Of a stretch of DNA of 44,498 nt, positions 1-44,498 are shown in pieces. The position numbers were made by a program, and so were the translations under genes. Source of the stretch: Silicimonas sp. GTDB lineage: Bacteria > Pseudomonadota > Alphaproteobacteria > Rhodobacterales > Rhodobacteraceae. The DNA lies in NCBI GenBank assembly GCA_022340315.1, contig JAJDOD010000128.1:1-44498 (forward strand). Direction: 5' to 3'. Within the stretch, counting starts at the first letter, position 1, and each line of letters starts with the position of its first letter. Under the pieces are notes generated by a model, which saw nothing but the letters and a program-made list of their open reading frames with translations, searched no databases and was not told the origin of the DNA.

Positions 1-279
1 AAGGAGATGTCGATCCCGGCGCTTTATTTCACCAACCTGATCTCGGCGCGTCCGTTGATGGGGCCAGCCGGGGCCGGATCGCTGGCCGAGGTCATCAATG
101 CGGCCATCGCGGGCAAGGACCGGATGGACCGGATGAACGACTTCTTCGACGGGGTCGGCTCGGGCGACACGGCGGGCATCTGGGAAGATAAGCTGAACCT
201 GCGCCCGGATTTCCGCGCGGCGCATCAGAAGAAGCTCGACAAGGCGGCGCGTGCCAAGGCAGCGGAGGCCATGATCTGA
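1..279 (+). CDS. bchY: chlorophyllide reductase subunit BchY, C-terminal fragment (truncated by window start)
   Basis: Open frame from the window edge ending ...[11 protein letters not shown]; stop overlaps the bchZ start (TGATG); position in bchYZ-pufQ order. Confidence 0.85.
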
Positions 280-1757
280 TGCTCATTCAGGATCACGACA
301 GGGCAGGCGGGTACTGGGGCGCGGTTTACGCATTCTGTGCCGTCAAGGGCCTTCAGGTCGTGATCGACGGCCCGGTGGGCTGTGAGAATTTGCCGGTGAC
401 CAGCGTCCTGCACTACACGGACGCATTACCCCCCCACGAATTACCCATCGTGGTCACTGGCCTCGGCGAGGAAGAACTGGGACGCGACGGGACCGAAGGC
501 GCGATGAAACGCGCCTGGGGAACGCTTGATCCTGCCCTTCCCGCCGTTGTCGTGACGGGCTCGATTGCCGAGATGATCGGCGGCGGTGTGACGCCCCAGG
601 GAACGTCGATCCAGCGGTTCCTGCCCAGGACCATCGACGAGGATCAGTGGGAGGCCGCCGACCGGGCGATGACCTGGATCTTCACCGAATACGGCATGAC
701 CAAGGGCCGGATGCCGCGCGAGAAGAAACGCGAGGATGGCGCGAAGCCGCGCGTCAATATCCTCGGCCCGATGTACGGCACGTTCAACATGCCGAGCGAT
801 CTGGCCGAGATCCGGCGACTGGTCGAAGGCATTGGCGCCGAGGTCAACATGGTTATGCCGCTCGGGAGCCACCTGGCCGAGATGCGGGACCTGGTGAATG
901 CGGATGTGAACGTCTGCATGTATCGCGAGTTCGGGCGCGGGCTTTGCGAGGTGCTGGGCAAGCCCTATTTGCAGGCACCGATCGGGATCGATTCAACGAC
1001 GCGCTTCCTGCGCAAGCTGGGCGAGTTGCTGGACCTTGACCCCGAACCGTTCATCGAGCGTGAGAAGCATTCGACCATCAAGCCGATCTGGGATCTCTGG
1101 CGCTCGGTCACACAGGATTTCTTCGCGACCGCCGGGTTCGGGATCGTAGCAAACGAGACCTATGCGCGCGGCGTGCGGCATTACCTCGAAAGCGATCTGG
1201 GCTTCCCCTGCGCGTTTGCGGTTGCCCGCGTCGCGGGCACGAAGACGGACAACAACCAGGTGCGGGCGCTGATCGGCGACAAGAAGCCGCTGATCCTGCT
1301 CGGCTCGATCAATGAAAAGATGTACCTGGCCGAGACGAAGGCCGGACACGGACCGAGCCCGGCGTTCATTCCCGCCAGTTTCCCCGGCGCTGCCATCCGA
1401 CGCGCGACCGGAACGCCCTTCATGGGGTACGCGGGAGCGACTTACCTGTTGCAGGAGGTCTGCAACGGGCTTTTCGACGCGCTTTTCCACATCCTGCCGC
1501 TGGGCACCGATCTGGACGCGACCGCCGCCACCCCGACGAAATTGAGGCGCGACATGCCCTGGGACGCCGATGCCCAGGCCGAACTGGATCGGATTGTCGC
1601 CACACACCCCATTCTGACCCGTATTTCCGCCGCCAAGACGCTGCGCGATGCCGCCGAGCACGCCGCGCTGGAAGGTGGTGCGGACCGGGTCGTTATCGAG
1701 ACCGTCAAGGCACTGGCACCCGCCAGCGCCGACGCTGCGAGGGAGGAAACCCAATGA
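279..1757 (+). CDS. bchZ: chlorophyllide reductase subunit BchZ
   Basis: 492 aa, [68 protein letters not shown] is typical of BchZ (nitrogenase-like). Confidence 0.97.
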
Positions 1758-1978
1758 CCGACATCACCAACACACCGGTGCCCCGCAGCGCCAGCCGCCA
1801 CAAGCGCGGGACGGAGTTCAAGATCTACTTCACCCTGATTTTCATCCTGGCCATCCCCGTTGGAACGGAACGGTGGATCGCAAACGTGGTGCGCAGGCGC
1901 TCGCTCGACGTGCGGGGGCCGCTGGCCCGCGCCTGGGCGGAAGCGGATCGTATCACCCCGCTCATTTTCTCGGCATGA
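1754..1978 (+). CDS. pufQ: PufQ
   Basis: 74 aa, one TM segment, ATGA overlap with bchZ, lies immediately before pufBA. Confidence 0.9.
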
Positions 1979-2027
1979 ACCGCCACGCCGAAAACCAGAT
2001 CCCGAGGGGGAAACCCCGAAGGTCCCA

Positions 2028-2046
2028 GCCGCGAGGGTCTCGCGGC
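2028..2046 (+). promoter_or_regulatory. hairpin in pufQ-pufB leader, just upstream of the pufB RBS
   Basis: GCCGCGAG-GGT-CTCGCGGC, perfect 8-bp inverted repeat; pufB RBS GGAGG follows. Confidence 0.6.
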
Positions 2047-2074
2047 GTCAGCATAACGTTCCGGAGGAAAGTTC

Positions 2075-2224
2075 ATGGCTGATAACTCCGACCTGTCCTT
2101 TACAGGTCTAACCGACGAGCAGGCTCAGGAGCTGCATTCGGTCTATATGGGCGGCCTCTGGCTGTTCGTGATCGTTGCAGTGGTCGCGCACCTAGCGACC
2201 TATATCTGGGCTCCGTGGTTCTGA
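2075..2224 (+). CDS. pufB: LH1 beta polypeptide
   Basis: Read directly: [49 protein letters not shown]; conserved His and WxPW-type C-terminus. Too short for the ORF track. Confidence 0.97.
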
Positions 2225-2234
2225 GGGGATTGAT

Positions 2235-2402
2235 ATGGCAAAATTCTACAAGATTTGGCTCATCTTCGATCCGCGCCGCGTGTTTGTGGCACAAGGCGTC
2301 TTCCTCTTCCTCCTAGCGGTGATGATTCACCTGGTGGTGCTCTCGAACGGTGTGAACTGGTTCGAAAATGCCGCCGCGTCTCGCGCCGCTGCGGACGGAT
2401 AA
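2235..2402 (+). CDS. pufA: LH1 alpha polypeptide
   Basis: Read directly: [55 protein letters not shown]. Too short for the ORF track. Confidence 0.97.
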
Positions 2403-2424
2403 CCACGGGATCGTGCTCGATATC

Positions 2425-2456
2425 GTCGTGGGCGGCGGGCCTCCGTCGCCCACGAC
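2425..2456 (+). promoter_or_regulatory. pufA-pufL intercistronic hairpin (mRNA processing/stability type)
   Basis: GTCGTGGGCG (2425-2434) / CGCCCACGAC (2447-2456), perfect 10-bp stem extendable inward; located between pufA and pufL. Confidence 0.8.
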
Positions 2457-2510
2457 AAACCAAAAGACAAAGGCGGGCCGTGACGGGCGCGCTCAACGGA
2501 GAGTAAGAAG

Positions 2511-3350
2511 ATGGCACTGCTCAGCTTCGAGAGAAAATACCGGGTCCGCGGGGGAACGATCATCGGTGGTGATCTGTTCGATTTCTGGGTCGGGCCGTTC
2601 TATGTCGGGTTCTTCGGGGTCACCACGGCGTTCTTCGCGCTGCTGGGCGCCATCCTGATCTTCTATGGCGCGGCCATGCAGGGGACCTGGAACCCCTGGC
2701 TGGTCAGTATCGAGCCGCCTGACCTGAGTTACGGGCTGGCCGCAGCGCCACTTCTGGAAGGCGGGCTTTGGCAGATCATCACGATCTGCGCCATCGGCGC
2801 CTTTACAAGCTGGGCGCTGCGCGAGGTGGAGATCTGCCGCAAGCTGGGGATCGGGTATCATGTACCCTTCGCCTTCAGCTTCGCGATCCTCGCCTATGTC
2901 ACGCTGGTGGTCTTCCGGCCGCTCTTGATGGGCGCCTGGGGGCACGGCTTCCCCTATGGCATCTTCAGCCATCTCGACTGGGTGTCGAACACCGGCTACG
3001 CCTACCTCCACTTCCATTACAACCCGGCGCATATGCTGGCGGTGACGCTGTTCTTCACCACCTGCCTCGCGCTCGCGCTTCACGGCGGGCTGATCCTCTC
3101 CGCAGCCAACCCGGAAAAGGGCGAGGTGATGAAGACGCCGGATCACGAAGACACGTTCTTCCGCGATTTCATCGGCTATTCGATCGGGCCGCTCGGCATT
3201 CACCGGCTGGGCTATCTGCTGGCGATCAACGCCGTCTTCTTCAGTGCCGTCTGTATCATCATCTCGGGCCCGGTCTGGACCAAGGGCTGGCCGGAGTGGT
3301 GGAACTGGTGGCTCGAGCTGCCGATCTGGGGCAGCCAGGTGGGGTTCTGA
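2511..3350 (+). CDS. pufL: photosynthetic reaction center L subunit
   Basis: 279 aa [36 protein letters not shown]..., typical PufL. Confidence 0.99.
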
Positions 3351-3353
3351 GCT

Positions 3354-4340
3354 ATGATCACGGAATATCAGAACATCTTTAACCAGGTGCAGGTCCGCGG
3401 ACCGGCCGAAATGGGCACCGACGATTACGGCACACTGACCGAGGACCGGTCGAGCAAGACAGGGTTTTCGAGCCTGCTGGGCTGGTTCGCCAACGCGCAG
3501 CTTGGGCCGATCAACCTTGGCATGGCAGGCGTCGTCTCGCTGGCCTCCGGGCTGGTCTGGCTGAACATCATCGGGTTCAACATGCTGGCGCAGGTCGACT
3601 GGTCGATCTCGGAGTTCATCCGGCAGCTGTTCTGGCTGGCGCTTGAACCGCCCGCGCCGGAGTACGGCCTGACGATCCCACCGCTGAACGATGGCGGATG
3701 GTACATCATCGCCAGTTTCTTCCTGCTCTTCTCGGTGATGGCCTGGTGGTACCGGGCGTACCAGCTGGCCGCCGAGCAGAAGCTGGGAAAGCACATCTTC
3801 TGGGCCTTCGGCGCGGCGATCTGGCTGTTCCTGGTGCTGGGTCTGTTCCGTCCGATCCTGATGGGGTCGTGGTCGGAGGCGGTGCCCTACGGCATCTTCG
3901 CGCATCTCGACTGGACCACGGCGTTCAGCATTCGCTACGGCAACCTCTACTACAACCCGTTCCACTGTCTGAGCATCGTGTTCCTCTACGGCTCGGCGCT
4001 GCTTTTCGCGATGCACGGCGGCACGATCCTGTCGGTCACGCGCTATGGCGGTGACCGCGAGCTTGAGCAGATCATCGACCGGGGCACGGCCACCGAGCGC
4101 GCCGCGCTCTTCTGGCGCTGGACGATGGGTTTCAATGCGACGATGGAAGGCATTCACCGCTGGGCCTGGTGGTTCGCGGTGTTGACGCCGATCACCGGCG
4201 GCATCGGTATCCTGCTGACCGGCACCGTTGTCGACAACTGGTTCATCTGGGCGCAGGAGCACCACTTCGCACCGAGCTATGACGGTGCCTATGGCTACGA
4301 CGCCTACGGGTCGTATGAAGCCTTTATCGGGAAGGAATAA
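3354..4340 (+). CDS. pufM: photosynthetic reaction center M subunit
   Basis: 328 aa [21 protein letters not shown]..., typical PufM. Confidence 0.99.
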
Positions 4341-4344
4341 GCAC

Positions 4345-5367
4345 ATGTTCGACAAGCTCATGAACTTCCCCAAGTGGTTCGGTGACTGGAACAAGAACAA
4401 CCCGACCGACATCTACGGACCCATCATCGTGATGGGCGTGGCCGGGACGGCGGTGATCGCGGTGGTGGCACTTCTCGCCTTCGGTCAGCCCTTCGCGACG
4501 AACAGCCTGCAGACCGGCCCGCGCGGCATCGGCATGTCGGTGCCCGAGTTCAAGTCGGACCTTGCCACGCCCGATCCGGGGATCGCGGCGCTGGCCGAGA
4601 TCGGTGAGCAGGACGGCGACATCATCGCGGCGATGCAGGCCTGGACGGGTATCCCGAACCTGTTCGAGGATCCCGACAGCTATCAGACCGCCGTCGCCGG
4701 GCTGATGATCTCGATGACCCAGAACATCAACGAGAACTGGGATGGTCACGTGAACGCCAACAAGCAGGTCGGCGTCACCTGCTATACCTGCCATCGGGGC
4801 CAGCCGGTTCCGTCGGAGGTCTGGTATTCGATCACACCCGTGAACACCAATATGGCGGGCTGGTCGGCCAATCAGAACCGGGCGACGTCGAATTCGCAGT
4901 TCACGTCGCTGCCCTCGGATCAGCTGGAGACCTACCTGGTCGATGCGCAGGCCATCGCGGTGCATGACCTGGAAAGCCGTGCCGCGGGCATCCCCGGCAA
5001 GGACGGCTATCCCGGCATCCAGCACGCCGAGCGCACCTTTGCGCTGATGAACTACTTCGCCAACTCGCTCGGCGTGAATTGCGTTTTCTGCCACAACACC
5101 CGCGCCTTCTACGACGCGGGGCAGGTGACGTCGCAATGGGCGACGGCATCGCTGGGTATCCTGATGGTTCAGGAGCTCAACAACGACTACATCGTGCCGG
5201 TTGGCGCTCTTTTGCCCGAAGAGCGACTGAACCCGCGCACCGGTGACGTGCCGAAGCTGGCCTGCAAGACCTGCCACAAGGGGTATCAGCAGCCGCTTCA
5301 AGGCACTGACGTAATAGGCAACTGGCCTCAGCTGCAGAGCACCGACGCGGTGATTGACCTGCCCTGA
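4345..5367 (+). CDS. pufC: reaction-center-bound cytochrome c subunit, three CXXCH motifs (triheme)
   Basis: MFDKLMNFPKWFGDWNKNNPTDIYGPIIVMGVAG...; heme motifs CYTCH, CVFCH, CKTCH; start trimmed from the 4228 ORF to the ATG after pufM. Confidence 0.95.
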   Translation: MFDKLMNFPKWFGDWNKNNPTDIYGPIIVMGVAGTAVIAVVALLAFGQPFATNSLQTGPRGIGMSVPEFKSDLATPDPGIAALAEIGEQDGDIIAAMQAWTGIPNLFEDPDSYQTAVAGLMISMTQNINENWDGHVNANKQVGVTCYTCHRGQPVPSEVWYSITPVNTNMAGWSANQNRATSNSQFTSLPSDQLETYLVDAQAIAVHDLESRAAGIPGKDGYPGIQHAERTFALMNYFANSLGVNCVFCHNTRAFYDAGQVTSQWATASLGILMVQELNNDYIVPVGALLPEERLNPRTGDVPKLACKTCHKGYQQPLQGTDVIGNWPQLQSTDAVIDLP

Positions 5368-5442
5368 ACGCAGTTTCCTGACGAGGTTCGGTCCCGCGGG
5401 CAACAGGGGCCGGGCAACAGGGATGCACCATCCCGCATCCCG

Positions 5443-5497
5443 ATCCTGGCTTGCCAGGATAAAGGCGGCGCATTCTCCGTTCCCTGAATGCGCCGCC
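5443..5497 (+). terminator. tandem hairpins downstream of pufC (3' end or processing of puf mRNA)
   Basis: ATCCTGGC-TT-GCCAGGAT (5443-5460) then GGCGGCGCATTC-N10-GAATGCGCCGCC (5464-5475/5486-5497); no U tract. Confidence 0.6.
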
Positions 5498-5534
5498 ATA
5501 CCCGCCCGAACCAGGGAACGAAGGGAGCATTGCC

Positions 5535-7448
5535 ATGACCACGACCCCGCTGCTTGACCGGATCGCCGGCCCGTCCGATCTGAAGCGCTTTTCGGATGCG
5601 GAGCTGACCGAGCTTGCGCGCGAGTTGCGACGCGAGGTGATCGAGGTGGTGAGCCAGACCGGCGGCCACCTTGGATCGTCGCTGGGCGTGGTGGAGCTGA
5701 CGGTCGCGATCCATGCCGTTTTCAACACGCCGATGGACAAGCTGATCTGGGATGTCGGCCACCAGTGCTATCCGCACAAGGTCATCACCGGTCGCCGCGA
5801 GCGAATGACGACGCTGCGCCAGAAGGACGGGCTTTCAGGCTTCACCAAGCGGGACGAGAGCGAGTTCGACCCGTTCGGCGCGGCGCATTCCTCGACCTCG
5901 ATTTCCGCCGCGCTCGGCTTTGCCGTGGGCCGCGACATGGGGCGGCCGACAGGCGATGCGATTGCCGTGATCGGCGACGGCTCGATAAGTGCGGGCATGG
6001 CCTATGAGGCGCTGAACAACGCCGGTGCGCACGGGCGGCGGCTGATCGTCATCCTGAACGACAACGAGATGTCGATCGCGCCGCCGGTGGGGGCGATGTC
6101 GTCCTATCTCTCGGGTCTCTATGCCGCGACGCCCGCGCCGATGAAGGCGCTGGCCGAGGGGATGGAAGCTCTGATGCCGCCGCCGATGCGCGAGGGCGCG
6201 CGGCGGGCGCGCCAGCTTGTGACCGGGCAGGGGCTTTCGGGCACGCTCTTCGAGGAGCTTGGTTTCGACTACATGGGGCCGATTGACGGGCATGACATGG
6301 GGCAGCTTCTCTCGGCCTTGCGCACGGTCAAGACCAGGGCCGAGGGGCCGGTTCTGATCCATGCCTGCACCGTGAAGGGCAAGGGCTATGCGCCTGCCGA
6401 GCAAAGCTCGGACAAGTATCACGGGGTCTCGAAGTTCGACGTCGAGACCGGCGCGCAGGCGAAATCGAAGCCGAATGCGCCGAGTTACACGAGCGTTTTC
6501 GGCAAGACGCTGGCCGACGAGGCCTCGCGCGATCCGCGGATCGTGGCGGTGACTGCGGCGATGCCGTCGGGGACCGGCGTCAACATCATGGCCGAGCGGT
6601 TTCCGGCGCGCGTATTCGACGTGGGCATCGCCGAGCAGCATGGCGTGACCTTCGCCGCCGGCATGGCGGCGAGCGGGCTTCGGCCGTTCTGCGCGATCTA
6701 CTCGACCTTCCTGCAGCGGGGTTACGACCAGGTGGTGCATGACGTGGCGCTGCAGGGTCTGCCGGTGCGTTTCGCCATCGACCGGGCAGGGCTTGTGGGG
6801 GCTGACGGGGCGACCCATGCGGGCGCCTTCGACGTTGGGTACCTGTGCAACCTCCCGGGCTTCACGGTGATGGCGGCGGCGGACGAGGCGGAGCTTGTTC
6901 ACATGGTGGCAACGGCGGCGCAGCATGACAGCGGGCCGATCGCCTTCCGCTATCCGCGCGGCAACGGTGTGGGCGTGCAGATGCCCGAGCGGGGCGAGGT
7001 GCTGGAGATCGGCAAGGGCCGGGTTGTGCGCGAGGGCGCCGACCTGGCGATCCTGTCTTTCGGGGCGGGGCTGGCCGACGCGCTTGGGGCGGCGGAGTTG
7101 CTCGAGGCCGAGGGCATCGGCGTGACGGTGGCGGATGCGCGGTTTGCGAAGCCGCTGGATACCGGTTTGGTCGAGCGTCTTGCGCGCGAACACGGTGCGC
7201 TCATCACGCTGGAGCACGGGGCCGAGGGCGGTTTCGGTTCGATGGTGCTGCATCACCTGGCGCGGGCAGGCCTTCTGGATGGCGGACTGGCGATCCGGCC
7301 GATGACGCTGCCGGACCGGTTCATCCACCAGGCGAGCCCGGCGGAGATGTATGCCGATGCGGGCTTGACGGTGGGGGATATCTGCCGGACCGCGACCGCA
7401 ATGCTGCGGCCCGATCGGAATGTGGTCGATTTCGGGGCACGCGCCTGA
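5535..7448 (+). CDS. dxs: 1-deoxy-D-xylulose-5-phosphate synthase
   Basis: 637 aa, typical DXS sequence ([21 protein letters not shown]..., [18 protein letters not shown]). Confidence 0.97.
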
Positions 7449-7456
7449 GGGCGATG

Positions 7457-7506
7457 GCGCCGGCTTTGCCGCCTCACACTCCCCCAGAGTATTTGCGGGC
7501 CGATGA
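7457..7506 (+). repeat. dispersed hairpin + GTATTT..GATGA element, copy 1
   Basis: GGCGCCGGCTTTGCCGCC...CCCCCAGAGTATTTGCGGGCCGATGA after the dxs stop; matches other copies in this window. Confidence 0.55.
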
Positions 7507-7516
7507 TCCGGGTGGA

Positions 7517-8047
7517 TCAGGCTGAAGCGTCGGTTCCGAAGATTTTTGCGCCGTGCTCGTCGAGGTAGATCCTGAGCCAGGGCGTGAAGCGCGCCGGGAA
7601 GCGCGCGACCATCTGCGTCAGTTCGCGCCAGGTGACCCAGCGGGTTTCCATCACTTCGTCGGGGTTTGGCGCGATGGCGAGATCAGCCGGCGCTTCCGCG
7701 GTGAAGAGATCGACCAGTTCGTGTTCGATCAGACCTTTGCCGACGTCGGCGCGGTACTCGATCCGGTCGCGGTGAACCGGGGTCAGGCCGGTGATCCCCA
7801 GTTCCTCGTCCAGCCGGCGCAGTGCGCAATCCAGCGGGCTTTCGTCCCACTCGGGGTGCGTGCAGCAGGTGTTCGCCCAGAGACCGGGCGTGTGGTACTT
7901 GCCCATCGCGCGGCGCTGGATCAGCACCTTGTCGCCGGACATGACGAAGACCGAAACCGCCTTGTGCCGGAGACCGCGCTGATGCGCCTCCAGCTTCTCG
8001 ACGGGGGTCAACTGACCGTCGACCCAGGTGGGGATCATGATCGTCAT
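7517..8047 (-). CDS. idi: isopentenyl-diphosphate delta-isomerase (type I)
   Basis: 176 aa, Nudix-like IDI: RRAMGKYHTPGLWANTCCTHPEWDESPLDCALRRLDEELGI. Confidence 0.93.
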   Translation of the reverse strand: MTIMIPTWVDGQLTPVEKLEAHQRGLRHKAVSVFVMSGDKVLIQRRAMGKYHTPGLWANTCCTHPEWDESPLDCALRRLDEELGITGLTPVHRDRIEYRADVGKGLIEHELVDLFTAEAPADLAIAPNPDEVMETRWVTWRELTQMVARFPARFTPWLRIYLDEHGAKIFGTDASA

Positions 8048-9225
8048 GTGTATTCCGGGCGCACCAGGCCGGTGAGATGCGCGATGTTCTTGAAGCCGAT
8101 CCTGATATGGGCGAGCGGGCGCGAGCGCACAAGCTTCTTGTTCATGTAGGCCTCGAAGGTGAGGCGCTGCACGTCGACGTCGTGGCAGAGCGAGACGAAG
8201 CGTTCGCGGCGTTCGTCGGACTTGTAATAGGCGTCCTGCATCGAGCGGAGGACGCGGAAGACCATCTTGTGCTCGCCCATGAAGAGCTTGCGGGCGAGTT
8301 TCAGGTCGGAGACGCGGCCCGAGGCAAGGCAGGCGGCGGCGGCGGTGGCGGCGACGCGCCCGCCCATCATGGCGTAGTAGATGCCCTCGCCCGAGGAGGG
8401 GGCGACCACGCCGGCGGCATCACCAGCGAGCACGAGGTCCTTGCCGTTGTCCCAGCGGTCCATCGGGCGGAGCGGGATCGGCGCGCCTTCCTTGCGTAAG
8501 GTTTCGCAGTTTTCGAGGCCCGAGGCGCGGCGTAGGGCGGCGGTGGCGTCCTTCAGCGAAACGTCCGGGTTCTCGGTTCCCATGCCGACGCTTGTTGTGG
8601 AGCCGTGCGGGAAGACCCAGCCGTAGAAGTCGGGCGAGATCGCGCCGTCATAGACCACGTCGCAGCGCATCGGGTCGTAGACGTCGTTCTTCGGCGGGGC
8701 CGCGATGATCTCGTGATAGGCGAAGACCAGGGGCACCTTGTCGGCGTCCTTCACCTCGCCAAGCGCGACGCGGGACTTGGCGCCGTCCGCGCCGATGATG
8801 AGCCTGGTCGAGAGCGCCTTTTCCTCGCCCGTGGCCTTCTCGCGGAAGATCACGCGGGTGTCGCCATCGCGCTCGATCCTGAGGAAGGTGCCTTCGTGGT
8901 AATCGGCCCCGGCCTTCACGGCGCGGTCGCGCAGGAAGGGGTCGAAATCCTTGCGGTCGACCATGCCGACGAAGCCGTTCTCGATCGGGATGTCCACCTT
9001 GCGGCCGGTGGGCGAGATCATACGGGCGGTGTTCACCTTGGTCAGAAGCTGGTCTTCGCCGATGTCGAAGTCCTGCATCAGGCGGGGTGGGATCGCGCCT
9101 CCGCAGGGTTTGATCCGGCCTGCACGGTCGATCATCGCCACGCGCACGCCGCTTCTGGCGAGGTCTTCGGCGGCAGTTGCCCCGGCGGGGCCGCCACCGA
9201 CCACTATGACGTCATAATCCATCAT
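8044..9225 (-). CDS. bchP: geranylgeranyl diphosphate/bacteriochlorophyll reductase
   Basis: 393 aa, FAD motif DVIVVGGGPAGATAAEDLARSG, IDRAGRIKPCGGAIPPRL typical of BchP. Confidence 0.96.
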   Translation of the reverse strand: MMDYDVIVVGGGPAGATAAEDLARSGVRVAMIDRAGRIKPCGGAIPPRLMQDFDIGEDQLLTKVNTARMISPTGRKVDIPIENGFVGMVDRKDFDPFLRDRAVKAGADYHEGTFLRIERDGDTRVIFREKATGEEKALSTRLIIGADGAKSRVALGEVKDADKVPLVFAYHEIIAAPPKNDVYDPMRCDVVYDGAISPDFYGWVFPHGSTTSVGMGTENPDVSLKDATAALRRASGLENCETLRKEGAPIPLRPMDRWDNGKDLVLAGDAAGVVAPSSGEGIYYAMMGGRVAATAAAACLASGRVSDLKLARKLFMGEHKMVFRVLRSMQDAYYKSDERRERFVSLCHDVDVQRLTFEAYMNKKLVRSRPLAHIRIGFKNIAHLTGLVRPEYT

Positions 9226-10470
9226 TCACTCCCCCGGTTGCATCATCGGTGCGGGTTTAAGGAGCCGGAGCGCGACCAGCGCGGCGGCAAGGAAAAGAAC
9301 GGCCTCGAGCCCGAAGACGAGGCCATAGGCGGCGCTGTCGGAGAAGGCGAGGCGGGCAAGGTCGAGCGTTCCGGTAGCCACCAGCCCGGCGAGACCGGCG
9401 GCGATGGCCTGGGCCGCGCCGAAGACACCCATGCGGGTGCCGGTGGAGCCGGCGCGCTCGGCGGCCAACCGCATCATCGAGCCTATGGCGCCGACGACGA
9501 AGAGGCCGTTGCCGAAGCCGAGGATGACGGTGAAGGGCACGAGCGCCGCGCCTGCTCCGAGGCCCATGAGGCCGAGCGCCGAGATCACGCAGCCCAGCAC
9601 TGCCCAGCCGCGCAGAGACCCGAGGCGGAACGTCGAGAGCGCGCCCGCGGCGATCATGCCTGCGAGTGCCGCGCCATCTTTGCCGCCGGAGAGCCTGGTC
9701 GAGGCATCGGGTGTCAGGCCGTGGATGTGCCCGGCAAAGGGTTCGAGTACCAGTTCGCTGAGGTAGAAGGCGAAGATCGACAGGAACACGAAGCCTGTGA
9801 AGGCGCGCGCCGCCGGATCGGCCCAGGTGGCACGGAGAGCGGGGCCCAGCGAGGGTTCGTCGGGTTGCGGCACGCTGCCGAGGCGGCGCTCGATGCCCCA
9901 GGTGCCAAGCATCGCGATGACGAGCGCGATTGCGGCAACCACGGGGACGACCAGCATCAGGCGGTCGGGCGAGTAGGGTTTCAGCGCGATGCCGGTGCCG
10001 ATCGAGGCGATGATGGCGCCGGCGATCAGCGTCAGCCAGGCGATGGTCGCGGCGGCGCCCTTGCGGCTGTCGGGGGCGGCGGTGGCGAGGAGGGCGAGGA
10101 AGCTGGTGCCCGCCGCGCCGATTCCGAAGCCGATGGCCATGTAGGCGAGCGTCCAGACGGCGATGGCGACGCCGGTGGACGGCGCAAAGGCGATGGCCCA
10201 GGCGGTTGCGACCAGGCCGAGGCCGACGCAGGCGATGCCTCCGTGGATGAATGGTGTGCGCCCGCCCATTGCGTCGGACCGGTGCCCCCAGACAGGTCGG
10301 GTGATCTGGACGGCGTAGTGAAGGGCCACGAGAAGGCCCGGCAAGAGCGCGGGAAGCGCAAGCTCGACGGTCATCAGGCGGTTGAAGAGATTGACGGGAA
10401 GTGCGGCGAGCCCGCCTATTGCGGCGTTGACGAGGCAGAGCCTCAGGATGCCGCCCCAGCCCAGTGTCAT
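9226..10470 (-). CDS. BCH/PucC-family MFS transporter (bchG-bchP linked)
   Basis: Start MTLGWGGILRLCLVNAAIGGLAALPVNLFNRLMTVELALPALLPGLLVALHYAVQITRPVWGHRSDAMGGRTPFI; ATGA overlap with bchG; ORF-track start at 10695 trimmed. Confidence 0.85.
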   Translation of the reverse strand: MTLGWGGILRLCLVNAAIGGLAALPVNLFNRLMTVELALPALLPGLLVALHYAVQITRPVWGHRSDAMGGRTPFIHGGIACVGLGLVATAWAIAFAPSTGVAIAVWTLAYMAIGFGIGAAGTSFLALLATAAPDSRKGAAATIAWLTLIAGAIIASIGTGIALKPYSPDRLMLVVPVVAAIALVIAMLGTWGIERRLGSVPQPDEPSLGPALRATWADPAARAFTGFVFLSIFAFYLSELVLEPFAGHIHGLTPDASTRLSGGKDGAALAGMIAAGALSTFRLGSLRGWAVLGCVISALGLMGLGAGAALVPFTVILGFGNGLFVVGAIGSMMRLAAERAGSTGTRMGVFGAAQAIAAGLAGLVATGTLDLARLAFSDSAAYGLVFGLEAVLFLAAALVALRLLKPAPMMQPGE

Positions 10471-11366
10471 GACAGGCCGCGGATGGCGAAAGCGGCGATC
10501 ATCATGCCGCTGATGTAAAGGAGAACGCCGGTGCCGTTGTACCAGGGCGCGCGGGCCTTGGGGTCTTTCAGCATTACGCGCATGGCCATGCCCTGGCCGA
10601 TGAGGACAGCCGTGACGCCAAGTGCATGAAGGGGTTTGCCCCAGGTCAAGAGGAGCGCGATGACGGCCACTTGAGGCACTGCCATGACCCAGCATGCCAT
10701 GCGGGCGGCGCGTTCGGGGCCGAGGGTGACGGGGAGCGAGTTGACGCCGGTCTGGCGGTCGCCCTCAAGCGCCTTGAAGTCGTTCAGCGTCATGATGCCG
10801 TGCGCCCCGATGCCGTAAAGCAGGGCGATGACAACCACCTGCCATGCAGGCGCGCCGGCCGAGAGAACGGCGGCGCCGGTGAACCAGGGGAGGCTTTCGT
10901 AGCTGAGGCCGACGAGACCCGGGCCGAGGATGCCGGATTTCTTGAGGCGGACCGGCTCGGCGGAATAGGCCCAGGCGGCGAGGACGCCGAGGACGGTCGC
11001 GCCGAACCCCCAGGGGCCAAGCTGCCAGCCGATGGCCAGCGACAGGATCGACATGGCCAGGGCAATCCAAAGACCCCAGCGGCCGGGGATGCGGCCCGAC
11101 GGGATCGGGCGGTTCGGTTCATTGATGGCGTCCACATGCCGGTCGCACCAGTCGTTGGCCGCCTGGCTCATGCCGCAGACGACGGGTCCGGCGAGGATTA
11201 CGCCCAGCAAAACAAGGCTCCATTGACCCTGGGGCGCGGTTCCTGCCGAGACGCAGCCGCAGAGATAGGCCCACATCGGAGGGAACCATGTGACCGGCTT
11301 GATGAGCGTCAGCATGGCACCCGGATCGGGCAGGTTTCGCGCTTGTAATTCCGTTGAGACGGGCAT
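10467..11366 (-). CDS. bchG: bacteriochlorophyll synthase
   Basis: 299 aa UbiA-type prenyltransferase, LIKPVTWFPPMWAYLCGCVSAG. Confidence 0.95.
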   Translation of the reverse strand: MPVSTELQARNLPDPGAMLTLIKPVTWFPPMWAYLCGCVSAGTAPQGQWSLVLLGVILAGPVVCGMSQAANDWCDRHVDAINEPNRPIPSGRIPGRWGLWIALAMSILSLAIGWQLGPWGFGATVLGVLAAWAYSAEPVRLKKSGILGPGLVGLSYESLPWFTGAAVLSAGAPAWQVVVIALLYGIGAHGIMTLNDFKALEGDRQTGVNSLPVTLGPERAARMACWVMAVPQVAVIALLLTWGKPLHALGVTAVLIGQGMAMRVMLKDPKARAPWYNGTGVLLYISGMMIAAFAIRGLS

Positions 11367-11367
11367 G

Positions 11368-11385
11368 TGTCAACTTTACATGACA
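11368..11385. promoter_or_regulatory. PpsR/CrtJ-type operator upstream of bchG
   Basis: TGTCAACTTTACATGACA = TGT-N12-ACA, 1 nt upstream of the bchG ATG. Confidence 0.65.
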
Positions 11386-11636
11386 TACCGAGTCGCGCAA
11401 GGAAAACGACAGGTTTTCGCAAGGTTCGGCGGTATGTAAGTGCATGGGATCATGCCGCGGTTAACGCGCTGAAATGCGAGATAATTCCAAATGACGCCAC
11501 GTCGGTATCGCGTCGCTGCCGGTTCCGTCACGGAGGAACGGAAACCCGGATCCTGGTGGCGGCCTTGGCGGAAGTCCCCACTTTTCGATTGTGCGCCAAG
11601 CCCGGTGTCTGCATCATCGCAGGCGGGAGGCCTGAT

Positions 11637-12116
11637 ATGCCGAAATCGGGAGTTCGAGTCGCCGGTTTCCTTGTTCGCTGGATCAGTCTTGCTGGACTGG
11701 CCTTTGCCGTTTTCACGTTCATCAACAATGCCCAGTTCTGGCTTAGGTCAGCATCCAGTATGGGGACGGTCATCGGCGAAGCCTCGTCGATGTCCACCAG
11801 CATACGAGGCGGAAGGACAATCGGAACCAGCGTATCTTTTGCCCCGAAGGTCAGCTTTCAGACGGCGACGGGTGAAACTGTGTCGTTCCTGTCGGATGTC
11901 GGCTATGGAGAGTTGCTCAAGTACAAGCGCGGGGAAGAGATCCCGGTGCTCTATCTGCCGGGCGATCCGGAAACCGCGAAGGTGAATTCCTTCTTCCAGA
12001 TGTTCGTGCTGCCGGTGATCCTATTTGGGTTCTGTGCCGTTTTCTGGGGGATCGGAATCGTAATGCGTGCGATGACGGAGGATACGCCGAAGGAGCGCCG
12101 AAAAAGCCGTCCCTGA
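11637..12116 (+). CDS. DUF3592-like membrane protein
   Basis: MPKSGVRVAGFLVRWISLAGLAFAVFTF...VSFQTATGETVSF...GEEIPVLYLPGDPETAKVNSFFQMFVLPVILFGFCAVFWGIG; two TM segments flanking a soluble part. Confidence 0.65.
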   Translation: MPKSGVRVAGFLVRWISLAGLAFAVFTFINNAQFWLRSASSMGTVIGEASSMSTSIRGGRTIGTSVSFAPKVSFQTATGETVSFLSDVGYGELLKYKRGEEIPVLYLPGDPETAKVNSFFQMFVLPVILFGFCAVFWGIGIVMRAMTEDTPKERRKSRP

Positions 12117-12154
12117 AGTCATCGTGGGGTCCGGCAATAGCCGCGGTGGCTTGC

Positions 12155-13579
12155 CTAGTCGGCGTCCTCGCGTTTGAGAAGCCCGTACTTGCGGAGCTTG
12201 ACGTAGAGGCTCTGGCGCGAGAGGCCCAGCATCTCGGCGGCAGCGGCGCGGTTGTTGCGTGTCAGTTCAACGGCGGTTTCGATGCACATGCGCTCGATCA
12301 CCTCGTTGGTTTCGGCCACGATTTCCTTCAGTGGCGCCGAACCGACGAGTTCAACGACATTGTGGCTGGAGTTGTCTGCGACGCCACTGCCCTTTGCCGT
12401 GCTGCGGATGGTTTCGGCCCGGCTGGCGTCGCGCACGATGAAACCGACCGTCGGGCGGTCGCGATCGTTGATGTAGACAACCGAGATCTCGACCGAGGCG
12501 CGCGCGCCAAACTCGTTCGCAAGCTTCGTCGCGTAGACCCGCATGTGACCCGAGCGGATCGCGTTCTCGAGCATCACGCTGAGGTCGATCTGCCCGCGTT
12601 GCAGAAACTCGGAAAGGGAATGCGACTTTACATCCGACAGGCTGGGGACATCGGCGATCTCGAGAAACGCCTCGTTCACGTCCTGGACGACGCCGCGTGT
12701 ATCGGTCAGCACGATGGCATCCGTGCTCTTCTGGAACAACCCGCCGAGAGAATCGAGTAAACGCTCGTCGCCCTTGGAATAGGCACTTTCCGACTGCATA
12801 CGACAGATGATCAGGCGCTCGCCAGCAGCACGGAATACGGTCGGGGTCAGCAACACCTCGCGCCGGGTGCGCGCTGTCTGGGCCTCGATCTCGTTCTCGA
12901 AATCCGACGCGGCGAGCGAGACGAGTTTTTCGACGAACTCTCCGCGTCTGCGATGGGTGAATTCCTGCGCCAGAGGTGCGCCGATCAACTCGTCACGCTC
13001 GGCCCCGAGAAGCCTGGCGGCGGCGGCATTTACGTCACGGATGCGCCCATCGGAGGCGGAAGCGAAAACGAAGGCGTCGCTTGTCGCGGCCATGAGCATA
13101 CGGTAGCGCGCATCGTATTCGCGTCGCTCCTCGTAGCCACGTTCCAGCGCGAACTGCGCCTGGATGAGCTGTTCCTGTGTCTCGGCCACAAGCCGCAGAT
13201 CATGCCCGAGCATCAGAACGGACGCGTCAGGGCCGACAGTGTGGAAAGAATAGCGGACGGGGTATTGCCACTCGGTATGGTCGGTGTGGTTCAATTCGAC
13301 CGGCCGGGTGATCTGTTTCATCTTGCTGACGTTCTTCAGCGCGGTTTCGAACTTCGAGATGCTTTCCCGAGTGAGGAAATCTTGCATCGGGCGACCGGCC
13401 CAGTGGCTGATGCGTGCATGTTCCTGTGTCTCGTCATCAACGAGAATGGACCGCACCACGCCTTCGGACGACACAACGAAGGCTAGGTCGCATGCGGCGG
13501 CCAGAATCCCCGTCAGGTATTCCGGTTCGATGACCGGCATCGGGCCCTTCGCCCAATTGGCGGCGCGACCGACGGTCAT
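12155..13579 (-). CDS. ppsR: photosynthesis gene repressor PpsR/CrtJ (PAS domains + Fis-type HTH)
   Basis: 474 aa; C-terminus ERMCIETAVELTRNNRAAAAEMLGLSRQSLYVKLRKYGLL. Confidence 0.96.
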   Translation of the reverse strand: MTVGRAANWAKGPMPVIEPEYLTGILAAACDLAFVVSSEGVVRSILVDDETQEHARISHWAGRPMQDFLTRESISKFETALKNVSKMKQITRPVELNHTDHTEWQYPVRYSFHTVGPDASVLMLGHDLRLVAETQEQLIQAQFALERGYEERREYDARYRMLMAATSDAFVFASASDGRIRDVNAAAARLLGAERDELIGAPLAQEFTHRRRGEFVEKLVSLAASDFENEIEAQTARTRREVLLTPTVFRAAGERLIICRMQSESAYSKGDERLLDSLGGLFQKSTDAIVLTDTRGVVQDVNEAFLEIADVPSLSDVKSHSLSEFLQRGQIDLSVMLENAIRSGHMRVYATKLANEFGARASVEISVVYINDRDRPTVGFIVRDASRAETIRSTAKGSGVADNSSHNVVELVGSAPLKEIVAETNEVIERMCIETAVELTRNNRAAAAEMLGLSRQSLYVKLRKYGLLKREDAD

Positions 13580-14361
13580 TCCGCCACCCGCCGGTCAAGA
13601 TCGTCGCCCGCAATTGCGTCCAAGGCTTCGTCTATGTCGTTGGTCGTCAAGTCTGCGCCTGTCGAGGGTCTTTTTCTTTTGTCTTCAGCAATCGCCGACC
13701 CGCCGAGAACGATTAGTGTGCCAAGCCTTGCCTTGCGAACTTCTCTAATAGCTCGGGCGGCGGATTCAAGCGCCTGCCATGTCGAAACCGAGATGAGTAC
13801 GGCGTCGTAGCGATCCCTGGAAATTCGGTCACACAGAGAACGGTCCGTGGCATTTGAAAGCAACTGAACAGAGTGACCGCGGCGGCGAAGCTGGTCGGAC
13901 AGCACTGCCGGTCCGATGATATGATCTTCGCGGTCCATCGTCACCAGAAGGAGAGACCGCGCGGCACTTCCTGGATGCAGATTGTCCCACTCGCGGCCCA
14001 TCGCCTTGCAAAGATCGAAAAGCCTTGCGCCTGCGACACTCACCTTGGCGAAGGTGAGGCGGTCGTTCACCCAATCGTCACCGATCATGCGGGCAACAGC
14101 GGGGATACAGTGATCAACGATGTCGGTGTGCGATATCCTGAGCGCCGTGAGGTCTTCGCTGAGCCGGCTGGGGTCGAAGCCCTTGGGATCGAGAATCGCC
14201 GCATTCAGTATACTGGCGCCGAAGTTGATCCTGCGGTGGCGCCGCTGGTGTGGTGTCGCGTTGATCTTGAGAATTACCGAGTGGGCAAGTCCATCGACCA
14301 GCGATCCACTTCCCGACAGAAGCGTGCGGTTGCCATGTATTGCCGCCATCAGCACCACCAT
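13576..14361 (-). CDS. ppaA: cobalamin-binding-like regulator PpaA/AerR
   Basis: B12-binding-like domain, 4-bp overlap with ppsR, divergent to bchF; start uncertain (GTG 14370, ATG 14361 or ATG 14349). Confidence 0.88.
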   Translation of the reverse strand: MVVLMAAIHGNRTLLSGSGSLVDGLAHSVILKINATPHQRRHRRINFGASILNAAILDPKGFDPSRLSEDLTALRISHTDIVDHCIPAVARMIGDDWVNDRLTFAKVSVAGARLFDLCKAMGREWDNLHPGSAARSLLLVTMDREDHIIGPAVLSDQLRRRGHSVQLLSNATDRSLCDRISRDRYDAVLISVSTWQALESAARAIREVRKARLGTLIVLGGSAIAEDKRKRPSTGADLTTNDIDEALDAIAGDDLDRRVAE

Positions 14362-14375
14362 TGAGGCCACGCGCG

Positions 14376-14394
14376 TGACAGGTACATCCTGTCA
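14376..14394. promoter_or_regulatory. perfect palindrome upstream of ppaA
   Basis: TGACAGG-TACAT-CCTGTCA. Confidence 0.5.
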
Positions 14395-14439
14395 ACGATC
14401 TTCCGTGTCCGGCCTCAGTGTCAGTCATGCCAGAGAGAT

Positions 14440-14457
14440 TGTCAAAGAGATTAGACA
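14440..14457. promoter_or_regulatory. PpsR/CrtJ-type operator (site 1) in ppaA-bchF intergenic region
   Basis: TGTCAAAGAGATTAGACA = TGT-N12-ACA. Confidence 0.65.
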
Positions 14458-14575
14458 GTGGGCCTGCCTCGCAGCCTGTCCAAGTTCTGCGTGGATGCTG
14501 AATAGCCAAGTATTTCTAAAGATTTAGCGAAAGACTAGTTCCGCTTCCGCGCCCGCCAAGTGTCAACCTCCTTTC

Positions 14576-14593
14576 TGTAAGTTTAGATTGACA
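14576..14593. promoter_or_regulatory. PpsR/CrtJ-type operator (site 2) upstream of bchF
   Basis: TGTAAGTTTAGATTGACA = TGT-N12-ACA; also inside an inverted repeat AGTGTCAA (14559-14566) / TTGACACT (14588-14595). Confidence 0.7.
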
Positions 14594-14626
14594 CTTTTCG
14601 GAATTCACCCTTACGCTTGAACTTGA

Positions 14627-17955
<3,329 letters not shown>

Positions 17956-17974
17956 GACCGGCATAACCGGCCCG

Positions 17975-20900
17975 ATGGCGGGCTATCGCGTGGCGATCGT
18001 CACGCTGGATGCACATGCTGCGGGGCCGGTGGAGCGGGCTTCCGAGAGGCTGCAAAGGGATTTTCCTGGTCTGTCGGTGCAGGTTTTCGCGGCCGCCGAG
18101 TGGGGCGAGAGCCCCGACAAGCTGGTGGCGGCGACCGACGCGGTGGCGACCGCAGACATTGTCGTGACGTCGCTTCTGTTTCTCGAGGAGCATGTCCGTC
18201 GCATCCTGCCCGCGCTGGAAGCGCGGCGGCCGGATTGCGATGCGATGGTCGGGATCATCTCGGACGCGGCGATCGTGAAAACGACGCGAATGGGGACGCT
18301 AGACATGGGCGCGCCGTCCTCGGGGACGATGGGGTTCCTGAAGCGGCTGCGCGGATCGTCCAAGCCCTCGACCGAGAGCGGTGCCAAGAAGATGCGGCTT
18401 CTTCGGCGGTTGCCGAAGATCCTGCGATTCATTCCGGGCAAGGCGCAGGATCTGCGGGCCTGGTTCCTGACGATGCAGTACTGGCTCGCCTCGTCTGATG
18501 AGAATGTCGAGAACATGATCCGGCACCTGATCTCGCGCTATGCCAGCGAAAAGGCGTGGCAGGGAGCGGCGGTGGCGGCGCCGCAGGAATATCCCGATGT
18601 CGGGCTCTATCATCCCGATCTGAAGGAGCGCATCACGACGGAACCGGGCGCGTTGCCGAAGCCGAAGGCGGTGCAGGCGACCGTGGGGCTGCTGCTGATG
18701 CGGTCTTATGTGCTGAGTGCCGATACCGCGCATTACGATGGAGTGATCCGGGCCTTCGAGGCGAAGGGCATGGCCGTTGTCCCGGCCTTCGCGGGCGGGC
18801 TGGACGGGCGCCCGGCGATCGACGGGTATTTCAAGGGCGCCGGTATCGACGCGCTGGTGTCGCTGACCGGGTTCAGCCTTGTGGGCGGGCCGGCGTATAA
18901 CGACAGCGAGGCGGCGATCGAGGTGCTGCGGGGGCTGGATATGCCTTACGTCGCGGCGCATCCGCTGGAGTTCCAGACACTGGGGCAATGGGCCGAGAGC
19001 GGCCAGGGGCTTGGGCCGATCGAGACGACGATGCTGATCGCGCTGCCGGAACTGGACGGTGCGGCGAGCCCGACGGTGTTCGGCGGTCGGCATGGGGCCG
19101 ACGAGTGCTCGGGCTGTGCGCATCGCTGCAAGGCGAGTGGCACCGCGAAGTCGATGGCGCCCTGCTTCGAGCGGATCGAGGTGCTGGCGGAGAAGACCCT
19201 GCGCCTGGCGCGGCTGAGGCGTCAGACGGTGGCGGAGCGGAAGGTCGGTATCGTCCTCTTCGGGTTTCCGCCGAATGCGGGGGCTGCCGGGACAGCGGCT
19301 TACCTCAATGTTTTCGCGTCTCTTTTCAATACCTTGAAGGCGATGAAGGCCGAGGGCTACACGGTCGATGTGCCGGAGACCGTCGACGATTTGCGTGCCG
19401 CGGTGCTGGGCGGGAATAGTGCCCAGTACGGTCAGGATGCGAATGTCGCGGCGCATGTCGGCGCCGAGGCGATTGTCGGCGGGACGCCCTGGCTGGAGGA
19501 GATCGAGGCGGCCTGGGGGCCGGCGCCGGGCCGGGTGCAGTCGGATGGCCGGGGGGTCTTCGTTCTGGGCCAGCAGTTCGGTAATGTCTTTGTCGGGCTT
19601 CAGCCGGCCTTCGGTTACGAGGGCGATCCGATGCGGCTTCTGTTCGAGAAGGGCTTTGCGCCGACCCACGCCTTTGCGCAGTTCTATCTCTGGCTTCGGA
19701 ACGTCTTCGGGGCGGATGCTTTGCTGCATTTCGGGATGCACGGCGCGCTGGAATTCATGCCTGGCAAGCAGGCGGGGCTGGGGGCCAGGGACTGGCCGGA
19801 CCGGCTGATCGGCGAGATGCCGAATGTCTATCTTTATGCAGCGAACAACCCGTCGGAGGCGACGCTGGCGAAGCGGCGCTCGAACGCGGTGACGATTTCG
19901 CACCTGACGCCGCCGCTGGCGACGGCCGGGCTTTACAAGGGGCTGGCGGAGTTGAAAGACAGCCTGACGCGGTGGCGCGGGCAGGCGCCGGACGCCGGGG
20001 AGCGGGGCGAGCTTGAGGCGCTGATCGCGGAGCAGGCGGAAGCGGTGGACCTGGGCGGAGTGTCGCCGGAGGCGCTTTGGCTGAAGCTCCTGGAGACCGA
20101 GGATGCGCTGGTGCCGGACGGGCTGCACATTGTCGGTGCCGGGCTGACCAACGATCAGAAGGCGGAGTATCTTGCCGTCATCGGCCATGCGGACGAGGAG
20201 ACCAAGGCGCGGGTTGCGGCGGCTTTGGAGGACGGCACGGAAATTCCGGCGATCCTGAACGCGCTTTCCGGTCGGTTTACCGCGCCGGTGCCGGGGGGCG
20301 ACCTGATCCGGAATCCGGATATCCTGCCCACGGGGCGCAACATCCATGCCTTCGACCCGTTCCGGATGCCGACCGAATACGCGGTACGCGAGGGGCGTCG
20401 GCAGGCGGAGATGCTGTTGGAGACTCACAAGACGCTGCCGCAGAGCGTGGCGCTGGTGCTTTGGGGCTCGGACAATATCAAGACGGATGGCGGGCCGATC
20501 GGACAGGCGCTGGCGCTGATCGGGGCGGTGCCGCGGTTCGACAGTTTCGGGCGGCTCTCGGGGGCGGATTTGATCCCGCTCGAGGAGCTTGGGCGGCCGC
20601 GCATCGACGTGGTGATGACGCTCTCGGGCATCTTCCGCGATCTCTTGCCCTTGCAGACGCGGCTTCTGGCCGACGCGGCCTTGCAGGCGGCGGAGGCGGA
20701 CGAACCGTTGGAGATGAATTTCGTGCGCACTCATGCGCTGGCCTATGTCGAGAAGACGGGCGCGACGATGCAGGAGGCGGCGCTGCGCGTATTTTCGAAC
20801 GCGGAGGGCGCCTATGGGTCGAATGTGAACCAGTTGGTCGACAGCTCGGCTTTCGGTGACGAGGACGAACTGGCGGATGCCTACCAGGCGCGGAAGAGTT

Positions 20901-21508
20901 TTGCCTATGGCACCGATGGTAAGGCGGCGCAGAACGCCGATCTCTTGCAGGAGACGCTCAGGACGGTCGAGGTGGCCTATCAGAACCTCGAATCGGTCGA
21001 GCTCGGTGTCACCACGGTTGACCATTATTTCGACACGTTGGGCGGGATTTCCCGCGCCGTGAAGCGTGCGCGCGGCGGCGATGAGGCGGCGGTTTACATC
21101 AGCGATCAGACGCGGGGATCGGGGCGCATCCGGACGCTGGCTGATCAGGTGGCGCTGGAGACGCGCTCGCGGTCGTTGAACCCGCGTTTCTACGAGCCGC
21201 TTCTGAGCCATGGTGCCGAAGGCGTGCGGCAGATCGAGGCGCATCTGACCAACACGCTGGGCTGGTCGGCGACGACCGGGGCTGTTGAACCTTGGGTCTA
21301 TCAGCGGCTGTCCGAGACCTTCGTGCTGGACGAAGAGATGCGCCAGCGCATCGCTGACCTGAACCCGTTGGCGTCGAGCCGAATGGCGAACCGGCTTTTG
21401 GAGGCCTCGGACCGGGCCTATTGGGCGCCGGATGCAGAGACGCTGGCGGCGTTGCAGGACGCGGCGGACGCGTTGGAAGACCGGGTCGAGGGGGTAGCCG
21501 CCGAATGA
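17975..21508 (+). CDS. bchH: magnesium chelatase subunit H
   Basis: MAGYRVAIVTLDAHAAGPVERA..., cobN/BchH-type, ~1177 aa; start trimmed from the 17882 ORF. Confidence 0.97.
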   Translation: MAGYRVAIVTLDAHAAGPVERASERLQRDFPGLSVQVFAAAEWGESPDKLVAATDAVATADIVVTSLLFLEEHVRRILPALEARRPDCDAMVGIISDAAIVKTTRMGTLDMGAPSSGTMGFLKRLRGSSKPSTESGAKKMRLLRRLPKILRFIPGKAQDLRAWFLTMQYWLASSDENVENMIRHLISRYASEKAWQGAAVAAPQEYPDVGLYHPDLKERITTEPGALPKPKAVQATVGLLLMRSYVLSADTAHYDGVIRAFEAKGMAVVPAFAGGLDGRPAIDGYFKGAGIDALVSLTGFSLVGGPAYNDSEAAIEVLRGLDMPYVAAHPLEFQTLGQWAESGQGLGPIETTMLIALPELDGAASPTVFGGRHGADECSGCAHRCKASGTAKSMAPCFERIEVLAEKTLRLARLRRQTVAERKVGIVLFGFPPNAGAAGTAAYLNVFASLFNTLKAMKAEGYTVDVPETVDDLRAAVLGGNSAQYGQDANVAAHVGAEAIVGGTPWLEEIEAAWGPAPGRVQSDGRGVFVLGQQFGNVFVGLQPAFGYEGDPMRLLFEKGFAPTHAFAQFYLWLRNVFGADALLHFGMHGALEFMPGKQAGLGARDWPDRLIGEMPNVYLYAANNPSEATLAKRRSNAVTISHLTPPLATAGLYKGLAELKDSLTRWRGQAPDAGERGELEALIAEQAEAVDLGGVSPEALWLKLLETEDALVPDGLHIVGAGLTNDQKAEYLAVIGHADEETKARVAAALEDGTEIPAILNALSGRFTAPVPGGDLIRNPDILPTGRNIHAFDPFRMPTEYAVREGRRQAEMLLETHKTLPQSVALVLWGSDNIKTDGGPIGQALALIGAVPRFDSFGRLSGADLIPLEELGRPRIDVVMTLSGIFRDLLPLQTRLLADAALQAAEADEPLEMNFVRTHALAYVEKTGATMQEAALRVFSNAEGAYGSNVNQLVDSSAFGDEDELADAYQARKSFAYGTDGKAAQNADLLQETLRTVEVAYQNLESVELGVTTVDHYFDTLGGISRAVKRARGGDEAAVYISDQTRGSGRIRTLADQVALETRSRSLNPRFYEPLLSHGAEGVRQIEAHLTNTLGWSATTGAVEPWVYQRLSETFVLDEEMRQRIADLNPLASSRMANRLLEASDRAYWAPDAETLAALQDAADALEDRVEGVAAE

Positions 21509-21540
21509 CGATGGCTCGCACATACACACAGCGTCGGAGC

Positions 21541-22499
<959 letters not shown>

Positions 22500-22536
22500 T
22501 GGTGACCTTCGCGACCACGTCTGAACGGAGGCGCCG

Positions 22537-23196
22537 GTGACCTACGAAGCCACCCGCGCGCGGGTCGAGACCTATTTCGACCGCACCGCCACCCGGACCT
22601 GGGAGCGGCTGACGTCGGATGCGCCGGTCTCGAAGATCCGCGAGACGGTTCGGGCGGGGCGCGACGAGATGCGGGCGCTGATGCTCTCGCGCCTGCCAGA
22701 CGATCTGCGTGGCGCGAGGGTGCTGGATGCGGGCTGCGGGACCGGGGCGATGAGCGCCGAGTTGGCCGCGCGCGGGGCCTATGTGACCGGCGTGGATGTC
22801 TCGCCGCAACTGGTTGGGATTGCCGAGCGGCGGCTGGCGCCCGAGTTGCGCGGGCTGGTCCGGTTCGAGGCGGGCGACATGCTGGACAAGGCACATGGCT
22901 CGTTCGATTTCGTGTTGGCGATGGACAGCCTGATCTACTACGGGCCGCGCGACATCCGCGATGCGGTCGACCGTCTGGGCAGTCGGGCGCGCGAGGCGGT
23001 GGTCTTTACCGTCGCGCCGAAGACGCCGCTTCTCATGGCGATGTGGTACGCGGGCAAGGTCTTCCCGCGGTCCGACCGCTCGCCGGTGATGGTGCCGCAT
23101 GGGCCGGCTCGACTGGCACGCGATACCGGCGGTCAGCGGCTGGGGCGGATTTCCCGGGGGTTCTATATCTCGGAAGCGGTGGAGGTGCGCAGATGA
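22537..23196 (+). CDS. bchM: Mg-protoporphyrin IX O-methyltransferase
   Basis: 219 aa SAM methyltransferase, GARVLDAGCGTGAMSAELAARGAYVTGVDVSPQLV. Confidence 0.95.
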   Translation: MTYEATRARVETYFDRTATRTWERLTSDAPVSKIRETVRAGRDEMRALMLSRLPDDLRGARVLDAGCGTGAMSAELAARGAYVTGVDVSPQLVGIAERRLAPELRGLVRFEAGDMLDKAHGSFDFVLAMDSLIYYGPRDIRDAVDRLGSRAREAVVFTVAPKTPLLMAMWYAGKVFPRSDRSPVMVPHGPARLARDTGGQRLGRISRGFYISEAVEVRR

Positions 23197-24614
23197 TCCT
23201 CTCCCGCGGAATGCTGAAGCAGTTGAGCCTGAGGGTGCTTCCTTTCGCCGATGCGGCGAGCGAGGCCTTGCCGTTGGGCCAGCTTCTGCGGTTGTCGTTG
23301 TTCCAGGTGTCGGTTGGCATGGCCTCGGTCATGCTCCTGGGCACGCTGAACCGGGTGATGATCGTGGAGTTGAGCGTTCCGGCGATGATCGTTGCCGTGA
23401 TGATAGCGCTGCCCGTGCTGATCGCGCCGTTCCGGGCGCTTCTTGGCTTCCGGTCCGACACCTACCGGAGCGCGATCGGCTGGAAGCGAATTCCCTATCT
23501 CTGGTTCGGGTCGCTCTGGCAGATGGGCGGGCTGGCGGTGATGCCATTCGCGCTTCTGGTTCTGGGGGGCGATCCGGTGCACGAGGTGCCGTTCGCGGGC
23601 GAGGTGCTGGCGGCGCTCGCGTTTCTGATGACGGGGCTGGGTCTGCACATGACGCAGACCGCGGGCCTTGCACTTGCCGCCGACCGGGCGACCGAGGAGA
23701 CGCGGCCGCGCGTCGTGGCGCTGCTTTACGTCATGTTCCTGTTGGGCATGGGCGTCAGCGCCTTGCTGATCGGCTGGCTGCTGCGTGATTTCGAGCCGCT
23801 GCTGCTGGTGCGCGTGGTGCAGGGGGCAGCGCTGACGGGGCTGCTTCTGAACCTGATCGCGCTTTGGAAGCAGGAGCATGTCGCGCCGATGTCGAAGGCC
23901 GAGCGCGAGGCGCCGCGTCCGGTGTTCCGCGATGCCTGGTCCGACCTGATGTCGGGTGGCAAGGCGGGACGGCTTCTGGTCGTCGTGTTTTTCGGAACGA
24001 TGGCGTTCAACATGCAGGACGTGCTGCTGGAGCCATATGGCGGCGAGGTGCTGGGGCTGTCGGTCTCGGCCACCACGTTGTTGACGGCGATCTGGGCCGT
24101 GGGCGCGCTGGCCGGGTTCGCAATGGCGGCGAAACGACTGGCGGGCGGCGCCAGCCCCTACCGCATGGCGGCGACGGGATGCCTGGCCGGGTTGGCGGCG
24201 TTCAGCGCTGTGATCTTTTCGGCGCCGATGCAGTCGCCGGTGCTGTTCTACATTGGCGCGTCGCTGATCGGTTTCGGCGGCGGTTTGTTCGCGGTGGCGA
24301 CGCTGACGGCGGCGATGACCTTGCCCGCTGCGCATATGCGGGGCCTGGCGCTTGGTGCCTGGGGCGCAGCGCAGGCTACGGCTGCCGGTCTATCCATCGC
24401 TGTCGGCGGCACTGTCCGCGATGTCGTCAACCATCACGCGCTCGCCGGGAACTGGGGCGAGGCGCTGATTTCACCGGCGACCGGCTACTCGGTCGTCTAT
24501 CACACCGAGATCGGACTGATCTTCCTCACCCTCATCGCGCTGGGACCACTCGTTGCCCGTTCCCACGCTTCACCCCGTACGGGACGGATCGGCCTTGCCG
24601 ATTTTCCGACCTGA
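23193..24614 (+). CDS. lhaA: PucC/LhaA-family light-harvesting complex assembly MFS protein
   Basis: MILSRGMLKQLSLRVLPFADAASEALPLGQLLRLSLFQVSVGMASVMLLGTLNRVMIVEL...; ATGA overlap with bchM, precedes puhA. Confidence 0.9.
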   Translation: MILSRGMLKQLSLRVLPFADAASEALPLGQLLRLSLFQVSVGMASVMLLGTLNRVMIVELSVPAMIVAVMIALPVLIAPFRALLGFRSDTYRSAIGWKRIPYLWFGSLWQMGGLAVMPFALLVLGGDPVHEVPFAGEVLAALAFLMTGLGLHMTQTAGLALAADRATEETRPRVVALLYVMFLLGMGVSALLIGWLLRDFEPLLLVRVVQGAALTGLLLNLIALWKQEHVAPMSKAEREAPRPVFRDAWSDLMSGGKAGRLLVVVFFGTMAFNMQDVLLEPYGGEVLGLSVSATTLLTAIWAVGALAGFAMAAKRLAGGASPYRMAATGCLAGLAAFSAVIFSAPMQSPVLFYIGASLIGFGGGLFAVATLTAAMTLPAAHMRGLALGAWGAAQATAAGLSIAVGGTVRDVVNHHALAGNWGEALISPATGYSVVYHTEIGLIFLTLIALGPLVARSHASPRTGRIGLADFPT

Positions 24615-24639
24615 AGGCTTCACTGAAAGGACCTGACCC

Positions 24640-25401
24640 ATGGTGGAAGCATTTACCGGCAACCTGGACCTCGCCAGTTTAACCCTCTGGCTTTTCTGGA
24701 TTTTCTTCGCGCTTCTCATCTACTACCTGCAGCGTGAAAACATGCGCGAGGGCTATCCCCTCGAAGATGATGAGGGCAATGTCTCGGCCAACCAGGGCAT
24801 GTTCCCGGTGCCGGACGACAAGACTTTCATCCTGCCGCATGGCAAGGGCACGCTGAGCCTGCCATCCGGGCAGAAGGCCGAGCGGAGCGACCTGGCGCTG
24901 GCGCGCACCAACGCGTCGAACGGGTTTCCCTTCGAGCCTACGGGCGATCCGATGGCAGACGGCGTGGGCCCGGCAAGCTGGGTGATCCGCGAGGACGCGC
25001 CGGAGCTGGATGCGCGGGGTCATGCGAAGATCGTGCCATTGGCCCATGCCGAGGCCTTCCACATCAACGCGGGCCGCGATCCGATCGGTTTGCCGGTGGT
25101 GTCGGCGGACAAGCAGATCGTGGGCACGGTGACGGATGTCTGGATCGACGAGCCGGAATCAATGGTTCGCTACGTCGAGTACGAGCTGGAGGGCGGCGGC
25201 AAGAGGCTGGTGCCGATCACCATGTGCCGGATCAAGAGCGACCGGGTTTCGGTGGTCTCGCTTTATGCCGCGCAATTCGCCGGTGTTCCGGCCACGGCGA
25301 GCGGCACCCAGGTGACCAAGCTCGAGGAGGAGAAGATCTGCGCCTACTACGGCGGCGGGTATCTCTATGCCGCGGCCGGTCGGCAGGAACCGCAGATCTG
25401 A
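24640..25401 (+). CDS. puhA: photosynthetic reaction center H subunit
   Basis: 253 aa, YYLQRENMREGYPLEDDEG, typical PuhA. Confidence 0.98.
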   Translation: MVEAFTGNLDLASLTLWLFWIFFALLIYYLQRENMREGYPLEDDEGNVSANQGMFPVPDDKTFILPHGKGTLSLPSGQKAERSDLALARTNASNGFPFEPTGDPMADGVGPASWVIREDAPELDARGHAKIVPLAHAEAFHINAGRDPIGLPVVSADKQIVGTVTDVWIDEPESMVRYVEYELEGGGKRLVPITMCRIKSDRVSVVSLYAAQFAGVPATASGTQVTKLEEEKICAYYGGGYLYAAAGRQEPQI

Positions 25402-25538
25402 GAGGATGAGCATGTTGCGGACAGTTGAATTCAGATTGCCCCCCGAACGCATTCGCTTTCGCGAACGCTGCCTCGGGACTCACTCCGAATTCGGGATGCT
25501 TGTGTACCGCAACACGCTCGGAAAGGGAGGGAACGCCC

Positions 25539-26165
25539 ATGACACATGACGATTTTGCCATAGAGCCGGTGAGGGGCCTGCCCGAGCGCCCGCCGGAAGG
25601 GGAGCACATCCTCTGGCAGGGCAAGCCCGATACATGGGCGCTGACCCGCTCGGCGCTCGCCTTCTGGTGGGTCATGGGATACTTCGCGGCCCTCGCCTTG
25701 TGGCGGTTCCTGGCGGCGCTGGATTTCATGTCGGTGGGTCAGGCCATCGGCAGCGCGGTGCCGTTCCTGATCCTTGCCGTGATCGTCGGCTGTCTCCTCT
25801 ACCTCACCGCGTGGGTGCAGGCGCGGGCGACGGTCTATACCGTCACCAACAAACGGGTCGCGATGCGCGTCGGCGCGGCGCTGACGATCACGCTGAACCT
25901 GCCCTATCGCCAGATCGGGAGCGCCGACCTGGATTTGCGGAAGGACAGAACGGGCACCATTGCCCTGACGACGACTGGTGACGTGAATTTTGCCTACCTG
26001 GTGCTCTGGCCGCATGTGCGACCGTGGCGGTTCCCGGCGCGGCCCGCGCTGCGCTGTATTCCGGACGCCGAGCGGGTGGCGCGGATCCTGGCCGAGGCCG
26101 CTGAGGCGCGGGTTTCGATGCCGCAGGTGGGCCGGATCGCCGGCACCACGGTGGCGGCGGAGTAG
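25539..26165 (+). CDS. puhB: photosynthetic complex assembly protein PuhB (PH domain)
   Basis: MTHDDFAIEPVRGLPERPPEGEHILWQGKPDTWALTRSALAFWWV...; ORF-track start trimmed. Confidence 0.92.
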   Translation: MTHDDFAIEPVRGLPERPPEGEHILWQGKPDTWALTRSALAFWWVMGYFAALALWRFLAALDFMSVGQAIGSAVPFLILAVIVGCLLYLTAWVQARATVYTVTNKRVAMRVGAALTITLNLPYRQIGSADLDLRKDRTGTIALTTTGDVNFAYLVLWPHVRPWRFPARPALRCIPDAERVARILAEAAEARVSMPQVGRIAGTTVAAE

Positions 26166-26170
26166 GCGCG

Positions 26171-26653
26171 ATGGGACAAGTTCAGACACGGGTCTATGCC
26201 GATCGTGACGCGATGATCCCGCGCGCACTGGTGCGTGGCGTGATGGCTCTGATGCTGGCGGCGCTGGCGATTACGACCTACGCCAGCGTTACGGATCGCC
26301 CGCCGGTCTCAACGCCGCCGGTAGCGCCGGTCAAGGCGGAGGCATCGCTGATCCTTGAAAGCGACGCCGCGAGCGGGGCGGCTACGGTCTGGCTGTCCGA
26401 CGGCACGCTTCTGGCCGATCTCGATCCGGAAGCAGGCGGTTTCATCGCGGGTGTGCACCGCGTGATCCTGCGCGAACGCATCAAGCACCGCGTGGCCTTG
26501 GATGGCCCGGTGCTGCTGCAGGCATTTGAAAACGGCCGCATGGCCATCACTGACCCCGCGACGGGGTGGAGCGCTGACCTGATGGGGTTCGGCGCGGACA
26601 ACGCGGCAGCCTTTGCCCGGCTGCTGGCCCAGACACAGGGAGGGAACACCTGA
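26171..26653 (+). CDS. puhC: photosynthetic complex assembly protein PuhC
   Basis: 160 aa, one N-terminal TM, position after puhB. Confidence 0.88.
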   Translation: MGQVQTRVYADRDAMIPRALVRGVMALMLAALAITTYASVTDRPPVSTPPVAPVKAEASLILESDAASGAATVWLSDGTLLADLDPEAGGFIAGVHRVILRERIKHRVALDGPVLLQAFENGRMAITDPATGWSADLMGFGADNAAAFARLLAQTQGGNT

Positions 26654-26949
26654 TGGGATTACTGACAAAGGATTTTGAGCGCGTGCCTTGCACGGTGGAG
26701 GTATCGCATTGCTTCGACAGCCTGCACGCGCATGTGCGCTTCGACGACGGCTCGGTCATCTATCCGGGTGACGAAGTGCGCGTGCACGGCGCGGAGATCA
26801 TGGCGCCATTTGGCGAGGTTGTCACCGAGCAGCGGATGGCGACGATTGCGCGCGCGTCCAAGCTGGAGCGACTCTGGACCCGTCTGACCGGCGACCTGGA
26901 AGTGATGGAACTTTGCGAGTTCTCGTTCTCCGAGGAGGTGACGCTATGA
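26653..26949 (+). CDS. conserved PGC-linked small protein of unknown function (98 aa)
   Basis: MGLLTKDFERVPCTVEVSHCFDSLHAHVRFDDGSVIYPGDEVRVHG...; overlaps the puhC stop (TGATG) and the acsF start (ATGA). Confidence 0.85.
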   Translation: MGLLTKDFERVPCTVEVSHCFDSLHAHVRFDDGSVIYPGDEVRVHGAEIMAPFGEVVTEQRMATIARASKLERLWTRLTGDLEVMELCEFSFSEEVTL

Positions 26950-28076
26950 ACGCCCATTCTGGAAAGCACACCGCCGATGCCACGACGGTCGAGGAAGGTC
27001 TTGCCATTGCCGAGGCGCAGGACAAGCAGTTCAACGACGAGATGGCGACCGAGACGGCGATGCAGAACACGCTGCTCACGCCGCGGTTCTATACCACCGA
27101 TTTCGACGAGCTGGACGCCATCGACGTCGAGCCGGTGCGTGATGACTGGGACAAGCTGATCGCGCAGATGGTGGCGGATCCCAACAAGGGGCATTTCAAG
27201 AAGAACGAGGACTGGGACCACATCGACTGGGAGAACATGGAGCCGCAGCTGAAGAAGGAGTTCATCGACTTCCTGATTTCCTCCTGCACTGCCGAGTTCT
27301 CGGGCTGCGTGCTTTACAAGGAAATGAAGCGGCGCGGCACCAACAAGGACGTCACGCAGCTGTTTCAACTGATGGCGCGCGACGAGGCGCGGCATGCGGG
27401 GTTCATCAACGATGCGCTGCGCGAGGCGGGGCTTCGGGTAAACCTCGGATTTCTCACGCAGAAGAAGAAATACACCTATTTCCGGCCGAAGTTCATCTAT
27501 TACGCGACATACCTTTCCGAGAAGATCGGCTACGCGCGCTACATCACGATCTACCGGCATCTCGAGGCGCATCCCGAGCACCGGTTCCACCCGATCTTCA
27601 AGTGGTTCCGCGAGTGGTGCAACGACGAGTTCAGCCACGGCGAGGCCTTCGCGCTTCTTATGAAGACCGACCCGAAGCTGACGAAGGGCGTCAATGTCTG
27701 GTGGATCAAGTTCTTCCTGACGGCGGTCTATGCGACGATGTATGTCCGCGACCATCAGCGCCCGGCCTTCCATGCCGCGTTGGGCGTCGATCCCGATTGG
27801 TATGCACATGAGGTGTTTACCAAGACTTCGAAGCTGAGCGAGCAGATCTTCCCGATCACGCTGGATATCGAGCACCCTGCCTGGCAGCGGAACCTGGAGA
27901 AGCTGCAGCGCGCGAACGTGCGGATCGCCAGGGCCAAGGAGGTCGGCGGCATCGGCGGGAAACTCTCTCAGCTTGGCGGGTCTCTGGCGGCGGCGAGCGC
28001 ATTCGCGGCGCTTTACTTTATTCCGTCGAAGAAGCACCGCGTCCCGGAGAACGTGCGGCTGGAGCCGGTCTATTGA
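26946..28076 (+). CDS. acsF: aerobic Mg-protoporphyrin IX monomethyl ester oxidative cyclase
   Basis: MNAHSGKHTADATTVEEGLAIAEAQ...; diiron-type ...DEARHAGFINDAL... and ...NDEFSHGEAFALLM... Confidence 0.97.
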   Translation: MNAHSGKHTADATTVEEGLAIAEAQDKQFNDEMATETAMQNTLLTPRFYTTDFDELDAIDVEPVRDDWDKLIAQMVADPNKGHFKKNEDWDHIDWENMEPQLKKEFIDFLISSCTAEFSGCVLYKEMKRRGTNKDVTQLFQLMARDEARHAGFINDALREAGLRVNLGFLTQKKKYTYFRPKFIYYATYLSEKIGYARYITIYRHLEAHPEHRFHPIFKWFREWCNDEFSHGEAFALLMKTDPKLTKGVNVWWIKFFLTAVYATMYVRDHQRPAFHAALGVDPDWYAHEVFTKTSKLSEQIFPITLDIEHPAWQRNLEKLQRANVRIARAKEVGGIGGKLSQLGGSLAAASAFAALYFIPSKKHRVPENVRLEPVY

Positions 28077-28101
28077 TGGCGGTCACGGCGATATGCGTCG
28101 A

Positions 28102-28159
28102 GGGGGCTCTGCCCCCGCCCGCTGCGCGGGCCCCCCGGGATATTTCCGGACCGATGAAG
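28102..28159 (+). repeat. dispersed hairpin + GGATATTT..CCGATGAA element, copy 4 (acsF-puhE spacer)
   Basis: GGGGGC-TCT-GCCCCC, GCCCGC-TGC-GCGGGC, CCCCCGGGATATTTCCGGACCGATGAAG. Confidence 0.75.
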
Positions 28160-28197
28160 AACGGTTTCGGTTTCATTGTCAGAGGTTTGGCGCGCTG

Positions 28198-28998
28198 ATG
28201 CTTTCGCCCGTCGTCATAGCCCTTCTCGCTGCGGTGCTGCTGTGGTGGTTCTCCACCGGGGCGATCCTGGTTGCAGTGCGGTTGGCCGAGCGGGGCGGCA
28301 AGCGGGCGGGGATTCGTGCGACGCTTCTGGGCCTGCCGCTTCTGCTGGTCGGAGGGTGGGCGTTCCTCCACACCCTTTCCGATACAAGCCTGATGGGTGT
28401 CTATGGCGGGTTTCTTGGCATCCTGGCGCTTTGGGGTTGGGTTGAACTTTCGTTCCTGACCGGCACGCTGACCGGCCCGCATGACGAGCCCTGCCCGCCC
28501 GACCGTTCCGGTTTCGAGCGGTTCCTGCGCGCCTGGTCGGCCATCGCCTATCACGAGATCGTTCTGACCGTGCTTTTCGCCTTCGTCGTGCTGTCGAGCC
28601 TTGGCGCCGAGAACATGGTCGGCACCTGGACCTATCTTATCCTCTACTTCGCGCGGATCTCGGCCAAGCTGAACCTGTTCCTTGGCGTCGCGCGGGTGAA
28701 TACCGAGTTCCTGCCGCGGCATCTGTCGCATCTTGGCAGTCACTTTCGCATCAAGCGGATGAACTGGTTTTTCCCTGTATCAGTTACGCTTTTGACACTT
28801 GCGCTTGGTTGCTGGATCGAGCGCCTGATGGTTGCGGACACAGTCGCCGACCAGGCGGGTTTCGCACTTCTCACCGGGCTGACCGCCCTCGCACTTCTCG
28901 AACACTGGCTTCTCATCCTGCCCCTGCCGGATGCGAAGCTCTGGCGCTGGATGCTTCCCGCTCCCGCGCCCAAGACAACCGAAGGGGAAGAAAGATGA
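28198..28998 (+). CDS. puhE: PuhE (DUF3623-type membrane protein)
   Basis: [34 protein letters not shown]..., multi-TM, between acsF and hemA. Confidence 0.9.
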
Positions 28999-30209
28999 AC
29001 TTCGACAAATTGTTCAACATGCAGCTCGACGCGCTGAAGCAAGAAGGCAATTACCGGATATTCGCCGAACTTGAGCGCCAGTGCGGGGCGTTCCCCAAGG
29101 CGAAGTGCCATGACGTTGAGAGTCCGGACGAAGTGACGGTCTGGTGTTCCAACGACTACCTGGGCATGGGACAGAACCCGTTGGTGCGCGAAGCCATGAA
29201 AGAAGCGATCGACCGGTGCGGAACCGGCGCGGGTGGCACGCGCAACATCAGCGGCACCAACCACGAGCATCTCCTGCTGGAGCGGGAACTGGCGGATTTG
29301 CATGGCAAGGAGGCGGCCCTGCTGTTTACCAGCGGATATGTCTCCAACTGGGCGTCTTTGAGCACTTTGGGCGCGCGGCTGCCCAATGCGGTGATCCTGT
29401 CGGACAGTCTCAACCACGCCTCGATGATCGAGGGTATTCGCCATGCGCGCTGCCCGAAAGTGATCTGGGAGCATAACAATCCGCAGGATCTGGACCGCAA
29501 GCTGGCCGCCTTGCCCGCGAACGCGACCAAGATCGTGGCTTTCGAAAGCGTCTATTCGATGGACGGGGACATTGCGCCGATCCGCGAGATCGTCGAGGTG
29601 GCCGAGAAGCATGGGGCGATGACCTATCTCGACGAGGTCCACGCGGTCGGGCTTTATGGACCTAGGGGCGGAGGTGTGGCCGAACGCGAGGGGCTGATGG
29701 ACCGGATCACGCTGATCGAGGGCACGCTGGGCAAGGCCTATGGCTGCATGGGCGGCTATGTCACCGGGTCGGCAGCACTTTGCGACTTTATCCGCAGCTT
29801 TTCTTCCGGCTTCATCTTCACGACAGCGTTACCGCCGGCGGTGGCGGCGGCGGCGCGCACCTCGATCGCTCATCTGAAAGTGAGTGATGTCGAGCGGAAA
29901 CAGCAGCGCCGGCAGGTGGCGAAGCTGCGCGATATGCTGGATCGGCGCGGCATTCCGCACATGGACAATCCGAGTCATATCATCCCGGTAATGATCAAGG
30001 ATCCTGTGAAATGCCGCATGCTTTCCGACATTCTGATGCGGGAGTGGGGGATCTACGTTCAGCCGATCAACTATCCGACGGTTCCCAAGGGGACAGAGCG
30101 TCTGCGTTTTACGCCTGGTCCGCTGCATTCGGACGCCGAGCTTGAACATCTGGTTGAAGCCCTGACGGTCTTGTGGAAGCAATGCGCCATCGCGCACGCC
30201 GTTGCGTGA
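28995..30209 (+). CDS. hemA: 5-aminolevulinate synthase
   Basis: [31 protein letters not shown]..., [26 protein letters not shown]. Confidence 0.97.
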
Positions 30210-30233
30210 TTGATATCGCATAGCAATTTGACC

Positions 30234-30270
30234 TGACATATCTCGTGCTAAGTAGATGTGAGATACGTCA
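30234..30270. promoter_or_regulatory. inverted repeat in cytochrome c2 gene leader
   Basis: TGACATATCTC (30234-30244) / GAGATACGTCA (30260-30270), 10 of 11 complementary, 15-nt spacer, just before RBS GGAGG. Confidence 0.55.
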
Positions 30271-30283
30271 ATGGAGGATACCA

Positions 30284-30730
30284 ATGAGACTGTTCACAGC
30301 TTCGGCCGTTCTCGCCAGCCTGATCGCGGTGCCTGCTTTCGCGGGTGGCCATGCTTCCGGCGACGCGGCAGCGGGCGAGAAGACGTTCAACCAGTGCAAG
30401 GCTTGCCACTCGATCACTGACGCTGATGGCAATGATATCGTCAAAGGCGGCAAGACCGGACCGAACCTTTGGGGCCTTCCGGGCCGTACTGCCGGTACGG
30501 AGGCGGATTTCGGCAAGTACAAAGACAGCATCGTGGCCGCAGGTGAAGGCGGGCTTGTCTGGGACGAGGCGAATTTCGTCGCCTATGTCCAGGACCCGAA
30601 CGCGTTCCTCAAGGAAGTGACCGGCGACAGTAAGGCGCGTTCTGGCATGGCGTTCCGTGCCCGCAAGGAAGAGGATGCGATCAACGTCTGGGCCTATATC
30701 GCGAGCGTTTCGCCCGAACCGGGTTCGTAA
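30284..30730 (+). CDS. cycA: cytochrome c2-type class I cytochrome c (secreted)
   Basis: Signal peptide MRLFTASAVLASLIAVPAFA; CKACH heme motif; TGPNLWGLPGRTAGT; C-terminal Met ligand region (ARSGMAF). Confidence 0.88.
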   Translation: MRLFTASAVLASLIAVPAFAGGHASGDAAAGEKTFNQCKACHSITDADGNDIVKGGKTGPNLWGLPGRTAGTEADFGKYKDSIVAAGEGGLVWDEANFVAYVQDPNAFLKEVTGDSKARSGMAFRARKEEDAINVWAYIASVSPEPGS

Positions 30731-30745
30731 ATCGCGCATCGGAAC

Positions 30746-30769
30746 CGGGCGGCGCCGATCCGCCGCCCG
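30746..30769 (+). terminator. hairpin downstream of cycA (terminator-like)
   Basis: CGGGCGGCG-CCGATC-CGCCGCCCG, 9-bp perfect stem; weak T tract. Confidence 0.6.
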
Positions 30770-30968
30770 TCGTTCCCAAAATCGTCACCGATCAAATATT
30801 GTATTTTTTTCCAGATACTTAGCGTGTTAACTGCGCCCCATGACCTCGTTTCCAACAGAAACACGATCCTGATAAAACCGGGGAATTGTCTGGGTCTTTC
30901 CCCATTCTCGCCCGATTTGCCCTGCAAACACTGCCTGCCGGGGGGCAAGAACAAGGGTAAGTTACCTG

Positions 30969-31874
30969 ATGGACCGACTGACGGAAATGGAAGCCTTTGC
31001 GACCGTCGTGGATCAGGGTGGTTTCACCGATGCCGCGAAGAAGATGGGAATTTCCAAGTCGGCCGTGTCAAAGCACGTTTCGTCCCTGGAAGCCCGGTTG
31101 GGCGCCCGCCTTCTGAACCGCACCACCCGCCGTGTATCGCCAACCGAGATCGGATTGGCGTATTATGACCGGGCCCGCCGGGTACTGAACGACGCCGGTG
31201 AGGCCGATGCGCTTGTCACCTCGATGCAGTCGGCCCCCTCGGGTCTGCTGCGGATATCGGTTGCGACCGACTTCGGCGTGAACCACCTGAGCCCTGTGCT
31301 GGGCGAGTTCCTGCAGGAATTCCCCGAGATCACCGTGAACATGGTGCTGAACAACCGCTATGTGGAACTGATCTCGGAAGGTTTCGACCTGGCGATCCGC
31401 ATGGGCGAGCTTGAGGATTCGACGCTGAAGGCCCGCAAGCTCTGCGAGACCAACCGCCGGATGATCGCCTCGCCCGCCTATTTCGAGAAATATGGCCGGC
31501 CGCAGAAGATCGACGATCTGAACGAGCACAAGCTGTTGCACTACTCGAACAACTCGAGCGGAAACGTCTGGAAGCTGACCGCGCCTTCGGGCGAAAAGCG
31601 CCAGGTGCGCACTGCGGGCTGGCTGACGGTGAACGATGGCCAGTCGCTGCTGAACGCCGCAATCGCTGGCCTTGGCATCGCCTATCTGCCGTCATTCCTT
31701 TACGCCGACGCGATGACGCGTGGCGAGGTTCAGGAAGCAATTCCCGAACTGCCGATCGAAACCCAGGGCATCTACGCCGTCTACCCGCCGGGCCGGTTCA
31801 CCCAGCCCAAGGTGCGCGCGTTCATTGATTTCCTTGTCCATGCCTTTGCCGAGAAGGGCCCGGACAGCTGGTAA
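30969..31874 (+). CDS. LysR-family transcriptional regulator
   Basis: 301 aa, MDRLTEMEAFATVVDQGGFTDAAKKMGISKSAVSKHVSSLEARLGARLLNRTTRRVSPTEIG. Confidence 0.96.
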   Translation: MDRLTEMEAFATVVDQGGFTDAAKKMGISKSAVSKHVSSLEARLGARLLNRTTRRVSPTEIGLAYYDRARRVLNDAGEADALVTSMQSAPSGLLRISVATDFGVNHLSPVLGEFLQEFPEITVNMVLNNRYVELISEGFDLAIRMGELEDSTLKARKLCETNRRMIASPAYFEKYGRPQKIDDLNEHKLLHYSNNSSGNVWKLTAPSGEKRQVRTAGWLTVNDGQSLLNAAIAGLGIAYLPSFLYADAMTRGEVQEAIPELPIETQGIYAVYPPGRFTQPKVRAFIDFLVHAFAEKGPDSW

Positions 31875-31912
31875 GGATTTTCCCTCGGTAAAAGGTCAAT
31901 TGGTATTCCTTG

Positions 31913-31938
31913 CGGGCGTCTACGGACGCCCGTTTTTT
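31913..31938 (+). terminator. intrinsic terminator after the LysR gene
   Basis: CGGGCGTC-TACG-GACGCCCG-TTTTTT. Confidence 0.9.
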
Positions 31939-32851
31939 ATTCCAGGGTCAGAAGCACGACTTCAACCCGACGGTTCGCGGCGCGCCCCTCGTCGGTAAGG
32001 TTTGATGCCACCGGGCTGAGCGCTCCGGCACCCTCGGCCTGAACCTGTTCCGCAGCGACGCCAAGCTGGCCGGTGAGCCGGTCAAGGACGGAGCGCGCCC
32101 GTTCGCGCGAAAGCGCCTCGTTGGCGTCAAGCGACCCGACTGCGTCGGTGTGTCCGACGAGAACGATCCGCGCGCCGGGATTGTCGGCCAGCCATGACGA
32201 GAGTTCCGCCAGGGAGGAAAACGGACCGGGTCCGAGATTGGCGGAGCCGACGGCGAAATCCAGATCGGTCAGTACGGTATGCCCGGAAGCAAGAAGCGCC
32301 GTTACGAGCGTGGCTCTTGGCGCCTCGGACGTCTCGCTAATCGGCGGATCGGTCACCGGGTCGGGGAGGATCGAGTCCGAAACGGTGGTCACATGCAAGA
32401 AGCCGGAGGAGGCCGAGGTCGAAGCAACAAGCGAAACCAGGCGGGGATCATCGCCGGCGCGTTCCAGCAGTGCATACCGAAAGTCGCCCAGATCGACATG
32501 CATCGCGGGCGCAGGCAGAAGGTCGAGCTGGAACCGGAAGTCAAAACCGCCACAAGCAGCATTGGCACAGGTGAAGACTTGACGATAACCCGCCGCGACG
32601 AGCTTCTCCCGGACCGGCGTAATGAGTTGCAGCGTCGTCAGGGCCGGGTTCGGGATACCATAGGAAACGCGCTCGATCGCGCCCTCCGTGCCGGAATAGG
32701 TCGTCCCCGCGCGCCAGGGCTCGCGGGGCAGGCGGACGCTGGTTGCAGGACTTTCATCGCGGCCAAGCTCGGTGCTGCCGGGTGGTGCGAGGTCGAGCGC
32801 GGCAAGCGGAGACGCGGTGACAAGCAGTAGAAACAGGAGCACGCGTCTCAT
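31937..32851 (-). CDS. OmpA-like C-terminal domain envelope protein
   Basis: Signal peptide; C-terminal ...IVLVGHTDAVGSLDANEALSRERARSVLDRL...NRRVEVVLL. Confidence 0.88.
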   Translation of the reverse strand: MRRVLLFLLLVTASPLAALDLAPPGSTELGRDESPATSVRLPREPWRAGTTYSGTEGAIERVSYGIPNPALTTLQLITPVREKLVAAGYRQVFTCANAACGGFDFRFQLDLLPAPAMHVDLGDFRYALLERAGDDPRLVSLVASTSASSGFLHVTTVSDSILPDPVTDPPISETSEAPRATLVTALLASGHTVLTDLDFAVGSANLGPGPFSSLAELSSWLADNPGARIVLVGHTDAVGSLDANEALSRERARSVLDRLTGQLGVAAEQVQAEGAGALSPVASNLTDEGRAANRRVEVVLLTLE

Positions 32852-33579
32852 GCCGTGCGTCCCGGCGCTCGTCGGTAGTGGTAGCCCGTTGCCTCGTGCA
32901 TGCCGAGCGAGCAGTAGAGAGCATTGCCGGGCACATTCGCGCGGGTAACGGCCAGCGAAATCCAGTCAAGCCCGATTGTCTTGGCCCAGTTTGCGGCAGC
33001 ACGCATCATTTTGGCGCCGACACCCTTTCTGCGGACGCCGGGATGTACCTCCAGCGCGTGGACCATGGCGATGCCGTCATGGCCGGAGACGAAGCCGGTG
33101 CCGCAAGGCGTATCGCCGCTCCGACCCAGGAAACTGGTCCTGGGCTCGGAGGCACGCTCCATGACGGCGATCCGGGCCGGGCCAATGCCGCCGTGGGCCC
33201 AAAGTTCGCGCTGGATTGCGAGCGGTGGCCAGCTTTTCGTGGCGTCGGTCAGTGTGAGAGCGCCAGCGAGGCTGTCGACCGATGCGAGGTAGAGTACGAC
33301 GGGATCTACGATTTCATAACCCCGTCTTTCGAGTTCGGCGTCGAGCATTTCGTCGCCGTTGCGGACCATGAAGAGCGGTCTCTGGCCTAGCTCCTTCATC
33401 CCGTTTTCGGCGCTGGCTATGTCGTCCGGTGTCACCGCCTCGGTAGCCGTGGCCGAAGAGACACGCTGCCCGCCACCTTCGCCCTGACGCAGGCACCAGG
33501 GTCCAACGGCAAGAAACCTTGCAGCCGGCCAGGTCGCATCGAGGACTTCCAGCAGGCGAGTGGGGTCAGGCCGGGTCAT
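32848..33579 (-). CDS. GNAT-family N-acetyltransferase
   Basis: MTRPDPTRLLEVLDATW...; ALEVHPGVRRKGVGAKMMRAAANWA...GNALYCSLGMHEATGYHYR; start trimmed from merged ORF. Confidence 0.88.
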   Translation of the reverse strand: MTRPDPTRLLEVLDATWPAARFLAVGPWCLRQGEGGGQRVSSATATEAVTPDDIASAENGMKELGQRPLFMVRNGDEMLDAELERRGYEIVDPVVLYLASVDSLAGALTLTDATKSWPPLAIQRELWAHGGIGPARIAVMERASEPRTSFLGRSGDTPCGTGFVSGHDGIAMVHALEVHPGVRRKGVGAKMMRAAANWAKTIGLDWISLAVTRANVPGNALYCSLGMHEATGYHYRRAPGRTA

Positions 33580-34307
33580 GCGGCGTCGTCCCCGAATAGC
33601 TCGAGCAGACGCGCACATGCGGCGAAGAGCTTGTCCTGCTCGGTGCCGCGGATCACGATGTTGGCCCCGTAGCGCCCATCCTTCTGGAACGGGTAGGAGC
33701 CGAAGGTGAGTGTCGTATATTCGCGTGCGAGAAGGCCCAGCGGCTCGGCGATGTCGCCCTCGCCCCGGGTGATACGGATCGTCTGGGAGAGCAGGGGCTC
33801 GCCGCCGGTGAGCTTCGGCAGCACGCTTTCGACCATCGCCGTGAAAACCGACGGCACACCGGCCATGACATGCACGTTGCCCAGCGTGAAGCCGGGGGCG
33901 ACCGACACCGGGTTGTCGATCAGCGTCGCCCCCTCGGGGATACGTGCCATGCGCATCCGAGCGGCGTTGAACTCCATTCCCTGGCGGTCGTAGTGCGCGG
34001 CGAGTAGCGCGCGGGCATCCTCGCGCACGTCGATCGCGGCTCCGAAAGCCTGGGCCACGCAATCGGCGGTAATGTCGTCATGGGTCGGGCCGATGCCGCC
34101 GCTGGTGAAAACGTGGTCGAAACTCCCCGACAGCACGCGGAGCGCGGCAACGATTGCGGGGGCGTCGTCGGCGACCACGCGTACTTCTTTCAGGTCGATG
34201 CCGGTCTCGGTCAGCCGGCCCGCAAGATGGTGCATGTTCGCATCGCGCGTGCGGCCGCTGAGGATCTCGTCCCCGATCACCAGCATCGCCGCCGTTGGAT
34301 TTGCCAT
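33576..34307 (-). CDS. competence/damage-inducible CinA-like molybdopterin-binding domain protein
   Basis: MANPTAAMLVIGDEILSGRTRDANMHHLAGRLTETGIDLKEVRVVADD...FTSGGIGPTHDDIT. Confidence 0.9.
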   Translation of the reverse strand: MANPTAAMLVIGDEILSGRTRDANMHHLAGRLTETGIDLKEVRVVADDAPAIVAALRVLSGSFDHVFTSGGIGPTHDDITADCVAQAFGAAIDVREDARALLAAHYDRQGMEFNAARMRMARIPEGATLIDNPVSVAPGFTLGNVHVMAGVPSVFTAMVESVLPKLTGGEPLLSQTIRITRGEGDIAEPLGLLAREYTTLTFGSYPFQKDGRYGANIVIRGTEQDKLFAACARLLELFGDDAA

Positions 34308-34352
34308 GTCCCGTCCTTGTACCCCTTCATTTGACGGTATAGGGCCGCGCCC

Positions 34353-35060
34353 ATGCGCTTTCAAACGCCTTTGATCCCGGCCCGGCTGGTGCGCCGCTAC
34401 AAACGATTCCTTGCCGATGCGGTACTCGAGGCCGACGGGCGCGAGGTCGTGGCGCACTGTCCGAACCCCGGCGCGATGCTGGGGCTGGCCGATCCGGGGA
34501 TGCGGATATGGCTTGAACCGAACGACGATCCGAAGAAGAAGCTCAAATTCGGCTGGCGGCTGGTCGAGTTACCTGGCGGACACTTGGCGGGGATCGACAC
34601 GGGCGTGCCGAACCGGGTTGTGCGCGAGGCCTTGGAGGCGCGGGCCATTCCGGCGTTGGCGGAGTACGGAACGGTGCGGCCGGAAGTGCGGTACGGACGG
34701 AACAGCCGGGTGGATTTCCTGCTGACCGAACCGGGGCTGCCGGATGCCTATGTCGAGGTGAAGAACGTTCATCTCAGCCGCAAGCCGGGGCTGGCCGAGT
34801 TTCCCGATTGCGTGACCGAGCGGGGTGCAAAGCACCTGGGAGACCTGTCGGCGATGGTGGCCGAAGGGCACAGGGCAGAAATGCTCTATCTTGTGCAGCG
34901 GACCGATTGTACTTGTTTCGACCTCGCCCGCGAACTGGATCCGGGCTATGGCGCGGCTTTCGACCGGGCGCGCGAGGCCGGGGTCGGAGTGATCTGTCAC
35001 GCGACGGGGATAACGCGCGAAGACGTGAGTTTGGCCGGTGTTCTGCCGGTGCAGGCGTGA
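34353..35060 (+). CDS. sfsA: SfsA-family DNA/RNA nuclease or sugar fermentation stimulation protein
   Basis: 235 aa, LIPARLVRRYKRFLADAVLEADGREVVAHCPNPGAMLGL. Confidence 0.93.
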   Translation: MRFQTPLIPARLVRRYKRFLADAVLEADGREVVAHCPNPGAMLGLADPGMRIWLEPNDDPKKKLKFGWRLVELPGGHLAGIDTGVPNRVVREALEARAIPALAEYGTVRPEVRYGRNSRVDFLLTEPGLPDAYVEVKNVHLSRKPGLAEFPDCVTERGAKHLGDLSAMVAEGHRAEMLYLVQRTDCTCFDLARELDPGYGAAFDRAREAGVGVICHATGITREDVSLAGVLPVQA

Positions 35061-35122
35061 GCCGGGGCAAGGGCGGTCTGGCACTTTTGGGCTATTCACC
35101 CTATATCCGGGCGAAGGAAAGG

Positions 35123-35950
35123 ATGATCCTCGTGGATGAGCGCAACAAGGGCCGCCTGACAAAGGACGGCATCCGCATTTACGAGCCAGAGGACTTCGCC
35201 GGTATGCACCGGGCGGGGGAACTGGCCGCGCGCATTCTTGACGAGATCGCCGGGATGATCGAGCCCGGACAGACAACCGGCGCGATTGACGCCGCGATCA
35301 CGTCCAAGGTCGAGGAAGCGGGGGCCAAGTCGGCCACCATCGGCTACAAGGGCTATCAGCACGCAAGCTGCATCAGCGTCAACCACGTGGTCTGCCACGG
35401 CATTCCGAGCGAAAAGCGTCTGAAGGACGGCGACATCCTAAATGTCGATGTCACTGTTATCGTCGATGGCTGGTACGGAGATACCAGCCGCATGTACGTG
35501 GCGGGCAAACTTTCCCGCAAAGCCGAGCGACTGATCCAGGTTACGCACGATGCGCTATTCAAGGGCATCGAGGCGGTCAAACCGGGCAACACCTTTGGAG
35601 ACATCGGTTTCGCGATCCAGTCTTATGTCGAGGCCGAGCGGATGTCGGTCGTGCGCGATTTCTGCGGTCATGGGCTGGGCCGCGTGTTCCATGCGCCGCC
35701 CAATGTATTGCACTACGGTCGGCCCGGCACCGGCGCGCAGCTTGAGCCTGGCATGTTCTTTACCATCGAGCCGATGGTGAACCTCGGACGTCCCGAGACA
35801 AAGGTTCTTTCGGACGAATGGACGGCGGTGACGCGGGACAAGTCTCTCTCGGCTCAGTTCGAGCACTCGGTCGGCGTTACCGAGCACGGGGCCGAGATCT
35901 TCACGCTGTCTCCTGCAGGACGGTTTCATCCGACCTGGATATCCGAATAG
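35123..35950 (+). CDS. map: type I methionine aminopeptidase
   Basis: GYKGYQHASCISVNHVVCHGIPSEKRLKDGDILNVDVTVI...FCGHGLGRVFHAPPN; alternative GTG start at 35057 overlapping the sfsA stop. Confidence 0.95.
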   Translation: MILVDERNKGRLTKDGIRIYEPEDFAGMHRAGELAARILDEIAGMIEPGQTTGAIDAAITSKVEEAGAKSATIGYKGYQHASCISVNHVVCHGIPSEKRLKDGDILNVDVTVIVDGWYGDTSRMYVAGKLSRKAERLIQVTHDALFKGIEAVKPGNTFGDIGFAIQSYVEAERMSVVRDFCGHGLGRVFHAPPNVLHYGRPGTGAQLEPGMFFTIEPMVNLGRPETKVLSDEWTAVTRDKSLSAQFEHSVGVTEHGAEIFTLSPAGRFHPTWISE

Positions 35951-36036
35951 TTCGAATCGAATTGTAGCTCGGCGCGTTCCCCGTCCCACCCGCGCTTTCT
36001 AGACCGTGCTGCAACTTTGCGGGCGATCGAGGAAGG

Positions 36037-36087
36037 CAGAAAATTGCGGTCGGCACTCATTCTGGTGGTTGTCCCGCAATTTTTCTG
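36037..36087. repeat. long inverted repeat in map-xdhA intergenic region
   Basis: CAGAAAATTGCGG (36037-36049) / CCGCAATTTTTCTG (36074-36087), one bulged T. Confidence 0.65.
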
Positions 36088-36254
36088 TCCGCCCCGACAA
36101 ATTCGCCCGACGTCAGCGGGTCTTCCTTGCGCTCTTGCCAAATCGCCAAAACCGGGCTTTCATCCTTTCCCGGACCATAGGCCCGCGCTCTCTACGCCGC
36201 ATCGACAGCGCAAACGGGTTACGGAACACGTTGGGTAAGGCGGCAGGACTTCAG

Positions 36255-37598
36255 ATGATAAGGTTTTCTCTGAACGGGGAAACTGTCGAGGTGGACACCG
36301 CGCCTTCGGTTACGCTTCTCGATTTCCTACGCGACCAGAGGCGGCTCACGGGGACCAAGGAAGGCTGCAACGAAGGCGATTGCGGGGCTTGCACGGTCAT
36401 GGTCACCGACGCCGCCGGACCGAAAGCGATGAACGCCTGTATCCTGTTCCTTCCGCAACTCGACGGAAAAGCGGTGCGCACGGTCGAGGGCATCTCGGGC
36501 CCCGGCGGAGCGCTGCACCCGGTGCAGGGCGCGATAGTCGAGCACCACGGTTCGCAATGCGGTTTCTGCACGCCGGGGTTCGTGGTCTCGATGGCGGTGG
36601 GTCACGCAACCGGGCGGCGCGACCATGACGACGTGCTGGCAGGCAATCTCTGCCGCTGTACGGGTTATGCACCCATTGTCCGTGCCGCAGAGGCGGCGGC
36701 GGGCGAGGCGGTGCCGGAATGGATGGCAGACACTCCCCCGGCGGCACATGACGGATTGCGCAGTCTCGATGACTTCGCGGACTGGTACGCAACGCACCCG
36801 GATGCCAGGCTGATCGCCGGCGCGACGGATGTGGGCCTTTGGGTGACCAAGGGTCTGAGCGAGATCGAACGCCCGGTCTTCCTGAGCGGCGTGGCGGGTC
36901 TCGACGGTGTCGAGATCGCTGACGGGGCGATCCGGGTGGGCGCGATGGTGACGATGACGGCGCTGTTGCCGGTCCTGCGCGAGCATCACCCCAGCTATGC
37001 CGAGATGGTTCGGCGCTATGGCTCGGAGCAGGTGCGCAATGCGGCGACCATCGGGGGCAACATCGCCAACGGCTCGCCCATCGGAGACAACCCTCCGGCA
37101 CTCATTGCGCTGGGGGCGAGCTTGCATCTGCGCAAGGGTTCCGAGCGGAGAGACATGCCGGTGGAGGACTTCTTCCTGGAATACGGCAGGCAGGACTTGC
37201 GGCCAGGCGAGTTTGTCGAGGCGGTTACCTTGCCGAGAACCGCTCCGGCGTTGCGCTGCTACAAGCTGTCGAAGCGGTTCGACCAGGATATCTCGGCCGT
37301 CTGCGGGTGCTTCAACGTCGATGTTCGCGACGGCGTCGTGGCGGGCGCACGCATTGCCTTCGGAGGCATGGCGGGAGTGCCGAAACGTGCGTCGGCCGTC
37401 GAGGCCGCGCTGGCGGGCCAGCCCTGGAGCGAGGAGGGCGTAAGAGACGTTTTGCCCTTGTTTGGTGACGATTTCGCTCCGCTGACTGACATGCGGGCAA
37501 GCGCGGCCTATCGGATGGCGACAGCCGGGAACATGTTGCTGCGCTATTTCCACGAATTGAGCGGCATGGCAGTCGATGTGAGGGAGGTTCGGGCATGA
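36255..37598 (+). CDS. xdhA: xanthine dehydrogenase small subunit (2Fe-2S/FAD)
   Basis: [50 protein letters not shown]. Confidence 0.96.
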
Positions 37599-39937
37599 GC
37601 GTCGCGAAGCCGCTGCCGCATGATGCCGCCCGCCTGCACGCGACCGGGCAGGCCCGCTATGTCGACGATATCCCGAGACCGGAAGGCGCGTTGCACCTTG
37701 CGTTCGGTACATCCCAGGTCGCGCATGCGCGGATCACGGGCATGGACCTGTCGGCTGTCTCGGCTGCGCCGGGCGTTGTCGCCGTTCTGACCGCCAGTGA
37801 CCTGCCCTTTGCCAACGACGTCTCGCCCGCCCCGTCTCCCGAGCCCTTGCTCGCAGACGGAACGGTGCATTTCGTCGGCCAACCGGTGTTTCTCGTCATT
37901 GCGACAAGCCATCTGGCGGCGCGCAAGGCGGCGCGCCTGGGCAAGATCGCTTACGAGGAATGGCCGGCGCTTCTGAGCATAGACGAGGCGTTGCAGGCGG
38001 ACAGCCGTTTCGAGGAAGGGCCGCGCATCTACACCTGCGGCGATGCGTCGGCGGCGATCTCGGCAGCGCCCAGGCGATTGAAAGGCTCGATCGAGATCGG
38101 CGGGCAGGAGCATTTCTACCTGGAAGGCCAGGCGGCCCTGGCGCTTCCGCAGGAAGGCGGCGACATGATCGTGCATTCCTCGTCGCAGCATCCGACCGAG
38201 ATCCAGCACAAGGTAGCGGACGCGCTGGGCGTGCCGATGAATGCGGTGCGCTGCGAAGTGCGGCGCATGGGCGGAGGGTTCGGCGGCAAGGAAAGCCAGG
38301 GCAATTCTCTCGCGGTTTCCTGCGCTATTGCCGCACGGCTGACCGGACGGGCCTGCGCGATGCGCTATGACCGAGACGACGATTTCACCATAACCGGCAA
38401 ACGGCACGATTTCCGCATCGACTACGAAGTTGGCTTTGACGGTGAGGGACGGATTCTGGGGGTCGCGTTCCTGCAATATTGCCGGTGCGGCTGGTCGATG
38501 GACCTGAGCCTGCCGGTGGCCGACCGCGCGATGCTTCATGCGGACAACGCCTATTACATTCCGAACATGCGGATCGAAAGCCACCGGCTGAAGACCAACA
38601 CGCAGTCGGCCACCGCCTTTCGCGGCTTCGGCGGACCGCAGGGCATGGTGGGGATCGAGCGGGTGCTCGACCACGTGGCACATGCCGTGGGGCGCGATCC
38701 GCTCGAGGTGCGGCGGCTCAATTACTATGCCGCGCCGATGCCGGAAGGGCCGGGAACGGGAAAGCGTTTCGGGGGCGAGTATTCTCCGAAACCAGAAGAA
38801 ATCGGCTCGCAGAAAACCCACTATGGCCAGCCGGTCGAGGACTTCATTCTGCATGAGCTGACCGAGCGGCTGGCCGAAACCAGTGACTATTCCGGGCGAA
38901 AGGCTGCTGTCGCGAACTGGAACAATCAGAACTCGATCCTGAAGAAGGGTCTGGCGCTGACCCCGGTGAAATTCGGGATCAGTTTCACGCTGACGCATCT
39001 CAACCAGGCCGGCGCCTTGGTGCATGTCTATGCTGACGGCTCGATCCATCTGAACCACGGCGGGACCGAGATGGGGCAGGGCTTGTTCCAGAAGGTTGCG
39101 CAGGTCGCGGCCCAGCGGTTCGGGGTCGGAATGGAAAGGGTGAAGATCACCGCCACCGACACCGCGAAGGTGCCGAACACATCCGCCACCGCCGCGTCCT
39201 CGGGCTCGGACCTGAACGGCATGGCGGTGAAAGCGGCCTGCGACACGATCCGGGACCGGCTGGCGGTTTTCGTGGCGGAACGCGCCCAGACCGATCCCGC
39301 TTCTGTGCGGTTCGAGGGTGGCAAGGTGCACGTGGGCGCCGAGGTCCTGGACTTCGATTCGGTTATCAAAGACGCCTACATGGCGCGCGTCAGCCTCTCG
39401 GCCACAGGCTTCTACAAGACGCCCAAGGTTGAGTGGGACCGGATCAAGGGCGAGGGGCGGCCGTTCTTCTATTTCGCCTACGGCGCCGCCCTGACCGAGG
39501 TCGTGGTCGATACACTCACGGGCGAGTACCGCATCCTGCGGGCCGATATCCTGCACGATTGCGGGGCCTCGCTGAACCCGGCGCTGGACATCGGACAGAT
39601 CGAGGGCGGCTACGTGCAGGGTGCGGGCTGGCTGACGACCGAGGAACTTGTCTGGGACGACAAGGGAGTTCTCAGGACCCACGCGCCCTCCACCTACAAG
39701 ATCCCGGCCTGTTCGGACCGGCCCGAGGTGTTCAACGTCGCGCTCTGGGACGGCCAGAACCGCGAGGAGACGATCTATCGTTCCAAGGCGGTGGGGGAAC
39801 CGCCGCTGATGCTGGGAATCTCGGCGCTGATGGCACTTTCCGACGCAGTGGCGGCCTGCGGGTCGGACTATCCCGATCTCGATGCGCCTGCGACGCCGGA
39901 GCGGGTTCTGATGGCGATACGGCAGGTGCAGCAGTGA
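37595..39937 (+). CDS. xdhB: xanthine dehydrogenase large (molybdopterin) subunit
   Basis: 780 aa, [21 protein letters not shown]..., [22 protein letters not shown]. Confidence 0.97.
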
Positions 39938-40845
39938 GTTTCGAGCGGGATACCATGCTTGCCGGGCCACTGCCCGTGGCGCGGGTGGTGATCACCTCGC
40001 GCAAGGGGTCGTCGCCGCGCGAGGTGGGGACGTCGATGCTGGTCTGGGCCGACCGCGTGGAGGGTACCATCGGGGGTGGCGCCCTGGAGCTGCAGGCCAT
40101 CGCGCAGGCCCGCGAGGTGTTGGAGAGCGGCGTGCCGAGAGTGCATCGGCAAGCGCTCGGGCCGGACCTGGGCCAGTGCTGCGGCGGTGCGGTGACGACG
40201 CTGATCGAGCGGTGGGATCGGCAGGCGCTGGAGGCAATCGAAGGTGCGGTGATCAGGCCCATGCCGGGCACCGAGGGAGAGATGCCTGCTGCGTTGATGC
40301 GAAGGGAAGTCACTCAACCTGGCGTGACAGAGGGCTGGATGGCCGAACCTGTCGCGGCCCCCGCGCGCGAGATCTGGGTTTGGGGCGCGGGGCATGTGGG
40401 CACGGCTTTGATGAATGTTCTCATGCCCTTGCCGGGATTCCGACTGACCTGGGCCGATCCCGATCCGGCGCGGTTTCCGACGGGATTGCCCGATCACGTC
40501 AGAACGCTTGCGGCTGAGAACCCCGCCGACCTTGCCAACCTGGCACCGGCGGAGGCCGAACATTTCGTGATGACCTACAGCCATGCCATCGACCTCGATA
40601 TCTGCCATCGCGTCCTGTCGCGGCCGTTCCGGTTTCTCGGGCTTATCGGGTCGAAGTCGAAAAGCGCCCGGTTCCGGTCGCGGCTGAGCGCGTTGGGGCA
40701 CTCGCCTGCACAGATCGAACGGATGATATGTCCGATTGGCGATCCGTCCCTTGGGCGGCACCCGCAAGCGATTGCGCTTGGCGTGGCGACGGGCATACTG
40801 CGGGGCGAAACGCTGGGGGCGGCAATCATGGACAAAAGCGCGTGA
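39934..40845 (+). CDS. xdhC: xanthine dehydrogenase accessory protein XdhC
   Basis: GTG start overlapping the xdhB stop; TSRKGSSPREVGTSMLVWADRVEGTIGGGALE. Confidence 0.94.
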   Translation: MSFERDTMLAGPLPVARVVITSRKGSSPREVGTSMLVWADRVEGTIGGGALELQAIAQAREVLESGVPRVHRQALGPDLGQCCGGAVTTLIERWDRQALEAIEGAVIRPMPGTEGEMPAALMRREVTQPGVTEGWMAEPVAAPAREIWVWGAGHVGTALMNVLMPLPGFRLTWADPDPARFPTGLPDHVRTLAAENPADLANLAPAEAEHFVMTYSHAIDLDICHRVLSRPFRFLGLIGSKSKSARFRSRLSALGHSPAQIERMICPIGDPSLGRHPQAIALGVATGILRGETLGAAIMDKSA

Positions 40846-42359
40846 CGGCGCCTCTGCTTGAGGTAAAGGGCCTGCGGAAGGCCTATCCCGGCGTCGTGGC
40901 CAACGACGATGTCAGTTTCTCGATCGGGCGCGGCGAAGTGCATTCGCTTCTGGGCGAGAACGGTGCGGGCAAGTCGACGCTGGTGAAAATGGTCTATGGG
41001 CTTGTCCGGCCGGACGAGGGGTCGATGACCTTCGATGGCGCGGCTTTCGCGCCCACGAGCCCGCACGAGGCGCGGCGCACAGGTATCGCGATGGTGTTTC
41101 AGCACTTCTCGCTTTTCGAGGCGCTGGACGTGGCCGAGAACGTGGCACTTGGCATGGAAACGCCGCCGCCGATGCACACGCTGGCGCAGCAGATCCGCGA
41201 GGTGAGCGAGACCTACGGACTGCCCCTGAACCCCGACCGGCTGGTGGGCGATCTTTCTGCCGGCGAGCGGCAGCGGGTCGAGATCATCCGGTGTCTCTTG
41301 CAGGATCCGAAGCTTCTGATCATGGACGAACCGACCAGCGTGCTGACGCCGCAGGAGGTGGATATCCTTTTCGAAACGTTGAGGAAATTGCAAAGCGAAG
41401 GGACCTCGATCCTGTATATCAGCCATAAGTTGGAGGAAATCCGCACGCTCTGCGACGGCGCGACGATCCTGCGGCTGGGCAAGGTCGTCGGATCGGCGGA
41501 CCCCAAGGCGTCGTCGGCGCGCGAACTGGCGGCGATGATGGTGGGCGAGGAGCTGAAGGTTCCGGAGGCGCGCGCGCATCGTCTGGGAGAGGTGGCGCTG
41601 AAGCTGGACAACCTGTCGGTCGCCTCGCCAAGTGCATTCGGAACGTCGCTGAAGGGTGTCTCGCTGGAGTTGCGCAAGGGCGAGGTGCTGGGCGTTGGGG
41701 GCGTGGCAGGGAACGGGCAGGACGAACTTCTGGGCGCCCTGAGCGGCGAGTTGCGGGCCACGCCCGGTGCCGTGGTCCTTGCGGGTCAACCGATTGGCGG
41801 GCTTGGTCCGGTCGAGCGCCGGGCGCTGGGGCTGCTGGCCGCACCCGAGGAGCGGCTGGGCCACGCGGCGGCACCGAACATGAGCCTGACCGAGAACGCG
41901 GCCCTTTCGGGCTGGCTGCGGAAGGACATGGTTAACAGATCGTTAATCGACTGGCGGAAAGCGCGCGGTTTCGCGGGTGAGGTGATCAAGGCTTTCGATG
42001 TGCGCACACCTGGGACGGAAACGGCGGCGCGGGCCTTGTCGGGGGGGAACCTCCAGAAATTCGTGATCGGCCGGGAGATATTGCAGGCCCCGGATGTACT
42101 TGTGGTTAACCAGCCGACCTGGGGGGTGGATGCAAGTGCGGCGGCGGCGATCCGGCAGGCGTTGCTCGATCTTGCCGCAAACGGGGCGGCGGTGATGGTG
42201 ATCAGCCAGGATCTGGACGAGCTGATGGAGATCTCGACCAGTTTCGCCGCGCTGAACGAAGGGCGGCTGAGCCCGGTGCGGCCGGCCGAGGGACTGACGA
42301 TCGACGAGATCGGGCTGATGATGGGGGGCGCACATGGCATGGAGGTGGCGCATGTGTGA
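40842..42359 (+). CDS. ABC transporter ATP-binding protein (duplicated ATPase; BmpA-type nucleoside/purine uptake)
   Basis: GTG start VTAPLLEVKGLRKAYPGVVANDDVSFSIGRGEVHSLLGENGAGKSTLVKM; two ATPase halves; GTGA overlap with xdhC. Confidence 0.93.
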   Translation: MTAPLLEVKGLRKAYPGVVANDDVSFSIGRGEVHSLLGENGAGKSTLVKMVYGLVRPDEGSMTFDGAAFAPTSPHEARRTGIAMVFQHFSLFEALDVAENVALGMETPPPMHTLAQQIREVSETYGLPLNPDRLVGDLSAGERQRVEIIRCLLQDPKLLIMDEPTSVLTPQEVDILFETLRKLQSEGTSILYISHKLEEIRTLCDGATILRLGKVVGSADPKASSARELAAMMVGEELKVPEARAHRLGEVALKLDNLSVASPSAFGTSLKGVSLELRKGEVLGVGGVAGNGQDELLGALSGELRATPGAVVLAGQPIGGLGPVERRALGLLAAPEERLGHAAAPNMSLTENAALSGWLRKDMVNRSLIDWRKARGFAGEVIKAFDVRTPGTETAARALSGGNLQKFVIGREILQAPDVLVVNQPTWGVDASAAAAIRQALLDLAANGAAVMVISQDLDELMEISTSFAALNEGRLSPVRPAEGLTIDEIGLMMGGAHGMEVAHV

Positions 42360-42371
42360 CGCTCGGGACAT

Positions 42372-42393
42372 GCGTATTTTTGAAGAGATGAAG
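42372..42393 (+). repeat. dispersed element core, copy 5 (no hairpin)
   Basis: GCGTATTTTTGAAGAGATGAAG between the ABC ATPase stop and the permease start; matches the copy 3 core at all but one base. Confidence 0.55.
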
Positions 42394-42395
42394 AC

Positions 42396-43481
42396 GTGAT
42401 CCGGCTGGAGAAACGAGCCGCTCCCTCGCGCGTATGGTCCTACCTGACGCCGGTGGTCGCGGTGCTGGCGACGATGGTGGCGGGCGGTGTGATGTTCGCG
42501 CTGCTCGGCACTGAGCCAGTTGCGGCGATCAGGACGATCTTCTGGGACCCGGTCTTCGGGGAATTCGCGTTCTACTACCGGGGGCAGCTTCTGGTGAAGG
42601 CAGGGCCGCTGATCCTGATCGCGGTGGGTCTGGCGCTGGGGTTCAAGGCGGGCATCTGGAATATCGGCGCCGAAGGGCAGTACATCATTGGCGCTGTCTG
42701 CGGGGCGGCGGTGGGTCTGGCGTTCTACCCGATGGAGGCGCGCTGGCTGATCTTTCCGCTGATGGTGATCGCGGGCGCTGTCGGTGGTGTTCTTTGGGCG
42801 ATGATCCCGGGCATCTTGCGAACGCGGTTCAATACCAACGAGATCCTCGTGTCGCTGCTTCTGGTCTATGTGGCCGAGCAGATCCTGGCCTGGACGGCGC
42901 TGGGGCCGTTACGTAACCCTGACGGGTCGGGTTTTCCCGGCTCGCGGAACCTGCGGCAATACGAGAGCGCGGCGAATAACGAGCTGATCGCCGGGACGGG
43001 GATGCACTGGGGCGTTGTCGCGGCGTTCATCGCGGTGATTTTCGCCTATATCCTGCTTTCACGGCACCTGACCGGGTTCCATATCCGACTGGCGGGCGAA
43101 AGCCCGCGGGCGGCGCGGTTCGCGGGCGTCAACCCGAACCGGCTGATCCTGTTTTGCCTTGGGATTTCAGGGGCTTTGGCCGGGATGGCCGGGCTGTTCG
43201 AGGTGGCGGGGCCGTCGGGGCAGATCAGCATCGACTTCAACTCGAACTACGGGTTCACCGCGATCATCGTGGCCTTTCTCGGGCGGCTGCACCCGGTGGG
43301 CATCCTGCTGGCGGGCCTGCTGATGGCGCTGACCTATATCGGGGGCGAGGCGGCGCAGGCGACGCTGGGGCTGCCGGCGGCGGCGATCCAGGCGTTCCAG
43401 GGGATGTTGTTGTTCTTCCTCTTGGGTTTCGATGTCCTAACGAATTTCCGCGTGCGGTTCGGTGCGGGGGCGGCGGCATGA
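42396..43481 (+). CDS. ABC transporter permease (nucleoside/purine type)
   Basis: 361 aa, multi-TM, KAGIWNIGAEGQYIIGAVCGA. Confidence 0.93.
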   Translation: MIRLEKRAAPSRVWSYLTPVVAVLATMVAGGVMFALLGTEPVAAIRTIFWDPVFGEFAFYYRGQLLVKAGPLILIAVGLALGFKAGIWNIGAEGQYIIGAVCGAAVGLAFYPMEARWLIFPLMVIAGAVGGVLWAMIPGILRTRFNTNEILVSLLLVYVAEQILAWTALGPLRNPDGSGFPGSRNLRQYESAANNELIAGTGMHWGVVAAFIAVIFAYILLSRHLTGFHIRLAGESPRAARFAGVNPNRLILFCLGISGALAGMAGLFEVAGPSGQISIDFNSNYGFTAIIVAFLGRLHPVGILLAGLLMALTYIGGEAAQATLGLPAAAIQAFQGMLLFFLLGFDVLTNFRVRFGAGAAA

Positions 43482-43533
43482 TCGGAAATTGCGCGAATCG
43501 GCTGTTAATGCTGGGGGAAGTGCACGGATCCGG

Positions 43534-43576
43534 ACGTCGGTATCACGTCGGTATCACGTCGGTATTGCGTCGGTGC
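43534..43576. repeat. ~11-bp tandem repeat ACGTCGGTATC, about 4 copies (last degenerate)
   Basis: ACGTCGGTATC ACGTCGGTATC ACGTCGGTATT GCGTCGGTGC. Confidence 0.8.
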
Positions 43577-43635
43577 ATGGTCGGTCGGGATGCCGTGGTT
43601 AACATGGCGCTCGGTCGAAAGCGGGGGATTTCGTG

Positions 43636-44498
43636 ATGGATTTCGGCTCGATCAACCCCGTGCTGCTTATCGCCTCGCTCATGGTGGCCTCGACGCCCAT
43701 CCTGCTGGCTGCCATCGGGGAACTGGTGGTCGAGCGCTCGGGCGTGCTGAACCTGGGCGTCGAGGGGATGATGATCGTGGGCGCGGTCACCGGCTTCATC
43801 GTCGCGGTCGAGACCGGCTCGCCCGCGCTGGGCTTCGTGGCAGGCGCCGTCGGTGCGACGGTCCTTTCGATGGTCTTCGCGGTGCTGACGCAGGTATTCC
43901 TGTCGAACCAGGTGGCGACGGGTCTGGGGTTGACGTTGTTCGGGCTTGGGGTCTCGGCGCTTCTGGGACGTGAGTACGCGCAGCTTCGCACACCGGAATC
44001 GCCGCGGATGGAGTTTTTCGGATTGAACGAGTTGCCGGTTATCGGGCGGATCGTCTTCAACCAGCATCCGCTTGTCTACCTGTCGCTGATCCTCGTGATC
44101 GGCGTCTGGTGGTTCCTGCGGAGCACCCGTCCGGGGATGATCCTGCGCGCGGTGGGCGAGAACCATGACGCAGCCCATGCGCTGGGCTATTCAGTCGTTG
44201 CGACGCGGTTCGCCGCGATTGCCTTCGGAGGCGCCTGCGCCGGGTTGGGAGGCGCATTCCTGAGCCTGGTGATCGTGCCGCAATGGGTCGATGGGATCAC
44301 CGCGGGGCGGGGCTGGATCGCGCTGGCGATCGTGGTTTTCGCGTCGTGGAAGGCGTGGCGCGTTCTGCTTGGTGCCTACTTGTTCGGCGGTATCTCGGTT
44401 CTGCAGCTCAACCTGCAGGCGGCAGGTTTCGCGATACCGGTCGAACTCTTGTCCATGTCGCCATACCTGATAACCATTCTGGTGCTGGTCATCATCTC
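43636..44498 (+). CDS. ABC transporter permease, second subunit (truncated by window end)
   Basis: Read directly: MDFGSINPVLLIASLMVASTPILLAAIGELVVERSGVLNLGVEGMMIVGAVTGFIVAVE...; open to the right edge, hence absent from the ORF track. Confidence 0.92.
   Translation, partial: MDFGSINPVLLIASLMVASTPILLAAIGELVVERSGVLNLGVEGMMIVGAVTGFIVAVETGSPALGFVAGAVGATVLSMVFAVLTQVFLSNQVATGLGLTLFGLGVSALLGREYAQLRTPESPRMEFFGLNELPVIGRIVFNQHPLVYLSLILVIGVWWFLRSTRPGMILRAVGENHDAAHALGYSVVATRFAAIAFGGACAGLGGAFLSLVIVPQWVDGITAGRGWIALAIVVFASWKAWRVLLGAYLFGGISVLQLNLQAAGFAIPVELLSMSPYLITILVLVII

Follow-up and report, generated by a model that had tools for sequence, protein, structure and literature searches.

Five co-oriented copies of a bipartite motif, TATTT-N7-GATGA, occur on the plus strand of the window, the whole 44,498-nt stretch of Silicimonas sp. 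DNA that was analysed. The genes found at the copies are dxs, bchB, bchH, bchL, acsF, puhE and those of a B6/sugar-type ABC ATPase and its permease (Table 1). All five strings reported by a first-pass annotation were confirmed in the letters at their positions, and one additional match carries one mismatch; with one mismatch allowed, dinucleotide shuffles of the window gave a mean of 0.6 and a maximum of 3 matches. The core is a 22-bp, asymmetric arrangement with fixed spacing, consisting of three nucleotides, TATTT, NNN, four nucleotides, and GATGAAG.

Table 1. Copies of the repeat in the window and their component parts.
Feature	Position	Strand	Sequence or composition	Context
Copy 1 core	7487-7508	+	GAG-TATTT-GCG-GGCC-GATGATC	41 nt past dxs stop (7448)
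Copy 1 neighbour, idi	7517-8047	-		Convergent; its stop 9 nt from core end
Copy 2 leader hairpin 1	17719-17738	+	TCGCCCGC-TGGC-GCGGGCGA	Inside bchB
Copy 2 triplex-type hairpin	17744-17768	+	CGGGGGC purine arm, TTT loop, GCCCCCG pyrimidine arm, GA spacer, CCCCCA mirror tract	
Copy 2 core	17769-17790	+	GGA-TATTT-CGG-GACC-GATGAAT	In frame, part of BchB linker
Copy 3 triplex-type hairpin	21539-21566	+	GCGAGGGG-CCAG-CCCCTCGC, then mirror tract CTCCCCG	Between bchH and bchL
Copy 3 core	21567-21588	+	GCG-TATTT-TTG-AAAA-GATGAAA; type B core, type A hairpin	61 nt past bchH stop; 15 nt upstream of bchL (21603)
Copy 4 hairpin	28102-28137	+	GGGGGC-TCT-GCCCCC; second hairpin GCCCGC-TGC-GCGGGC inserted (28117-28131), then C-tract CCCCCG	
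Copy 4 core	28138-28159	+	GGA-TATTT-CCG-GACC-GATGAAG	Between acsF (stop 28076) and puhE (28198); 64 nt past acsF stop
Copy 5 core	42372-42393	+	GCG-TATTT-TTG-AAGA-GATGAAG; type B, without hairpin	Between ABC ATPase gene (stop 42359; 15 nt to core) and its permease gene (42396)

Four of the copies had been described as lying within about 35 nt of a stop codon. The copies at dxs, bchH, acsF, and the ABC ATPase gene do follow stops, but this distance is true of the hairpin or leader and not of the cores, which lie at 41, 61, 64, and 15 nt, respectively. GC-rich inverted repeats, noted before four of the five copies, are strong at 17772, 21570, and 28141, whereas there is a short stem at 7490 and none at 42375. 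The shared orientation of all copies and their upstream genes holds within the window but partly reflects its mostly plus-strand genes. The dxs copy, in which a weak, short stem (CGGC-TTT-GCCG) precedes a deviant dialect word (GAG..GGCC..GATGAT), is probably a decaying copy. The bchB copy (TATTT at 17772) does not follow a stop and is read in frame within the bchB ORF (16405-17955), in the linker preceding the C-terminal domain, and the CCAG loop of the bchH copy is common to orthologues from other genera.

Enrichment extends to the draft genome as a whole (3.33 Mb, 86% complete), in which TATTTN7GATGAA has 73 matches (35 forward, 38 reverse) and the reversed control pattern has none on either strand. 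The recurrence at Rhodobacteraceae gene ends that the first-pass annotation mentioned was right, and the motif is family-wide. In a sample of 150 genomes drawn from the order, every one belonging to the same family, the GATGAA core reaches about 30-130 copies in some genomes and 0 in others, even within one genus. A sister form, GAAGAAG, is present in several genomes apparently empty for GATGAA, and the tail-independent pattern CCCCRRRRTATTTNNNVVVV matched 135 of the 150 genomes, with up to about 140 copies and with controls near zero. The repeat is Rhodobacteraceae-specific and shows no excess elsewhere in the class, no genome of another family having more than five matches in a set of 240 from the class. 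No Rfam family scored at or above its gathering score in the window, the best weak match (E=1.7) being far under threshold, and no description of this repeat family was found in the literature by title and abstract, most subscription papers being outside the reach of the search.

Within the genome, the three nucleotides before TATTT are coupled to the four nucleotides after NNN (Fisher p=1e-18): GGA occurs with GACC in 43 copies and GCG with AAGA or AAAA in 26, and mixed copies number zero, which makes the two subtypes suspected earlier real and clean. NNN is variable, with 23 triplets among about 71 copies, but not uniform, its third base being mostly G. These dialects are uniform within genomes and different between them, usually with one to three words per genome. 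For example, GAG-CCAA and GCG-GAAC are used in genome G023, GAG-GCAA in G118, GAG-CCAC and AGG-GCAA in G099, GAG-CTAA and GGA-GCAA (preceding GAAGAAG) in G037, AAG-AACC and CGG/GCG-AAGA in G021, and AGG-GCCA in Roseovarius mucosus. Other dialects will escape this census, in which TATTT and some of the tail were kept constant. A Type I restriction site, with which a 3-N8-4 word might be compared, was rejected on the grounds that the second half lacks a methylatable adenine partner in most dialects and that the sites are enriched, not avoided.

The hairpin that precedes many cores is composed, in order, of a purine arm, a loop, a pyrimidine arm, a short spacer, and another C-rich tract, the mirror image of the pyrimidine arm, as in ACCCCTCC-aga-CCTCCCCA, GTCCCCCC-gga-CCCCCCTG, and GCTCCCCC-tgga-CCCCCTCG. 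Compared position by position, the tracts of the own genome show 94% mirror identity, which none of 2000 permutations reached; shuffling the partners gives 72%, and shuffling them only among tracts of the same length 82%. The corresponding values for other genomes are 88%, vs 81% and 87% when permuted (reached by 0 and 4 of 2000 permutations). The third block therefore mirrors the second hairpin block beyond chance, as in PIT/TM repeats. C-run lengths are equal in 32/34 copies of the own genome and 53/59 of the others (permutation p<=0.0001 each), and where an extra hairpin lies between the tracts they agree in 17/25 copies of other genomes (p~0.0004) and in 5/7 of the own (p~0.055). Asymmetrically placed T residues follow mirror order in 19 cases and Watson-Crick order in 1, on which grounds a Watson-Crick duplex between the purine arm and the second C-tract was rejected. 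Under the standard triplet rules, C+.G-C and T.A-T triads are available to a strand of this kind, and pH-independent G.G-C and A.A-T triads to its complement. Judged from this code, the hairpin looks built to fold as an intrastrand triple helix. The triplex part is nonetheless dispensable, since many cores occur in genomes G050 (69 GATGAA cores) and G105 (25), neither of which has the CCCC-hairpin form. A leader hairpin (TTTCGCC..GGCGATCC) was also observed before the triplex hairpin of type A copies; it recurs across genera with compensating stems, for instance at L158 (G099) and at L036 and L224 (own genome). As reconstructed from sequence, the full form is a leader hairpin, the purine arm-loop-pyrimidine arm-spacer-mirror pyrimidine tract, and the 22-bp core. 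Neither the triplex (mirror-repeat) code nor the dialect of each species had been noted in the first-pass annotation.

Genomic context was assessed in eight genomes with approximate gene calls, made on sequence stretches by a home-made codon-based gene caller. For the hairpin form, the head-side gene is co-oriented in 78 of 107 cases (p=2e-6) and antisense in 29, and the non-hairpin form is less oriented (42/66 co-oriented, 24/66 antisense). Intergenic sites of the hairpin form are convergent in 34 cases vs divergent in 9. In the hairpin form the median distance from a co-oriented stop to TATTT is about 59 nt (quartiles 43-68 nt), while on the tail side the stop of a right-hand minus gene lies at a median of 9-17 nt, and copies tend to abut stop codons in both orientations. 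Most copies are single. All 11 close pairs are tail to tail, five with gaps of 18-21 bp and six with 109-158 bp, and none is head to head or in tandem. Such short-gap doublets (18-21 bp) occur between convergent genes in the own genome (C15:5179/5216 and C169:41696/41733) and were also seen in other genera. A set of 417 neighbouring proteins from the eight genomes contains no recurrent transposase or recombinase family, and the neighbours that do recur are products of ordinary metabolic genes. Two further roles were considered and rejected, namely phage carriage (43 and 8 exact matches in all viral contigs, estimated near chance) and a promoter, for which the scanned sites hold no sigma-70-like pair and which is disfavoured by the location behind stop codons and by the dialect.

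Orthologous copies keep hairpin, flanks, and position while the dialect has changed. Among 80 BchB-centred loci from named genomes, 78 were usable for the bchH-bchL junction, and 17 of these carry a copy. A locus-specific loop, GGGGCCAGCCCC, is common to most of them despite different dialects, and presence or absence has changed at least 11 times on the BchB tree. No clean pair of empty and occupied sites, as would reveal the target-site duplication of a MITE, was found, the empty bchH-bchL junctions aligning too distantly. Copies 3' of acsF and on the pyrB side are also common to distant genomes with different dialects. An antisense copy between bchN and bchB, about 30 nt upstream of bchB and with its tail near the bchN stop, was seen at seven loci (L089, L098, L105, L116, L118, L127, and L129). 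In the BchB linker, the element occurs in the same frame in several genera. PRDISG-like peptides in many other BchB linkers look like element remains, and the linker is a repeat sink (16405-17955 in the window, and L094, L114, L116, L118, L121, L124, L127-L129, and L132), with the element-derived peptides PRDISG and GGPAPQTPR and, in another set of species, a different recurrent peptide, GGSMPPE.

The manner of dialect change was examined in 12 orthologous pairs of copies, each with one member in Roseovarius mucosus and the other in Roseovarius sp. 217. The six pairs that share the four-base word have different bases at 2/18 NNN positions, and the six in which the word has changed at 11/18 (Fisher p=0.0045); the sample is small and from one species pair, and the third N is only partly free. 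Over 200-300 bp of flank, pairs with the same word and pairs with different words have comparable identity. At bchH, AGG-TATTT-TTC-GCCA has become GAG-TATTT-CGG-GAAC with nearly identical flanks. The bchH-bchL copy compared between two Roseovarius loci (L083:15139 and L087:15153) differs by at least 8 changes within a 15-bp core, the flanks being nearly unchanged. Because the free NNN turns over together with the dialect, the comparison suggests short-block (en bloc) replacement rather than drift at each recognised base.

Several known repeat systems share part of this architecture. REP/REPIN sequences with their RAYT transposase are short palindromic extragenic repeats that form per-genome subfamilies and inverted doublets at preferred spacing, with species-specific sequence (PMC3116915), and the present repeat is likewise multi-copy and extragenic, with subfamilies, inverted doublets, and species-specific sequence. 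However, doublets are here a minority (the five short-gap pairs), the core is asymmetric and non-palindromic, and the hairpin can be dispensed with. Moreover, RAYT (Y1 transposase) has 0 matches in the own genome (86% complete) and is found in 5/40 family genomes and 3/21 copy-rich ones, being absent from the other 18. The REP-like character proposed in the first-pass annotation therefore stands as far as the repeat is dispersed, extragenic, and patchy, with inverted doublets, but a REP/RAYT system is rejected because of the missing transposase. In-frame tolerance, here in the BchB linker, is a likeness of another kind: Rickettsia palindromic elements are repeats tolerated in frame inside protein genes. 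Only one in-frame site was seen here.

The closest architecture is that of PIT (Hoyne and Maher) and TMECO (Holder et al. 2015, PMC4666352) repeats, which also have three consecutive mirror-symmetric blocks suited to a one-strand triple helix and are dispersed, intergenic, patchy among close relatives, G/C-rich, sometimes paired in inverted orientation, and without a transposase. TMECO has the block order C-G-G, a near-invariant sequence, and the consensus CCCTCNCCC-N3-6-GGGNGAGGG-N3-GGGNGAGGG (PMC4666352). In contrast, the top strand here reads G-C-C (bottom G-G-C), the third strand covaries with stems of differing sequence, and a 22-bp dialect core, often accompanied by a leader hairpin, is joined to the motif. 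As block order and sequences differ and the consensus does not fit, the repeat is a relative in kind and not a TMECO; the main text of PMC4666352 makes no mention of the Rhodobacteraceae genera searched for.

The explanation that is preferred here, with about an even chance of being correct, is a REP-like dispersed DNA repeat architecturally related to the intrastrand-triplex (PIT/TM) repeats. A single strand exposed by replication, transcription, or repair would fold into the triple helix. The most plausible candidate is the bottom strand, rich in G, which would form a purine-motif triplex of G.G-C triads that does not depend on pH, and a lineage-specific trans-acting factor would recognise the core beside this structure. 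Replacement of cores, or re-insertion at sites that already exist, rather than per-gene selection, would maintain the copies and keep them alike, and the 3'-end preference would mark where insertion harms least. At the sequence level, the features on view are the mirror code, the dialect core, enrichment, stop-side placement, avoidance of divergent sites, and high single-locus turnover. Against this account, neither the RAYT nor the neighbour scan found a transposase or other driver, the bchH-bchL, acsF 3', and bchB linker positions are common across genera beyond the prediction of pure mobility, and the E. coli TM repeats form a triplex in vitro with none seen in vivo (PMC4666352).

In the main rival account, the core is a binding site for a Rhodobacteraceae DNA-binding protein, which would be of the nucleoid, boundary, or roadblock type; its specificity would shift between lineages and the conserved sites would coevolve with it, the hairpin or triplex being an accessory that opens or stalls DNA. 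Speaking for such a protein are the 22-bp motif, asymmetric and constant in spacing, in which NNN is free and TATTT invariant, its two coupled contact words, the persistence of cores without hairpins, and the positions common across genera; but the turnover of NNN with dialect would be unexpected under point-mutation coevolution, the turnover of presence and absence is high, the existence of in-frame and antisense copies points away from a gene-specific role, and no candidate protein was found. It is thus held to be possible but doubtful. Still less probable is the option, raised earlier, of a non-canonical terminator, pause, or 3'-UTR processing signal, in which an RNA hairpin is followed by TATTT as a U-rich release or RNase E-like cleavage site. 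The distance of the hairpin form from co-oriented stops and the excess of convergent sites agree with this role, which nevertheless fails because of anatomy and placement: the stem ends 8-12 nt before TATTT instead of directly adjoining a U-tract, some cores lack a hairpin and most type B copies a stem, antisense copies adjoin stops, and copies lie inside operons (bchH-bchL, bchN-bchB) and, once, inside bchB. RNA folding z-scores are only about -1.3, the species dialect downstream of TATTT is left without explanation, and E. coli PIT repeats are without terminator activity (PMC4666352). A simple terminator is therefore unlikely.

A self-recognition tag, by which a dialect would mark own DNA for uptake or exchange and spread by biased transfer, is very improbable. 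A genome carries tens to about 140 copies here, not many hundreds, coding sequence hardly ever contains one, and the core changes over a short stretch while flanks stay species-typical; we also know of no uptake specificity in Rhodobacteraceae. What recommends the tag is its resemblance to the DNA uptake sequence (DUS) dialects described for Neisseriaceae (PMC3630211), which are variants of one shared word, specific to a genus or species, that occur close to gene ends and in inverted pairs; compared with these, the present repeat has far fewer copies, a long bipartite word, and a nearly exclusively extragenic location.

If the preferred reading of a triplex-related dispersed repeat is followed further, some 50-150 sites with a lineage-specific bipartite word beside a triplex hairpin, rewritten en bloc, might represent a self-propagating or self-labelling class of element with a postulated reader/writer enzyme, a suggestion offered tentatively and with low confidence. 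Intrastrand-triplex repeats have been on record for bacteria since about 2000, with no function assigned to them to our knowledge. A third strand that covaries with its hairpin over many stems is comparative evidence for selection on the triplex itself, the dialect core offers a handle for finding a protein that acts on it, and the question can be put to a direct test in sister species that differ in dialect. For annotators, the common Rhodobacteraceae hairpins of this type are unlikely to be simple terminators.
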